A stretch of 64,000 bases of DNA, taken from NCBI RefSeq assembly GCF_000230715.2, contig NC_019792.1:3720001-3784000 (forward strand). Direction: 5' to 3'. The notes beneath the pieces were generated by a model that saw only the letters and a program-made list of their open reading frames with translations, ran no database searches and was not told the DNA's origin. This document shows, one piece after another, positions 1 through 64,000 of this stretch (its first letter is position 1; each line of letters starts with the position of its first letter). Position numbers and translations under genes: made by a program. This DNA comes from Natronobacterium gregoryi SP2. GTDB taxonomy: Archaea > Halobacteriota > Halobacteria > Halobacteriales > Natrialbaceae.

Positions 1-2
1 AG

Positions 3-2201
3 GGTCGAGTCCCCAAACACCTCCGGAACGCCGTCGAAGGCCACCTCTCGAACTTCAACATCTCCGTCGGCATCACCGACGACTTCATGGAGGCCGTCCA
101 GAACGGCGAGAAGTTCACGTTCACCAACCCCCGCACCGGCGAACCACATATCGCGACCGAAGAGACCAAAGAGCTCTACGAGATGTTCGGCCTCGGCGAA
201 CACGTCGAGGTCGGCGAAGAACTATCAGTTCCCGCAGAAGAACTCTGGGACGACATCGTCGAGGGCGCCCACGAGAACGGTGAACCCGGCGTTATCTACC
301 TCGAGCGCGTCAACAAACAGCACTCGTTCGATATAGATAAGCACCCCGAACATAGAATATTAGCGACAAATCCCTGTGGAGAACAGCCGTTGGAGGAGTA
401 CGAGGCCTGTAACCTCGGTCACATCAACCTCTCGACGCTCGCGGACCTCGAGGCGCCCGACTGGCGCGTCTGGTACGACGAGCACGGCGACGAGTACGAC
501 TCGATCGAGGAGGCCGTCGACGCCTTCCTCACGGAGGCAGTCGACTTCGAGGAGTTCGACCACCGTATCGAGATGGGGACGCGCTTTTTGGAGAACGTCG
601 TCACCATGTCGGATTTCCCGGTCGACAAGATCGAACAGAAGGTCCGGGAGATGCGCAAGATCGGGCTGGGCATCATGGGCCTCGCCCAGTTGTACATCCA
701 GCTCGGAATGGAGTACGGTAGCGACGCCTCCAACGAGGTCGCACGCCAGCTGATGACCCACATCAACCACACCTCGAAGTGGGCTTCCCACGAACTCGCC
801 GAAGAGCGCGGGAGCTTCGAGGAGTGGGGCAAGTCCAAGTACGCGAGCCCGACCGAGTACCGCGAGTGGTTCGAGCACCAGACCGGCCTCGAGGCCGACG
901 ACTGGGCGGACGGGTTCCCGATCCGGAACCACAACACGACGACCATCGCACCCACGGGCACGACGAGCATGGTCGGCAATACGACCGGCGGCTGTGAGCC
1001 GATCTACAACGTCGCCTACTACAAGAACGTCTCCGACGACGTCCAGGGCGACGAGATGTTAGTCGAGTTCGACGACTACTTCCTCCGTGTGCTGGAGGAC
1101 AACGATATCGACGTCGAGGCGGTGAAAGAAGAGGCCCAAGAGCAGATGGCAACAAACCAGTTCAACGGCGTCGAGGGCCTCTCGACCGTTCCGGACGCTA
1201 TCGGCGAACTGTTCGTCACGACCGGCGACCTCTCGGCGAAAGAACACGCCGGTATCCAGGTCGCCTGCCAGGAGGGCGTCGACTCCGCGATCTCGAAGAC
1301 CGTCAACGCCCCCAACGACTCGACGGTCGAAGACGCCAAAGAGGTCTTCGAGTACATCTACAAGCACGGCGGCAAGGGCGTCACCTACTACCGCGACGGC
1401 ACCCGATCGAAGCAGGTGCTGACGACCCGTGCCGACAACACCGAGTTCGCCGACGAGACCGAAGCCGCGGAGACGCTCGTCGAACAGATCGACGAGATCT
1501 TCGGCGGCCTCGAGGAGTTCCTCGAGAGTGAAGAGGTCACGGACGTTCTCGGAGAAGGCGTCGGCGAGGTCGGTGGCGACGGCACCGAGCCCGTTCAGGT
1601 CGACTTCACCGAGAAACGCGACCGGCCCGACGCCCTACAGGGTGTTAGCCAGCGCATCGACACCGGCTACGGGAAACTCTACGTGACGATCAACGAGGAC
1701 CCCGAGACCGGGCAGCCGTTCGAACTGTTCGCGAACATCGGTCACTCGGGTGGCTTTACCAACTCCTTCACCGAGGCGCTGGCGAAGGTCATCTCGACCT
1801 CGCTGCGCTCGGGCGTCGACCCAGAAGAGATGGTCGACGAACTCTGCGGTACCCGCAGCCCGAAGATCGCGTGGGACAAGGGTGAACAGATCCAGTCGAT
1901 TCCCGACGCAATCGGCACCGCGCTACGACGCTACCTCGACGACGAGATCGACAAGCCGTATCCGACCCAGCAGACACTCGAGGAGTCGGCGGAATCGCCG
2001 GGATACGACGGTCCACAGACCGACGGTGGCACTGGGACGGCACCTGCCGCGAACGACGCGGACCCGAACCAGAGCCAGGATGCGACCCAGGATCTCATCG
2101 ATGCTGGTGAATCCCCCGAGTGTCCCGACTGTGGCTCGCTGTCGCTGTACTACTCCGAAGGATGCAAAACCTGCGAATCCTGTGGCTGGAGCGAGTGCTG
2201 A
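3..2201 (+). CDS. nrdJ: Adenosylcobalamin-dependent (class II) ribonucleoside-diphosphate reductase, 5'-truncated by the window edge
   Basis: Catalyses reduction of ribonucleotides to deoxyribonucleotides using adenosylcobalamin. The frame is open from the first bases of the window (reading ...HLSNFNISVGITDDFM before the first internal Met at 87), so the true start lies upstream. Visible family motifs are NPCGEQPL with the active-site cysteine (near base 375), the glycine-rich GLGIMGLAQL, and APTGTTSMVGN followed by GGCEPIYN. The C-terminus carries a zinc-ribbon-like tail with CPDC and CESC pairs and a last cysteine at the very end, typical of the class II redox tail. An acidic linker of about 80 residues precedes a second conserved block. 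No intein is seen in the visible part. It depends on corrinoid, which fits the btuFCD cluster at the other end of the window. Confidence 0.93.
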   Translation, partial: GRVPKHLRNAVEGHLSNFNISVGITDDFMEAVQNGEKFTFTNPRTGEPHIATEETKELYEMFGLGEHVEVGEELSVPAEELWDDIVEGAHENGEPGVIYLERVNKQHSFDIDKHPEHRILATNPCGEQPLEEYEACNLGHINLSTLADLEAPDWRVWYDEHGDEYDSIEEAVDAFLTEAVDFEEFDHRIEMGTRFLENVVTMSDFPVDKIEQKVREMRKIGLGIMGLAQLYIQLGMEYGSDASNEVARQLMTHINHTSKWASHELAEERGSFEEWGKSKYASPTEYREWFEHQTGLEADDWADGFPIRNHNTTTIAPTGTTSMVGNTTGGCEPIYNVAYYKNVSDDVQGDEMLVEFDDYFLRVLEDNDIDVEAVKEEAQEQMATNQFNGVEGLSTVPDAIGELFVTTGDLSAKEHAGIQVACQEGVDSAISKTVNAPNDSTVEDAKEVFEYIYKHGGKGVTYYRDGTRSKQVLTTRADNTEFADETEAAETLVEQIDEIFGGLEEFLESEEVTDVLGEGVGEVGGDGTEPVQVDFTEKRDRPDALQGVSQRIDTGYGKLYVTINEDPETGQPFELFANIGHSGGFTNSFTEALAKVISTSLRSGVDPEEMVDELCGTRSPKIAWDKGEQIQSIPDAIGTALRRYLDDEIDKPYPTQQTLEESAESPGYDGPQTDGGTGTAPAANDADPNQSQDATQDLIDAGESPECPDCGSLSLYYSEGCKTCESCGWSEC

Positions 2202-2281
2202 CGTAGTCGCCTCCTGACTGCCGTCTCTTCTCTCGGCGAACGCTCGAAGCACTTAGCACGCCACAACGCTAACAGCTGCGT

Positions 2282-2419
2282 ATGGGAGCCGACGACGCTG
2301 GCAAAGAGACCGGTGGCCGGCCGTGTCCACAGTGTAGTAAACCGTTGTACGAACGCCACTGCAAGTACGTCTGTCCACAGCACGGAGTCGTCTACGACTG
2401 TTCGGACACGTTCTGGTAG
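2282..2419 (+). CDS. Small CxxC zinc-finger protein (45 aa)
   Basis: This 45-residue frame begins MGADDAGKETGGR and has CPQC, then HCKYVC, then PQHGVVYDC and ends SDTFW. The cysteine and histidine spacing is that of the small zinc-finger proteins that abound in haloarchaea. It lies 80 bases after the reductase stop in the same direction and may share its transcript. Function is unknown; small zinc-finger proteins of this type are usually inferred to bind RNA, DNA or protein partners. Codon third positions are GC-rich like the neighbours, which supports real coding despite the short length. Confidence 0.7.
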   Translation: MGADDAGKETGGRPCPQCSKPLYERHCKYVCPQHGVVYDCSDTFW

Positions 2420-2495
2420 CAGGAGTAGTTGGATCTCCTGATATAATATTCCATTGCCAGAACGTATTTAGCCGTGAAACCCCCTCGATTCAACG

Positions 2496-3206
2496 ATGCG
2501 AGTACCTACGGGCGTACCGGGGTTCGACGAGCTGGTCGACGGTGGACTGCTGAAGGATCGGCTCTATATCATCAGCGGCCCGCCAGGTAGCGGAAAAACG
2601 ACCTTCTGCGCGCAGGCGCTCACGAAAGGCGCACTCGAGGGTGAAACCGGCCTGTATCTGAGCATGCACGAGTCGAAACAGGAACTCGTCACCGACATGT
2701 CGAACTTCGAGTTCGGGTTCGAGCAGGCGCTGTCCTCGGGCAAGTTGAAGTTCCTCGACGTCTTCGACGCCGAGACGAAACGGCTGCTGTTGTCTTCCTC
2801 TCACTCCAACGCGGATCGGCCCTCGAGCGTCGAGAACCTCTCGAACAAGCTCGTCTCGTTCGTCGAGTCGAAAGGCGTCGACCGCCTGGTGATCGACTCG
2901 ACGATGCTGCTCGAGTACTACTTCTCCGACGAGACTGGGGATCTGGTGACGTTCCTGACGAAGCTCAAGCGGGCCGATGTCACCGTCTTGCTGATCTCCG
3001 AGATGACCGATCCGACCTCCTACTCCGACGGCCACTATCTCGCCCACGGCGTCGTGTTCATGCACAACTACCTCGAGTCGGGGGGGATGACTCGCGGCCT
3101 CCAGCTCATCAAGATGCGGGGGACGCCGATCGACTGTGACATCCGCGAGGCCGAGTTCACGGAGAACGGGCTCTGTGTCGACCCGACCGAGAAGATCAAG
3201 TCCTGA
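2496..3206 (+). CDS. KaiC-like RecA-superfamily ATPase (236 aa)
   Basis: Single-domain KaiC/RadA-like ATPase. It opens with the family signature TGVPGFDELVDGG, followed by a Walker A motif GPPGSGKTTF near residue 30 and a Walker B-like VDRLVIDSTM near residue 130. The length of 236 aa fits a one-domain archaeal KaiC homologue, not the two-domain clock protein. Proteins of this type in haloarchaea are often annotated HTR-like and are linked by inference to signalling or taxis. The stop overlaps the start of the next gene (TGATG at 3204-3208), so the two are translationally coupled. An AT-rich stretch at 2438-2470 precedes the start and may hold the promoter. Confidence 0.88.
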   Translation: MRVPTGVPGFDELVDGGLLKDRLYIISGPPGSGKTTFCAQALTKGALEGETGLYLSMHESKQELVTDMSNFEFGFEQALSSGKLKFLDVFDAETKRLLLSSSHSNADRPSSVENLSNKLVSFVESKGVDRLVIDSTMLLEYYFSDETGDLVTFLTKLKRADVTVLLISEMTDPTSYSDGHYLAHGVVFMHNYLESGGMTRGLQLIKMRGTPIDCDIREAEFTENGLCVDPTEKIKS

Positions 3207-3757
3207 TGTACGAACGCAACTTCGGCACCGATTGGGAGACGCTCGAGGATCGCGACCACGTTATCCGTCGGGCGTTCGCACTGGGAGTTGCGGAACAGTT
3301 GGGATCGGAGCACCCCGGAGAACTGGAGCGGCTCACGGAGGCGGTCGATTCGACGTACGATCGGAGTTTCGTCGAGATTGCTTACCAGAAAGGCAAGGAG
3401 AAAGCAGGTGCAAAGCGGCCCCGCGCCGAGCGCGACGAAGACATCTGGGAAGAACTCGTCGAGGAGAAGACGACGATCGATCCGAGCGAGACGCCGGCGT
3501 CGACCGAGTTCGACGAGACGTTCGGACTGCCGCGGCCGCTTCGCGGACTCGACATCGACGCATTCTACGTCGACAGTACGCGACGGATTCGCCGGCCGAC
3601 GTTTCTCGAGCGCCAGGCTCCAAAGCCACGGTCGAAGTCGGCCCAGGACCAGACCGAAGAGGACCGCGAAGACGACACGTCTTCGAACTGGTGGGATGCC
3701 AACGTGAAGCGAGACATGGCTTCGGAAACCGACGGAAACCGCGACGCCGAGAATTGA
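3206..3757 (+). CDS. Conserved haloarchaeal protein coupled to the KaiC-like ATPase (183 aa)
   Basis: Starts inside the TGATG overlap with the KaiC-like gene, so it is probably translated from the same message. The N-terminal 60 residues look like a compact helical domain (ETLEDRDHVIRRAFALGVAE...), followed by a charged middle and a very acidic, low-complexity tail with NWWDANVKRDMA. No enzyme motif or membrane segment is visible. I do not recognise a named family. Coupling to the ATPase suggests it is a partner or regulator of that protein, which is inference. Confidence 0.75.
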   Translation: MYERNFGTDWETLEDRDHVIRRAFALGVAEQLGSEHPGELERLTEAVDSTYDRSFVEIAYQKGKEKAGAKRPRAERDEDIWEELVEEKTTIDPSETPASTEFDETFGLPRPLRGLDIDAFYVDSTRRIRRPTFLERQAPKPRSKSAQDQTEEDREDDTSSNWWDANVKRDMASETDGNRDAEN

Positions 3758-3770
3758 CGACGGAAACTGC

Positions 3771-4490
3771 TTAACCGCCCGGCGGGCGACTCGAGGACTG
3801 TGACTGGTGATTGCGTCGTCGACGCTGCAACAGACGGTACGTCGGCTGTGCGAGCAAGACGACGGCACCGAGTGCACACGCGACTGAGAGTGCCAGCCCG
3901 ACTTCGCCGAGTCCACCGGTCGTAGCCGTCGAAGCTGACGCGCCGACGACGACCGCAGCGACGGTCCAGGGTACCTCCCCAAGTACGGTCCCTGTCACGA
4001 AGTGCCGGAGTCGGACGCCGCTAATCGCCGCAGCAGCAGTCGACACGTCCGACGGTATCGGTGCCAGCCGCGACGCCGTGACTCCTCGAAGTGGACCGGT
4101 AGTCTCGTAGTATCGGGCGACCACGTTGCCGGCCCGCTCGAGAATATCGTCGTCACAGGCCGTCCCTCTGCCGTCGTCGGTCGTGAGCCAGCGAACGGCG
4201 AGAAACACCGGGAGGACGGTCACGACGACGCCGACGAGAGCGACCGGAACGCCGAGGGCGACGCCGTAGCCGTAGCCGACGACCATCGCGAGCGGCGTCG
4301 TCGGCCAGGCAAACGCCGGCCGGATCAGATAGAGGCCGGCCACGGCCAGAGCGAAGAGAGACGGATCGTTCGAGATCGACTCGATAATTCCAGTGGCTGC
4401 CGACGGCGACAGCAAGAATCCGGCAACGACAACCACGCCGGCGACGACGACTCCAGCTATCGCCCGGCGCGAGACCGACGGCAACGACAT
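3771..4490 (-). CDS. VTT/DedA-type (TVP38/TMEM64 family) membrane protein
   Basis: About 239 residues from MSLPSVSRRAIAG. I chose the ATG at 4490 because the longer open frame upstream runs antisense across the next gene and has unrelated composition. It has an N-terminal membrane anchor, then the family core with RPAFAWPTTPLAMVVGYGYG and the conserved loop LRGVTASRLAPIPSD, followed by two C-terminal membrane segments. Proteins of this superfamily are implicated in lipid scrambling or proton-coupled transport; the substrate here is unknown. It is convergent with the upstream two-gene unit, with only 13 bases between the stop codons. Confidence 0.75.
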   Translation of the reverse strand: MSLPSVSRRAIAGVVVAGVVVVAGFLLSPSAATGIIESISNDPSLFALAVAGLYLIRPAFAWPTTPLAMVVGYGYGVALGVPVALVGVVVTVLPVFLAVRWLTTDDGRGTACDDDILERAGNVVARYYETTGPLRGVTASRLAPIPSDVSTAAAAISGVRLRHFVTGTVLGEVPWTVAAVVVGASASTATTGGLGEVGLALSVACALGAVVLLAQPTYRLLQRRRRNHQSQSSSRPPGG

Positions 4491-4580
4491 CGATTCGAGT
4501 TCTGCCTCGAGTGTTGAAGGCTTTGTGCTCGCCGGCCGAGCCCAAAAGACAGTAGTCGGTACGGACCGACATCTCGGTCG

Positions 4581-4988
4581 ATGCCTGGCGACGACGGGAG
4601 CGAGACGGAAGGCGACGGCGGCGGCCGTGAGTACGACGACGACCGGGTCGCACTCGGCCTCGCTCTGCTCGAACGACTCGAACACGAGTCACTTCCGCTT
4701 CCAGCCGTCGTCGATCGGATCGAAACCGTCACGGCAGATCCAACAGTCACTCGAACGATCCTCGACGAGGCCGAACTCCGTGGGATTATCGACCGTGAAG
4801 ACGGTATCGTTCGCCCGAAGAGCCGCCAGTACGTGCGGTTCGGTAGTGAGGTGATCACCAAGGAAGGCGAGTTCACTTGCAAGCGTTGTGGGTCGGAACT
4901 GTCGACCGGTCACTTCGTCGACCTCGAAGCGGGCGAACTCGGACCCTTTGGCTCGTCGTGTATCCGGAAGGTGACGGGAAGAGAGTGA
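4581..4988 (+). CDS. Conserved haloarchaeal winged-helix/zinc protein (135 aa)
   Basis: Has an acidic N-terminal leader, then a helical region resembling a winged helix (LALLERLEHESLPLPAVVDR, then RTILDEAELRGIIDRE), then FTCKRCG and a lone C-terminal SSCIRK cysteine that could complete a metal site. It resembles an uncharacterised haloarchaeal DUF family (possibly DUF5830, from memory). It may be a DNA- or RNA-binding regulator. Its TGA stop (4986-4988) directly abuts the left end of a family B palindrome, and the next gene is convergent. Confidence 0.65.
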   Translation: MPGDDGSETEGDGGGREYDDDRVALGLALLERLEHESLPLPAVVDRIETVTADPTVTRTILDEAELRGIIDREDGIVRPKSRQYVRFGSEVITKEGEFTCKRCGSELSTGHFVDLEAGELGPFGSSCIRKVTGRE

Positions 4989-5071
4989 GACGGTTTGCTG
5001 TACGTTATTTCCGGTGCAACCACGTCGCTTTGGGTCGTGATCGGGCTGAGAAACCGTTACAACGATCCGTC
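4989..5071. repeat. Family B palindromic repeat, copy 1 (degenerate right arm)
   Basis: Left arm GACGGTTTGCTGTACG, then TTTCCGGTGCAACCACG, matches the other copies. The right arm ends ACCGTTACAACGATCCGTC but its inner part has decayed. It sits between two convergent genes, immediately after the TGA of the left gene. Confidence 0.75.
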
Positions 5072-5094
5072 AAAGTCGAACGCTTGCGACCGGA

Positions 5095-6297
5095 CTACCG
5101 GCCCTGGCGGAGTTCGGCGATCAACTGCTCGATCATCTGTCGTTGCTCGTCGATGACGTCACTCTGGCGCTCGACGGCGTCCTCGAGTGCGTCGATACGC
5201 TCGAGGAGTTCGGGGTCCGTCTTCGTGGTCTCCGCGTCGCTTGCACTCGAGTCTGGGTCAGCTGTCGCCGGTGGCTGCGTCCGAGAGTCAATATCTTTCG
5301 ATTCCGCGTCGAAGACGTTTGCGGTTTCGACGGTTGCGGGCTCGAACTCGTCGTCGATCTCTTCGGTTCGAGACTCGGTACGTTCGGGTTGCTGTTGACT
5401 GTCCGTCTGTGTCCGTCGCTGGGTGGTCGATCGGGGCTGTTCGGATCGGTCACCTGTCGTCTTGACGTCGGCGTTGTCGGCAGCGAGCGGGTCCGTGGTC
5501 GACTCCGTGGTCGGCTCCGCGCTTGCGTCGTCCTCCGCCGTCGTCACGTCGGGTTCGACGGCGTCTTGCTCCGAGGAATCTGACGAAAGCGGGTCGACGC
5601 TGTCGCCAAAGTCCATCGAAGCAGTACGGTCTTCGGACCCGTCGTCCCAGTCTTCGTTCTCACCGACCAGCTCGTTGAGTTCCTCGAGTGAGTCGACATC
5701 GTAGTAGTCGAACAGCGCTCGCTTGAGTCGCTCGCGGAGGTCGTTTGCCTGCTCGTTGGGAGCCTTGATCCGCTGTGGGCGGCCGTCGACGGTGAGAACG
5801 ATCTGGGTTGCGACGCTACCATCCTCGAAAGCGAGTTCGGTCACATCCGAGAAGTGATACTCCTGGTAGTCCTCGTCCCAGACTGCCCCGCCGATGTGTT
5901 TGACGAGCCGTTCGCTGGTGATGATCAACGTGAGTTCACTAAACCGGTATGTTTGGACGACCGTCTCGCCTGGTTCGGTAATTTCGTTACCGTTCAATAT
6001 ACCGGCAAGCACCGGATGGAGGACGGCGTCGGTCTTACTCGAGGGAATCGTGAACTTCTGGGTGCCCTCGAGTGAGTACTCGAGGGTGAATTTGGTCTTT
6101 CGACGGCCTTCCGAGAGTGTCAGTCGGTCGGCGTCGTGGCTATACTCCTCGACCGATTCGTCGCTCAGGAGTCCGTCGGCACGGTAGACGAGTGTACGCG
6201 TAGAGGTAACGAAAAGTTCGTCGTCGCCGCCGAGAGAGACTCGCGCTGCGATCTCTTCACTGCCGAGAGTAGACTGGACGATGCCGGGAACGCTCAT
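5095..6297 (-). CDS. Haloarchaeal protein with PH-like N-terminal domains and a C-terminal coiled coil (400 aa)
   Basis: Start chosen at MSVPGIVQSTLGSEEIAAR (ATG at 6297); the longer frame runs into the promoter region. The N-terminal 200 residues form two similar beta-rich halves (LFVTSTRTLVYRADGLLSD and LTLIITSERLVKHIGG), suggesting tandem PH-like folds. A long acidic, Ser/Thr-rich linker of about 130 residues follows, and the C-terminus (LLERIDALEDAVERQSDVID...) is a heptad-patterned coiled coil. I recall an uncharacterised haloarchaeal DUF family with this layout (possibly DUF7115). No catalytic motif is visible. A scaffold or signal-sensing role is a guess. Confidence 0.7.
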   Translation of the reverse strand: MSVPGIVQSTLGSEEIAARVSLGGDDELFVTSTRTLVYRADGLLSDESVEEYSHDADRLTLSEGRRKTKFTLEYSLEGTQKFTIPSSKTDAVLHPVLAGILNGNEITEPGETVVQTYRFSELTLIITSERLVKHIGGAVWDEDYQEYHFSDVTELAFEDGSVATQIVLTVDGRPQRIKAPNEQANDLRERLKRALFDYYDVDSLEELNELVGENEDWDDGSEDRTASMDFGDSVDPLSSDSSEQDAVEPDVTTAEDDASAEPTTESTTDPLAADNADVKTTGDRSEQPRSTTQRRTQTDSQQQPERTESRTEEIDDEFEPATVETANVFDAESKDIDSRTQPPATADPDSSASDAETTKTDPELLERIDALEDAVERQSDVIDEQRQMIEQLIAELRQGR

Positions 6298-6361
6298 GGC
6301 GAAACGTTTCGCAAGGCCCTGTGATAAATCCGTGGGTCCCCGTTGCACAACGATCTCGAAT

Positions 6362-6376
6362 GAGAAGGTTAAAGAG
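6362..6376 (+). promoter_or_regulatory. Putative BRE/TATA promoter of tRNA-Met
   Basis: The sequence GAGAAGGTTAAAGAG lies 25-39 bases before the first base of the tRNA, the spacing expected for an archaeal BRE/TATA element with transcription starting close to the mature 5' end. Confidence 0.5.
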
Positions 6377-6400
6377 CCAAACCGCACAACGGAAGAGTGA

Positions 6401-6551
6401 GCCCGGGTGGCTTAGCTGGACATAGCGCCGCACTCATAGGGTTCAGAGATTCGGTGCGGTACGCCTTGGAAGCCTCCGTGTCCCCACGAGGACCGCCGAG
6501 CCTCGAACCTGGGACATGCGGAGATCGAGGGTTCGGAGCCCTCCCCGGGCA
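6401..6551 (+). tRNA. Elongator tRNA-Met (CAU) with an intron
   Basis: The acceptor stem is GCCCGGG at 6401-6407 paired with CCCGGGC at 6544-6550, with discriminator A at 6551. The anticodon stem is CCGCA (6428-6432) paired with TGCGG (6517-6521), with anticodon CAT at 6435-6437. The T arm is GAGGG-TTCGGAG-CCCTC. A long insert interrupts the anticodon loop after the base 3' of the anticodon, the standard archaeal intron position. Elongator tRNA-Met is known to carry an intron in haloarchaea. CCA is not encoded. Confidence 0.93.
6439..6515 (+). other. tRNA-Met intron (about 77 nt)
   Basis: The intron lies between loop positions 37 and 38 as deduced from pairing of the flanking anticodon stem. 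The exact splice bases are an estimate based on the expected bulge-helix-bulge structure cut by the archaeal tRNA splicing endonuclease. Confidence 0.75.
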
Positions 6552-6688
6552 CTAACGTTCTACGCGATGTCACGAACGGAGTGAGTGACGAGTCTGTAAG
6601 TCAGTGCCCGCGAGGCGACGAACCCGTAGGTCTTCACCGAGCGCAGCGAAGTGAAGGCAGGAACGACTCGCTTCGCTCGTCTTTCCGT

Positions 6689-6713
6689 GGTTCGGAGCTC
6701 TCCCCGGGTACTA
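6689..6713 (+). repeat. Partial duplication of the tRNA-Met 3' end (att-like)
   Basis: GGTTCGGAGCTCTCCCCGGG plus TACTA matches the tRNA 3' end and flank at 6530-6554 in 23 of 25 positions. Such a direct repeat downstream of a tRNA is the usual scar of tRNA-targeting integrases. The 134 bases between the two copies contain no gene, so any element has been lost. Confidence 0.5.
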
Positions 6714-6845
6714 CCCAGATTCGTTACATGCCCACATGAGGAACTCTCCTTACCGGGAGTCCCATGTGTCTGTTCGACACGATATTTCCCACGAACTGGA
6801 ACCCGCGGTCGATTTAAGAGAGCGTCGTGCCAACAGTCGGCTGTC

Positions 6846-7100
6846 ATGACGACCATCGAGCGACGGATTAACCTCCGTAACGACCTCGGACACGACGTTC
6901 CGTCCGAAGTGCCAAACGAGGCCGCTCTCCAGGTGGCCTACGGTGAGGGGAGTCGACGGACGGTCACGATCGAACACGGGCAAGACGAGTGGGTCCTCGA
7001 GTTCGAAGATGGGCGCTGTGTCGACCGAGATCCGCCGACGCGCCCGCTTCCGGAGTGGATCGACGACGCGCTGGATCTGGTGAGCGGAGAGCTACGGTAA
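6846..7100 (+). CDS. Conserved small haloarchaeal protein (84 aa)
   Basis: Start chosen at MTTIERRINLRNDLGHD (ATG at 6846) because upstream sequence is tRNA flank. It is acidic and contains a beta-rich core (LQVAYGEGSRRTVTIEHG, then EWVLEFEDG) and a terminal amphipathic helix. No metal or catalytic motif is visible. I do not recognise a named family. Codon use matches the neighbours. Confidence 0.6.
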   Translation: MTTIERRINLRNDLGHDVPSEVPNEAALQVAYGEGSRRTVTIEHGQDEWVLEFEDGRCVDRDPPTRPLPEWIDDALDLVSGELR

Positions 7101-7341
7101 GGCCGCTCCGGGTGTCCGTCGTTTTCGCGTCAGAGACACCGTCTCGCTGACGTCTCTCGACAAAACATCTAATGAGTGTTATATCAGGTGTTGGATTATC
7201 TGACTCTTGCCGTTCATTCGATTGGCAACAACTCGTGGTGGCTACGGGCCGGGACAATTCGACCGATATGATTCACGGGTCGAAATGGCGAATCGAGACT
7301 TAACACTTAATTGATGATGCACGGATTGTCGGATAGGTCGT

Positions 7342-8193
7342 ATGGGAGACTCCGTCATCGCGGACTTTACCGGCCGGGTCGTTACGCCCCGAATGGGGGG
7401 CAACAAGCCGGTTCGCTGTCGAGTGCTCCTCACCCACGACCGGCTCGTCGCGGTCTCGAGCAACGAGAAGGTCGCGATTCCGGCCGATCGGATCGTCCAC
7501 GTGTCGATGAACTCGATTTCGGGGAAGCTCGAACGGTTCTTCTCGAACACGATCACTATCAAGTACAGGACGAAAAAGGGCGGTCGATCGCTCCACATCG
7601 AAAAAGAGGGAGCGATGGCCGAGAAGTTCCGGCTGCTGTTGACGAACCTGTTGCTTCGCGGGACGACGGTCGTGCTGTACCATCCAGCGAGACGCAGTGG
7701 CCGGATGCTCGAGCCGTCACCGCGGCGAGCCAAGATTTCAGCGAAACGCGGCAAAGCGGTGTTTTCCACGAAGAAAGGGTCGCTCTCGATCGACCTGTCT
7801 TCGGTCGTCCATCTCCGGTACGAGACCGAGGAGACGTTTCGGACCAGCTACCCGTCCGTCGAGTGGACCTACCGGAACGGGACACGGCCGACGACGACGA
7901 TCGTTGCTGCCCCCGACACTCGGAAGCTACAGCTTCTCGGGCAGTACCTCCAGAGCGACTACCGTGACACTCGCGGGAAAGCGGAAAAGCTCGCGCTCTC
8001 GACGGCCGAAGAGAACGCGCTCAGCGCCATCCAGGTCGGACTCGAGCCCGATTCTATCCCGAACGTGCTTCCGGAAGAAGCACCGTCGACAGCCGACGTG
8101 ATCGAGACACTGGGCGAGAAAGGACTCGTCGAACGCGGCAAGGGTGGGTTTCGGACGACGATTCTGGGGGAAATTACGCTCCGCGCTCGCTAG
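7342..8193 (+). CDS. cheF: CheF-family taxis protein (283 aa)
   Basis: Begins MGDSVIADFTGRVVTP, the typical CheF opening. CheF proteins bind CheY and the archaellum switch in haloarchaea. The protein has two beta-rich halves (a PH-like fold is likely) and a C-terminal winged helix (ALSAIQVGLEPDSIPNVL... then TADVIETLGEKGLVERGKGG). The family is DUF439/CheF and this is the usual length. It is an orphan copy, with no che or arl genes in the window. A promoter-like AT stretch (GACTTAACACTTAATTG) lies at about 7296-7312. Its TAG stop is part of the CTAG that begins the family A array. Confidence 0.82.
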   Translation: MGDSVIADFTGRVVTPRMGGNKPVRCRVLLTHDRLVAVSSNEKVAIPADRIVHVSMNSISGKLERFFSNTITIKYRTKKGGRSLHIEKEGAMAEKFRLLLTNLLLRGTTVVLYHPARRSGRMLEPSPRRAKISAKRGKAVFSTKKGSLSIDLSSVVHLRYETEETFRTSYPSVEWTYRNGTRPTTTIVAAPDTRKLQLLGQYLQSDYRDTRGKAEKLALSTAEENALSAIQVGLEPDSIPNVLPEEAPSTADVIETLGEKGLVERGKGGFRTTILGEITLRAR

Positions 8194-8277
8194 TACCGTC
8201 CCAACCGTCGACTGACGGGTCGAATCGAGCGACACCGCCAGATTCGACCCATCAGTTCAGGCTTGGCCCGCCACTAG
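8190..8277. repeat. Family A CTAG-bounded palindromic module 1 (88 bp)
   Basis: Runs from the CTAG containing the cheF stop codon to the next CTAG. Head is CTAGTACCGTCCCAACCGTC, tail GGCTTGGCCCGCCACTAG. The internal stem GGGTCGAATC (8217-8226) pairs perfectly with GATTCGACCC (8241-8250) and extends outward with CTGA/TCAG across one mismatch. Confidence 0.8.
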
Positions 8278-8361
8278 TACTCCGCCAAGCGTGGACTGCT
8301 GAGTGAACCCAGACGACTGCATTCGGTTTCACTCATCCGTTCAGGCTTGCCAAAGCACTAG
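8274..8361. repeat. Family A module 2 (88 bp)
   Basis: Shares its first CTAG with module 1. Head is CTAGTACTCCGCCAAGCGTG, tail GGCTTGCCAAAGCACTAG; the internal stem GAGTGAA/TTCACTC differs from module 1. It is almost identical to the 88-bp copy at 50301-50388. Confidence 0.85.
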
Positions 8362-8467
8362 TACCGTCCCAAGCGTGGATCAACTAGTTGAGAGCTGGCC
8401 CAAACCAATCACGATTCTCGATGAAAAGTAGAGTGCACTAGTCAGAGTAGACTTGGGACGGTACTAG
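8358..8467. repeat. Family A-like module 3 with perfect terminal inverted repeats (110 bp)
   Basis: Starts CTAGTACCGTCCCAAG and ends with its exact 16-bp inverse, CTTGGGACGGTACTAG. The interior is unlike modules 1, 2 and 4 and contains TCAACTAGTTGA. It looks like a miniature inverted-repeat element (MITE) bounded by CTAG. Confidence 0.75.
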
Positions 8468-8552
8468 TACCGTTCCACGCGTCGATCGCTACGTCGAACC
8501 GGCCCCATACGGTCGGGTTCGATACAGCCGTGCAGGCGTGACCCGCCACCGG
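8464..8552. repeat. Family A module 4 (about 89 bp, CTAG lost at the right end)
   Basis: Head is CTAGTACCGTTCCACGCGTC. Tail GTGCAGGCGTGACCCGCCAC is followed by CGG where CTAG would be expected. The internal stem TCGAACC pairs with GGTTCGA. Confidence 0.65.
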
Positions 8553-8672
8553 TGGCAGTGTAAACACGAACTGGCAGGTGAACCGCCTCGGGGTCAAGCC
8601 CCGAGGCACTCGCCTTGTTTATCTGTAAAAACGGTAACTGGCCGCCGATCTCGCGTCCCGGCGCTAGAGGGG
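8553..8672. other. Gap after the array holding a GC-rich hairpin
   Basis: No gene is visible. At 8585-8607 there is a perfect 9-bp hairpin, GCCTCGGGG-TCAAG-CCCCGAGGC. The layout resembles IS200/IS605 end hairpins and could also act as a terminator for the minus-strand gene that ends at 8673. Confidence 0.4.
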
Positions 8673-10340
8673 CTAGTACCCGATCGCGACGCCGTCTTTT
8701 CTCGGCTCCGTCGCTCCAGCGAGCGTGTCACCCTGCCGACGGACGAGTTGTGCGCCGCCAAACATCACGGGCGGCAAGATGCCGACATCGTGGCCTCGCC
8801 GCGCGAGTTTTGCCTTCTTCGGCAGCCGTTCCTCGACGCCGACGGTTCCGTCCTCGCGGTAGCGCCACCGTGGTGCGTCGAGTGCAGCCTGGGGAGTCAT
8901 CCCGTAGTCGACGAGGTTCGAGACGACCTGGACGTGGCCCTGGGGCTGCATGTATCCCCCCATGACGCCGAAGGCCATCCAGTCGTCCTCGTCCAGTTTC
9001 GCGACCGCCGGCACAAGCGTGTGAAACGGCCGTTTGTTCGGTTCGAGGCTGTTGGGATGGTCGGGGTCGAGCGAGAACGAGGCACCGCGGTTCTGCAGCG
9101 CGATGCCCGTCTCGCCCGCCACGAGTCCGCTCCCGAAGCCGGCAAAGCGGGAGTTGATGTAGGAGACGAGATTCCCTTCCTCGTCGCCGACGGTCAGCAG
9201 GACGGTGTCTGCGTCCTCGGCATTTGCGTTCGGGACACCGACCTCGGGGTTCGAAATCGGCTCGTCACCGATCGCCTGTGCGCGCTCGCGGGCGTAGGAC
9301 GTGGACTCGAGCGGTGGGATCTCCGCGAACTCGGGGTCGGTGACGTAGTGGTGGCCGTCGACGAACGCCAGTTTCATCGCCTCCGTGAAGGCGTGGATTC
9401 GGTCGGGCGAGTCGTACTCGTACTCGCCGGCACCGATCTCCTCGGCGACGTTCAGCGCCTCGAGTGCGAGCAGCCCCTGGTTGTTCGGCGGGAGTTCGTA
9501 GATCTCGGCTCCGTTGTAGGTCGTGCTGACGGGGTCGACGAACTCGGGTTCGAAACTCGCCAGGTCGTCGTGGGTCATGAAGCCGCCGGCAGACTGGATC
9601 TCCGCGACGATCGCGTCGCCGATCTCACCCTCGTAGACGACGTCGGCACCGTGTTCGGCGATTTTCTGGAGCGACTCGCCGAGCCGCGGGAGCGTGACTG
9701 TCTGGCCCGGATCGGGGCTCTCGCCGTCGAAGAGGTAGGCCTCGCGTGCGTGATCGTCGGTAAACAGCTCCTCCGCGCCCGTCCAGTGGTGGGCGATGAC
9801 CTCCGAGACGGGATAGCCTTCCATCGCGTAGTGGATCGCCGGCTCGAGAACTTCTCTCAGACTCAGTCGTCCCAGTTCCTGAACCGTCGTCTCCCACCCG
9901 CGTGCGGTACCGGGAACCGTGACGGCGTGTGGTCCGAGAAACGGCATTCCGAGTTCGTCGGTGTCCTCGTCGCTGTCGACGGCGTAACCGCGGGATTCGG
10001 GATAGTACGGCTCTAGGTCGTCGGTCTCCTCGAGTGCTCCTTTTACGTTCTCGATGGTCGCCTCTGCGGGAGCGTGACCACAGGAGCGCATCGCTCCGAC
10101 CTCGCCGTCTGCGGTACGGTAGAGCGCGAAGACATCGCCGCCCAGTCCCGTGGAGGTCGGTTCGACGACGTTGAGCGTGGCTGCAGTGGCGACTGCGGCG
10201 TCGAAGGCGTTCCCACCGTCACGGAGCACGGAGAGGCCGGCTTCCGCGGCGAGGGGCTGGCTCGTCGCGACCATTCCCCGGTTCCCGTAGGCTGTCGAGC
10301 GTCTCGAGTCGAAGCGATCCAGATCGATAGAGTCGTCCAT
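8673..10340 (-). CDS. ggt: Gamma-glutamyltransferase family protein (555 aa)
   Basis: Ntn-hydrolase family enzyme expected to hydrolyse or transfer gamma-glutamyl groups. Start chosen at MDDSIDLDRFDSRRSTAYG (ATG at 10340); the longer frame is antisense to other genes. Visible features are GNRGMVATSQPLAAEAGL, the substrate loop GNAFDAAVATAATLNVVEP with GLGGDVF, the autoprocessing threonine in DADTVLLTVGD, and YINSRFAGFGSG downstream. It has no signal peptide, so it is probably cytoplasmic. The TAG stop lies in a CTAGTAC motif like those that begin family A modules. Substrate is not predictable from sequence. Confidence 0.9.
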   Translation of the reverse strand: MDDSIDLDRFDSRRSTAYGNRGMVATSQPLAAEAGLSVLRDGGNAFDAAVATAATLNVVEPTSTGLGGDVFALYRTADGEVGAMRSCGHAPAEATIENVKGALEETDDLEPYYPESRGYAVDSDEDTDELGMPFLGPHAVTVPGTARGWETTVQELGRLSLREVLEPAIHYAMEGYPVSEVIAHHWTGAEELFTDDHAREAYLFDGESPDPGQTVTLPRLGESLQKIAEHGADVVYEGEIGDAIVAEIQSAGGFMTHDDLASFEPEFVDPVSTTYNGAEIYELPPNNQGLLALEALNVAEEIGAGEYEYDSPDRIHAFTEAMKLAFVDGHHYVTDPEFAEIPPLESTSYARERAQAIGDEPISNPEVGVPNANAEDADTVLLTVGDEEGNLVSYINSRFAGFGSGLVAGETGIALQNRGASFSLDPDHPNSLEPNKRPFHTLVPAVAKLDEDDWMAFGVMGGYMQPQGHVQVVSNLVDYGMTPQAALDAPRWRYREDGTVGVEERLPKKAKLARRGHDVGILPPVMFGGAQLVRRQGDTLAGATEPRKDGVAIGY

Positions 10341-10402
10341 AGGCGTGTGAGTGTAGACGACACCCAAAAACGCTAGTGAAGCAGCCGCTTTCTGCCGGGT
10401 TC

Positions 10403-11461
10403 TCACTCGAGTGTGAGCGGCACGTGCTCGGCCAGATAGCCAGTCGACTCGTCGTCGTCCAGCCGATCGATTCCCGCCACTTCGCGGAACTGTAGCCCGC
10501 GTTCCATCTTCGTTACGACCGGCGTCTCGTAGTGGTCGGCCTCGTAGCCGAACTCTTTCTCCTCCTTGCGGCGACGGTCGACGAATTCGCGGTGGCGCTC
10601 GAGACGGGCCCGTCCGACCGACCGCGAGAGATCGGGTGCGGCCGCGACGCGGTCCTCGAAGACCTCGAGAAACTCCGACTCGAGTTCGTAGCCGACCGAG
10701 TTCCGGCCGGCACACATCGCCGCAAGCGACGTGGTGCCGGTCCCCCAGAACGGGTCGAGCACGGTGTCGCCGTAGGCCGAGTACATACAGATCAGCCGAT
10801 AGGGAATCTCGAAGGGATACGCAGCCGACCGATCACGAAGTTCGTCGTCCTCGAGGACCTGCAGTTCGCCCCTGACATCGGTCCAGACGTCCGAGAACCA
10901 CTGGTTTCGCTCCTCCCAAAAGTAGGCCGCCTCGTAGCGACGATCGGCCTTCGGCTCGAAATCGCGTTTCTCCCCGCCCTTGCGGAAGATCAGGACGTAC
11001 TCGTGCTCGAGCGTGACGTAGGCGTTCGGTGGCAGCGTACCGCTACCCATGAACTTCGCGGCACTGTTGGTCGGCTTGCGCCAGAGAACGTCCGGCAACG
11101 GATCGAACCCTCGCGACTCGAAGGCCTCGAGCACACGGGCGTGGTTCGGATAGACCCGAAAACTGTCGTCGATCGACCGCGTCGCGTCGCCAACGTTGAT
11201 ACAGGCAATGGCCCCGTCGACGAGGACCCGCTCGAGTTCGTCCCAGACCCGATCGAGCTGGGCGTGCATCGCCTCGAACGCTCGGCGACCGTCCCCCGAC
11301 TCGAGAGCGTCGCCGACGGCAGGATCGAGATCGGTAAAGAGGTCGTCCCACATCTCGATCATCGGATACGGCGGCGACGTGACGACGAGTTCGACGGTGT
11401 CATCTTCGATGCCAGAGAGATCGCGGGCGTCGCCGACGAAGACTCTATGGGTCGTCTCCAT
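10403..11461 (-). CDS. zim: N4-cytosine DNA methyltransferase, probably CTAG-specific (Zim-like)
   Basis: A 352-residue beta-type amino-methyltransferase. The catalytic motif TSPPYPMIEMWD is near the N-terminus and the SAM-binding motif DPFWGTGTTSLAA is near residue 235, the order seen in N4-cytosine and N6-adenine enzymes of this class; SPPY favours cytosine N4. I used the ATG at 11461, since the longer frame needs a GTG. It closely resembles the haloarchaeal orphan enzyme called Zim, known to modify CTAG; the specificity here is inferred from resemblance. No restriction gene is nearby, which agrees with an orphan modification role. Confidence 0.8.
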   Translation of the reverse strand: METTHRVFVGDARDLSGIEDDTVELVVTSPPYPMIEMWDDLFTDLDPAVGDALESGDGRRAFEAMHAQLDRVWDELERVLVDGAIACINVGDATRSIDDSFRVYPNHARVLEAFESRGFDPLPDVLWRKPTNSAAKFMGSGTLPPNAYVTLEHEYVLIFRKGGEKRDFEPKADRRYEAAYFWEERNQWFSDVWTDVRGELQVLEDDELRDRSAAYPFEIPYRLICMYSAYGDTVLDPFWGTGTTSLAAMCAGRNSVGYELESEFLEVFEDRVAAAPDLSRSVGRARLERHREFVDRRRKEEKEFGYEADHYETPVVTKMERGLQFREVAGIDRLDDDESTGYLAEHVPLTLE

Positions 11462-11557
11462 TGGTTTCACACTGTCGGCGTCGCCCTCTTAGCTCCTTCG
11501 TGACCGAGAGACGAAACCGGGCCGGCCACAGACCGACGTGAGAGAAACGAGAGAAAA

Positions 11558-12127
11558 CTACCCTTCGGTCTCTTCGGTTTCGTCTTCCCCTTCCGCGTCG
11601 CGCTCGTCTGTCTCTTCGGCTTCGTCCTCGTCACCGCCGACGTCGGTCGCTGGCTCGAACTCCTCGATCGGCTCCCACTCTTCCTCGTCGCTCTCGCTCA
11701 GACGCCGCCGAAGAATCACGGCACCGGCAAGAATACCCAGTCCGAGCAGGATTCGTGGAAGCATCGAGGACCCATCCTCCTCACCCTCGTCTTCCATCTC
11801 CATCAACTCGCCCTCGTCTTCGTCTCCGTCTTCCTCAGTGAGCCCGTCCGTCCGCTCGACGGCCTCTTCGACGACCTCGGGTTCCTCGAGTTCGTCGAGA
11901 GAGCGCTCCAGCAACTCTCCGGACTGCTGGCCAACGAGGTAGCCGACCGCCGCACCCAGACCGAACACCGCACCTGCAAGCGGGAGTCGACTCGAGCGAG
12001 GGGAGCCTTCCGTCTCCTCGACGGCCTCGAGAATCGACTCACGCAGCGGACTATCGAGTCCCTTGCCGACTGCTTCCTTGACGACGAGTTCGGACAGCGT
12101 CTTGTCCTGTTGCTCCGTTTCCGGCAT
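11558..12127 (-). CDS. Haloarchaeal membrane-anchored acidic protein (189 aa)
   Basis: Start chosen at MPETEQQDKTLSELVVKEAV (ATG at 12127). An N-terminal helical domain is followed by one glycine-rich membrane segment (LPLAGAVFGLGAAVGYLVGQ, around residues 49-68) and a second (MLPRILLGLGILAGAVILRR) near residue 130, each next to extremely acidic stretches of Glu and Asp. It ends with a long acidic tail. I do not recognise a function; the composition suggests a surface or membrane scaffold. Confidence 0.7.
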   Translation of the reverse strand: MPETEQQDKTLSELVVKEAVGKGLDSPLRESILEAVEETEGSPRSSRLPLAGAVFGLGAAVGYLVGQQSGELLERSLDELEEPEVVEEAVERTDGLTEEDGDEDEGELMEMEDEGEEDGSSMLPRILLGLGILAGAVILRRRLSESDEEEWEPIEEFEPATDVGGDEDEAEETDERDAEGEDETEETEG

Positions 12128-12485
12128 AATCCGCACGGACCACTTCGGTGCATATAATCCTGTTCAACGTTTCGACTGATTCAGCGGCCAATGACGGCGT
12201 TATCGATTCCCTACTCACCGAAACTGGCGTTGGACGGTGCCAGGTGAGGAAGTAACAGAAGTGTTACTACCGAACGAAAGCGAGCACGGTGTGGTAACAC
12301 GACCCCCGAACGCGCCGTTCCGGAGTCGGTATCCGAGCGGGCGTCCTCGAGACGAGCCGAGATCATCGATCGAGTGGGGACGAGTCCAGAAACAGCAGGT
12401 TACCCACCTATGAAGTTTCGAACGGAGCCCGTTCGAATCGAGTAATGTCTTGCATAACGAAACGGGTAGTCGACTATCGGAAAGT
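12128..12485. other. Intergenic stretch between divergent genes
   Basis: I see no gene. It contains GTAACAGAAGTGTTAC (12251-12266), an imperfect palindrome that could be an operator, and TTCGAACGGAGCCCGTTCGAA (12417-12437), a 21-base near-palindrome about 50 bases before the next start. Confidence 0.35.
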
Positions 12486-13136
12486 ATGAGCGTCATTCGC
12501 CAACCCGGCGTGCTCGGGCGAACGACCCGACGCCGCGTCGTCGGCACCACCGCTGCGATCTCGACGGCCACGCTCGAGTCGGTCGCCGTCGGGCTCTGGT
12601 TCTGGCTCGTCGCCGACGCACAGACGGCGTCGACGGCGCTCGCCGGCCTCGGGATTCTCTTCTGTGGCGCGCTCCTGCGAGCAGGTCTCTTCGAGGCCAC
12701 CGTGAGTACGCTGGGTGATCTCCTCCAGCCACGCCGGCTCACCGCTGCGGTCGGCTTCACCGCCGGCTGGGTCGTCTGGCTGCTCGTCGCCGACACCATC
12801 GGCGGTCTGGCCGGCGTCGTCGTCGCCAGCGCCGTCCTGATCGGGTTCTTCGTGGGACAGTTCGCGTTCGAGCGACACGTCTTCCGAATCGACGCCGACG
12901 ACGTTCCGTCGACCTCGCTTCTGATCCCCGCTGGATTGCTCTCCGTCGGCGCAACGACGTTGCTCGCCTCGAGTCGACTCATCGAGTGGACGCTCGTCTC
13001 ACCGCCGATGTCGCTCGAGGTGACGACGTTCGTGATCCAGCTCGAGGCCGTCCACCTCGGGATCGTCGCCTTCGCGTTCTGTGCCTTCCTCGCCCACCAA
13101 CAGCGGTTCGATCGGCTCCTCGCGAACGGCTGCTGA
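12486..13136 (+). CDS. Polytopic membrane protein of unknown function (216 aa)
   Basis: Start chosen at MSVIRQPGVLGRTTRRRVVG (ATG at 12486). About six hydrophobic segments are visible (starting near residues 20, 40, 70, 95, 125 and 170), separated by short charged loops, with a positive N-terminus that predicts a cytoplasmic N-end. No transporter signature is recognised. It is transcribed alone. Confidence 0.7.
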   Translation: MSVIRQPGVLGRTTRRRVVGTTAAISTATLESVAVGLWFWLVADAQTASTALAGLGILFCGALLRAGLFEATVSTLGDLLQPRRLTAAVGFTAGWVVWLLVADTIGGLAGVVVASAVLIGFFVGQFAFERHVFRIDADDVPSTSLLIPAGLLSVGATTLLASSRLIEWTLVSPPMSLEVTTFVIQLEAVHLGIVAFAFCAFLAHQQRFDRLLANGC

Positions 13137-13213
13137 ACGATCAGTAGACGATCGGTGAAACTCGTGTTTCGTATCGGTGAAAGACTTATCAGGGAAATTA
13201 CTCTGCTAAAGGT

Positions 13214-13738
13214 ATGGACCGGACAATCCGTCGGGCTACTGCGGACGATATTTCCGGGATTCAACGGGTGGTTGCCAATTCGTGGAGAGATGCCTACGAC
13301 GGCCTGATTAGTGAGGAACAGCTGGTCGAACTGACCGACAGGCCTGCCGAGTTCTATCCGGAAGAGCGGTTCCAGCGAAAACTCAACGACGAGGAACTCC
13401 TCTTTTTCGTCGCTCTCGCCGGCGACGAGGTTGCAGGACTGATCAACTTCTGTTGGGGAGAGGACAATACACACGAGTTCGTCGAGTCGGATGGCTGCCA
13501 AATTCGATCGCTCTATCTCGACCCGAGATTCTGGAGAGAAGGGATTGGGACGTCGCTGTTCGAAACCGGACGCGAAGCGATCCCGGGGGAGATCGACGAG
13601 TTGTTCGTGGAAGTTCTATCCGCCAACGAACGAGGTCGTGCATTCTACGAGTCGATCGGATTTACCCAGATTGACCACCGGACGGTTACATTATACGGCG
13701 AACCGCTGGAGACGCAACTGTATCGACGAGAGACGTAA
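13214..13738 (+). CDS. GNAT-family N-acetyltransferase (174 aa)
   Basis: Transfers an acetyl group from acetyl-CoA to an unknown amine. It begins MDRTIRRATADDISGIQRV, the usual GNAT beta1-alpha1 start. Motif A is LYLDPRFWREGIGTSLFETG (near residue 100), with the R-E-G-I-G-T pyrophosphate loop, and motif B is VLSANERGRAFYESIGF. Length is typical. No neighbour indicates the substrate. Confidence 0.88.
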   Translation: MDRTIRRATADDISGIQRVVANSWRDAYDGLISEEQLVELTDRPAEFYPEERFQRKLNDEELLFFVALAGDEVAGLINFCWGEDNTHEFVESDGCQIRSLYLDPRFWREGIGTSLFETGREAIPGEIDELFVEVLSANERGRAFYESIGFTQIDHRTVTLYGEPLETQLYRRET

Positions 13739-13805
13739 ATCTGGCTGCCGTTCTCGTGGCGATCGCACGACGGCTGTTCGATCGGAATGCAGCGACGGTC
13801 AGCCG

Positions 13806-14393
13806 CTACTTCCCCTCCGCACCCACGTTCTGGTCGCTCTCGAACGAGTCCGGTTCCGGTTCGATGTTCGCGTACTGGACCGCCCGCCGGCCGAGCGTCA
13901 CGACCCGCTGCTCGAGTTTCTCGTCGACGAACGAGCCGTCCTCGAACGCCGACCCGGAGTTCGGGATCGCCGCCTCGTGTGGGATCACCCACGCGTTCAG
14001 CGCCCGACAGACCGACCGCAGGTGCTCGAGCGCCAGCACGGGAAAGGCCCCACCGGAGACGGCGAGCAGCCCGACGGTCTTGCCCTCGAACTCGTCGAAC
14101 CCGCAGTAGTCGAGCGCGGTCTTCAACGGTGAAGAGTAGGAGCCGTGGTACATCGGCGAGCCGAGCACGACGGCGTCGGCCTCCCGGACGCGCTCCGCGA
14201 GCAGGTCGGCGTCGCCTGCCTCCTCGCGGTCGCAGTCGGCGTCGAAGGTGGGGAGGTCGTACTCCCGGAGATCTATCAGTTCGGTCGTCGCCCCCGCTTG
14301 CTGGGAGGCCTCGAGCAGTCGCTCGAGAGCGATCCGGGTCTTGCTCGCTTCGCGGAGGCTGCCCGAGATGGCGACGACGTGAACGTCGGACAC
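13806..14393 (-). CDS. NADPH-dependent FMN reductase family protein (195 aa)
   Basis: Flavodoxin-like fold. The phosphate-binding loop for FMN is SGSLREASKTR right after the first strand, and the second flavin loop is GSPMYHGSYSSPLKTALDYC. It ends with a short acidic tail. Likely reduces FMN or a quinone with NAD(P)H. It lies 46 bases downstream of mutY in the same direction, so the two may be cotranscribed. Confidence 0.88.
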   Translation of the reverse strand: MSDVHVVAISGSLREASKTRIALERLLEASQQAGATTELIDLREYDLPTFDADCDREEAGDADLLAERVREADAVVLGSPMYHGSYSSPLKTALDYCGFDEFEGKTVGLLAVSGGAFPVLALEHLRSVCRALNAWVIPHEAAIPNSGSAFEDGSFVDEKLEQRVVTLGRRAVQYANIEPEPDSFESDQNVGAEGK

Positions 14394-14439
14394 ATCTTCG
14401 ACAACGGGAGCCAGCAGGAAGATAGTGTCGCCGACGGCG

Positions 14440-15369
14440 TCAGCGCCGCAGTCGTGCGACGACCTCGCCGTCGCTCCGGTCGACGTCGACGAGTTCGTCG
14501 TCTTCCAGATCGGTGAGCAGCCCAGCGAGCCACTCGCGGCCGTACTCGCCGTCGGGCGCGTAGTCGACGCGAATTCGCGGGCCGAGTTCGTCTAACTCGA
14601 GTTCGTCGTACTCTTTCAGCGTCGAGATAACGCGACCGCGGAACTGGCGGCGGCTCCCCTCGAACGACGGCTGGGTCGGGACGTCCGGTGCGGTGAAGTC
14701 GCCGCTCTCGTAGGCCGAACACCACTCCCGCCAGGGACAGCCGGCCTCGTCACAGCTGGGCGTCTGCTCGCAGGCGACCCCGCCCAGTTCCATGATCGCG
14801 TTGTTCCAGACCCGCGAGCGTCCGTCGGGCATGAGCCCGCTGGCTTTCGCTTCGAAGATCGCGTCGTCGTCCGACACGTCGAATGCGCGATAGAGGACGC
14901 GCTTGACGTTGGTGTCGACGACCGCGTCACCGTCGTTGAACGCGAAACTCGCAACCGCGTTCGCCGTGTAGGGACCGACACCCATCAACTCCTGGAGTTC
15001 CTCAGGCGTCTCCGGAAACTCCCCGTCGTAGTCGGTCTCGACCTGGGCGGCTGCCTCGTGGAGGTACTTCGCCCGGTTGTTGTAGCCCAGACTGTAATCC
15101 GTCCAGAACCCCACCACATCGGCCCGGTCGGCCGCCGCCAGCTCCGCCGTCGTCGGCCACCGCTCGAGGAACTCCTCCCAGGCCTCGAGGACGCGTCCGA
15201 GTTGGGTCTGCTGGCTCATCACCTCGCTGACGAGGATCTCGTAGGGGTCGTCGGTGCGTCGCCACGGAAAATCGCGATGGTCGTCCTCGTACCACTCGAT
15301 TAGCGCTTCGCGGACGGCCTCGAGATCGTCGGGGAACGCCGGCTCCGGTGGGGCCTCCGTCTCGGTCAT
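14440..15369 (-). CDS. mutY: A/G-specific adenine DNA glycosylase MutY (309 aa)
   Basis: Removes adenine mispaired with oxidised guanine. Start chosen at MTETEAPPEPAFPDDLEAV (ATG at 15369). The catalytic glutamate is in SEVMSQQTQ (residue about 50). The helix-hairpin-helix is ELMGVGPYTANAVASFAF, followed by VVDTNVKRVLYR with the catalytic aspartate. The Fe-S cluster cysteines are in ACEQTPSCDEAGCPWREWC, with spacing C-x5-C-x4-C-x5-C, which differs from the usual C-x6-C-x2-C-x5-C. The C-terminal part is shorter than in bacterial MutY and appears to lack a full 8-oxoG recognition domain. Confidence 0.88.
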   Translation of the reverse strand: MTETEAPPEPAFPDDLEAVREALIEWYEDDHRDFPWRRTDDPYEILVSEVMSQQTQLGRVLEAWEEFLERWPTTAELAAADRADVVGFWTDYSLGYNNRAKYLHEAAAQVETDYDGEFPETPEELQELMGVGPYTANAVASFAFNDGDAVVDTNVKRVLYRAFDVSDDDAIFEAKASGLMPDGRSRVWNNAIMELGGVACEQTPSCDEAGCPWREWCSAYESGDFTAPDVPTQPSFEGSRRQFRGRVISTLKEYDELELDELGPRIRVDYAPDGEYGREWLAGLLTDLEDDELVDVDRSDGEVVARLRR

Positions 15370-15463
15370 CGACGGCAGTTGGGCAACGGACGGTTTAGGG
15401 GTGGTGGTCCTGCTCGAGTGATCTCGAAACGATCGGACACTCGATCGCTCACGCCCTCCTATC

Positions 15464-15484
15464 GTGGCGACGCTTCGTCGCCAC
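15464..15484. repeat. Perfect 21-nt hairpin between mutY and the CitG-like gene
   Basis: GTGGCGACG-CTT-CGTCGCCAC, a 9-bp stem with a 3-nt loop, lies in the divergent promoter region. It could be an operator or a transcript structure; nothing else is visible in the 284-base gap. Confidence 0.45.
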
Positions 15485-15653
15485 GTCCTTCCCAGCCGAC
15501 TTCTGCTCACGGTTCGCGACACTCCGTCCCGCTGTTCACGTAGCCCTCACACAGGATCGACCCGCGGCCCACTCGCCGTTCACCGCGACTCCGTACGTGC
15601 CACGCCAACGAATCCTCCAAAATCCTAAGCCCACCCAACCACTCCCTCGAGAC

Positions 15654-16511
15654 ATGCAAACGCCAGCACAGAACGCACGCCTGGCACTCTTGCTCGAGGT
15701 CGCGGGCACGCCCAAACCGGGCAACGTCGACCGCCGTCGCGACCTCGCGGACCTCCGATTCGAGCACTTCCTCGCGGGGACCGTCGGGACCGAAACGGGG
15801 CTCGAGATGGCCCAGGACGGCGAACCCGTCGGACGCGCGTTCGAGCGAGCCGTCAAGGGAATGGCCGCCCAGGGTGGCGACAACACCCAGTTCGGCGCAC
15901 TGCTGTTGCTCGTTCCGCTCGTTCGAGCGGCCGCGGACCACGAACGGCTCTCGCCGTCGGCCGTCGACTCCATCGTCGAGGAAACGACTGTCGCCGACGC
16001 CGCCGGCTTCTACCGGGCGTTCGACCACGTCGACGTCTTCGTCGCCGATCCGCCCGAAGAGATGGAACCGCTCGACGTTCGGCGAGGATCGAACGCGGTG
16101 CCGGAACTCGAGGACCGCGGACTGACGCTTTCGGACGTGATGGACCGTAGCGTCCCGGGCGACGACGTGGCACGCGAGTGGGGAGAAGGGTTCGAACGCT
16201 CGTTCGCAGCAGCCGACCGACTCGTCGAAGCCGGCGGCCCAGCGACCGACCGTGCCGCAAGCGTCTTCCTCTCTTTGCTCGCGGACCGACCCGACACCCT
16301 CGTCGCGAACCGGAGTGGCGAGGACGTCGCCCGAGAAGTGAGCGAACGCGCCGACGAGCTAGTGGCACGAAACGCCCTCGAGACCGACCGCGACGCCGTC
16401 GAATCGTTCGCGGCCGATCTCGTCGACCGTGGCATCAATCCGGGGACGACGGCGGACGTTACCGCTGCCGGACTCTACATTGCACTCGAGCGCGGAGAGA
16501 TAGAAGTATGA
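15654..16511 (+). CDS. CitG/MdcB-like triphosphoribosyl-dephospho-CoA synthase family protein (285 aa)
   Basis: Start chosen at MQTPAQNARLALLLEVAGTP (ATG at 15654). The family motifs are TPKPGNVDRRRD near the N-terminus, VKGMAAQGGDNTQFGALLL in the middle, and GINPGTTADVTAAGLYIALE at the end. The bacterial family makes the prosthetic-group precursor of citrate or malonate lyase; archaeal members occur without those lyases, so the true product here is unknown. The stop overlaps the next start (ATGA at 16508-16511), so the pair is coupled. Confidence 0.78.
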   Translation: MQTPAQNARLALLLEVAGTPKPGNVDRRRDLADLRFEHFLAGTVGTETGLEMAQDGEPVGRAFERAVKGMAAQGGDNTQFGALLLLVPLVRAAADHERLSPSAVDSIVEETTVADAAGFYRAFDHVDVFVADPPEEMEPLDVRRGSNAVPELEDRGLTLSDVMDRSVPGDDVAREWGEGFERSFAAADRLVEAGGPATDRAASVFLSLLADRPDTLVANRSGEDVAREVSERADELVARNALETDRDAVESFAADLVDRGINPGTTADVTAAGLYIALERGEIEV

Positions 16512-17080
16512 CCGACGACCCAGCGTGGCCGGTCTCCCTATCGGGCGTCACCGAAACCGTCGTCACGACGCTTGGGCCGAACGGCCTGTGGAACGCCGCC
16601 CCACTGGGCGTCTTCGCCGACAACCCCGCCACCGCGACGACCTGGGGGCGGACGCGAACCCGTGGCAACTTCCACCGGCAGGGCGAAGGCTACGTCCAGT
16701 TCGTCGACGACCCTGTCGTCTTCGCCGACGCCGCGCTCTCGATCGACGAGCACGACACCCCCATCCTCGAGTCCGCCTGCGCCTGGGCGCGCGTCGAGGT
16801 CGAATCGGTAGAGACGGGACGCGAGAACGGGACCGAGTGGGAGGAGTGGCGACTCGAGCCCCTCGAATCCGCAATCGAGAAAACGACAATCCCGACGATC
16901 GACCGTGGGTTCGGGGCCGTGGTCGAGGCCACCGTCGCCGCCTCCCGGCTGGATGTCTCCGGCTACGCCGAGGCGGAACTTCGCGACCGACTCGAGTACG
17001 TCGCCTCGGTCGTCGACCGGGCCGGCAGCCCTCGAGAGAAGGAAGCACTCGAGCGGATTCGTGCTCACTCGGAGTGGTAA
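16508..17080 (+). CDS. DUF447 family protein (190 aa)
   Basis: Begins MTDDPAWPVSLSGVTETVVT within the ATGA overlap. It has the split-barrel flavin-binding look of DUF447: TLGPNGLWNAAPLGVFAD, then WGRTRTRGNFHRQGEGYVQF. A C-terminal helical extension follows. Pairing of DUF447 with a CitG-like gene is seen in other archaea, so both probably act in one cofactor-related pathway; that is an inference from gene order. Confidence 0.8.
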   Translation: MTDDPAWPVSLSGVTETVVTTLGPNGLWNAAPLGVFADNPATATTWGRTRTRGNFHRQGEGYVQFVDDPVVFADAALSIDEHDTPILESACAWARVEVESVETGRENGTEWEEWRLEPLESAIEKTTIPTIDRGFGAVVEATVAASRLDVSGYAEAELRDRLEYVASVVDRAGSPREKEALERIRAHSEW

Positions 17081-17147
17081 CAATCAACACATCTAGCTCA
17101 TCTTACACTTCCGCGAGTTCATAACCCATGCCGGGGCCACCGATGGT

Positions 17148-18131
17148 ATGGCGTTACACTTCAGACGCGCGACGACCGTCTTCAGACAGACGCTGCCGTT
17201 CGTCTTGCTCAGAATCGGCGTCGGGCTGGCGCTCGGACTGTTCACTATTATCTACTTCGGGGTCGTCGTCTGGATAGGGACGCGACTGCTCACGACAGGA
17301 ACGATTTCCGGCTGGATCGCCGGAATCGGAGCACTCGTCGCGATTGGCCTGTTCGTCTGGGGCTGGCGACTCGCCAGCACGTACGTGCTGTACCTGGTCA
17401 AAGCCGGCCACATCGCCGTCATCGCACACGCGGTCGAAACCGGTGAAGTACCGGACGAACAACTCCGATACGGGAAAGCCCAGGTCACAGACCACTTCGC
17501 CGAGGCGAGCGCACTGTTCGCTCTCGACAAACTGGTGAAAGCCGCCATCGAGCAGTTCAACGACAGCGTCGTCTCGGTCGCCGACCGACTCGGTGCCGTC
17601 CCGACGCTCGAGAAACTCGTCCGCGTGGCCGGCAAAGCAGTTGCAGTCGCCGCCTCCTACGTCGACGAGGCGATCATCGCGTACCTGTTCACCGAGCGAG
17701 CCGGAGACGACCCCTGGCAGTCGGCGAAAGACGGTGTCGTGCTGTACGGCAAAAGCTGGAAGTCCGTCCTCGGCTCGACGATGCTGATCGTCGTCGGCCT
17801 GTACGCCACCGCCGTCGGACTCTTTCTGGTCTTGAGTCCGATCGCGGGCGTCCTCGCCGGGCTGTCGCCGACGTTCGAAGTCGCAGGCTGGGTCGTCGTC
17901 GCCGGACTCACACTCACCGTCTACGAAGGCCTCCTCAAACCCTGGGTCAAAACCGTCGTCATCACGACGTTCCTACTCGAGTCGCGTGACCGAACACCCG
18001 ACGAGGCGATGGCTGATCGGCTCGCCAGTCGTTCAGAGACGTTTCGCGAGTTGAGCCAGCAAGCCGACGACAGGACGGCAAGCGACGCTGACAGCCGTCG
18101 GCAGCCGATCACCGAAACCAGCCCCCCGTAA
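17148..18131 (+). CDS. Haloarchaeal polytopic membrane protein (327 aa)
   Basis: Starts [20 protein letters not shown]. Two N-terminal membrane segments, one near residues 55-80, then a soluble helical stretch, then two strong C-terminal segments ([20 protein letters not shown] and an Ala/Val-rich one after it). It ends with a hydrophilic tail rich in Ser, Asp and Arg. The overall plan resembles uncharacterised haloarchaeal membrane proteins; no catalytic motif is visible. Confidence 0.7.
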
Positions 18132-18276
18132 ACCGCCCCAGAGCAAGACGACTCGAGAAGCAACAACTTCCGTCCGACTCCCGAGACGCCCGCCTCGCTC
18201 ATCTGTCGAAGACGGACGGCTGCGTTGGACGACCAAAGAGAAAGGGATTAAGACCCTCTGGACGGAACCCCCCTAC

Positions 18277-18468
18277 ATGGCAATCAAACCGGCCTACGTC
18301 AAGAAGACTGGGACCCTCCTCCTGGAGCGGTACCCGGACGCGTTCACGACCGACTTCGAACAGAACAAAGACAGCGTCGCAAAACTCACCAACGTCGAAT
18401 CGAAGGGCGTCCGCAACCGCATCGCGGGCTACGTCACGCGAAAGAAAAGCGCTCAGGTCCCTGCCTAA
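18277..18468 (+). CDS. rps17e: 30S ribosomal protein S17e (63 aa)
   Basis: Archaeal/eukaryotic-type small-subunit protein. Begins [20 protein letters not shown] and contains [19 protein letters not shown] followed by [12 protein letters not shown], the standard signature. Full length for the archaeal form. A TATA-like GGATTAAGAC at 18245-18254, about 25-30 bases upstream, is the likely promoter and implies a very short leader. Confidence 0.95.
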
Positions 18469-18548
18469 CACGGTTCTTCTGTCTCGAGTTCAGCACCCGG
18501 CAAGCGACCAGTATCGAAGTGGAGTCAAGTCGACTCGAGTCGAAATCG

Positions 18549-18818
18549 TTAGTGGTCGAAGCCGGGCTCCATGTAGACCGCGGCGACCAGCGACGTCACC
18601 GACACCAGAAAAAGAAGCATGAAGCCGGCCAGTCCGGATACGACGTCCAGGTCCATTCCCACCACCACGAGCTCGCTTCCCTGGTAGCCGGTCCAGCCAA
18701 CGACGATCGCGAGGAGAAACGAGATCGCCGCGAGCGCAGCAGCGCCCATACTGAACCGGGTATCGAACAACTCCGCGTCGCTCGAACTCGCAGTCGCGTT
18801 CGTCACCGCGACCACCAC
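18549..18818 (-). CDS. Small two-segment membrane protein (up to 89 aa)
   Basis: Two hydrophobic segments (AALAAISFLLAIVVGWTGY and LAGFMLLFLVSVTSLVAAVY) joined by a short loop. The start is uncertain: the open frame uses GTG at 18818, and ATG at residue 24 would leave about 66 aa. Small two-helix membrane proteins of this size are common in haloarchaea and mostly uncharacterised. Confidence 0.55.
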   Translation of the reverse strand: MVVAVTNATASSSDAELFDTRFSMGAAALAAISFLLAIVVGWTGYQGSELVVVGMDLDVVSGLAGFMLLFLVSVTSLVAAVYMEPGFDH

Positions 18819-19060
18819 GCTGACTCACAGCAGGCACCCGTCTCGAGTTGGTGTTGTCGTTGCATCGATCCCTAGCTGTCACTCCGATTTCTTAATCTCT
18901 TCTATATGGAGCTCCGACAACCGCCTGCAGCGCGAGCGTGACCGTCCCCTTGTCATGGCGGAACCTCGCTCCAGCGAGAGCGTCGTCACACCTAGTGACA
19001 CTGTCACGCGTGAGTCTGAAACCCAAACGGTTTTGCGGACACGACTCCGAGAGACGGAAA

Positions 19061-20095
19061 ATGCCAGCACGAGTAGGCGTACTCGGCGCAACCGGTGCCG
19101 TCGGACAACGACTGATCCAACTTCTCGACCCACACCCGGAGTTCGAAATCGCTGCAGTAACTGCGAGCGAATCCAGCGCCGGCAAGACGTATCGACACGC
19201 AGCAAAGTGGCGCGTTGACAGCCCCATTCCAGAAGACGTCGCAGAGATGACCGTCATCGCGACCGATCCCGACGACGTGCCCGAGGACATCGACCTCCTA
19301 TTCTCGTCGCTTCCCTCGAGCGTCGGCGCGGAAGTCGAACCCGCGTTCTGCAAAGCAGGTTACGTCGTCTCGTCGAACTCCTCGAACGCCCGGATGGCAG
19401 ACGACGTCCCATTAGTCGTTCCGGAAGTCAACGCCGACCACCTCGACCTACTCGAGGTCCAGCGCGACGAGCGCGGCTGGGACGGTGCGTTAGTCAAGAA
19501 CCCCAACTGCTCGACGATTACCTTCGTCCCGACGCTTGCCGCACTCCAAGAGTTCGACCTCGAAAAAGTCCACGTTGCCACCCTGCAGGCCGTCTCCGGC
19601 GCAGGCTACGACGGCGTCAGCTCGATGGAGATCATCGACAACGCCATCCCCCACATCGGCAGCGAAGAGGACAAACTCGAGACCGAATCCCGGAAACTGC
19701 TCGGCGAGTTCGACGGGGCCGAACTCTCCCACGACGAACTGTCCGTCTCCGCGTCCTGTAACCGAATTCCGACGATCGACGGCCACCTCGAGAACGTCTG
19801 GGTCGAGACCAAAGACGACATCTCGACCGCGGAAGCCGCAGAAGCGATGGAGTCGTATCCCTCACTCGAACTTCGCTCCTCACCCGATCAGCTCGTCCAC
19901 GTCTTCGACGCCCCCGACCGCCCACAGCCCCGTCTCGACCGCACGCTGGGTGACGGAATGGCAATCGCAGCAGGTGGGCTACAGGAGACGCCATTCGGGC
20001 TGCAGTACAACTGCCTCGCCCACAACACCATCCGCGGGGCAGCCGGCGCAAGCGTACTAAATGGCGAGTTACTCCTCAAGAACGGCTACATGTGA
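19061..20095 (+). CDS. asd: Aspartate-semialdehyde dehydrogenase (344 aa)
   Basis: NADPH-dependent reduction of aspartyl phosphate in the lysine/threonine/methionine pathway. Start chosen at MPARVGVLGATGAVGQRL (ATG at 19061), which gives the GATGAVG nucleotide-binding loop directly after the first strand. The active-site cysteine is in NPNCSTITFVPTLAAL, and the substrate region ATLQAVSGAGYDG plus SASCNRIPTIDGH follow. Full length for the archaeal type. Its TGA stop lies inside the end of a transposon-like hairpin. Confidence 0.93.
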   Translation: MPARVGVLGATGAVGQRLIQLLDPHPEFEIAAVTASESSAGKTYRHAAKWRVDSPIPEDVAEMTVIATDPDDVPEDIDLLFSSLPSSVGAEVEPAFCKAGYVVSSNSSNARMADDVPLVVPEVNADHLDLLEVQRDERGWDGALVKNPNCSTITFVPTLAALQEFDLEKVHVATLQAVSGAGYDGVSSMEIIDNAIPHIGSEEDKLETESRKLLGEFDGAELSHDELSVSASCNRIPTIDGHLENVWVETKDDISTAEAAEAMESYPSLELRSSPDQLVHVFDAPDRPQPRLDRTLGDGMAIAAGGLQETPFGLQYNCLAHNTIRGAAGASVLNGELLLKNGYM

Positions 20096-20127
20096 CCTCC
20101 TCCTCGCCGTGAGCGGCGAGGCTTCCC
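20092..20127 (-). mobile_element. Solo IS200/IS605-type end hairpin at the asd stop codon
   Basis: On the minus strand this reads GGGAAGCCTCGCCGCTCACG then GCGAGGAGGAGGTCAC. That is the typical right-end layout of haloarchaeal tnpB elements (GGAAGCC, a hairpin, then GGAGGATGTCA). The stem is CCTCGCCG/CGGCGAGG. Confidence 0.5.
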
Positions 20128-20197
20128 ACGGCACCGTACCGCTGGGTTGGGATATTTGCTGGTTTGCGACTCGTCGGTATGACGGGCCGATGGCGTT

Positions 20198-20246
20198 CAC
20201 GAGAACGGCGTTCTCGTGCAGCCCATCAGAAATCAACGATTTCTGA
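20198..20246. ncRNA. Twin 21-nt hairpin motif, copy 1
   Basis: CACGAGAAC-GGC-GTTCTCGTG (20198-20218) and TCAGAAATC-AAC-GATTTCTGA (20226-20246) are two perfect 9-bp stems with 3-nt loops, 7 bases apart. The flank downstream resembles that of the copy at 50098-50145. It may be part of an omega-RNA-like scaffold of a lost tnpB element or another structured RNA. Confidence 0.45.
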
Positions 20247-20469
20247 GGACGGGGCCACACCGCCGTTACTCCTATCCCGGCAGGGGACTCGGAGTTATCT
20301 TGACCGAGACACCACAGCGGTTCGAGAGTGTGTTTCGAACGTTCTGGGCCTCGGAGTCCCGATATTGTCCGATTAGGTGGGCGGTCATGCCGCCTCGGTG
20401 TACGTCATACTACGAGACGATTCGACTTAAATATCCGTATAGCTGCTGAACGTGGTCTGTGTCGGCGGT

Positions 20470-20512
20470 GTCGGATTCACGCCCGTCGTAAACGACGGGA
20501 TTCTCTCCTTGG
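20470..20512 (+). mobile_element. Hairpin resembling an IS200/IS605-type end
   Basis: Perfect stem CCCGTCG-TAAA-CGACGGG (20482-20499) within GTCGGATTCACGCCCG and followed by ATTCTCTCCTTGG. The layout resembles right ends of haloarchaeal tnpB elements. No tnpB is next to it. Confidence 0.4.
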
Positions 20513-20756
20513 AAGAAGATAGCACTGACCGCGTCGACTGCTGTGTCGAACCAGCCCACGAAACCGGGGTCGTCCCAGCAGATTCCGAGTCGTGGCGACA
20601 CGCCACTTGGCACGTGATGGCGCGTCTAACTCTCCTTCGTCACGACCACGGCCGTCTCATACCGACACATCTCGACGGATGCGAGAGCGACGCACCGTCA
20701 GTCAACCCGCCAAACGCTTCGAACAGGCGTCCCGACGATCAAGTGCTCGACTGCGA

Positions 20757-21728
20757 TTACAACACCCGATTCTCGAGCATCGCATCCGAATCGTCACCGT
20801 ATCGGCGAGCGTTTTCGGCGACGATATCGGCGAGACGGTCGTAGTACTTCGGCGTGTGACCGGCGTTGTGTGGCGTGATACGGACGTTCTCGAAGTTCCA
20901 CAGCGGGTTGTCCTCGGGCAACGGTTCCGGGTCCGTGACGTCTAACGCCGCCCCTCGAATCCAACTCGATCGAACGGCCTCGACGAGCGCCTCGGTGTCG
21001 ACCACTGGTCCGCGAGCGACGTTGACCAAGACGGCCTCCGGATCGAGCGTCACCAGCGCGTCCCGGTCGACCAGCCCGCGAGTCGTCTCCGTGAGCGGAC
21101 ACGCGAGTACGAGGTAGTCCGTCCTGGCGAGTGCCTCGTGGAACGGTCCCTCCTCGAAGCCGACGACCTCGTCGGTCGGCCCACCCTTCTCGGGCGTATA
21201 ACGGACCCCGATCGTCTCGACACCGAACGGCTCAAGCCGGTCACACACCGCCTGACCGATCGCCCCCAGACCGACGACAGTTACCGTCGACCCCTGGAGT
21301 TCCGCTACCTGGTAGTGTCGCCACTCCCGGCGACGCTGTCTTCGATTCCCGACGTAGAACCGTCGGGCGAACCGAAGCATCGATCCCAGCACGTGCTCAC
21401 CGATGTTCGGCCCATGAACACCCGACGCGTTCGTCACCGCCACGCCACGCTGCTCGAGTCTGTCCACCGGAAGATGCCCCGTTCCAGCGTACGCACACGC
21501 AAACACGCCAAGATTCTCGGCACGCTCGAGGAGAGGTTCCTCCAGCACCATTCCAGTAACGTACTCGGCGTCGCGAATCAACTCACGCTCGGCCGCCGGA
21601 GTCCGTGCCAACGACACAGTCCGATCGGAGAGTCGATTGCGCAATGCCGTTGCGTACTGTTCGATCGGCACACCGTGTGTCCCCTTCCGGAGAACGAGAA
21701 CGTCTGGTTTCGAGTGGGAGTCACCCAT
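20757..21728 (-). CDS. D-2-hydroxyacid dehydrogenase (323 aa)
   Basis: NAD-dependent oxidoreductase of the D-isomer-specific family. Start chosen at MGDSHSKPDVLVLRKGTHG (ATG at 21728). The Rossmann loop is VVGLGAIGQAVCDRL; the catalytic residues are Arg in NVARGPVVDTEALV, Glu in DVTDPEPLPEDNPLW and His in ITPHNAGHTPKYYDR. Substrate is uncertain (glycerate, lactate or phosphoglycerate-type; it lacks the C-terminal ACT domain of SerA). Divergent from the flavoprotein gene that follows. Confidence 0.9.
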   Translation of the reverse strand: MGDSHSKPDVLVLRKGTHGVPIEQYATALRNRLSDRTVSLARTPAAERELIRDAEYVTGMVLEEPLLERAENLGVFACAYAGTGHLPVDRLEQRGVAVTNASGVHGPNIGEHVLGSMLRFARRFYVGNRRQRRREWRHYQVAELQGSTVTVVGLGAIGQAVCDRLEPFGVETIGVRYTPEKGGPTDEVVGFEEGPFHEALARTDYLVLACPLTETTRGLVDRDALVTLDPEAVLVNVARGPVVDTEALVEAVRSSWIRGAALDVTDPEPLPEDNPLWNFENVRITPHNAGHTPKYYDRLADIVAENARRYGDDSDAMLENRVL

Positions 21729-21871
21729 GTACGTGCTCTCGAAGAGGACGATCAAAAGCGTTCGTCCCGTTCTCCAGCATGCATCCCGACCGATCGAACC
21801 ACCAACTCCCCACACACCATTGGCCACGAATTTCACGCAGTTTAATATGGTCCGAAGACTCCCAACGGAGT

Positions 21872-23263
21872 ATGGAACACGTCGACGTTGCGGTCGTCGG
21901 TGGCGGTCCAGCGGGTGCCTCTGCAGCCGAGCGAGCGGCATCCCACGGTGCCAAAACGGTGCTGTTCGAACAAGGCGTCCCACGAGAAGACCGCGAGGAT
22001 GTCGGCCCCGACTCGACCGACGCCGCCGGCATGCTCGACTACTGGATCGACATCATGGGCTTTGACTACGAGGAAATCCCCAACGAGGTGATCCACCAGG
22101 AACTCAACGGAGCCGAGTTCGTCGGCCCGTCGACGACAGTCGAGCTGACAACGACCGGGATCGACGCCACCTATCCGAAGTTCGGCTACACCTTCCACCG
22201 CGCTCGCATGGACGACTGGCTCCACGAGCGCGCGGCCGAGGCAGGTGCCGATCTCCGAGTCGGAACCGGCGTCTCGGACCTCGAGACCGACCTCCGGGCC
22301 GACAGTCCTGCCGGCCCAACCCACACGCTAACGCTCTCGAACGGCGACCAGATCGAAGCCCAGTACGTCGTCCTCGCGGACGGCCCCCAGCGACGCGTCA
22401 CGCTCGAGGCTCTCGACCAATTTACGCCGCCGGGCCGAAGCGTCTCCGACCACCTCTCACCACCGGAAGCCAACCACATCGCTTATCAGGAGTATCGAGA
22501 GTTCCCTCCCGAACTGTTCACGGAGTTCGAAGACCAACTCACGTTCTGGTGGGGCCACATGCCCGGCAAAACCGCGTACCCGTGGGTCTTCCCCAACGAC
22601 GGCACGGTCGCCCGCGTCGGCCTGACCATGCCCATCGGCATGACCCTCGAGGACATCGAAGACCCTGCATCCTACAAGCTCCTCCGCCCCGAAGACGACC
22701 AACTTCCATCCGGCTCCGAATACGTCAGCCGACTACTCGAACTCGAATACGGCGACGAGTACGACATCGAGGAAGACATCCCGGTCGTCGAGGACCGCGG
22801 CAAGTCCAGAGGAACCGAGACCTACCCGATTTCCTCCACGCAACCGATCGACTCCCCCGTCGGTGCAAACATCGCCGTCGCTGGCGGCGCGATGGGAACC
22901 ACCTCCGCGTTCCACGAGGGCGGCTACCACGTCGCCGTCCGCTCGGGCAAAATCGCCGGCCGACTCGCCGCGACCGACTCACTCGAGAACTACAACGACC
23001 TCTGGAAACAAGCCATCGGCAGCGAACTCCTCCGGAACGTCTCTTTCGCCGACATCGTCGAGGGCTACGGCCCCGACGACTGGGACTGGGCCTTCAGCGT
23101 CGTCAACGACATGCAAGGCAACGGCGACGACAACGTCTTGATCTCGAAAAAATACTCGGCTGGCATCGACGCGACCAAAGTCCTCGCACAGTACAAAAAG
23201 CGCAAGTTCACCTACCGAAACGGCCGGTACGTCCAATTCCCGGAAGACGACTACGTCTACTGA
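21872..23263 (+). CDS. Geranylgeranyl-reductase-type FAD-dependent oxidoreductase (463 aa)
   Basis: Start chosen at MEHVDVAVVGGGPAGASAAE (ATG at 21872), which places the FAD loop GGGPAGASA at the N-terminus. Later motifs are VLADGPQRRVTLEAL and ANIAVAGGAMGTTSAFHEGG, the second FAD contact in this family. Members saturate isoprenoid chains of archaeal lipids or quinones, so a membrane-lipid role is likely but not proven. A TATA-like TTTAATATGG lies 22-31 bases before the start, so the transcript is probably leaderless. Its TGA stop is shared with the left end of a family B palindrome. Confidence 0.85.
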   Translation: MEHVDVAVVGGGPAGASAAERAASHGAKTVLFEQGVPREDREDVGPDSTDAAGMLDYWIDIMGFDYEEIPNEVIHQELNGAEFVGPSTTVELTTTGIDATYPKFGYTFHRARMDDWLHERAAEAGADLRVGTGVSDLETDLRADSPAGPTHTLTLSNGDQIEAQYVVLADGPQRRVTLEALDQFTPPGRSVSDHLSPPEANHIAYQEYREFPPELFTEFEDQLTFWWGHMPGKTAYPWVFPNDGTVARVGLTMPIGMTLEDIEDPASYKLLRPEDDQLPSGSEYVSRLLELEYGDEYDIEEDIPVVEDRGKSRGTETYPISSTQPIDSPVGANIAVAGGAMGTTSAFHEGGYHVAVRSGKIAGRLAATDSLENYNDLWKQAIGSELLRNVSFADIVEGYGPDDWDWAFSVVNDMQGNGDDNVLISKKYSAGIDATKVLAQYKKRKFTYRNGRYVQFPEDDYVY

Positions 23264-23344
23264 TACGGTTTGCTGTAAGTCATTTCCGGCGCGACCGCAG
23301 GAGGGTTCGCGGTCGCGCCGGTAAATCGTTACAGCATTCCGTAT
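23263..23344. repeat. Family B palindromic repeat, copy 2 (82 bp, near-complete)
   Basis: ATACGGTTTGCTGTAAG...TTTCCGGCGCGACCGC faces GCGGTCGCGCCGGTA...TTACAGCATTCCGTAT, about 35 bp per arm. Its first base is the last base of the stop codon TGA of the flavoprotein gene. Confidence 0.9.
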
Positions 23345-23346
23345 GA

Positions 23347-23616
23347 GACGACCACTCGAGTAACCGCCCCCGCAAGAAGAAGAAAACTCCCAGACGCGAC
23401 CCACAGCCCGATTTCAACATGCTATGGATGCAGGGCGAGTCACTTGACAGCAACGGCAAGTGCTCCTACGTACCAGAGCAGCCAGGTGACGGCGAGGTCG
23501 AGGCTCCAGAACCGGATCCGAAGACGTACAACGACCCCAGCGACGAGCGATGACGACTGTCTGATGAACTTACCGAGTCGGGAACGGATCTCCCGGCGGA
23601 AATCCTCGCTTATTGA
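23347..23616 (+). pseudogene. Coding relic with an in-frame stop, no recognised family
   Basis: A frame opens just after the palindrome, reads RKKKKTPRRDPQPDFNMLWM then QGESLDSNGKCSYVPEQP, and hits TGA at 23551. It carries on in the same frame as RLSDELTESGTDLPAEILAY to another TGA. Composition is acidic and gene-like, but there is no good start. Probably the 3' part of a decayed gene. Confidence 0.35.
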
Positions 23617-23988
23617 CTGGAAACAGCCTCAGTGAGTTGATTGCATCCGTGGCTTCTCGGTCGAGAATCGACGGAAGCCTCAGGAAAGGGTTAAACAACT
23701 CACGCTCCTATGGAGAGTGCGTGCCTTTAGTCCCCGTCCGAGCAGACCCAATCGGGTGCGATGACAGCACGGCGAACCCGGGCACGCGACAGTAACTCGG
23801 TGGGCGTCGCCCACCCGATCGAGGAGCTCGCCGCTTCTCCGCCCGGCACGAGGGTTAGCCAGCCGACGCGGCACGCCGCTACGGGATGACGCTGGACGTT
23901 AGTGTTCCGGGCGATACCGTTTTGTCGACGACGAGTGGCTTCTCTCGCCTGAGGAAGTGTTATCACTGGTCTTGTGCAAATACGAAAA
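23617..23988. other. Gene-free stretch with a promoter-like box and hairpins
   Basis: AGGAAAGGGTTAAAC at 23682-23696 looks like a haloarchaeal BRE/TATA for the plus strand. Downstream are GC-rich stems such as GTGGGCG-TC-GCCCAC (about 23801-23816) but no credible protein frame. A short non-coding transcript is possible. No tRNA-Cys, which commonly follows 5S in haloarchaeal operons, is found here. Confidence 0.3.
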
Positions 23989-24020
23989 CCCCAGACAGCC
24001 ATCGCTATGGCTGTCTGGGG
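23989..24020 (-). terminator. Terminator-like hairpin after 5S rRNA
   Basis: A perfect 14-bp stem, CCCCAGACAGCCAT with ATGGCTGTCTGGGG and a 4-nt loop. On the minus strand it is followed by TTTTCGTATTTG. It is placed 18 bases after the 5S 3' end and is the likely end of the rRNA transcript. Confidence 0.7.
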
Positions 24021-24038
24021 TAAATGAACGAAGTATGA

Positions 24039-24160
24039 GTGGGGCGGCGAATCGACGTTCCCAGAGGGTCTCCCACTCCAGTAGTTGCCGATACGCGGGC
24101 GGGCTTATCTTCCGTGTTCGGGATGGGTACGGGAGGAACCCCGCCGCTCTGGCCGCCTAA
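24039..24160 (-). rRNA. rrf: 5S ribosomal RNA
   Basis: On the minus strand the gene starts TTAGGCGGCCAGAGCGG and contains CCCGTACCCATCCCGAACAC and GGAAGATAAGCCCGCC, matching haloarchaeal 5S rRNA. The 5' TTAGGCGGC pairs with the 3' GCCGCC. Length is about 122 nt; ends are set by this pairing. Confidence 0.93.
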
Positions 24161-24279
24161 CGCCGACTCGCGGAATCGAACCGCGACCATACCAAGGTCG
24201 GTCAGGCGAAACCGTCTGTACGTGTAGTCCAGTTTGCGTCTGGACCCGTTCCCGGGTCACAGATCCAATGCGATAAGTT

Positions 24280-27197
<2,918 letters not shown>

Positions 27198-27427
27198 TTC
27201 ATCGGATCGGCGTGACATCCGAAGATGCCACGTAGAGTGACCCGGGAACGGATCCAGTGGACGCCTGGACTACACGTACACACGGTCTCATCTGCATCGC
27301 TGTCGACTGCAGCGTGCATTAACCCTTCCCACCCGCGTTTGCACGGGGTGGTGCATCGGTTGCGGTCGGATTGAATCGAGTGTCGTCTCCCACTTAAGGG
27401 ACACGATTGGCGATTCACTCCGAGTCA
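27198..27427 (-). other. Internal transcribed spacer between tRNA-Ala and 23S
   Basis: Holds sequence that can pair with the region after the 23S 3' end: GACCCGGGAACGGATCCAG at 27239-27257 resembles the inverse of CTGGACCCGTTCCCGGGTC at 24240-24258. This is the expected 23S processing stem cut by the splicing endonuclease. Confidence 0.6.
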
Positions 27428-27499
27428 TGGACCCACTGGGATTCGAACCCAGGGCATCCTCCTTGCAAAGGAGGCACTCTCCCACTGAGCTATGGGCCC
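27428..27499 (-). tRNA. tRNA-Ala (UGC) in the rRNA operon spacer
   Basis: On the minus strand the gene starts GGGCCCATAGCTCAG and has anticodon TGC flanked by the stem CCTCC/GGAGG, followed by CTGGGTTCGAATCCCAG as the T arm and ending TGGGTCC plus A. Position between 16S and 23S is standard for archaeal operons. Confidence 0.95.
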
Positions 27500-27655
27500 A
27501 CCCCTCTCGCGGCTTCGACCGCGAGAGGGAACTAGGTGGTAGCCTCGACAGTTCAAAGGTGCCCGATCGGCCGACGATGGGTCGATCGAACGCGGACTGC
27601 GTGACCCAAAAGGTCACGACTTGTGGGCTGGGGCGACGCCCCAGTCCCGGTCTGT

Positions 27656-29126
<1,471 letters not shown>

Positions 29127-29321
29127 GCTCTTTTCCCCGACGCGTGTCGGGGAGGTATTGGCGGTGACAAGGGTGTCACACTCTATTGTCCACGTTCGAT
29201 GACACCAATCGAAGACCGATCAGGCGTCACCGAACTGTCGAGGCTAACATCAGATCCCATCTGTACGGAAGACCGCAGGGGTGGAATCCTCATCTCCTTC
29301 GGACGATATCCTAGGTCTCGA

Positions 29322-29344
29322 GGGGTACTTAACCCCTTCGAACC
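29322..29344 (-). promoter_or_regulatory. rRNA promoter box 4 (closest to 16S)
   Basis: Minus strand reads GGTTCGAAGGGGTTAAGTAC, matching the TTCGA-then-TATA layout shared by all four boxes in this leader. Confidence 0.55.
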
Positions 29345-29410
29345 CTGACCGTCCGGGTCGACGAAGCCAGTCGGCCTCGCCGAAGCGTTCGTGTTCACAT
29401 CCAACACCAC

Positions 29411-29433
29411 GTATGTACTTAAGGGCGTCGGAT
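29411..29433 (-). promoter_or_regulatory. rRNA promoter box 3
   Basis: Minus strand reads ATCCGACGCCCTTAAGTACA. CCGACG followed by a CTTAAGTA TATA-like box. Confidence 0.6.
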
Positions 29434-29494
29434 CGTCATCGAGCCGGAATTCGCATCTGGCGCGACAGTCCACGATCTCAACTGAACGCCCTGG

Positions 29495-29518
29495 AACGTA
29501 TAAAGGCATCGGTTCGGA
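29495..29518 (-). promoter_or_regulatory. rRNA promoter box 2
   Basis: Minus strand reads CCGAACCGATGCCTTTATAC. A CTTTATAC TATA-like box preceded by CCGA. Confidence 0.6.
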
Positions 29519-29654
29519 ACCAGACCGTGGTTCACGGCAACGCCCCCAGACGTGATCGAACGGGAGTTGGATGTCATGCCTACCTCCGTGCCATCAGGCC
29601 GGAGGGAACGTGGCGAATGTGCCACGTCGTTCGCGTTCATACGAAATAGCGAGT

Positions 29655-29676
29655 GCATATATAAGCCCGTCGAACG
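29655..29676 (-). promoter_or_regulatory. rRNA promoter box 1 (most distal)
   Basis: Minus strand reads TTCGACGGGCTTATATATGC, the best match to the haloarchaeal rRNA promoter pattern. The gap of about 700 bases between 16S and the next gene holds only these four boxes and leader sequence. Confidence 0.65.
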
Positions 29677-29830
29677 AACGTCGCTTCGAAATCCGCTACC
29701 ATGGGGCTCCTTTGCAAAACACGTCCGTCCGATTGCTGTTCGATAAATACTCGAGAAGCAGCCACGAACACCGTAAGTCCGTGGCGACGAGTTCCGATAC
29801 GATTTACCGACGTGACGAGAACCAATACGT

Positions 29831-30040
29831 ATGAAACGCGAGGGGTTCGTCACGCTCGCCGTCATCGCCCTGGGCATCGTCTTCATGAGCTTCGTGATCC
29901 GCGGTATCGGTCAACTTCTCCCTTTCATCGAGAACGCGTGGTTGGTCTCTATCCCAGTCGCAATCGTTGGTTTCTTGCTGCTCGTGTATCTGTTCGTGCG
30001 CGCAACACTGGATGCAGTCGGCATCTGGGAAGTCCACTGA
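29831..30040 (+). CDS. Small two-helix membrane protein (69 aa)
   Basis: MKREGFVTLAVIALGIVFMS begins the first membrane segment, and a second (LVSIPVAIVGFLLLVYLFVR) follows a short loop. The positive N-terminus predicts it faces the cytoplasm. Unknown function. It is codirectional with hisD 87 bases downstream but has no obvious tie to histidine synthesis. Confidence 0.7.
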   Translation: MKREGFVTLAVIALGIVFMSFVIRGIGQLLPFIENAWLVSIPVAIVGFLLLVYLFVRATLDAVGIWEVH

Positions 30041-30126
30041 GTCGAGGCACACGATAATTCGCCACACCAGCGACCGGTGCCCAACAGAGGGAAACCGTTT
30101 TTCGACCCCCGGGCCAACTCCGGGGC

Positions 30127-31407
30127 ATGAGTGTAGATCTCGAGGAGATACAGGAACTCGGGCCGGTGGATCGCACTGCCTTTTTCGAGCGCGATGCCGG
30201 TATCGAGGCGATCCGGGGAGATGTCAGCGAGATTGTCGACCGCGTGCGGGAAGAAGGCGACGTCGCCGTCCGCGAGTTTACGAGCGAGTTCGACGGCGTT
30301 GAGGTCGGGAATCTCGAGATCACCGACGAGTGTGAGCGTGCCTACGACGAGCTCGAGGGCGACGTTCGCGAGGCGATCGAGACGGCTGCGGCGAACGTCC
30401 GGGAGTTCCACGAGGCCCAGGTTCCTGCGGACTGGCGCGAGACGTTCGACGAGGGGCGAGAGCTTGGCCGCAGGTTCCGGCCGCTCGAGCGTGTGGGTGT
30501 GTACGTTCCTGGTGGATCGGCGGCGTATCCCTCGAGTGCGATCATGGGGGTCGTCCCGGCGGTCGTGGCGGGTGTCGAGCACGTGACGGTCGTGACGCCG
30601 CCGGCCGAGGAACTGAATCCGGTGACGTTGGCTGCGATTCACGTCGCGGGCGCGGACGCGGTTTACAGCGTCGGTGGTGCACAGGCGATTGCGGCGCTCG
30701 CGTATGGAACTGAGACGGTGACGCGTGTCCAGAAGATCGTCGGACCTGGAAATAGGTGGGTTACGGCGGCCAAAGCGGAGGTCCAGGGCGATGTCGAGAT
30801 CGATATGCTGGCCGGGCCGAGCGAGGTCGTGGTCGTAGCGGACGAGACGGCAGATCCGGAGCTGGTGGCGTCGGAACTGGTTGCCCAGGCCGAGCACGAT
30901 CCGAACGCGTCGGTCGTCGCAGTTACTGACGACGAGGCGACTGCAAAGGCAGTCGTCGAGGCAGTCGACGAGCAGGCTAGCGCGCGCGAGCGCAAAGAAA
31001 TAATTCGAGAGGCACTCGAGAACGACGCGAGCGGGGTCCTGCTGGCTCGGTCGATGAGCGAGGCGATTCTCTTCACCGAGGAGTACGCTCCCGAGCACCT
31101 CTCGATCATTGCCGATGACGACGAGAGAGTTCTCGAGCGCATCGACAGTGCGGGAAGCGTCTTCCTCGGGCCGAACACGCCCGTGGCGGCGGGCGATTAC
31201 GCCAGCGGAACGAACCACGTTCTGCCGACCAACGCCAGCGCACGGGTGACGGGCGGCCTCTCGGTCGAGACGTTCGTTCGGTCGTCGACCGTCCAGCGAC
31301 TGTCGGGAGAGGGTCTCGCGGAGATCAGCGAGACGATCACGACGCTTGCTGAGGCGGAGGGACTCGAGGCTCACGCCGAGAGTGTCCGCAAGCGATTGGA
31401 TCGGTGA
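30127..31407 (+). CDS. hisD: Histidinol dehydrogenase (426 aa)
   Basis: Catalyses the last two steps of histidine synthesis, from L-histidinol to L-histidine, with NAD and zinc. Motifs in order are RVGVYVPGGSAAYPSSA, VGGAQAIAALAYGTETV, KIVGPGNRWVTAAK, DMLAGPSEVVVVAD, EEYAPEHLSII with the catalytic Glu and His, and GDYASGTNHVLPT for the zinc site. All expected catalytic residues are present and the length is normal. It stands alone, with no other his gene nearby. Confidence 0.95.
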   Translation: MSVDLEEIQELGPVDRTAFFERDAGIEAIRGDVSEIVDRVREEGDVAVREFTSEFDGVEVGNLEITDECERAYDELEGDVREAIETAAANVREFHEAQVPADWRETFDEGRELGRRFRPLERVGVYVPGGSAAYPSSAIMGVVPAVVAGVEHVTVVTPPAEELNPVTLAAIHVAGADAVYSVGGAQAIAALAYGTETVTRVQKIVGPGNRWVTAAKAEVQGDVEIDMLAGPSEVVVVADETADPELVASELVAQAEHDPNASVVAVTDDEATAKAVVEAVDEQASARERKEIIREALENDASGVLLARSMSEAILFTEEYAPEHLSIIADDDERVLERIDSAGSVFLGPNTPVAAGDYASGTNHVLPTNASARVTGGLSVETFVRSSTVQRLSGEGLAEISETITTLAEAEGLEAHAESVRKRLDR

Positions 31408-31480
31408 GTGCTAGAGGGGGTCGTGTTCTCTCGGCACTGTTGGCCCCAAAGAATACCCGGTGACCGTAGCTACGCTCGGT

Positions 31481-33160
31481 ATGGATGACTTGCTTGAACG
31501 GTTCTTGAGTGTCGGCAGCACTGCGAAACGAGTTTCGTCGGGCCAGGCGGAGTTGCTCGAGAGTGACAGCGACGATCGGCCATCTGATCACGGCGGCAGG
31601 CGTGGGCGACTCGAGGGCGATGCCGAACCGACGTCGGCTCGGGCCGACGGGGGGACGGTCACGCAGCGTGAAGTCGACTCGGACGACGGTGGCGACGAGA
31701 CGCTCGGCGGCCGTAACTCGAAAGCCGAGGACATAGACATCACTACCGACGCCTTGCTGGAGACGCTTCCCCAACCTGCGTTCATTATCGACGCGGCCCA
31801 TCGAATCGTCGGCTGGAACCGCGAGCTCGAGGTGTTGACGGGGGTAGACCGCAAGGAGGTCCTCGGCGAGACCGACACCGGATCGTTCTTCCGCGATGGT
31901 CGGAGCGAGACGCTCGCCGACGTGGTCGTCGAGAACCCAGACACAGCCCACCGTGGGACCGACGCGGAGCGATCGGGCCGCGGTCAGCGGGCCTACGAGG
32001 TCGAACGCGAACTGACGAACGCAGAGGGTGAGACGGTCTACGTCCACTCGACTGCGACGCCGATCTATCAGCAGGATCGTCTCCAGGGCGTGATCCAACT
32101 CGTCCAGGATAACACCGAGGTTATTCGGCGTCGCGAGTCGATGGCCGACCTCGTGACCGAGGTCGTCGATACGGGCCAGTCGCTCAACGACGGTGATCTT
32201 TCGGCTCGCGTCGAGTACACGGACGACCACGACGTTCTCGACGAGGATATCAGACAGATCACAGACACGATAAACGGCATCGCCGACCACGTCGAGACGA
32301 CGATCAACGGGATTGGCGACCAGATCGAGAAGTTCTCGGTGGAGGCCGAAGAGATCGACGAGACTGCGAGACGTGTCGACGAGCAGGTGAGCGAACAGAC
32401 CGACTCGATTCAGGAGATCGTCCAGGAGATAAGCGACCTCAGCGCGACGATGGAGGAGGTCGCCGCGAGTTCTGATCAGGTATCTGCAGCCGCGGAACAG
32501 GCACAGGCTGCGACCGAAGACGGTGTCGAAGTCAGCCAGGAGGCACGCAAAGAGGTAGACACCGTTTTGGAGGCTTCAGAAACACTCGTCGAGACGGTCG
32601 ATCAGCTAGCGGATCGAATGAACGAGATCGACGATGTCGTCGAAGTGATAAGTGATGTCGCCGATCAGACGAACCTGCTGGCGTTGAACGCGAACATAGA
32701 GGCAGCACAGGCTGGTGAGCACGGTGACGGGTTCGAGGTCGTCGCCAACGAAGTACAGGCGCTTGCAGGCGAGACGAAAGAACACACACAGGAGATCTCA
32801 ACCAGTATCGAACAGCTTCAGTCGCGGACGGACGAGACTGTTGCAATCACCGAACAGACGAACGATCGGGCGGCAACGGCAAGTGAACAGGTCGACGCGG
32901 CGATCGCACGCCTCGGGGAGATCGCGGAGGCCGTCGATGAGGCCGCCCACGGGATCGACCAGATCGCGGAGGCGAACGACGACCAAGCAGCGTCGGTCGA
33001 GGAAGTCGCCTCGGAAGCTGACGGCGTCGCTGACGATGCCAACCGGATCGAGCGCCAGATCGGCGAAGTGACAGAGCGGACGACCGCCCAGCGAGACGCC
33101 ATCGAGGACGTGGTCGAGTACCTCGAGGAGATGGCTGATGGGGATGCCGTCGATCGTTAG
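31481..33160 (+). CDS. Soluble methyl-accepting chemotaxis transducer with a PAS domain (559 aa)
   Basis: Start chosen at [18 protein letters not shown] (ATG at 31481). No membrane segment is visible, so it should be cytoplasmic. A PAS domain spans about residues 90-210 ([20 protein letters not shown], then a [12 protein letters not shown] strand), followed by a HAMP-like stretch and a long coiled coil. The signalling tip is [15 protein letters not shown] followed by [16 protein letters not shown]. It probably signals to CheA and may sense an internal cue or redox state. No che genes are nearby, but the orphan CheF is in the same window. Confidence 0.9.
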
Positions 33161-33202
33161 CGGGGCGTCAAGGTTAACATCGTTGCGCTTGAAAGAGAGG
33201 GT

Positions 33203-33577
33203 ATGAGCACGGACAGCATGGACGGAGGGAAGGCGGAGACGCGTCCCGAGATCGAGGTAACCGAAGACGCGGCCGAACAGGCGCTCTCCCTGCTCGAGAG
33301 TGAGGGGCTCGACGAGACCGAAGCGGGACTTCGACTCTTCGTCCAACAGGGTGGCTGTGCAGGGCTCTCCTACGGGATGCGGTTCGACGACGCTCCCGAC
33401 GACGACGATACGATCTACGAGCACCACGAGCTTCGCGTGTTCGTCGATCCGGCGAGTCTGAAGTACATCGAAGGTAGCGTCCTCGACTACGAGAACGGCC
33501 TCCAGGCCGAAGGGTTCCACGTCGAGAACCCGAACGTCGTCAGCGAGTGTGGCTGTGGCGAATCATTCCGGACGTAA
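33203..33577 (+). CDS. A-type Fe-S cluster carrier (HesB/IscA/ErpA family, 124 aa)
   Basis: Delivers iron-sulfur clusters to apoproteins. The three conserved cysteines are in QQGGCAGLSYG and ECGCGESF, in the A-type carrier arrangement C-x(n)-C-x-C. An acidic N-terminal leader of about 20 residues precedes the domain. Potential clients in the window include MutY. It lies 42 bases after the transducer and may be transcribed with it or alone. Confidence 0.9.
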   Translation: MSTDSMDGGKAETRPEIEVTEDAAEQALSLLESEGLDETEAGLRLFVQQGGCAGLSYGMRFDDAPDDDDTIYEHHELRVFVDPASLKYIEGSVLDYENGLQAEGFHVENPNVVSECGCGESFRT

Positions 33578-33664
33578 CCGGGGTTGTGAGCTGTGAACTG
33601 ATTGTCGGCTGTTAACTACCGTCTGTGGGTTGTGGGCCGACTTTCGCTCGAGAAACGCGAGCGG

Positions 33665-33865
33665 CTAGTCCTCGAGTTCGAAAGCGACAGTTACTTCGGC
33701 CTGATACTGCCGTTCGTCTGCGGTCGCGACTTCGACGCCGAATTCGTCCACTTCTACCCAGTGGACGTTCTCGAGGGTGTCTTCGGCGCGATCGATGGCG
33801 TCGTCTGTTGCGGCGTCGAAGCTTTCCGAACTGGTCCCGATCAGGGTGATCTTCTTGAATACCAT
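33665..33865 (-). CDS. Dodecin, flavin-storage protein (66 aa)
   Basis: Start chosen at [20 protein letters not shown] (ATG at 33865). Small beta-alpha-beta-beta protein that forms dodecamers binding riboflavin or lumichrome in haloarchaea. The flavin-stacking tryptophan is in [15 protein letters not shown], and the C-terminus [13 protein letters not shown] is typical. Convergent with the Fe-S carrier. Confidence 0.93.
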
Positions 33866-34059
33866 CGCCCGTGTGCGTACAGTATCGTTCGTATTCAATG
33901 TATGGCTAGTGATACCAGCAGGCATTGTATTCGATACGCCGCCGATCGAAGCCGACCCGAGACTGTTCCCGTGCAACGCGGCCCGAGCCCGTGATCGAGA
34001 CGACGGTGCCAGTCGCCGATGCGTGAACGTTTTTGCGGCTCCCGGTCTCAGGTTCAGCC

Positions 34060-35262
34060 ATGTTAGATAGTGACGGCTCGATCGACGTGACAGAGAGCAG
34101 CGAGCTGACCCCGCCAGACCGGACGCTGATGGGGCCGGGGCCGAGCGACGTCCATCCGCGCGTGCTTCGCGCGATGAGTACGCCGCTCGTGGGCCACCTC
34201 GATCCGTCTTTCGTCGAGATCATGGACGAGGTCCAGGAACTGCTCCGTTACACGTTCCGGACCGACAATCAGTGGACGATTCCCGTCTCAGGAACTGGTT
34301 CGGCGGCGATGGAGGCTGCGATCAGCAACGTCGTCGAACCAGGTGACACGATGCTCGTCCCGACGAACGGCTACTTCGGGGGCCGCATGGCGTCGATGGC
34401 TCGGCGGGCAGGCGGCGAGGTCGTCGAGGTCGACGCGCCGTGGGGCGAACCGCTCGCTCCGGCCGACGTGTCGGACGCGCTGGCCGAACACGACCCTGAC
34501 GTCTTCGGGTTCGTCCACGCCGAGACCAGCACCGGCGTCCGCCAGCCGAACGTCTCCGAACTCACCGCGGCGGCTCACGACCACGACGCGCTGGTCATCG
34601 CAGACACCGTCACGTCTCTCGGGGGAGTAGAGCTCCGGGTCGACGAGTGGGACATCGACGTCGCCTACTCCGGACCACAGAAGTGTCTCTCTTGTCCGCC
34701 GGGCGCGAGTCCACTCACCCTCTCGGACGAGGCCATGGACAAGGTCCTCTCCCGGGAGACCGACCCGCGCTCGTGGTATCTCGATCTTTCCCTGCTCGAG
34801 GGGTACTGGGGCGACGAGCGGGCGTACCACCACACCGCGCCGATCACGAACGTCTACGCGATCCGCGAGGCGCTCCGGCTCGTAGCCGAGGAAGGTATCG
34901 AGCAGCGCTGGGAGCGTCACGAACGCATAGCGAGCGCGCTGAAAGCCGGCGTCGAGGCGATGGGCCTCGAAATGAACGCTCCCGACGACTACTGGCTACC
35001 GAGCCTGAACGCTGTTTGTATCCCCGACGGCGTCGACGACGGTGAGGTCTGTGACGCACTGATCGAACAGTACGACCTCGAAATTGCGAGTGGCCTGGGC
35101 GATCTGGATGGGGAAATCTTCCGGATCGGCTGTATGGGACACTCTGCACGACCGGAGAACGTGATCTTCGTGGTGACGGCGCTTGGCGACGTCCTCGAGT
35201 CGATGGGCGCGGACGTTGATCCGGGCGCTGGCGTGTCGGCGACGCGGCGTGCACTCGAATAA
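34060..35262 (+). CDS. Class V aminotransferase, alanine-glyoxylate type (400 aa)
   Basis: PLP enzyme. Start chosen at [19 protein letters not shown] (ATG at 34060). It opens with [20 protein letters not shown], the family N-terminal signature. The PLP phosphate loop is [12 protein letters not shown], the cofactor Asp is in [20 protein letters not shown], and the Schiff-base lysine is in [14 protein letters not shown]. Haloarchaeal members may act as serine- or alanine-glyoxylate or pyruvate aminotransferases; the donor is not clear from sequence. Confidence 0.9.
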
Positions 35263-35277
35263 CAGGGGCTGCCGTTT

Positions 35278-35601
35278 TTACGCCGATACTCGCGGTCCTG
35301 GTGGTGCTCGTTCGACCTGATAGTCGTCTCCGTCGACGACGATGATCGCCCACTCGTAGCTGGGGTCGGCACTTTTGAGCCGTTCCTCGAGACCGTCGGC
35401 GTCTTCGGGTTGTGCGACGAAACAGTGGAAGTTCCCGTTCGTCGAGGTCGGAAGTGCTTCGTTCTCGAGGACTGTGTTTACGTGGACGACTTTCCACGCT
35501 CGTTCGGCTCGGAACGCCGGTCCGTTTCCTTCGACGGTGTATCCAAGCTCGGCGAAGATCGACCTGGCCTGCTCGACGATTCGCATGTTAACAGGACCCA
35601 T
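35278..35601 (-). CDS. Conserved haloarchaeal protein, DUF7116-like (107 aa)
   Basis: Contains ARSIFAELGYTVEGNGPAF, RAERAWKVVHVNTV and SYEWAIIVVDGDDYQV, the pattern of a small haloarchaeal DUF family (DUF7116, from memory). Start is ambiguous between ATG at 35613 and 35601. A TATA-like AGTTATAATG at 35626-35635 puts transcription near 35605, which favours a leaderless start at 35601. Convergent with the aminotransferase with 15 bases between stop codons. No function known. Confidence 0.7.
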   Translation of the reverse strand: MGPVNMRIVEQARSIFAELGYTVEGNGPAFRAERAWKVVHVNTVLENEALPTSTNGNFHCFVAQPEDADGLEERLKSADPSYEWAIIVVDGDDYQVERAPPGPRVSA

Positions 35602-35848
35602 TCGTATTGGCATACAGTACCAAGCATTATAACTCTTTGTGTATGCACAAGATCGAGCCAGACACGTTCGACAATATCCAGTTACGATAGTCAAGAGCGA
35701 TCGATCGACAACCAAATAGTCGGAGACGTAATCGATAACGAGAAGTTACGTTTTCGTGGCAGCGGGTCAGAATTCGGCAGAGGCGACCGTCAGTCGCTTC
35801 CGACGCGACCGTGGCTATCCGACCGGTCGGTCGGTGCAGAAACACGTT

Positions 35849-36088
35849 TTACTCGTGAGCGGCGTCCCACTGGGTCGGCTTTCGGAAGTTCTCACATCGG
35901 TTGCACTTGATGCGACCCATCGCGTCCATCGCGTTGTCGAAGCTTTCGCAGTTCGTACAGAACCAGCCGTACCGACGGTCACCGTTCTGGGATTCGTAGG
36001 CGACGAGAAACGGACCCTTCGACCCGTTGTCGCCTTCGGTCTTGGAGACGTAGACTGTCTTTCCGTCTTCGGTCTCGGTCGATTGCAT
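35849..36088 (-). CDS. DUF5816-like small zinc protein (79 aa)
   Basis: Reads MQSTETEDGKTVYVSKTEG, then YGWFCTNCESFDNAMDAMG and IKCNRCENFRKPTQWDAAHE. Two CxxC pairs make a four-cysteine zinc ribbon. It matches a widely conserved haloarchaeal family that I recall as DUF5816. Function is unknown. Confidence 0.78.
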   Translation of the reverse strand: MQSTETEDGKTVYVSKTEGDNGSKGPFLVAYESQNGDRRYGWFCTNCESFDNAMDAMGRIKCNRCENFRKPTQWDAAHE

Positions 36089-36238
36089 ACTCGCTTCTAG
36101 CAGTCGTCTGGATAAAGAATTGTTCGCCTGTCCGGTTACCGATACCAGTTCGGGAGAACCCAGTATGTATGCGTCCGTTACCCACGAAGAGCCGTCGTAC
36201 TGAAACCTTTACCCACGCGGAAATCGTTCGATGGGATA

Positions 36239-36667
36239 ATGGCGCTGGTCGTGGTTCCCGTTCGGTACCCGTTGACGAACCGGTCCCGCAAGACGCTCGA
36301 GCGGGCGATCGAGGTCGCCGAGGAGCGGGACGCGGCGTTGACGGTTTTACACGTCGATCTCTACCAGAACGGGAAGAAAGTGACGCGAATAGATCTGAAA
36401 GACGCCGTCGAGCGGACTGCCGGGCCGATCGAAAACGCTAGATACGTGGTTCGGACCGGGTTTCTGGTCGAGGAGAGCATTCTTGACGAAGTGGCGGCGG
36501 AGGGCGCAGACACCGTCGTGATCGGAGACCGGAGTGCCAGTCGGTTCCGACGCGTGTTCCGTCGTCTCACGAACAATCCGGATATCAACGATTTCCTCCG
36601 GGAGCACCTCGAGTGTGAGGTGATTACCGTCGAGGCGGGGACGTCCTCGCGCCGTAGTAACGGCTGA
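36239..36667 (+). CDS. Universal stress protein family (142 aa)
   Basis: UspA-like alpha/beta fold. Begins MALVVVPVRYPLTNRSRKTL, with the Asp of the usual ATP-binding start replaced (VPVRYP). The C-terminal loop is VVIGDRSASRFRRVFR, a weak form of the GxxGxxxxxxxxGS nucleotide motif, so ATP binding is doubtful. Its TGA (36665-36667) abuts a family B palindrome whose other end gives the stop of the next, convergent Usp gene. Confidence 0.8.
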   Translation: MALVVVPVRYPLTNRSRKTLERAIEVAEERDAALTVLHVDLYQNGKKVTRIDLKDAVERTAGPIENARYVVRTGFLVEESILDEVAAEGADTVVIGDRSASRFRRVFRRLTNNPDINDFLREHLECEVITVEAGTSSRRSNG

Positions 36668-36741
36668 GACGGTTTGCTGTCAGTCAGTTCTGGCGCGAGC
36701 ACGCCTGCGGTCGCGCCGGGACATCGGCACAGCAGTCCGTA
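36668..36741. repeat. Family B palindromic repeat, copy 3, filling the gap between two convergent genes
   Basis: GACGGTTTGCTGTCAGTCAG at the left and CACAGCAGTCCGTA at the right, with arms CTGGCGCGAGCACG and CGGTCGCGCCGG inside. It is bounded exactly by TGA on the left and TCA on the right, which are the two stop codons. Confidence 0.9.
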
Positions 36742-37182
36742 TCAGTGACTAGTATCGGCGTCTCGGACGACGAAGACGGGGATAGAGGCGTTATCGACGA
36801 CCCGTTCTGATACACTCCCGAGTGAGGTGACCTTTTCGCGTGGGCTCTTGCCGCGCGTGCCGATGACGATCAGGTCGATTCCGTGCTCGTCGGCGTAATC
36901 GAGGATCGTCTTCGCGGGCGTCCCCTCCCGAACTTCGCCGGTCGTTTCGAGTGTTGCCGCCGACGCTCGATCCTCGACTTCGGCGATCGCCTCACGTCCG
37001 TCTTTCTCGAGCGTCTCCGTGAGGTCTGTGGCGTTGTCGGCAGCCGCGGCAGTGATGCGGGTGTCGACGACGTACAGCGAGTGGACTGTCGCGTCGTTGT
37101 CGGCTGCGATCGGGAGCGCGTGTTCGAGTGTTTCCAGCACGGTGTCGCTTCCGTCCGTCGGAACGAGCACGTCGTCGTACAT
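36742..37182 (-). CDS. Universal stress protein (146 aa)
   Basis: Start chosen at MYDDVLVPTDGSDTVLETLE (ATG at 37182). It has the classical VPTDGS start and the full ATP-binding loop VIGTRGKSPREKVTSLGSVS, ending with SIPVFVVRDAD. It is therefore likely an ATP-binding Usp, unlike its convergent neighbour. Its TGA stop is the right end of the family B palindrome. Confidence 0.92.
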   Translation of the reverse strand: MYDDVLVPTDGSDTVLETLEHALPIAADNDATVHSLYVVDTRITAAAADNATDLTETLEKDGREAIAEVEDRASAATLETTGEVREGTPAKTILDYADEHGIDLIVIGTRGKSPREKVTSLGSVSERVVDNASIPVFVVRDADTSH

Positions 37183-37244
37183 ACGTCGTCGTTCGGACAG
37201 AGTGAGTATAAAAGCACCCGAAAGTCCCGGTGTCACAGAAGCGA

Positions 37245-38279
37245 TTACTCCCTCCGCTCGGTCTGTTCGTTCCCCGTGTTCGTCTCGAGCGAGCCGGTTG
37301 CACGTGGTCGTCCTCGCTTCGGCTCGGTCGGCGAGTCACGATCCGACTGGCCGTCGACGACCATCCGCGCGACGCCGCTCGTTTCGTCGAAGACGTGGTG
37401 GCGATGCGGGTAGGCGAACTCGACGTCGAGGTCCGCGAACCGATCTCTGATCGCCTGCTGCACGTCGGACTTGACGACTGCCTGCTTGTAGGGGTGGTCG
37501 ATCCAGAAATAAAGCGTGAGGACGATTCCGTCGTTGGCGTACTCTTCGATCGCACAGATCGGTGCTGCGGCGTATCGGGCGCTTCCGATCCGGATGTCCG
37601 GACCACCCGTGATGACATCGTCGACGTTTCGTGCTCCTCGTTGGGCGTGTTTCATAGCAGCCTCGAGGTCGCTCTCGTAGGTGATCTCGAACTCGACGGA
37701 AATTCGCGTTCGTTCGTCCTCGGCAGAGTAGTTGACGACGTCACGTTGTTGGATTTCGGAGTTGGGGATGACGATGAACGTGTTCTCGAGGGTGAAGATC
37801 TTGGTGTACCGGATCGTGATGTCTTCGACGAACCCTCTGTGGCCTTCGTCGACGACTTCGATCATGTCTCCGATCTCGTAGGGCCGATCGGCAAGGACGA
37901 AAAAGCCGTTGATGAAACTGCTGACCAGCGGTGCGAGGACGACGGCGATGACGGCCGAAATCACGGTCACCGAGAGGAATATTTCGCCGCCGCTGACGCC
38001 CAGGACGTACGCGGCGAAGACGACTGTAACGAGCAGGACGGAGACTCTCACCCCGCGAAGCACCGTTCGCGTGATGCTAGGTCGCTCGATTCGCTGGGCG
38101 ATCGTTCGACCCACCATCCGGACGACGAGTTTCGAGACGAACCAGCCGATCACGAGAATGATAAACGCGAGTGCGAGTTCCTCCGCTGTGGGAAACGACC
38201 CGGAGAGATCGACGATCCCGTCGGTTACCTCGACGGCAGGGCCGGATTCGTTCTCCTCGCTTTGGAGAACGCCATACAT
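37245..38279 (-). CDS. MscS-family mechanosensitive ion channel (344 aa)
   Basis: Start chosen at MYGVLQSEENESGPAVEVTD (ATG at 38279). Three membrane segments lie between residues 35 and 130, the last (LSVTVISAVIAVVLAPLVSS) being the pore-lining helix, followed by the beta domain FINGFFVLADRPYEIGDMIE and VVDEGHRGFVEDITIRYTKI. The C-terminal domain ends with a charged tail. It releases osmolytes under hypo-osmotic shock. Confidence 0.9.
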   Translation of the reverse strand: MYGVLQSEENESGPAVEVTDGIVDLSGSFPTAEELALAFIILVIGWFVSKLVVRMVGRTIAQRIERPSITRTVLRGVRVSVLLVTVVFAAYVLGVSGGEIFLSVTVISAVIAVVLAPLVSSFINGFFVLADRPYEIGDMIEVVDEGHRGFVEDITIRYTKIFTLENTFIVIPNSEIQQRDVVNYSAEDERTRISVEFEITYESDLEAAMKHAQRGARNVDDVITGGPDIRIGSARYAAAPICAIEEYANDGIVLTLYFWIDHPYKQAVVKSDVQQAIRDRFADLDVEFAYPHRHHVFDETSGVARMVVDGQSDRDSPTEPKRGRPRATGSLETNTGNEQTERRE

Positions 38280-38556
38280 AGAAACACACTCACTCCCGCC
38301 GTGGTTAAGGGTTCTGACGGACTCTGCCGTGGCGCAGTAGCGTCGTCGTCGCGTCGCGTTCGACGAGCTAGTAGGCACTGCGAGTTACTGTCCACCCAAT
38401 CACACGGGGTTGTGTGATCGGTGTGCAAGCGATTGCAGTCGTGAGGGCAGTTGCAGTGGCTGCTAGTCACCATTCGAACGGAAACAACGCGATTTCGAAA
38501 ACAGGTGCTACTCGGTGCATAATAAATCACTTAGCCATCGGGATTGTAGAGCCGAT
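38280..38556. promoter_or_regulatory. Divergent promoter region of mscS-like gene and trmB
   Basis: No gene in 277 bases. GGTGCATAATAAATCAC at 38514-38530 is a TATA-like box about 30 bases before the trmB ATG. CAATCACACGGGGTTGTGTGATCG (seen as two halves around 38398-38421) is an inverted repeat, AATCACAC/GTGTGATC, that could be an operator. Confidence 0.5.
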
Positions 38557-39621
38557 ATGGCACCAGACGAACTGCGCTCGACGGTCGAGCGCGTCGGAGA
38601 CCGGTTCGACCTCGGCGAGTACGAGATCGACGCCTACCTCACCGTGTTAGAACAAGGCCAGCTTACGGCAAGTGAGATCGCAGACCGGACCGAGATCCCA
38701 CAGCCCCGCGTCTACGACACCGTTCGGAGTCTCAGCGACCGCGACCTAGTCGAACTGCGGGAGTCCCGTCCGATGAAAGTCGTCGCACTCGATCCGAGTG
38801 AGGCATTCGACGACGTCCAGAACTCACTCGAGCAGATGATCGACGAACTCGAGGCCCGCTACACGGCACCCGCTCGCGATACGGAGGCGGTGTCACTGGT
38901 CAAGTCTCGGTCGACGATCCTGCGGTACTTAGAGGAAGTCATCGATGCTGCGGAGTACGAACTCTCCCTGTCGCTGACGCCGGACTTGCTGATCCGGTTC
39001 GAAGCGGAACTTGAGGAAACTATCGCGGACGGTGTCAGCGTCGACCTGATCGTGACGCCCAGAAGCGAAGCGCCAGATCCGAGCGAGTTCGACTACCTGT
39101 CGGTCGCGACTAGTGCTCGCGCACGCCGTGGCATTACGACGCCCGTAGTCGCCGTTGCCGACGGCAACTACTCGGTGTACGCGACCCAGGACGCCCTCCG
39201 TGATGACCAGGATCGGTACGGTGTCATCTTCAATCGGTCGGCGCTTGGCTTTCTGGTCTCGGGCTTTTTCGGGACCGTTCTCTGGACGACTGCAGAACAA
39301 GGGCTCGCAGAAGACGGTGCCAGTCGCAGCTACCCTCGCAAGTACGCCTCGATCCGCCGTTGCGTGAAAGACGTCATCGACGAGGGTGGCGAGTTCTACG
39401 CGACGATCGATGGACGTGACGTCGAAGTCGGCAGTACCGAGGTCGTCAGAGGCCAGGTCCTCGACGTCTCCTTCGAAATCAGCGAAGAAGTCGCGAGCAT
39501 GACCATCGAAACCGAAGACGGGCAGGAACTGACCGTCGGCGGGCGCGTCGCTGCCCTAGAAGACATAGAGGCCCACCAGATCCACATCGGCCGGCAGGAG
39601 CCCCCATCGCTCGAGAAGTAG
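38557..39621 (+). CDS. trmB: TrmB-family sugar-responsive transcriptional regulator (354 aa)
   Basis: Start chosen at [19 protein letters not shown] (ATG at 38557). The N-terminal winged helix is [20 protein letters not shown] followed by [21 protein letters not shown] coiled-coil linker with [19 protein letters not shown] precedes the middle domain, and the C-terminal sugar-binding domain ends the protein. TrmB proteins repress or activate sugar ABC transporter and glycolytic genes. It sits just before a wrecked sugar transporter operon, which was presumably its target; it may now act only on the oxidoreductase downstream or elsewhere. Confidence 0.9.
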
Positions 39622-39894
39622 TCGCCGCGACCGTTGTCGGTTCGTCGGGACGCCGTCGACCGCCGCCGGTAGTGACGGCCCCGTATTTCGCGGCTTCTCG
39701 ATCCGTTCCGGCCGACGACGCAGTGTTCGGCACGAGAGCCGAGATACGTCTATCTGCTGGATGACGCCTGCCCAACCCCGGTTTCGATACGGCGTGGCGA
39801 TCACGCTCGCCGACCGCCCCGTCTCAGACGGTTTGCTGTACGTGAATTCCGGCGCGACCGCGAGGATCAGACCCGCGGTGCGGAACCGCTGGGC
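39622..39894. other. Decayed 5' region of the sugar transporter operon
   Basis: No intact gene. The expected solute-binding protein gene is absent. The stretch MTPAQPRFRYGVAITLADRP (39761 on) could be the N-terminus of the permease, interrupted by a truncated family B arm before the frame resumes at 39895. Confidence 0.45.
39826..39862. repeat. Family B repeat, left arm only (copy 4)
   Basis: AGACGGTTTGCTGTACGTGA followed by ATTCCGGCGCGACCGCG matches the left arm of other copies; the right arm is missing or replaced. It lies inside the damaged permease region. Confidence 0.7.
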
Positions 39895-39950
39895 GGGTTC
39901 GTCGGCATCGGCAACTACGTCGACAACCTCACCGAATACGAGGCGGAGGC
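39895..39950 (+). pseudogene. MalF-type sugar ABC permease, 5' fragment
   Basis: GFVGIGNYVDNLTEYEAE is the conserved stretch that precedes the first conserved membrane segment of MalF/UgpA-type permeases. The frame is cut at once by the left end of the tnpB element. Confidence 0.7.
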
Positions 39951-40020
39951 CCCACCCTCAAGGAGCGCCGGGCTTCCGGCCTCGGCGGAAGCACAAGCGA
40001 GTAGGGTGGGGAGGAAGCCG
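39950..40020 (+). ncRNA. Left-side omega-RNA-like hairpin of the tnpB element
   Basis: CCCCACCCTCAAGGAGCG and GCGAGTAGGGTGGGG form an outer stem (CCCCACCCT/AGGGTGGGG) with inner GC-rich stems. It has the same layout as the right-side hairpin. Confidence 0.4.
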
Positions 40021-40101
40021 ACACGGTACTGACCAGCCACCAAATTGTCGCCTGCCAACTCCTAATCATTAAGTAACTACAAGCGCATATGTGAAAACAC
40101 A

Positions 40102-41310
40102 GTGGAATACCGTCGTACCGCCGTTATCAAGCTCGACACACCCGAAGGCGCAGATACGCACCTTCGAGAGACTGTCGAGCAATTCAAATACTGCGCCAAC
40201 ACCGCGAGTGAGTGGTGCTGGCACGGCGATGACGGCTACCACGTCACTTCGAAAGCGAAGGCCGAACGCGCCCTCTACGACCAGCTACGTGAGGACACGG
40301 AGCTGACCGCAAATCTTGTCCAGAAGGGGATTCGCCAAGCCGTCGAATCCGTCAAAAGCGGCGTCGAACGTCTCAAAAACGACCAAGATACGTCTCGTCC
40401 GACGTTCACGGCGGATACTGCCGTCTACGACAAGCGAAGCGCAACGTTCCATCGTGACCACGTTTCGCTCTCAACACCGGACGGACGGATTGAGTGCGAC
40501 TACATTCTACCTGACGATGCCGATACACCGCCGACAAAGTACGTCACAGACGAAGACTACGAGTTTCGGCGGGCGACACTCCATCGGCGTGACGGCGACT
40601 GGTATCTCCATGCGTCGATGCTCAAAGAGGACGACGACACCGAACCCACTACCGGGCACAGCACCGTCCTCGGTGTGGACCTCGGTGTGAACCAACTCGC
40701 GGTGGCTTCGACCGGACGGTTCTGGTCGGCAGACGAGTTCAACCACTGGAAGCGAGAGTACGAGAAACGGCGTAGCAACCTCCAACAGTGCGGAACGCGA
40801 GCGGCACACGACGCGATAGCAGGCGTCGAGCGCAAGGAGGACGGACGCTTCGAGATATTCCTGCATCGTGTTGCCAACGAGATCGTCGCAGAAGCAGTCG
40901 AACACGACTGTTCGCATATCGTGTTCGAGGACCTGACCGACATTCGTGAGAACGTCCCAGAAGCATCGTGGCACCATCTGTGGGCGTTCCGTCGCCTCTA
41001 CGAGTACGTCGAATACAAAGCCAGAGAGCAGGGCGTCAAAGTCGTGCAAGTGGACCCACGGAACACGTCAAAACGGTGTTCGACCTGTGGGTTTACCCAC
41101 GATGATAACCGCCACGGCGAAGACTTCGAATGTCAGGATTGTGGCTACCAGAACCACGCCGACTACAACGCTTCCAAGAACATCGGCTTGCAGTATCTCC
41201 GGCGTCGGCAAAACGCAGACGACGGAGGCGCACCCGTAGACGTGCGCTTGAATCGCGGGACACTGAACGTGAGTGGAGAGTACGATCTTCCCGCCTCATC
41301 CGAGGCGTAG
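40102..41310 (+). CDS. tnpB: RNA-guided DNA nuclease TnpB (402 aa), apparently intact
   Basis: IS200/IS605-type TnpB. TnpB proteins are RNA-guided endonucleases that use a right-end omega RNA. The start is GTG at 40102 (MEYRRTAVIKLDTPEG); an in-frame ATG is not available upstream. The RuvC residues are all present: Asp193 in GVDLGVNQ, Glu276 in VFEDLTDIREN and Asp354 in HADYNASKNIG. The zinc finger is CSTCGF and CQDCGY. A helical N-terminal domain with FKYCANTASEWCWH is typical of haloarchaeal members. Full length, no frameshift, so it may still be active although no transposase TnpA is nearby. Confidence 0.93.
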   Translation: MEYRRTAVIKLDTPEGADTHLRETVEQFKYCANTASEWCWHGDDGYHVTSKAKAERALYDQLREDTELTANLVQKGIRQAVESVKSGVERLKNDQDTSRPTFTADTAVYDKRSATFHRDHVSLSTPDGRIECDYILPDDADTPPTKYVTDEDYEFRRATLHRRDGDWYLHASMLKEDDDTEPTTGHSTVLGVDLGVNQLAVASTGRFWSADEFNHWKREYEKRRSNLQQCGTRAAHDAIAGVERKEDGRFEIFLHRVANEIVAEAVEHDCSHIVFEDLTDIRENVPEASWHHLWAFRRLYEYVEYKAREQGVKVVQVDPRNTSKRCSTCGFTHDDNRHGEDFECQDCGYQNHADYNASKNIGLQYLRRRQNADDGGAPVDVRLNRGTLNVSGEYDLPASSEA

Positions 41311-41325
41311 AACGGGAGTCCACGC

Positions 41326-41386
41326 GAAAGCCCTACCCTCAACGAGCGAGCGGGGCCATAGCCCCCGAGCGAAGTAGGGTAGGGTG
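41326..41386 (+). ncRNA. Right-end omega-RNA scaffold candidate of the tnpB element
   Basis: AAGCCCTACCCTCAACGAGC, then GGGGCCATAGCCCC, then GAAGTAGGGTAGGG form nested stems just after the tnpB stop. In this family the omega RNA overlaps the right end and the guide is taken from the flank, here starting near TTTACTGGGAACGCTCG. Confidence 0.5.
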
Positions 41387-41389
41387 GTT

Positions 41390-41965
41390 TACTGGGAACG
41401 CTCGCCTCGCAGGCAGTTCGTCGACGTCTCTCCCAGTGGTTCGTTCTTCTTCCTCGAGTTCGGGACCTCTATCCTGCAACAGGCACTCTTCGTCACGATC
41501 GGGTTCGCCGTCGTCAGTGTCTTCTTCGAGACGGTGATCGGCTTCGGGCAGGCGTACGTGCTGGATCAGGCGTTTCGGGGGCGACACTGGGTGCGGGTCG
41601 CGACCATCCCGCCGTGGGCGGTGCCGGTCGTCATCCAGGGGGTGGTCGTCTTCCTGCTGTTCCAGCCGGAGGTCGGCTTCGGTACCGAACTCGGCCGGTG
41701 GCTCGGTATCTTCGGGCCGAACCCGCTGGCGGACAGCCAGGACGCGTTCGTCATCGTCCTCGTCGCGGACATCTGGAAGTCCGCGGCGTTCATGACGTTT
41801 CTCATCCTCGCCGGCCTACAGAGCATCGACCGAAGCCTCTACGACGTGGCTCGCGCCGCCGGAGCGAGTCCGTGCCAGCGGTTCCTGGCGCTCGTGTTTC
41901 CGGCGTTGCTGGTCGCGATGCTTTTCAGGACGATGGACACGATGCGCGTGTACGGACTGATCGAG
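41390..41965 (+). pseudogene. MalF-type sugar ABC permease, middle part, 3'-truncated
   Basis: Resumes as YWERSPRRQFVDVSPSGS, then membrane segments around FVTIGFAVVSVFFETVIGFG, IPPWAVPVVIQGVVVFLLF and VADIWKSAAFMTFLILAGLQ. The EAA loop is YDVARAAGASPCQRFLAL, the site that docks with the ATPase. The gene stops being permease-like after FRTMDTMRVYGLIES and is joined to ATPase sequence in another frame. Remaining permease C-terminus, the MalG partner and the MalK N-terminus are all missing. Confidence 0.82.
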
Positions 41966-42821
41966 TCCAGCGTCGCCTCGAACAGACAGCCGAAATCGGT
42001 CAACTCGAGGGGCTGTTAGAGCGGATGCCCGACGAACTCTCCGGTTGTCAACGCCAGCGCGTCGTGGTCGTTCGTGGGACCGTCTGCAACCCGGACGTGT
42101 TTCTGATAGACGAGCAGCTTGCCAATCTGGACGCGAAACTGCGGGTCCACATGCGGACGGAGTCCCAGCGGTTCCATTGCGAACTCGAGACGACGGTCAG
42201 CTACGTCACTCACGACCAGGCCGAGGCGATGACGATGTCCGGTCGGATCGCCGTCCTGAGCGAGGGGCGACTGCAGCAGATCGCGCCGCCACTCGAGTGT
42301 TACAACGCGCCTGCCAACCGGTTCGTCGCGGGCTGTATCGGCTCCCCGACGATGAACTTCGTCGAAGGCGAACTGGTCGCAGACGGCCTCGAGACGAGCA
42401 ACTTCCGGGTCGACCTCGAGCCCGACGAGCTCCCGAGAGCGTCGGTTGGCGACACCATCACGCGCGTGATCAGACCCGAAGACATCTCCACCGTAGATCA
42501 AGCGAACGAACTGCCTGGAGCCACCGACCAGGTCGACACACGGACGGACGTCCTCGAGCCGATGGGTGACGAGGTGGTCGGCTACCTGTTGCTGGCCGAG
42601 GAGGCTGGTCGGTCGATGGCAGAGGACCCGGCGACGGCTCCCGACCAGCTCTTGGTGACCGTTCTACCGGACACGGAGAGTCGCGAAGAACAGGACATCG
42701 AGGTGGTCCTGGACCGATCGAAAGTCCACCTCTTCGTATGGGGACCAGCGACGCGTTGCGCCACGGACTGGTCGACCGGTCGGAACTGGGGCCCGGCGAA
42801 CGGACGAGAACCGACAGTTGA
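41966..42821 (+). pseudogene. MalK/UgpC-type sugar ABC ATPase remnant, 5'-truncated and frameshifted
   Basis: Begins abruptly at LEQTAEIGQLEGLLERMPDE. The signature motif is damaged (LSGCQRQR instead of LSGGQRQR), and Walker B reads DVFLIDEQLANLDAKL where DEPLANLD is expected. The H-loop YVTHDQAEAMTM is kept and the OB-fold domain follows. Walker A is absent. Near 42735 the frame shifts: the natural C-terminus GTSDALRHGLVDRSELGPG, ending in TRTDS and TGA at 42819-42821, is found in a different frame. The long open frame to 42894 is thus an artefact of decay. Confidence 0.85.
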
Positions 42822-42941
42822 TCCGTCAGCGACGATCGAATGGCCGATCGTTTGGCGACGGAACAAAGACAATCCCGCCCCGAATTTTGTATAGCGGTAA
42901 AGGGTGTATGGGGCCGAAACTGGACAGTCACGGCACGAAAA

Positions 42942-44003
42942 ATGACAGAAAAAAGAACAGAAATTAGAACGGGAATCGTCGGCCTCGGCAACATCGGCCA
43001 GTACCACGCGGAGCGACTCGTCGACCTCGGCGTCCCGCTGGTGGGGGGAATGGACGTCGCCGCCGACGCACGCTCACGATTCGCCCGACGGTACGACGTC
43101 GACGTCTACGAGGACCACACCGAACTATACGAGACCATCGACGCCGTCGTCGTCACCACACCCAACAAGTACCACGAGGAGTACGCCGTCGACGCCTTAG
43201 AGCAGGGACTCGACGTCCTCCTCGAGAAGCCACTCGCTCACGACATAGAGAGCGCGCGCCGGATCGCAAAAGCCGCAAAAGAGGCCGACAGCCACTGTAT
43301 GGTCGGATTCAATAACCGGTTCGCAAACACGGTCCAGATCGTCAAGAACCGCCTCGACCGAGGGGAGCTGGGGACCGTCACCCACATCGAAGCCAACTAC
43401 GTCCGTCGACGCGGCATCCCTGGTCGCGGCTCGTGGTTTACCAGGCAGGGAATCGCCGGCGGCGGCGCGCTCATCGACCTGGGCGTTCACGCCGTCGACC
43501 TCGCGCTCTACCTGCTCGAGTATCCCGACATCGACGAGGTAACTGGCACCACTCGCAGCGAGTTCGGTTCCCGCGAAAAGTACGCTTACCTCGAGATGTG
43601 GGCCGACGACGCCGGCCCTGGCGAGTTCGACGTCGACGATTCAGCGAGCGCGTTCGTCCGCTGTGCAGACGGACAGACCATTTCGCTCGAGGTCGCCTGG
43701 GCGACGAACCGGCCGGAAAACCACGAGTTCGTGCTCAGGGGGACCGAATCGGCCGCACGATTCGACCTGCTCGAAGGGGACCTCACCTTCCACTCCGCGA
43801 GCAAAGCGGGACCCGACCACCTCGAGAACACGGCGATCGAGACGCGCCAGAACGACACGCACGTCGACGAACAGCGAGTCTTTTTCGATCGGATCGGTAC
43901 CGACTCGGAAGACGAAAACAGCGTCGAACAGGCACTTGCCGTCCAGAAAGTCGTCGACGCCATCTACCGCTCGAGCGACAACCGAGAGACAGTCAATCCG
44001 TGA
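42942..44003 (+). CDS. Gfo/Idh/MocA-family oxidoreductase (353 aa)
   Basis: NAD(P)-dependent sugar or polyol dehydrogenase family. Start chosen at MTEKRTEIRTGIVGLGNIGQ (ATG at 42942), just after an A-rich run. The Rossmann loop is GLGNIG, the family motif LEKPLAHD follows near residue 98, and GGGALIDLGVHAVDLALYLL lies in the substrate domain. Intact and normal length. It would have been cotranscribed with the sugar transporter and may process the imported sugar; the specific sugar cannot be told. Confidence 0.9.
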   Translation: MTEKRTEIRTGIVGLGNIGQYHAERLVDLGVPLVGGMDVAADARSRFARRYDVDVYEDHTELYETIDAVVVTTPNKYHEEYAVDALEQGLDVLLEKPLAHDIESARRIAKAAKEADSHCMVGFNNRFANTVQIVKNRLDRGELGTVTHIEANYVRRRGIPGRGSWFTRQGIAGGGALIDLGVHAVDLALYLLEYPDIDEVTGTTRSEFGSREKYAYLEMWADDAGPGEFDVDDSASAFVRCADGQTISLEVAWATNRPENHEFVLRGTESAARFDLLEGDLTFHSASKAGPDHLENTAIETRQNDTHVDEQRVFFDRIGTDSEDENSVEQALAVQKVVDAIYRSSDNRETVNP

Positions 44004-44298
44004 GTCGGTCGGAGAGCGATCCCGATTCGTCCGAGGGGTCGCTGACGTCGACGCGACCGTTGCCGCGGACGACGACGTCGTACCCCTCGTACTCGAACGC
44101 GACGACCGCTCGGGACTGCGTAGTCGTCGAAATCAATTCGTCGAGGGCTTCGGGATTGACCACAGAGTAGAGAGGGTCGTACTCCGGAGGTGCGATGTCG
44201 GTCGGGTCGACGCCTTCACGAGTGGCTATCGCGTCGATGATGGCCTGGCTCGGAACACCCGAGCCGTCCGTCGTCGACCTATCCTTGGAAGAAGGCAT
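43993..44298 (-). CDS. HalOD1 output-domain protein (101 aa)
   Basis: Stand-alone HalOD1 domain, a module often found at the end of haloarchaeal response regulators. Recognised from SQAIIDAIATREGVDPTDIA, then YDPLYSVVNPEALDEL and the strands AVVAFEYEGYDVVVRGNG. It has no receiver domain. The 3' end overlaps the convergent oxidoreductase by 11 bases. A second, similar protein is at 47514-47798. Confidence 0.82.
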   Translation of the reverse strand: MPSSKDRSTTDGSGVPSQAIIDAIATREGVDPTDIAPPEYDPLYSVVNPEALDELISTTTQSRAVVAFEYEGYDVVVRGNGRVDVSDPSDESGSLSDRLTD

Positions 44299-44390
44299 AC
44301 CGGCAGTTAGTAGAGTCGGTCAAATAAGGATACTGGCACTTCTCACTCACTACGGTCGTCGGTCGACGGCCGATGGCCGCACTCGCCGTC

Positions 44391-44470
44391 AGACGGATTG
44401 CTGTGTCGGTTTACGGTGCAACCGCGCCCCGTGTTGTGGTTGCACCGGTACATCGTTACAGCAAGCCGTA
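44391..44470. repeat. Family B palindromic repeat, copy 5
   Basis: AGACGGATTGCTGTGTCG and TTACGGTGCAACCGCG at the left face GTGGTTGCACCGGTACATCG and TTACAGCAAGCCGTA at the right. Note paired changes in the arms (GGTGCAACC with GGTTGCACC) relative to other copies. The right end runs into TCA, the bolA stop codon. Confidence 0.9.
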
Positions 44471-44716
44471 TCAGTCCTCGTCCTCCGCCGGCGTGTACGT
44501 CGACAACTCCAGTGCGTGGATGTCGGTCGTCATGTGGTCGTCGAGGGCGTCGTAGACCTGCTGGTGTTGCTGAACCAGCGAAAGCCCCTCGAACGCCGGA
44601 GAGACGACCGTCGCCGCGAGGTGGTCGTCGTCGTGTTCGTCGCGAGCGTGCGTGACCGTCGCCTCGGCGTCTTCGAGTTCCGATTCGATGCGTTCCTCGA
44701 CGTCGTTGGGATCCAT
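44471..44716 (-). CDS. bolA: BolA-family protein (81 aa)
   Basis: Start chosen at MDPNDVEERIESELEDAEAT (ATG at 44716). The conserved core is DHLAATVVSPAFEGLSLVQQ followed by HQQVYDALDDHMTTDIHALE, with the invariant histidine of BolA/IbaG. BolA proteins work with monothiol glutaredoxins in iron-sulfur metabolism. Its stop codon TGA coincides with the end of a family B palindrome. Confidence 0.9.
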   Translation of the reverse strand: MDPNDVEERIESELEDAEATVTHARDEHDDDHLAATVVSPAFEGLSLVQQHQQVYDALDDHMTTDIHALELSTYTPAEDED

Positions 44717-44805
44717 ACGGGATAGATCGGACGCTCGAGTCAAAAGCGACCCGGTCCCGAGAAACGGTCGTCGTTTTTATGCGTTTCCGGTTCCCGCTGA
44801 CCGGT

Positions 44806-45303
44806 ATGTCTCTGGCAGCACGAACGCGACGCGCCGTCGAGCAGCACCCGTTTCTCGTAACGGCACTGCAAGCGGGGGTCGTCAACTACACCGCCGCTGC
44901 CCGGTTTCTCGACCTCGAGGGAGATACTGACGCCGTCTCGACGGCACTGCGCCGGTACGCGGAGGAGTTACCGGCGTACGAAACCGAACCGTGTGACGTC
45001 CAGGTGCGAATGGAAAGCGGCGTCGGACCGGTCGGTGACGGGGGCGAGCCACTGCTCTCGGTCGGCAACACGGCGTTTGGGTTCGGCGGCGACGGCGACA
45101 GAACGGCGATCCTCGCGACCGGTGAAGTCGAGCCACTGGCACTCGCCGAGATCCTGCAAGTACTGGCTCTCGAGGGAGTCGATCCGACGGCTGCTGCGGT
45201 CGGCGAAGAGACCGTTCTCGTCGTCGTGGACCGCCTCGACGGAGCGAACGCGGTTCGTGCCGTCGAAGCAGCACTCGAAGATGTCCCGATCGCCGCCGAA
45301 TAG
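44806..45303 (+). CDS. Conserved haloarchaeal protein, DUF7523-like (165 aa)
   Basis: Start chosen at MSLAARTRRAVEQHPFLVTA (ATG at 44806). The N-terminus reads LQAGVVNYTAAARFLDLEGD, a helical DNA-binding-like module, followed by ALRRYAEELPAYETEPCDVQ and two ACT-like beta-alpha repeats (TAILATGEVEPLALAEILQ and TVLVVVDRLDGANAVRAVEA). This matches a haloarchaeal family that I recall as DUF7523. Regulatory role is a guess. Next gene cysS starts 66 bases downstream. Confidence 0.75.
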   Translation: MSLAARTRRAVEQHPFLVTALQAGVVNYTAAARFLDLEGDTDAVSTALRRYAEELPAYETEPCDVQVRMESGVGPVGDGGEPLLSVGNTAFGFGGDGDRTAILATGEVEPLALAEILQVLALEGVDPTAAAVGEETVLVVVDRLDGANAVRAVEAALEDVPIAAE

Positions 45304-45369
45304 CGGCGATCGGTCCTGGGAACCACGTATTGACAGCGCTTAACTGCCGGCCGCGGATAGACACTAGTA

Positions 45370-46863
45370 ATGACCCTACACGTGACGAACACGTTGACGG
45401 GGGAGAAAGAGCCGTTCGAGCCACAGGACCCAGAGAACGTCTTGCTCTACTACTGTGGTCTGACGGTCTCCGACCCGCCCCACCTGGGCCACGCCCGCTC
45501 GTGGGTCCACGTCGACGTCATGCACCGGTGGCTCGAGTATCTCGGCTACGACGTCCGCCACGTCGAGAACTTCACCGACGTCAACGAGAAGATCGTCGCC
45601 CGCGTCGGCGAGGACGACTTGGGCGAAGACGAGAGCGAGGTGGCAACGACCTACGTCGAACGGACGCTCGCGGACATGCGCTCGCTGAACCTCCTGCGTG
45701 CCGAGGTCTACCCCCGCGTTTCCGAGCACGTCCCCGAGATCGTCGATCTCGTCGAGACGTTGATCGAGAAGGGGTATGCCTACGAGTCCAACGGCTCGGT
45801 CTACTTCGACGTGACCCAGTTCGACGACTACGGCAAACTGTCGAATCAGGAACTCGAAGAGATCGAGTCTCAGGGTGATCCCGAGGAACGCACCGAGAAG
45901 TGCCATCCTGCGGACTTCGCGCTCTGGAAGGCCGGCAGCGTCGACCCCGACGCGATCGAGGACCACCGCCACGAAGATGCAGCCGACCCCGAACACGCCT
46001 GCGAGACGGCGCTAACGTGGGACTCGCCGTGGGGTGAGGGCCGACCCGGCTGGCACGTCGAGTGCTCGGCGATGAGCATGACTCACCTCGATGAGACCCT
46101 GGATATTCACGTCGGTGGCCGTGACCTCGTCTTCCCCCACCACGAAAACGAGATCGCCCAGTCCGAAGCCGCGACCGACAAGCAGTTTGCAAACTACTGG
46201 CTCCACTGCGAACTGTTCCAGTTGGACGACGAGAAGATGTCCTCGAGTCTCGGTAACTTCGTCACCGTCGACGAGGGCGTCGACCAGTGGGGGACGAACG
46301 TCCTGCGAACGTTCCTCACGGCAGGCTCGTACAACAGCAAACAGCTCTACTCCGACGAGACGATTGCCGAAGCCAAAGAGCGATGGGAACAACTCGAGCG
46401 CGCCCACGAGGCCGCCGTCGCGGCCATCGACTCGCCGGATGCGGCGACGAAGGTCGACGACGAGACGCTCCGTGCAGCCGTCGACGAGGCCCGCGAGGAG
46501 TTCACGACGGCGATGAACGACGATTTCAACACCCGCAAGGCCCAGTCTGCCTTGCTGTCGATCGCGACTGCGATCAACCGCCACCTCGAGGACCGCGATC
46601 GGTACGACTACCGCGGGCTCCGGGAGGCCGTCGAAACGCTCGAGGAACTGGGCGACGTGCTCGGACTCTCCGTTACCGGTGACACGACCGGGTCGGCCGA
46701 CCTCGCGGGCGACGTAGTCGACCTCGTCCTCGACGTTCGCGAGCAAGAACGCGAGGCGGGCAACTACGAGCGTGCCGACGAACTCCGCGACGAGCTCGAG
46801 GCGCTCGGTATCGAAGTCCAGGACACCGACGGAGGACCGACCTACCGACTGCCATCGGAGTGA
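45370..46863 (+). CDS. cysS: Cysteinyl-tRNA synthetase (497 aa)
   Basis: Charges tRNA-Cys. The class I HIGH motif appears as PPHLGHARS, and the signature KMSKS as KMSSSLGNF, a variant in which the second lysine is serine. The zinc-site residues are Cys in YYCGLTVSD, GWHVECSAMSM and the HHENE motif. The C-terminal anticodon-binding DALR-like helical domain ends ALGIEVQDTDGGPTYRLPSE. Length is normal. Its stop TGA is directly followed by TCA, the stop of the convergent CBS gene. Confidence 0.95.
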   Translation: MTLHVTNTLTGEKEPFEPQDPENVLLYYCGLTVSDPPHLGHARSWVHVDVMHRWLEYLGYDVRHVENFTDVNEKIVARVGEDDLGEDESEVATTYVERTLADMRSLNLLRAEVYPRVSEHVPEIVDLVETLIEKGYAYESNGSVYFDVTQFDDYGKLSNQELEEIESQGDPEERTEKCHPADFALWKAGSVDPDAIEDHRHEDAADPEHACETALTWDSPWGEGRPGWHVECSAMSMTHLDETLDIHVGGRDLVFPHHENEIAQSEAATDKQFANYWLHCELFQLDDEKMSSSLGNFVTVDEGVDQWGTNVLRTFLTAGSYNSKQLYSDETIAEAKERWEQLERAHEAAVAAIDSPDAATKVDDETLRAAVDEAREEFTTAMNDDFNTRKAQSALLSIATAINRHLEDRDRYDYRGLREAVETLEELGDVLGLSVTGDTTGSADLAGDVVDLVLDVREQEREAGNYERADELRDELEALGIEVQDTDGGPTYRLPSE

Positions 46864-47418
46864 TCACTCGATCGCGGTCTGTCTGTGCCGGACATCGCCA
46901 CCGCAGTTTGGACACTCGCCAGGATTTGTCGCGGCGGTGACGATCGTGCCACACTCGAAACACTCGTAGGTACTCTCCGCACCGGGATCGTACTCGACGT
47001 CGCGGATCGTCTCTTGCAAGACTGCTTTCGACGCGTCCTCGTCGAGCGCCTCGATGACGTCGCCGGCCGTGACGGCCCCGAGTAACTCGTCGTCCTCGTC
47101 GAGGACCGGGAGTGCCATGAACTCGTGTCGAGTGAAGATCTTCGCGACGCGAGCGACCGGATCGTCGGCTCGAACCGAGATTACGGGCTCGGTCGCGAGC
47201 GACGAAATCGCCGTCCCCGGATCAGCGTTCAACAGTTCCCTGAGCGAGACGACCCCCTCGAGCGTGCCGTCTTCGTCGACGACGTACGCATAGTAGACGG
47301 TGGTGTCCGACTCCGAGGGTGTGGTCCGTATCGTGTCGATCGCATCGTCTACCGAAGCCGCCTCCTCGAAGGATGGGACGTTGGTTTCGAGTATCTCTGC
47401 AGCAGTCGATGAAGCCAT
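46864..47418 (-). CDS. CBS-domain pair protein with C-terminal zinc ribbon (184 aa)
   Basis: Two CBS domains (VVDEDGTLEGVVSLRELLNA and VLDEDDELLGAVTAGDVIEA) form the MgtE-like pair that senses adenine nucleotides or Mg2+. A zinc ribbon follows (YECFECGTIVTAATNPGECP then NCGGDVRHRQT), giving CxxC twice. The combination suggests a small regulatory protein that binds nucleotide and RNA, DNA or protein. No zero-base gap with cysS: the two stop codons form TGATCA. Confidence 0.85.
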   Translation of the reverse strand: MASSTAAEILETNVPSFEEAASVDDAIDTIRTTPSESDTTVYYAYVVDEDGTLEGVVSLRELLNADPGTAISSLATEPVISVRADDPVARVAKIFTRHEFMALPVLDEDDELLGAVTAGDVIEALDEDASKAVLQETIRDVEYDPGAESTYECFECGTIVTAATNPGECPNCGGDVRHRQTAIE

Positions 47419-47513
47419 GCAGGGTCCTTTGCTCCCCGTACAAATAGTGGTATGTGTTCGGAACGGTTCGACCGGCGAACGACCGGGGGCATGCTCCCGG
47501 CCCGAGACGCCAC

Positions 47514-47798
47514 TTACGGTTGGTTCGACGGCATCGCGTCACCACCCGATGACTCGTCGTCCGTTTCGGTCTCGTCTATTGGCGCGAGCGTGACAGTCCC
47601 CGTCCCGTCGACTCCGACGGTGTAGCCAGCGAACGTGAATACGACCGTAACCTCGCCGTCGGCCGACTCGATCAATGTATCGAGAGCGTCGGGGTCGATC
47701 GCCTGGTACAGCGACGGTTCGAACGTCATCGGATCGACCCCCTCGGCCTGTGCGATTGTTTCGACGACGGCGGCACTCGGCCGCTCCCCCCAAGCCAT
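47514..47798 (-). CDS. HalOD1 output-domain protein (94 aa)
   Basis: Start chosen at MAWGERPSAAVVETIAQAEG (ATG at 47798). Shares with the protein at 43993-44298 the pattern AVVETIAQAEGVDPMTFEP, LYQAIDPDALDTLIESADG and VTVVFTFAGYTVGVDGTGTV. Single-domain, no receiver. Likely a signalling or dosage partner for other HalOD1-bearing regulators. Confidence 0.8.
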   Translation of the reverse strand: MAWGERPSAAVVETIAQAEGVDPMTFEPSLYQAIDPDALDTLIESADGEVTVVFTFAGYTVGVDGTGTVTLAPIDETETDDESSGGDAMPSNQP

Positions 47799-48006
47799 GT
47801 GCGGTGGGACGGCAAGTGAACCGATAAGAGAGACGACCGTTCTCACCTCGTGGGAAGCGAACGACGGCTCGATCGCGAGACGGGACGACGAACACACCAC
47901 GCGAGTGCGTGACGGCGTCGCCGGAAATTCGGCGGAGTCGAAGTCAGCCGTCTCGCTGCACGACCGGCAGCACGGCGTTTATCCACCTGCCAGTCGTGGA
48001 CTCCGT

Positions 48007-48705
48007 ATGCACCGCCGACTGTTCGTCGCGACGGTCGGAGCAGGCGGAGTCGGCGCGGTCGCCGGTTGTCTCGACGCCCTCGGCGACGTGACCACGCATA
48101 CGGCGTCGCCTGCAGCCGTTCCCGATTCGGTCGCGACCGAGGCAGGCTACGAGTATCGCGGGACTGCAGAGACCGTCGAAACCGAATCGATCGCGAGCCA
48201 GACCGTCGAAGTGACGAACTACGTCAGCGAGTACGCCCGGACGGTCGACCTCCCACTCGACCGCCTGGCCGACGGGATCGAAGCCGGCGTTTTTGGGCTC
48301 GTCACGACGCCACGTCTCAGCGTCGCCGGCGAAGCGTTCAACCCAGTCGCCGACGCGTCTCGTACCGAACTCGTCGACCTCGTCCAAAACCAGTACGACG
48401 ACCTCGTGGTCGCCGACGAACCCACCAACCGACGAACACTCGAGACGCTCGAGCAGTCGATCACGGTCGACAGCTTCGAAGGCGAAGCGTCCCTGCTCGG
48501 AGACTACGATGTCGACATCTTCGTCGACGTGACCCGACTCGACCACGACGGCGATCACCTCGTGCTCGTCGGTATCTACCCCGACTTCCAGGGGGTAGAT
48601 CGCGGAGCCGAACGAGAACGCATCGACGTGTTGCTCCAGGGAGTCGAACACGGCGACGACGTCGATGTCGCTGTCGACCTCGAGTCCCGGGACGCACTAC
48701 TGTAA
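48007..48705 (+). CDS. Lipoprotein, DUF6517-like (232 aa)
   Basis: Start chosen at MHRRLFVATVGAGGVGAVAG (ATG at 48007). The twin-arginine-like MHRRLF start, hydrophobic stretch and lipobox AVAGC predict a lipid-anchored protein on the outer face of the membrane with the conserved Cys near residue 21. The body is acidic and beta-rich (VEVTNYVSEYARTVDLPLD). It resembles a haloarchaeal family that I recall as DUF6517. No enzyme motif is visible. Confidence 0.78.
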   Translation: MHRRLFVATVGAGGVGAVAGCLDALGDVTTHTASPAAVPDSVATEAGYEYRGTAETVETESIASQTVEVTNYVSEYARTVDLPLDRLADGIEAGVFGLVTTPRLSVAGEAFNPVADASRTELVDLVQNQYDDLVVADEPTNRRTLETLEQSITVDSFEGEASLLGDYDVDIFVDVTRLDHDGDHLVLVGIYPDFQGVDRGAERERIDVLLQGVEHGDDVDVAVDLESRDALL

Positions 48706-48767
48706 CGACGTCCCAGCACAACCGACGGAATCGCGGTCTCCACGTCACCGACGGACAGTCGTCCGCA

Positions 48768-49844
48768 TCAGAATCCGAGTGCCGTCGCGATCGATACGCC
48801 ACTTGCAAGCGCACCGAGCAGGTAGCCACCGATCGCGCCGCCATTGAGCAGCGGCAGCCCCGCGTGTGCCCGCCCTTTGATCACCATGTACATCAACACA
48901 ACCAGCCCGACTAGCGTCCCGAGTAACGCGCCCAGTGCCGGCACGTTCAGCGCGATCAACGGCACCTCGAGCGGTTCCGTCTCGAGGAAGAACGCTGCGC
49001 TGACCACGAGAATCGTCGGGATGACGGCGTCACCGAGTCCGATGAACAAGGCGTCGCGCTCGAAGTCGCGGTCGCCTTCGCTCTCGGCGGTTTGCTCGAC
49101 CGCGTCGGGGTCTGGTGTGAGACCGGGTTCGGGGCCGGGGCCGGAACTCGAGGGAACGACTTCGTCTCCGTCGGTTGGGTTCGCGTCCGTCTGTGGTGAC
49201 GTTTTCTCAGCCGACTCTTCTATGTTCTCGGGACCGGTCGTCTCGAGGTAAGTGTAGGAAAGCGTCAGTGGCACTACGAGCACCACAGGAATCTTCAGGT
49301 CCATCACGCCCTCGGCGAGGTCGAGCATGTGTTCGGTTCCGTAGACGCTGATGGCGTCGTAGACTGCGAGGACGGCCAGCAACAGTAACGCCGGGAGGAG
49401 TCCAAAGCTGATGCCAAAGAGCGCGGCGGCACCGGCACCCATCAACACGCCCGTGGCGTCGATGACGTACCACTCTGGATGCACCAGAAGCGCAAGCCCC
49501 ACTCCCACCGACGCGAGTCCGGCGGCGACGTTTACCGAGCCGACCGTGACGATCGGCGGGACGAGCTCGGCGAAGACGAACCAGGCGAGCATCACGCTGA
49601 CGCCGACGATCAAGGCCCGAATCAGCCACTGGGCGTCGTACTTGAACGCGCCGAGCATGAGTGCAGTTGCAGCGAGGATGATCGCGACGTAGAGGAAACT
49701 GTTCGTCGGGTCCTGTGGATCCTCGACCGCCTGGTACTCGGATTCGTAGAAGGGCTCGATCAACGCTAGCGCGCCGATCTGGACGGCCAGAAAGAGCGCC
49801 ACCGTCGCGCTGACGGCGACGTAAATCCGCGTCCGGTGATTCAT
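48768..49844 (-). CDS. Presenilin-type intramembrane aspartyl protease PSH (358 aa)
   Basis: Start chosen at MNHRTRIYVAVSATVALFLA (ATG at 49844). About nine membrane segments. The catalytic aspartates are in LAVYDAISVYGTEH (YD motif) and LFIGLGDAVIPTILVV (GxGD motif), and the PAL-equivalent region reads AGLPLLNGGAIGGY. An acidic Pro/Asp-rich loop of about 70 residues separates the two catalytic segments, longer than the core of archaeal PSH enzymes. It probably cuts membrane proteins or signal peptide remnants. Confidence 0.88.
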   Translation of the reverse strand: MNHRTRIYVAVSATVALFLAVQIGALALIEPFYESEYQAVEDPQDPTNSFLYVAIILAATALMLGAFKYDAQWLIRALIVGVSVMLAWFVFAELVPPIVTVGSVNVAAGLASVGVGLALLVHPEWYVIDATGVLMGAGAAALFGISFGLLPALLLLAVLAVYDAISVYGTEHMLDLAEGVMDLKIPVVLVVPLTLSYTYLETTGPENIEESAEKTSPQTDANPTDGDEVVPSSSGPGPEPGLTPDPDAVEQTAESEGDRDFERDALFIGLGDAVIPTILVVSAAFFLETEPLEVPLIALNVPALGALLGTLVGLVVLMYMVIKGRAHAGLPLLNGGAIGGYLLGALASGVSIATALGF

Positions 49845-50300
49845 GCCGCGGCGTTTGTACCCAGGCGGTATGGGTGTTTTCGTTCCCTCTCGAGAATCGT
49901 GTTCGGACAATCCCCTGTGGTAGCAAAGTCGTCTGTGACCACCACGAAAGCCCGTGACTCGCTCGACTCTTCGGGCCCAGCGACCGCCTGTGACTCGCGC
50001 TGGCATTCACTGTGCTCCTCACTTCGTTGCGGTGTTATGTCGGCCAGGAGAGTTCGAGCGGGCAGGCGGCTCGCCGACCGCCTATAAGATGGTTGCTCGA
50101 GACGCTGTCGGCGTCTCGTGATGACGAGAGACCTCCAGTCTCTCGAACCACGGCTCCACCGCCACGCGAGTCAGTTCCTTTCATTCCCGCCCTGTGGTTG
50201 CTCGACCGGTCAGCCGACACGGGTGGGAACGAAGGGGCTTCCGTGAGTGTTCAGGGAATCAATACCTCGGGCCACGATCCACACAGTGTCCGTCTCGTTC
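49845..50300. other. Gene-free gap with hairpins and element-like debris
   Basis: No coding frame is convincing. It contains the twin hairpins at 50098-50145 and, on the minus strand, GGCGGGAATGAAAGGAAC, a motif that I associate with haloarchaeal tnpB right ends. Confidence 0.4.
50098..50145. ncRNA. Twin 21-nt hairpin motif, copy 2
   Basis: CGAGACGC-TGTCG-GCGTCTCG (50098-50118) and CGAGAGAC-CTCCA-GTCTCTCG (50125-50145) are two perfect 8-bp stems with 5-nt loops, 6 bases apart. Each unit is 21 nt, as in the copy at 20198-20246, but stems have different sequences. Flanking CACCGCC and TTCCCGCC-like bases recur after both. Confidence 0.45.
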
Positions 50301-50388
50301 CTAGTACTCCGCCAAGCGTCGACTGATGAGTGAACCCAGACGACCGCATTCGGTTTCACTCATCTGTTCAGGCTTGCCAAAGCACTAG
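50301..50388. repeat. Family A CTAG-bounded module 5 (88 bp)
   Basis: CTAGTACTCCGCCAAGCGTC to GGCTTGCCAAAGCACTAG. Nearly identical to module 2 at 8274-8361. The stem GATGAGTGAA/TTCACTCATC is perfect here, repairing the mismatch in module 2. The terminal CTAG supplies the TAG stop of gar1. Confidence 0.9.
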
Positions 50389-50627
50389 CGAGCGTACAGT
50401 GTCGATCCGACCAGCGACGGCAGGTGGACGTCGTCGTTCGGCGTCACCGCCAGATAGGGGCGGTCGACGGGCCCGAAGACGTCGACGACGCGGCCGACCT
50501 CCTCGAGAGAGTCGTCGAGGACTGTCGTTCCGATCCCCTGGCGGTGGTCGTCCTCGTCAGCGGCGTCGTCGGTCCGCAACACGGCGAGTCCCTGTGCAGT
50601 GCGGACGACGGTACCGACGCGACGCAT
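50385..50627 (-). CDS. gar1: H/ACA RNA-protein complex component Gar1 (80 aa)
   Basis: Part of the RNA-guided pseudouridylation complex. Start chosen at MRRVGTVVRTAQGLAVLR (ATG at 50627) although an in-frame GTG at 50633 overlaps the upstream srp19 stop. The beta-barrel core VFGPVDRPYLAVTP is the Gar1 signature, and the protein ends LVGSTLYAR. It lies 2 bases after srp19; gar1-srp19 linkage is common in haloarchaea. The TAG stop falls inside the CTAG end of a family A module. Confidence 0.88.
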   Translation of the reverse strand: MRRVGTVVRTAQGLAVLRTDDAADEDDHRQGIGTTVLDDSLEEVGRVVDVFGPVDRPYLAVTPNDDVHLPSLVGSTLYAR

Positions 50628-50629
50628 CG

Positions 50630-50911
50630 TCACTCGCGCATCGCGACGACGTACGCCGCCACGGCCTGAACGAGGTCGTTTTTCGTCGAGTCGTCCGCAC
50701 CGCGAACGACGACCCGGCCACGCTGGGCCCAGTGCTCTCGAGAGTAGGACTTGTCGCGTTCGATCGTGGCGTCGTACCCGATCTGCTGGACTGCCTTGGC
50801 AATTTCGTCGACCGTCGGCTCTTCGACGGCGAGATCGCTAGAGACACGACGACCCTCCGACCTCGAGAGAGAGGCGTCGAGGTAGGCGGGCCAGATGACG
50901 TTTTCGACCAT
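50630..50911 (-). CDS. srp19: Signal recognition particle 19 kDa protein SRP19 (93 aa)
   Basis: Start chosen at [20 protein letters not shown] (ATG at 50911). It contains IWPAYLD and [20 protein letters not shown], the hallmarks of archaeal SRP19, followed by [18 protein letters not shown]. It binds the SRP RNA and helps assembly with SRP54 for membrane protein targeting. First gene of the srp19-gar1 unit, with a clear promoter. Confidence 0.93.
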
Positions 50912-50930
50912 ATCATCCCGTCCGTAAGGC

Positions 50931-50944
50931 TGGGATAAAAAACG
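50931..50944 (-). promoter_or_regulatory. TATA-like promoter of srp19-gar1
   Basis: On the minus strand CCGTTTTTTATCCC lies 20-33 bases before the srp19 ATG. The spacing suits a leaderless transcript. Confidence 0.55.
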
Positions 50945-51070
50945 GTCGTTCGCCGACTTGGCTGGCACCACAGCAAACAGGTCGTCGTCGGCCAACTCGA
51001 CTGATAGACGCCTACCGTCGACGTATTGGTCGCTGCTCGTCGTTCGCCACGCGATCGGCGGGAAACAGTG

Positions 51071-51100
51071 ACAGCAATCCGCCTCAGACGGTTTGCTGTC
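51071..51100. repeat. Family B end fragments (copies 6a)
   Basis: ACAGCAATCCGCCTCAG resembles a right end, and AGACGGTTTGCTGTC a left end, placed back to back just before a full copy. Confidence 0.55.
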
Positions 51101-51182
51101 ATACGGTTTACTGTAAGTCAGTTCCGGCACAACCGCGACCCGGGCGGCGGTTGCGCCGGTAAATCGGTACAGTAATCCGTAT
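51101..51182. repeat. Family B palindromic repeat, copy 6 (82 bp)
   Basis: ATACGGTTTACTGTAAGTCA to TCGGTACAGTAATCCGTAT. Arms TTCCGGCACAACCGC and GCGGTTGCGCCGGTA pair with one mismatch. Length equals that of copies 2 and 8. First of two adjacent units. Confidence 0.9.
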
Positions 51183-51245
51183 CAGTCATATCCGGCGCGA
51201 CCGCGCTCCTGCGGTCGCACCGGTACATCGGTACAACATTCCGTA
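51183..51245. repeat. Family B repeat, copy 7, left end missing
   Basis: TCCGGCGCGACCGCG and CGGTCGCACCGGTACATCGG, then ACAACATTCCGTA. The right end runs into TCA, the stop codon of the TetR gene. Confidence 0.85.
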
Positions 51246-51848
51246 TCAGTCTTCGAAAAGTCCGTCGACGACTGTCTCGATCAGTGCGTTTCGAATTTCG
51301 GGATACGCTGGAGTTCCCTCGTGGGACGGAAACTCCTTGCACCGAGAGACGAACACGAAGGTTCGAATGAATTCGCTGACGATAGCCGGATCATCGTACT
51401 TGAACGACTCCATCTCGACCCACTGTTTGGCCCCGACGAAGACGGTGTCAAATTCGGCGGAAAGCGCTTGCTGGTTCAGCTCCGAGAGTTCCGTTTCCAG
51501 CGTTCGAATTTCGTTTTCGACGATGAGATTCCTGATTATCGGGTTCGTCTCGACTTCGTCGAACGTCTGCTGGAGGGTAATTCGAACCTGTTCGCGTGGG
51601 TCGGACACGGTCTGGATCTCCGCCTCGAGGTCGTCGGTGAACCGTTCCACCTCTCGATATAACACTTCCAGGTAGAGATGTTCTTTCGAGTCAAAGAACT
51701 GGTAGAACGTGCTCGTGCCGATACCGACTTCCTCGGTAATATCCTTGATCCGCGTCCGCTCCAGTCCGTAACGGACGAATAACTCGCATCCGCTTTCGAT
51801 CAGTGCCGTTCTGATCCGCTCTCGTTCGTCGTCACTGAACCCTTTCAT
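51246..51848 (-). CDS. TetR/AcrR-family transcriptional regulator (200 aa)
   Basis: The N-terminal HTH is LIESGCELFVRYGLERTRIK followed by DITEEVGIGTSTFYQFFDSK, typical of TetR. The C-terminal ligand domain is helical and acidic. It is divergent from, and 657 bases away from, the COG1361/RND exporter pair, which is the likely target. TATA-like CCAGTATAAATC at 51869-51880 (either strand) precedes its start. Its TGA is the end of a family B palindrome. Confidence 0.9.
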   Translation of the reverse strand: MKGFSDDERERIRTALIESGCELFVRYGLERTRIKDITEEVGIGTSTFYQFFDSKEHLYLEVLYREVERFTDDLEAEIQTVSDPREQVRITLQQTFDEVETNPIIRNLIVENEIRTLETELSELNQQALSAEFDTVFVGAKQWVEMESFKYDDPAIVSEFIRTFVFVSRCKEFPSHEGTPAYPEIRNALIETVVDGLFED

Positions 51849-51984
51849 TTGGTGAGAGTGTCGTCGGGCCAGTATAAATCAGTTCGTCTCTCCGGAGCTG
51901 GCGTGGGCCGTGCTCGGCAAACTGGTCCGCTGCCACTCGAGGCCCGGTGATCGAACCCGCCAGCGCGCGAGCGGGCCGATCGAA

Positions 51985-52158
51985 CTGGTAGTCCCGTCCC
52001 ACCCGTCGACTGCTGTGGCGGCCCGGCCCATACGGTTTGCTGTCCATCAGTTCCGGCGCGACCGCGAGTCCCCCTGCAGTCGCGCCGGTACGTCGGTACA
52101 GCATTCCGTATCACACGACCGGGGTTGGCCAAGCAGTGCAGACCTGACTCGCCACTGC
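51985..52158. repeat. Family A module 6 interrupted by a family B palindrome
   Basis: Head CTGGTAGTCCCGTCCC and CGTCGACTGCTG match family A heads. Tail GTGCAGACCTGACTCGCCAC matches the tail of module 4. Removing the 82-bp family B copy between them leaves 92 bases, about the usual module length. Stem halves CTGCTGTGGC and GTTGGCCAAGCAGT flank the insertion. Confidence 0.65.
52030..52111. repeat. Family B palindromic repeat, copy 8 (82 bp), nested in a family A module
   Basis: ATACGGTTTGCTGTCCATCA to TCGGTACAGCATTCCGTAT, arms TTCCGGCGCGACCGCG and CAGTCGCGCCGGTA. Same length as copies 2 and 6. Confidence 0.9.
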
Positions 52159-52505
52159 CTTTCCGTTGCAGTTCGTGACCGGTTCTCGAGAAGACGGGGG
52201 TGAGTGGACGCGGCTCCCGTGTGGTGTCTCCGGAACGGTTCACGGTCGTTTGCTCGGAGGAAAGCCACCGGTCCCACGCGAGTTTCCCCAGCATGCTTCG
52301 GTGCGGACGATCGGTTGACATCGACGCTCAGCCGGAAATAAGAATCCAGGAATGGAAAGCTTTTTCATTTTTCTATTCTCACCGTTGTCCATGGTGCCCA
52401 GTAGCTGGACACAGTATCTTACGTGCAACTCTGCGTACTATTCCGTTGCAAAGGCCACGAACGAACGGCAACGAGAAGCGACGAGCGACCGAAAGAGGAG
52501 ATAAG
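52159..52505. promoter_or_regulatory. Upstream region of the COG1361/RND operon
   Basis: No gene. AT-rich AAAGCTTTTTCATTTTTCTATT (about 52358-52379) is a palindromic-looking promoter or operator stretch. Before the start, AAGAGGAGATAAG supplies a strong Shine-Dalgarno, unusual among the mostly leaderless genes here. Confidence 0.5.
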
Positions 52506-54215
52506 ATGCGGGTACACTCCGTTTTTATTGTCGCCCTAACGCTGTTGCTGGTCTCGTCGGGCGTATTCGTAGCCGGAGCCGGCACGGGACAGGCCGACGA
52601 GACACAGCCCGAGGACCCAGAGGAACTGTACGAAGAAGGGTACGAAGACGGAATAGAAGACGGACAGCAACTGGCACAGGCCCAGAGCCCGCTCCCAGCA
52701 CACGGTGAACCGGACCTACGTCTACACGCACCGAACCCGATCGTTCAGCCAGGAGAGACGAACGAAGTACCCCTCGTCGTGACGAACGACGGCGAACTCG
52801 AACGAGGAACAGACGACGTGCGCGACGCCGTAACGACGGCACGAAGCGTCGAAATCGACGCCAACGCCGACGACACGCCACTCACAGTCAAAAGCGGCAC
52901 TTTGGCAATCGGGCCCGTTCCCGAGAGCCAGCCAAACGACGCTGCACAACTCGCAGTCGACGTTCCCGACGACGTCGACGCAGGTACGTACACGATCGAC
53001 GTCGACATCTCCTACTCCTATACGTGGCGTTCAACCTCGGGGAGCAGCGTCTACGAACGTTCGACGACAGACCGGACGTCGATCGATGTCACCGTAGACG
53101 ACGATGCGCGGTTCGAAATCGTCGACGTCTCGACCGATGCACAGATCGGTGACACGGGGACACTGACGACAGCTATCAAGAACGTCGGAAACGAAACTGC
53201 GACGGACGTCAACGTCGCTCTGGAGTCGATGAGCAGTAGCCTCTTGTTCGGTAGTCTGGAACACGAAACGACGACGCCACAAGACACCGCGATGGTCAAC
53301 GAACTCGAGCCCAACGAGACGGCAACGGTGCGCTATGACGTGTCCGTGATGCCAGACACGAGCGAGCGATACTACATGATAGACGGCACCGTCTCGTTCA
53401 AAACCGCAGACGGTCTCCAGCGGGCCGACGACAGTCCGAGCGCAGGTGTCGCTCCGATGGCAGAACAGCAGTTCAGCATCGGAGACGTTCGGTCGGATCT
53501 CCACGTCGGTGAGGACGGCGATCTTCGCGGTGTACTCACGAACGACGGCCCAAGCAAAGCTGCAAACGTCGTCGTCCACTTCACGGAAGAATCGCCGACG
53601 ATCATCCCAATCGAACCGAGCATCGCGGTCGGCTCACTCGAGCCAGGTGAGTCCGCGTCGTTTACCCTCCCGCTCGACGTAAGCAGCGAGGCCGAACCGA
53701 TCGACAGAGTACTCGATCTCGCCGTACAGTACCGAACCTCGGACTTCGAACAGCGGATGGACGACGATCTCGAGGTCGTCACAGCGGTGAGCGAACAGCG
53801 TGACGCGTTCACGCTCGACGTTCTCGACCGAGAAATCACTGCCGGCGACGAAAAACACGTCGACGTCGAGGTGACGAACAACCTCGACGAGGCAGTGACG
53901 GACATCGAAGCGAACCTCTTCGCCAGCGATCCGCTCGATAGCGACGACGACGAAGCGTTCGTCGAATCACTCGAGCCCGGAGAAACCGCCTCGATAACGT
54001 TCGAACTCGAGGCAGATGCTGGTGCGACCGAAAAGACGTATCCGATCTCGTTCGACTTCCGGTACGACGATGCGTCCGGGACGAGCCAACTGTCCGACAC
54101 CACCCGAGTCGCCATCGACGTCCTCGAAGGCGGCGCTGGACTCCCAGTCGGACTGATCGTTACGCTCACCCTTCTCGGGACAGGTGCTGGCGCGTACGTC
54201 TATCAGCGGCGATGA
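52506..54215 (+). CDS. Secreted, membrane-anchored COG1361-like protein (569 aa)
   Basis: Start chosen at MRVHSVFIVALTLLLVSSGV (ATG at 52506), 8 bases after GAGGAG. N-terminal signal peptide ends near GAGTGQA. The body consists of repeated Ig-like (NEW3/S-layer-related) domains, each with a LEPNETATVRYDV or LEPGESASFTL segment, at roughly residues 90-190, 200-310, 320-430 and 440-535. A C-terminal membrane anchor (LPVGLIVTLTLLGTGAGAYV) precedes YQRR. The stop overlaps the next start (ATGA), so the pair is coupled. Likely an extracytoplasmic partner of the exporter. Confidence 0.85.
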   Translation: MRVHSVFIVALTLLLVSSGVFVAGAGTGQADETQPEDPEELYEEGYEDGIEDGQQLAQAQSPLPAHGEPDLRLHAPNPIVQPGETNEVPLVVTNDGELERGTDDVRDAVTTARSVEIDANADDTPLTVKSGTLAIGPVPESQPNDAAQLAVDVPDDVDAGTYTIDVDISYSYTWRSTSGSSVYERSTTDRTSIDVTVDDDARFEIVDVSTDAQIGDTGTLTTAIKNVGNETATDVNVALESMSSSLLFGSLEHETTTPQDTAMVNELEPNETATVRYDVSVMPDTSERYYMIDGTVSFKTADGLQRADDSPSAGVAPMAEQQFSIGDVRSDLHVGEDGDLRGVLTNDGPSKAANVVVHFTEESPTIIPIEPSIAVGSLEPGESASFTLPLDVSSEAEPIDRVLDLAVQYRTSDFEQRMDDDLEVVTAVSEQRDAFTLDVLDREITAGDEKHVDVEVTNNLDEAVTDIEANLFASDPLDSDDDEAFVESLEPGETASITFELEADAGATEKTYPISFDFRYDDASGTSQLSDTTRVAIDVLEGGAGLPVGLIVTLTLLGTGAGAYVYQRR

Positions 54216-56689
54216 CGGCACTCAACGAACGGATCGAAAAGGCGACCGAGCGCCTCAGCGAGACGATCGTCTCTCGTCCGAAAGCGGTCGTCGTGGCCTT
54301 CCTGCTGGTGACCGCCGTCCTTGCAGCCGGTGTCCCACTCGTCGAAACGGAAACCGACATGACCGAGGCGTTCACCGACGACTTAGAGGAACAACAGGCC
54401 TACGACGCGATCGAAGCGGAGTTCGGAACGTCCTTTATGGGCGACGAGGAGAGCACACAGCTCATCCACAGGGGTTCAGACGTGCTGACCCGCCAAGAGC
54501 TGCTTGCCAGTCTCACTGTTCTCGAGGAAATCGACTCAGATCCCGAGTTACGCGCTGCATCCGCGGACGGGCCGGCACCGATCGTCGCCCAAGCACTCGA
54601 CGAGAACGCCCAGACGCCGGCACAACAGCGCCGCGTCCTCGAGGACGCGACAGAGAGGCAGGTCAGAGAGACTGTCCGCGCGCTGAGTGACAATCCTGGC
54701 TTCGTCGGGGTTCTCGCTGACGATTTCAACGAGAACGAAGCCACGGCTTCGGCTTCGATAACGGTCGTTTCTCACGACGTCCCGTCGGAGTTCGGACAGG
54801 AGGATCTGACTGATCTTCAACTGGAAGTACAGTCGGTGGCCGAAGACGAATCCGCAGAGATCCTCGTCTTCGGGGAGGGGATCATGTTCGACGAGTTCGA
54901 GAACGTTATCGTCGACTCTTTGGCGATCGTGATGCCCGTCGTCGTGCTGTTGATGCTTGCATTTCTCGTCGCAGCGTACCGAGATCCGATCGATCTCGCA
55001 CTTGGTCTGTTCTCGTTGCTGTTGACCGTCATCTGGACGTTCGGGTTCCTCGGATACGCAGGAATTCCGTTCGATCAGCAACTGATTGCCGTTCCTGTCT
55101 TACTGTTAGCAGTCGGGGTCGACTTCGGGATTCACATCATCAATCGCTATCGTGAGGAGACGATACAGGGATACGAACCACTTGCGGCGATGCAGACGGC
55201 GAACAACCAGTTACTCGTCGCGTTCGTAATCGTGACAGTGACGTCAGTGTTTGGCTTCGGTGCAAACGTCGTTTCGGACCTCGAGCCCATTCAGAACATG
55301 GGTATCGCATCGGCTATCGGCATGGTGTTTACGTTTCTCATCTTCGGAATTTTGCTACCCTCGCTGAAGCTCATCGTCGACGACGTCCGGGAGCAGTACG
55401 GCGTTCGAGAGTTCAACGCCACACCGATCGCTTCGGAAGAGTCGTCGCTCGGACGCATTCTGACCTTTCCGGCGAAAGCCAGCGAGTATGCACCGACGAT
55501 CTTCGTCGTCGTCCTTCTCGTCGGCGGAGCCGGAATGGGCGTCTACGGTGCCGGCGTCGATACGTCGTTCGACGAGGAGGATTTCCTGCCGCCCGAAGAA
55601 CAAGAGTGGTACGTCGAATCCGCTCCGGAACCGTTTGCGCCGAGTGAGTACACCTTCACCGAGACTATAAACACACTCGAGGAACGGTTCGACGCGAATC
55701 AAGACGAGACGGTAACGGTGTACGTCGAGGGGCCCTTCGAAGAAGACCACGCGCTCGAGGCGTTACACAGGGTAAACGAGGACCCACCGGATAGCTTAGC
55801 CGTTGCATCTGGCGGTGAAACTGACGAACAGAGCATTATCACGGTGATCCAGGCGTACGCTCGACAGGACGAGGAGTTCGCGGCACTCGTCGATCGGAAC
55901 GACCGAAACGGCGACGGGATTCCCAACCGCAACCTCGATCGGGTCTACGACGAACTGTTTGCGTCACCGGCTGGTCACCAGGCGGAACAGTATCTCACCG
56001 ACGACCGCCGCAGCGCACAGATCGAGTACGTGATCGATAGCAGTGCCTCTCAGGAAGACGCGGCCGAAGACGGGGCCGCATTCGCCGACGAGTTCCGCTA
56101 CTCGGCGACGGCAACCGGAGATATCGTCATCTTCGACGCAATTACGGAGATGATCTTCGACTCGGCAATCCAGGGATTGCTCCTCGCTCTCGGGCTCTCT
56201 GCGGTCTTCCTCGTGATGATCTATACGATACTCGAAGGACGGCCGCTGCTCGGTGTCGTGAACCTGTTCCCGATTGCAATCGCGGTGGCGTTTCTCATCG
56301 GGACGATGCGGTTCCTTGGAATGCCGTTGAACGCGTTGACAGCGACTATTCTGGCTATTTCGATCGGTCTCGGAATCGCCTACACTGTCCACACGACTGC
56401 GCGGTTCATCGACGAGTACGACGTCGGCGACGACCCTGTCGACCCACTCACGACCACGTTGTCCGGAACCGGCGGTGCGCTTACCGGGAGTATGCTCACC
56501 ACGTCGCTTGGGACTGGTGCGCTCGCACTCGCAATCACTCCCGTCCTCGGCGACTTTGGCATGCTGATGGCATCGAGCGTGTTCTATTCGTTCGTGGCAT
56601 CCGTCGTAGCACTACCGCCTGCATTGCTCCTGTGGTCGAAGTTTGCCAGCGCGGACGGGAGACTACGCAAGTGGCTCTACAGTCGGTAA
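54212..56689 (+). CDS. RND/MMPL-superfamily exporter (825 aa)
   Basis: Starts in the ATGA overlap with MTALNERIEKATERLSETIV. Two halves, each with an extracytoplasmic domain and a block of about five membrane helices: VIVDSLAIVMPVVVLLMLAF and following at residues 225-390, and LLLALGLSAVFLVMIYTILE and following at 655-815. The conserved GVDFGIHIINRYRE and GIAYTVHTTARFIDEY are proton-relay-type segments in helix 4 of each half. Functions in export of lipids, drugs or sterol-like molecules in related systems. Coupling to the COG1361-like gene and the divergent TetR gene suggests an inducible efflux unit. Confidence 0.9.
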   Translation: MTALNERIEKATERLSETIVSRPKAVVVAFLLVTAVLAAGVPLVETETDMTEAFTDDLEEQQAYDAIEAEFGTSFMGDEESTQLIHRGSDVLTRQELLASLTVLEEIDSDPELRAASADGPAPIVAQALDENAQTPAQQRRVLEDATERQVRETVRALSDNPGFVGVLADDFNENEATASASITVVSHDVPSEFGQEDLTDLQLEVQSVAEDESAEILVFGEGIMFDEFENVIVDSLAIVMPVVVLLMLAFLVAAYRDPIDLALGLFSLLLTVIWTFGFLGYAGIPFDQQLIAVPVLLLAVGVDFGIHIINRYREETIQGYEPLAAMQTANNQLLVAFVIVTVTSVFGFGANVVSDLEPIQNMGIASAIGMVFTFLIFGILLPSLKLIVDDVREQYGVREFNATPIASEESSLGRILTFPAKASEYAPTIFVVVLLVGGAGMGVYGAGVDTSFDEEDFLPPEEQEWYVESAPEPFAPSEYTFTETINTLEERFDANQDETVTVYVEGPFEEDHALEALHRVNEDPPDSLAVASGGETDEQSIITVIQAYARQDEEFAALVDRNDRNGDGIPNRNLDRVYDELFASPAGHQAEQYLTDDRRSAQIEYVIDSSASQEDAAEDGAAFADEFRYSATATGDIVIFDAITEMIFDSAIQGLLLALGLSAVFLVMIYTILEGRPLLGVVNLFPIAIAVAFLIGTMRFLGMPLNALTATILAISIGLGIAYTVHTTARFIDEYDVGDDPVDPLTTTLSGTGGALTGSMLTTSLGTGALALAITPVLGDFGMLMASSVFYSFVASVVALPPALLLWSKFASADGRLRKWLYSR

Positions 56690-56816
56690 CGCCACCGACT
56701 GACGGTTCGCTACGTCAATTGTGTGGTCGTCGGTCACCGACGCCGTCGCGGCGGCCGGCTGTTCGCTGTGACGACCTCGCGTCGAGTCGAAAAGAAGCGG
56801 CTGCCGTTCCGGCCCG

Positions 56817-58007
56817 TTACTCTTTCTCTCTCGAGCGGACGACCGCGAGCGACGTCAGCAGTACGGCCACCAGTGCCGTAGAGGCGGCGAATCCGGGGAT
56901 CGAGTCGTCGTCGGCCTCACCGGTATCTGTGCCGTCAGCGCCCGCGTCATCGCCGTCGCCTGCATCGAGTGCACCTGCAGGCATGTCGCCGTAGTGGTCG
57001 ATTCGTTCGTCGTCCGCGAGACCGGACTCCTCGTAGGCATTCGGATGAACGTCTTCGACGATGCCCGCGATCGCGACGACGACCAGCGGTGCAGGCTGGC
57101 TCATGTAGTGGTCGTTGACCGCGACGAACTGTTCGTCTTCGTAGGCTGAGGTCGCCATCACGCCATCGCCGACTGGTGGCTCGCCCCAGGTTTCGCCGTA
57201 GACGATCCAGTCTGGGTCCTGTTCGACAACCTGCTCGGCGTCGACCATATCCCAGCCTTCGATACCGACCTCGGCACCGAGGTTCTCGAGGCCGGCAGTC
57301 GTCAGAATCTCGTGGGAGAACGAGCCCTCACCAGCGGTGTATCCGTCACCCATCGCGTAGTACGCGAGCGGGCGGTCTTCGTCCGCGAGCGCCTCGTCGA
57401 TCTCTTCGAGGGTGTCGTCCATCCAGTCGATCGTCGCTGCAGCGCCGTCGCACTCGCCGACGATTTCGCCGGTGAGCCGGACGTTCTCCTCGACGCCGTC
57501 GAGTGAGTCTTCTGTCGGGAAAACGAAGACGGTCAGGCCGGCGTTCCGGAGCTGGTCGACCACGTCGTCGTCCTCGAGAGTGTTGCCTGCGAGCACGACG
57601 TCGGGTTCACGGTCGACGACCGCTTCGGTGATCGGCGTCAGGTCGTCGTCCTCGCTGATGTCGAGGTTCTCGTCGGGCTCGAGGTAGTCGGTGTACTGGC
57701 CGACCGGCATGCCGACGAGTTTGTCTTCGCCGCCGATCTCGAACACCGACTGGGCGTCGCTCGGTTGGAGGGCGACGACGTCGTCGGGTTCTTCCTCGAC
57801 GGTGACGGTCTCACCTGTCGCGTCGGTCTCTTCGAACGGGAACTCGCAACCTGGCGCTTCCTGTGCGCCGAGGGCGGCCAGCGACCCTGCCGTGGCGTCG
57901 CCCGCGCTCGAGCTTGCACCGGCTGCGACGCCTGCTCCCGCGGCCGGGGCGGCTGTAAACGCGAGGGCGATCGATACTGCGACGATGACGGTCAGTGACG
58001 TTCGCAT
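56817..58007 (-). CDS. btuF: BtuF-like corrinoid-binding protein with PGF-CTERM anchor (396 aa)
   Basis: Periplasmic-binding (TroA/BtuF fold) protein. N-terminal signal peptide [20 protein letters not shown]. The core has [20 protein letters not shown], then [18 protein letters not shown] and [20 protein letters not shown]. The C-terminus has a Gly/Asp-rich linker, the IPGFAAS sorting signal, a hydrophobic helix and RSREKE, a PGF-CTERM tail removed and lipid-anchored by archaeosortase. Divergent from btuCD with about 60 bases between starts. Confidence 0.88.
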
Positions 58008-58066
58008 CGACGGGACACACGCGCGACCCCAACAAATATTTGACTAATGAAATCGAGATTTCAGAC

Positions 58067-59113
58067 GTGCGACTTTCCGGACGGCTCGTCGCGTGGTGTG
58101 TGGCGCTTTCGGTGTTACTCGTCGGGACTGTCGTAGCCAGCGCCATGCTCGGCCCCGTTCGAATCGACCCGGTCACCGTGTCGAAAGCAGTACTCAACCT
58201 TACCGGCGTCGTCGCCTACGACGTGCCGTCGGCCCACCAGACGATCGTCGCCGACGTACGACTGCCACGGATCGCGCTCGCGGCCGTCGTCGGCTTCGCG
58301 CTCGCGGCCGCCGGTACCGTGATGCAAGGCTTTTTCAGGAATCCACTCGCAGATCCGTCGATAATCGGCGTCTCGACAGGCGCTGCAGCCGGTGCAGTCG
58401 CGGCCATCGCGTTTCCGACAGTGGTGCCGTTCTCGAGCGTGCACGTCCCTGCGTTCATCGGTGCAGTTGGGACCGCGTTTCTCGTCTACGCTATCGCGAC
58501 CGAAGGTGGACGGACTCCAGTCGCTACCCTATTGCTCGCTGGCGTCGCCATCCAGGCGTTTCTCGGTGCCTTGATATCGTACATGCTGGTCCACAGCGGC
58601 GAGAACCTGCGGGAGGCCGTCGTCTGGATGATGGGCCACCTTCATCGAAGTAGCTGGAGCGACGTCACGTTCGCCCTCCCAGTCACGATTCTCGGCGTGT
58701 CCGTGCTCTGTGCGTACACGCGAGAGATGAACGTCTTGCTTCTCGGCGAGGAAGACGCCCACCACCTCGGAGTCGACGTCGAGCGAACCAAACTCCTCTT
58801 GCTCGCAGTGGCGAGCATCGTCACGGCCGCCGGCGTCGCCGTCGCCGGCGTCATCGGCTTCGTCGGCCTCATCGTGCCCCACATACTGCGCCTGATCGTC
58901 GGTCCCGACCACCGAATCCTGTTGCCGACCAGCGCCCTCGCTGGTGCCTCGTTCCTCGTCGCAGCAGATACGATCGCCCGACTGGACTCGCTTGCGTTCC
59001 CCTTCGGCCTCGAGGTCGGGACGCCTATCGTCCCAGTCGGCATCGTGACGGCCGTTCTCGGCGCGCCGTTTTTCCTCTACCTGCTCACCAAGCGAGAGGT
59101 ACACGAACTATGA
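58067..59113 (+). CDS. btuC: BtuC-like corrinoid ABC transporter permease (348 aa)
   Basis: FecCD-family permease, about ten helices. I prefer the GTG at 58067 ([16 protein letters not shown]); other in-frame starts at TTG 58040 or GTG 57995 would run into the divergent btuF promoter. Motifs are [20 protein letters not shown], then [20 protein letters not shown] and [20 protein letters not shown], typical for the family. The stop overlaps the btuD start (ATGA). CAAATATTTG at 58033-58042 is a shared TATA-like box between the divergent units. Confidence 0.88.
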
Positions 59114-60558
59114 CAGAGACGCCGTCGACCGACGCCCGAACGCTTGAGCCCGCGCCGATCGCCGTCGACAGCGTCTCGGTTTCGTTCGGCGACATTTCGG
59201 TGCTGGAAGACGTCTCCGTGACCGTCGACCCTGGCGAGTTCGTCGGGCTCGTCGGGCCAAACGGTGCCGGGAAGACGACGCTATTGCGGACCATAAGCGG
59301 GACACTCGAGCCCGACTCCGGCTCGGTGAGCGTCGACGGCGTCGATCTTCAGGCTGTCTCCTCGAAAGCCTCGAGTCGCCTCGTCGCAGTCGTTCCGCAG
59401 GACACGACACTCTCGTTTTCGTTTCCCGTCGCGGATGTCGTCGAGATGGGAAGACACCCACACCGCTCGCGGTTCTCACCGCCGTCGCGGGACGATCGGG
59501 AGATAGTCGAGCAAGCCCTCGAGCGGACGCGAACAGCCGACTTCGCCGACCGGCCGATCGACGAGGTAAGCGGTGGCCAGCGCCAGCGAGTCGTCATGGC
59601 GCGGGCGATCGCCCAGGAGACGCCTGCACTGCTTCTCGACGAGCCGACCGCAAGCCTCGATATCAACCACGCGATCGAGACGCTCGAGTTGGTCCGGGAA
59701 CTGGTCGCCGACGGCCGGACGGCAGTCGCGGCGATCCACGACCTCGACCTCGCGGCACGCTACTGTGATCGACTCGTCATGCTCGCCGACGGTGGCGTCA
59801 GGGCCGTCGGTCCACCGTCGGCGGTGCTCACGAGAGAGGCACTCGCGGACGCGTTCGACGCGAACGCGACGGTCGTTCCGAACCCGGTGACGGGGACGGA
59901 GACCGTGACTGCGCTGCCGAACGCGGTGGATTCCGCCGTCGACTCCCACGAAGCGGCCGATCGGAACGGCGATCGGGCCGAGACGGTCCGCCTCGAGCAC
60001 GACGGCGGCCGGGAGACGCACGCCCACGTCGTCGGGACGGGAACGACCGCTGCAGGGACGCTCGCCCGACTCGCAGCTGCCGACCTCTCGATTTCTGCTG
60101 GGCCAGTCACCCACGGCGTCGTAACCGAGACCGCAGCGCGACTCGAGGCCGAAACGATCACGGTCGACCCGCACACACCGCTTTCCGATTCACAGCGACG
60201 GGCACTCGAGGACGCCGTCGGCGACGCCGACGTGACCATACTCGCCGATCCCGTTGTCAGTTCTGGCAACGAGTGTGTCCTGGCGGCCCTCGAATCGGCG
60301 TCGCCGCTGGTCGTCACCGATCGTCAGCCCCTGGAAGGCCGACTCTTCGCCGGAGAGACGGCACGGGCTCGGTACGATCGACTCCGTCGCCGAGCGCTCG
60401 AGACGTCTCCGGAGACGGTACTCGAGGCCGTCCAGTGTGTCCTGGATGGCGACGAGAGTGGCAGCGACCGCGACGAAGCCGGTGTAACTCCGGGCCTCGC
60501 CGAATCGGAGTCAGAGTCCGTTCGAACCAGTCCGAACTCGCCGCTGTCGACCGACTGA
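59110..60558 (+). CDS. btuD: BtuD-like corrinoid ABC transporter ATPase with a C-terminal extension (482 aa)
   Basis: The N-terminal 260 residues are a standard FecE/BtuD ATPase: Walker [13 protein letters not shown]-loop [14 protein letters not shown], signature [20 protein letters not shown] and Walker [13 protein letters not shown], with H-loop [10 protein letters not shown]-terminal region of about 200 residues follows ([20 protein letters not shown], then [20 protein letters not shown]), a fusion seen in haloarchaeal BtuD homologues; it looks like a nucleotide-binding-like fold and may regulate uptake. Powers import of cobalamin or cobinamide. Confidence 0.88.
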
Positions 60559-60642
60559 CCGCGTCGGCGATCGAGTTTCGACCGTGGAACCACAACGGCA
60601 AACTGAACGGTTTTTTACCCCTCCGTCACCGAGTGGACGCCA

Positions 60643-62517
60643 ATGACTGCGAGCGAGTACGACTACGACGAGCTCGGACTCGTCGCCGGGCTGGAGATCC
60701 ACCAGCAACTCGAGACGGCGACGAAACTGTTCTGCCAGTGTCCGACCGAACTTCGCGAACCCGAGGAGGCCGAGCGAACGTTCACCCGCTATCTGCATCC
60801 CACCCGGAGCGAACTCGGCGAGATCGACGAGGCCGCCTTAGAGGAGAGCAAGGTCGACCGCGAGTTCGAGTATCTCGCGTACGACTCGACTTGTCTCGTC
60901 GAGGAAGACGACGAGCCACCGCAGGAACTCGACGAGGAGGCTCTAGAGGCCGTCCTCGAGATTGCCCAACTGCTGGAGATGGAGCCGGTCGACCAGGCTC
61001 ACGTCATGCGAAAGATCGTCGTCGACGGCTCGAACACCTCTGGCTTCCAGCGCTCGACGCTGGTCGCAACCGACGGCGAGATCGAGACGAGCGACGGCGC
61101 GGTCGGCGTCGAAGACCTCATGCTCGAGGAGGAAAGCGCCCAGCGGGTCGCAGAGACCGACGACGGGGTGCGCTACAGTCTCGACCGGCTCGGTATTCCC
61201 TTGGTCGAGATCGGCACGAAACCCGACATCTCGACGCCCGAACAGGCGCTCGAGGCCGCCGAGCGGATCGGCATGCTGCTTCGCTCGACGGGGAAAGTCA
61301 AACGCGGCCTCGGGACGATCCGCCAGGACGTCAACGTCTCGATCGAGGCGGGGGCTCGCGTCGAGATCAAAGGAGTCCAGAGTTTAGACGACATCGACGA
61401 CATCGTTCGTAACGAGGTCGCTCGGCAGGTCGAACTGGTCGAGATCGCGGACGAGCTTCGTAATCGCGAGGCAAGCGTCGGAGACTCTCAGGACGTGACT
61501 GACGTGTTCGAAGGGACAGAAAGCGGCGTCATCGAGGGCGCGCTGAGTTCGGGCGGCTCCGTGATGGCTGTCCCACTGTGCGGGTTCGACGGTCTCGTCG
61601 GCCACGAGATCGTACCCGACCGCCGCCTCGGGACGGAGTTCTCCGATCACGCCAAGCGCCACGGTGCCGGCGGGATTTTCCACACCGACGAACTGCCGGC
61701 TTACGGCGTCACCGAGCACGAAGTCGATGCCCTGCGCGAGGCAGTCGGTGCTGGTCCCGACGACGCCGTCGCTATCGTCGCCGACGACACCGATACGGCC
61801 GAGACAGCGATCGAGGCCGTCGTCGAACGCGCCGAGACTGCCCTCGAGGGCGTTCCCGAGGAGACCCGCGGTGCGAACGACGACGGGACGACCCGCTACC
61901 TGCGTCCGCTGCCCGGGGCGGCGCGGATGTATCCCGAGACGGACGTGCCGCCGGTCGAGCCCGACCCGAGCGACGTGCCCGAACCTGAACTGCTGACCGA
62001 GAAGGTCGAGCGCTACCAGGACGAGTACGACCTCGGGGAAGGGCTGGCCGAACAGGTTGCGTACGGCAAACACATGCCGCTGTTCGAGGACGTCGTCGTC
62101 GACGGCGTCGATCCGACGCTTGCGGCGTCGACCCTCGAGTCGACCCTGACCGAACTCCGCCGGGACGACGTGTCAGTCGAGGTCCTCGGAGACGAACATC
62201 TTCGCGGCGTGCTCGAACTGGTCGAAGACGGCGAGTTGCCAAACGAAGGCGTGCCGGACCTGCTGACCGCGCTGGCCGAAGAGCCCGACCGAACCCCGGC
62301 AGAAGCAGCAGAAGAAGAAGGACTCGGCGGCGCAGACGAGAGCGAAGTCCAGGAGGCCGTCGCCGAGGTCGTCGAACGAAACGAACAGCAGGTCGAGGAA
62401 GAGGGAATGCAGGCGTTCTCCGGCCTCATGGGCGAGTGTATGGGTGCCCTCCGTGGAAAGGCAGACGGCGACCTCGTCAGCGAGTTGCTACGCGAGGAGA
62501 TCCAGAAGCGGGCCTGA
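60643..62517 (+). CDS. gatE: Glu-tRNA(Gln) amidotransferase subunit E (624 aa)
   Basis: With GatD (not in the window) converts Glu-tRNA(Gln) to Gln-tRNA(Gln), the archaeal route. Begins MTASEYDYDELGLVAGLEIH with the GLEIHQQL signature of the GatB/E kinase domain, then FCQCPTELREPEEAERTFTR, GSNTSGFQRSTLVATDGEIE and VKRGLGTIRQDVNVSIEAG. The C-terminal tail domain ends GLMGECMGALRGKADGDLVS, as in other GatE proteins. Full length. Confidence 0.95.
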   Translation: MTASEYDYDELGLVAGLEIHQQLETATKLFCQCPTELREPEEAERTFTRYLHPTRSELGEIDEAALEESKVDREFEYLAYDSTCLVEEDDEPPQELDEEALEAVLEIAQLLEMEPVDQAHVMRKIVVDGSNTSGFQRSTLVATDGEIETSDGAVGVEDLMLEEESAQRVAETDDGVRYSLDRLGIPLVEIGTKPDISTPEQALEAAERIGMLLRSTGKVKRGLGTIRQDVNVSIEAGARVEIKGVQSLDDIDDIVRNEVARQVELVEIADELRNREASVGDSQDVTDVFEGTESGVIEGALSSGGSVMAVPLCGFDGLVGHEIVPDRRLGTEFSDHAKRHGAGGIFHTDELPAYGVTEHEVDALREAVGAGPDDAVAIVADDTDTAETAIEAVVERAETALEGVPEETRGANDDGTTRYLRPLPGAARMYPETDVPPVEPDPSDVPEPELLTEKVERYQDEYDLGEGLAEQVAYGKHMPLFEDVVVDGVDPTLAASTLESTLTELRRDDVSVEVLGDEHLRGVLELVEDGELPNEGVPDLLTALAEEPDRTPAEAAEEEGLGGADESEVQEAVAEVVERNEQQVEEEGMQAFSGLMGECMGALRGKADGDLVSELLREEIQKRA

Positions 62518-62528
62518 TCCGTTCGTCG

Positions 62529-62562
62529 CTCGAGGTTCTACGTGTCTCGAGGTTCTACGTGT
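62529..62562. repeat. Perfect 17-bp tandem duplication
   Basis: CTCGAGGTTCTACGTGT occurs twice with no gap, just after gatE. Looks like a recent slippage duplication. Confidence 0.8.
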
Positions 62563-62592
62563 AGTTTCCCCGTTCGGGCACACCGGGCACGA

Positions 62593-62946
62593 TCACGTTC
62601 CGGGGACCCCGATGGCGTCGTACGTCGTCAGCTCCGCGGTTGCCAGGACGTACAACACGACGAGGACGGCGATCCACGCGACCAGCGTGATCCCCGCAGC
62701 GTCGATCCAGCCGCCCGGGTACCGGCGTTTGACGACCGCGAGATAGGCAAGCAGGACGATCGCCGGCCCGAGAAGCGGGACCCAGCCGAAGAAGAAGCCG
62801 ACGACACCCCAGACGATCGCACCGAGCAGTGCCGTGAACACGGCGTATGTGTAGTCACTGACGTCGGCGATGAGCCACGCGCCGACGTGGATACCGAGCG
62901 CGCCGATTAGGAGGCTGACGACGAAGACGACGAGGCTGTCGATCAT
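62593..62946 (-). CDS. Four-helix haloarchaeal membrane protein (117 aa)
   Basis: Start chosen at MIDSLVVFVVSLLIGALGIH (ATG at 62946). Four hydrophobic segments with little loop sequence, the third being WVPLLGPAIVLLAYLAVV before KRRYPGGW. No known motif. Convergent with gatE. A simple membrane protein, function unknown. Confidence 0.75.
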   Translation of the reverse strand: MIDSLVVFVVSLLIGALGIHVGAWLIADVSDYTYAVFTALLGAIVWGVVGFFFGWVPLLGPAIVLLAYLAVVKRRYPGGWIDAAGITLVAWIAVLVVLYVLATAELTTYDAIGVPGT

Positions 62947-63079
62947 GACGGTCTCGTTCGTATCGTTTTCGGTACGAAAACAAATAGTTGGCTGGTCTCG
63001 ACGGCCGACACCGGTCGGACGGCCGAGACAGTGCCCGAGTAGTCGTCGCGTGCGGAGAGCGGTCCGACAGCCTCGTTCC

Positions 63080-63116
63080 TCAACATCCACCCGCGCTGAA
63101 GGGCGGCGCTTTCTCC
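63080..63116 (-). mobile_element. Solo IS200/IS605-type end hairpin
   Basis: On the minus strand GGAGAAAGCGCCGCCCTTCA, then GCGCGGGTGGATGTTGA, the typical right-end layout of haloarchaeal tnpB elements (GCCCTTCAGGGC-type stem, then GGATGTNNA). No tnpB gene is nearby. Confidence 0.5.
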
Positions 63117-63164
63117 TCGATTTCCGTAACCGGACCAGACCAAAGCCGTCGACTCGAGTACCCG

Positions 63165-63647
63165 CTACTCGTCGACCAGTTCCTCGAGTAGCGTTTCCAG
63201 TTCGTAACTCTGCAGTGCATCACGCTCCTCGATCGCCGAGATCACGAACGTCGAGTCGGTTCGGTCGACGCCCTCGAGTTGCTCGAAGTCGGCGATGAGG
63301 CGTTCGACGGTCTCGCTGCTGCTCAGTCGGGCGACGACGATGAAGTCGGTCTCGCCCATAGTGAAGTAGACATTCGTGACGCCCTCGATCGTCAACAACC
63401 GGTCCGCAAACTCCTCGTAAGAACCTCGGTAATCCGCGTGGACTTCCACGAGGACTGTCACGCCGAGACCGAGCTTCTCGAGGTCGAAGTCGTAGCGGTC
63501 GTTCGTGATGACCCCCTCCTCGCGGAGATTCGAAAGCCGATAATGAATCGTCGAGACAGGAATATCGGTCTCCTCGTGGAGGCGTTCTGGGCTTCCAGTC
63601 TCGAGTTCCGAGATAGCTTTCAACAACCGTACGTCGCGTTCGTCCAT
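63165..63647 (-). CDS. Lrp/AsnC-family transcriptional regulator (160 aa)
   Basis: Start chosen at MDERDVRLLKAISELETGSP (ATG at 63647). N-terminal HTH with RLHEETDIPVSTIHYRLSNL, then the RAM ligand domain GLGVTVLVEVHADYRGSYEE and GVTNVYFTMGETDFIVVARL. Normal length. Divergent from the EamA transporter gene; amino-acid export would be a logical target. Confidence 0.92.
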   Translation of the reverse strand: MDERDVRLLKAISELETGSPERLHEETDIPVSTIHYRLSNLREEGVITNDRYDFDLEKLGLGVTVLVEVHADYRGSYEEFADRLLTIEGVTNVYFTMGETDFIVVARLSSSETVERLIADFEQLEGVDRTDSTFVISAIEERDALQSYELETLLEELVDE

Positions 63648-63830
63648 GCGTTGACGGTCACGATAGACCGGAATAAATAGTTCTCGACATATAGTCTTGC
63701 CCATTACTACAACCACGGCCATTTTTATTGAACTGAGTTCGACTACAGTCAGTTTTCACAGATCTCACTCAACTATCTCGCCCTTCTATTGTAGAAAGTA
63801 CTAAATAGATGCGGCAATTGTGAACTATAC

Positions 63831-64000
63831 ATGACTTTACTCGGGTCTATTCCAGACACGTACCGAGATGGGGTGCTCTTTTCGATACTGGCGCTCTGTT
63901 GGGGGAGTTCGTTCGTTGCAATCGAAGTCGGCCTCGAGTACGTCCCACCGCTGCTGTTTGCCGGGCTTCGCTACGCGCTGGCAGGTGTGGTCGTCCTCGG
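63831..64000 (+). CDS. EamA/DMT-superfamily transporter, cut by the window edge
   Basis: MTLLGSIPDTYRDGVLFSIL opens the first membrane segment, followed by ALCWGSSFVAIEVGLEYVPP and LLFAGLRYALAGVVVLG. The pattern WGSSFVA...P...AGLRY is the EamA signature. Only the first 57 residues are in the window. Probably an amino-acid or metabolite exporter, with the Lrp-type regulator upstream as likely controller. Confidence 0.85.
   Translation, partial: MTLLGSIPDTYRDGVLFSILALCWGSSFVAIEVGLEYVPPLLFAGLRYALAGVVVL

Follow-up and report, generated by a model that had tools for sequence, protein, structure and literature searches.

A MITE-like palindromic element of Natronobacterium gregoryi whose duplicated 3-bp target often coincides with TGA stop codons

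Insertion sequences of the IS1031-type group, within the IS5 family, generate 3-bp TNA duplications. REP/BIME palindromes, which are accompanied by RAYT transposases, are short extragenic sequences present in hundreds of copies, often just behind genes and not known to be flanked by target duplications. Haloquadratum carries SMR-A and SMR-B elements, PATEs of the IS605 type and, in H. walsbyi, MITEs (PMC3119063). No element that lands on stop codons, haloarchaeal or other, is described in the open-licence PMC papers that we searched.

The palindrome considered here, family B, separates two genes for Usp proteins (PF00582) in a window of 64,000 nucleotides taken from the 3,788,356-bp single-contig genome of N. 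gregoryi SP2 (G000). A preliminary description of this DNA reported that these genes converge on a gap made of one palindrome bounded by TGA and TCA, and we found the 74 nt between their stops to be exactly one family-B element. It also listed six stop codons on palindrome ends; all six, belonging to the two Usp genes and to the DUF5830, FAD oxidoreductase, bolA and TetR genes, do lie exactly on element ends.

Table. Family-B copies in the window and the Usp genes between which one of them lies
Feature	Positions	Strand	Remarks
Family-B copy, degenerate right end	4986..5074	.	Left TSA (4986-4988) is the stop of the DUF5830 gene (4581-4988)
Family-B copy, TGA/TGA duplication	23261..23346	.	Left TSA is the stop (23263) of the FAD oxidoreductase gene
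Usp gene (PF00582)	36239..36667	+	Stop on left end of family-B element
Left TSA, also the stop (TGA) of the + strand Usp gene	36665..36667	+	Same stop in G001, G002 and G003 orthologues
Family-B MITE-like palindrome, 74 nt, TIR GACGGTTTGCTGT / TACGGACTGCTGT, GC-rich hairpin core	36668..36741	.	Predicted long hairpin fold
Right TSA, also the stop of the - strand Usp gene (TGA, read as TCA on the + strand)	36742..36744	-	Unlike left TSA
Usp gene (PF00582)	36742..37182	-	Stop on right end of family-B element
Truncated family-B copy, left half	39824..39862	+	
Family-B copy, TCA/TCA duplication	44389..44473	.	Right TSA is the stop of bolA (44471)
Solo left terminal repeat (TCAGACGGTTTGCTG)	51084..51098	+	Directly adjoins the next copy (51099)
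Family-B copy in array, TCA/TCA duplication	51099..51184	.	
Truncated family-B copy	51185..51248	.	Right TSA (51246-51248) is the stop of the TetR gene (51246-51848)
Family-B copy, flanks CCA/TCA	52028..52113	.	Intergenic, away from stops

The window holds other repeats. Positions 51069-51248, between genes at 50995 and 51246, form a family-B array of solo ends, one full and one truncated copy. A TnpB-type gene with a Cas12f1-like TNB domain, of the IS1341 kind, lies within a 1464-bp repeat that is present in the window (40102-41310) and at L046 (10941-12404) with 99.9% identity between the two sites; just outside it, at both sites, there is a truncated family-B half (window 39824; L046 12438). 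A second palindromic family of about 88 nt, at 8190-8361 and 50301-50388, starts with CTAGTAC and ends with CACTAG, with two tandem copies having one CTAG in common; it looks like another MITE family with a 4-bp CTAG target duplication. Rfam matches in the window were limited to rRNA and tRNA. The 5S-23S part of the rRNA operon (24032-27071) is matched at 99.9% over 3040 bp by L062, at about 1.82 Mb, which therefore carries a second rRNA copy of this genome.

Family B is a non-coding element of about 80 bp with terminal inverted repeats (TIRs) KACGGWTTGCTGT of at least 13 bp. Its modal span, including the flanking trinucleotide on both sides, is 86 bp, and its internal stems are variable (for example CCGGCGCRACCGC or CCGCCGATCGCC), with a strong predicted hairpin. 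Allowing at most one mismatch, 365 and 362 half-sites were counted on the two strands of the whole genome, compared with 14 and 11 for a reversed control pattern. Identical copies sit at different sites, which suggests recent movement. A narrow exact-pattern scan of genome contigs gave no match and a wider pattern gave 120 loci. The element was found in Natrarchaeobius, Natronorubrum, Natrialba, Salinadaptatus, Natronococcus, Natronolimnohabitans, Natrinema, Halovivax and Halobiforma, and is rare or absent beyond Natrialbaceae among the relatives sampled. At L007 (352-1419), a 1068-bp insertion sequence encoding a 334-aa DDE_Tnp_1 transposase is located within a family-B element, with ACGGTTTA flanking both sides.

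The trinucleotide outside each end reads T-[G/C]-A (TSA). In this genome the two flanks are TGA/TGA in 35 cases, TCA/TCA in 23 and mixed in 6, that is, 58 concordant against 6 discordant pairs; in named species of other genera the middle base agrees 129 times and disagrees three times. In N. gregoryi the middle bases of the two sides match at a frequency of 0.83, where 0.47 would be expected; none of the other flanking positions clearly exceeds its expectation. Membership of the inverted repeat would pair TGA with TCA; the same base is seen instead, so the TSA is a target duplication. An empty site was found for the copy at L078, where an interrupted IS630-type transposase sequence reads CTTCTCGTC-TCA-element-TCA-CATCTG. 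Three further copies of that sequence in the same genome read CTTCTCGTC-TCA-CATCTG, with a single TCA, and an aligned G001 copy also has a single TCA, substitutions aside. Family B duplicates its 3-bp TSA on insertion, as the middle-base concordance and this exact empty site show. Its flanks, also those of copies away from stops, give the symmetric target CGWC-TSA-GWCG. Around 5% of copies have mismatched TSAs, the Usp copy among them.

We tabulated element ends and gene ends in the window and in 60 stretches of 20 kb spread evenly over the genome (1.264 Mb, about one third of the genome, with 115 elements), using a home-made, simple codon-usage gene caller. Fifty facing gene ends lie at the offset that places the stop exactly on the TSA, and at most four at any other single offset; in 49 of the 115 copies (43%), one end falls exactly on the TGA stop of a gene. 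The proportions in other Natrialbaceae were 21/27 in G003, which like G000 was sampled by position, and 13/17 (G021), 12/26 (G016) and 77/154 (named species) in sets picked for holding elements, the last two of which overlap, since Salinadaptatus is in both. Of 1196 TGA genes, 89 have an element no more than 33 nt from the stop, against 8 of 1141 TAA/TAG genes (Fisher p = 2e-18), and TAA/TAG genes show no enrichment of nearby copies. Random intergenic placement, the null expectation proposed at the outset, is rejected: 46 copies were at stops as compared to 24.7 expected under uniform choice of non-coding TSA sites, a number reached in none of 20,000 simulations.

In a position-independent null model, occupied gaps were collapsed to their empty state and all TSA sites, non-coding or forming a TGA stop, were weighted by target context, with weights learned from copies away from stops. 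Over all gaps, 167 copies were at stops, compared with 148 expected from target weights and 92.5 from uniform TSA choice. Convergent gaps held 79 such copies for 79.3 expected and tandem gaps 88 for 68.7; in divergent gaps none is possible and none was seen. Within 80 nt of the downstream start, the zone where haloarchaeal promoters lie, tandem gaps held 15 copies for 32.4 expected. The tandem excess at stops fits an avoidance of promoter-proximal sites. Since the convergent counts match the null model and the tandem deficit adjoins gene starts, the pattern is explained by target sequence together with the elimination of harmful insertions, probably including those close to promoters.

Comparison with orthologues bears on the age of the stops. 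Seventeen gene ends abutting an element have an orthologue in G003 or G001, a set that contains the two Usp genes, bolA and the oxidoreductase and DUF5830 genes. Twelve of the 17 end at the same residue as the orthologue and 16 within one residue; among control genes without the element the figure for the same residue was 206 of 268. The DUF5830 C-terminus is identical in the element-free G001 orthologue, the FAD oxidoreductase gene has the same TGA in the element-free G003 orthologue, and the element-free bolA of G003 ends at the same codon, spelled TAG. As element-free relatives terminate the orthologous genes at the same codon, these stops predate family B and are not supplied by it. The claim in the preliminary description that the palindrome provides the stop codons is thereby contradicted, by an outcome that it had itself named as evidence against it. 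A related possibility is that the element inserts into coding sequence and creates new gene ends. On both strands a gene that runs into the element meets a TGA at its border and, if in frame, would stop there; given the conserved orthologue lengths, the lack of a stop peak inside the element and the nature of the TSA as duplicated target and not element sequence, we find truncation hardly credible. The transposase might instead have a preference for stops that goes beyond its motif, linked for instance to the termination of translation or to the 3' ends of transcripts. The overall excess over the target-weighted expectation, reached in only 1 of 5000 simulations, argues for such a property, but convergent gaps contribute nothing to it and the tandem excess is mirrored by the deficit near downstream starts, which makes this proposal very improbable. 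The earlier suggestion that the element targets stop codons holds in a precise sense: what it duplicates when inserting is a TSA, and TGA stops are among the sites of this kind.

A different role had also been proposed, namely that the host keeps the element at 3' ends as a bidirectional terminator with built-in stops, ending the transcripts of both flanking genes. The strong predicted hairpin and the over-representation in convergent gaps and at stops would suit this role, as would the scarcity of T4 tracts within 100 nt downstream of stops with a copy (4/50) compared to element-free stops (97/432) in the G000 sample, where the element could have taken over termination. However, no U-tract was found in family B: runs of T or A do not exceed 3-4, and a T4 inside the element on the gene strand occurs in just one of 50 copies at stops. 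Being without a U-tract, it is unlike a standard archaeal intrinsic terminator, whose dependence on such a tract is described for Methanococcus (PMC8716108). The lack of enrichment at TAA/TAG genes also speaks against this role, because a functional terminator should ignore the spelling of the stop codon. Furthermore, target choice leaves no excess to explain in convergent gaps, element-free orthologues retain the same stops, and 66 of the 115 copies in the 1.26-Mb sample are not at stops. We therefore consider maintenance as a terminator unlikely, although a secondary effect of family B on RNA 3' ends may occur.

The Usp copy is the sole one, among about 330 checked, with a stop at both ends. 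Its unequal TSAs (TGA on the left, TCA on the right) are not given by a single insertion, and an extra event is thus needed. In the likeliest history, given that both Usp stops are ancestral, each stop would have received its own insertion and the two copies would then have recombined, deleting the spacer; arrays of adjoining copies do exist, with 10 adjacent pairs having one common TSA. G001 and G002, genomes that lack the element, also have TGA ... TCA at the ends of the two Usp genes, separated by a short spacer. In G003, the closest relative, the same two stops enclose another palindrome, of 57 nt (AACGATTTACACACCGATCGCA...TGCGATCGGGTGTGCATTGACGT; L123, about 2319-2374), perhaps a decayed family-B copy or an independent hairpin.

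We favour the reading, with a probability of about 0.87, that family B is a DNA transposon of a non-coding, MITE-like type whose coincidence with stops results from target choice and purifying selection, and not from stop supply. A transposase acting in trans would insert the element at a TSA (TGA or TCA), preferably in the CGWC-TSA-GWCG context, with the duplication of the three bases shown above. Where codons such as GAC come before it, a TGA stop fits this target. Insertion there would leave the whole gene and its stop before the element and place a second TGA behind it; such an insertion would survive because it is harmless, gene and stop being intact, while insertions within genes or near promoters would mostly be lost. 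It is conceivable, though we regard it as doubtful, that CGWC-TSA-GWCG evolved as a target tuned to haloarchaeal gene 3' ends (an acidic codon, then TGA), the stop being a self-repairing safe site in the manner of elements that target tRNA ends. The transposition reading offers a selfish element a cheap route into a gene-dense genome, with a 3-bp target that is the stop codon and a duplication that restores it, and explains the coincidence of stops and repeat ends without new termination biology. Family-B ends should aid annotation, as insertion points and not as gene-specific terminators, and the same logic could be applied to other IS and MITE families with TNA-type targets containing TGA or TAA.

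A search for the partner transposase around PF01609 transposases (those of 25 genomes, with a repeat search in G000 and G016) and in the sampled stretches gave no autonomous element with family-B ends. Long end pairs with equal TSAs, sought in all loci, likewise gave no autonomous partner, and PF13586 gave nothing. Half-elements near several ISs were rejected as IS ends, being mere neighbours or cases of ISs adjoining elements; a 1181-bp pair in L242 was rejected as an autonomous element, as it holds an ordinary gene and its TSAs are unequal.

Among known systems, the IS1031-type members of IS5 have in common with family B a 3-bp T-N-A duplication, whereas no transposase is linked to family B and its middle base is almost always G or C. 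As in REP/BIME, there are hundreds of short extragenic palindromes, often close behind genes, but family B has a demonstrated 3-bp duplication. PATEs and IS605-type elements of Haloquadratum (PMC3119063) are also palindromic, transposase-free and present in many haloarchaeal copies; they have neither TIRs nor target duplication, and the presence of both in family B led us to reject this assignment. SMR-A and SMR-B (PMC3119063) resemble it in their size (80-110 bp), prominent inverted repeats, target preference and lack of a known related transposon. In contrast to family B, which duplicates TSA in ordinary intergenic DNA, SMRs target other mobile elements without duplication, and the TSA duplication excludes family B from them. 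Family B is short, non-coding and bounded by TIRs, duplicates a target of fixed length, is dispersed in many copies and shows signs of movement in its empty orthologous sites and in identical copies at different places, and we class it as MITE-like. With prokaryotic MITEs, including those of Haloquadratum walsbyi (PMC3119063) and the general class (PMC10969869), it has in common short non-coding sequences, TIRs, target duplication and many dispersed, mostly intergenic copies. It differs from them in that the search yielded no partner IS sharing its ends, in being GC-rich where MITEs are usually AT-rich, and in a TSA duplication that puts about half of its copies exactly on TGA stops.
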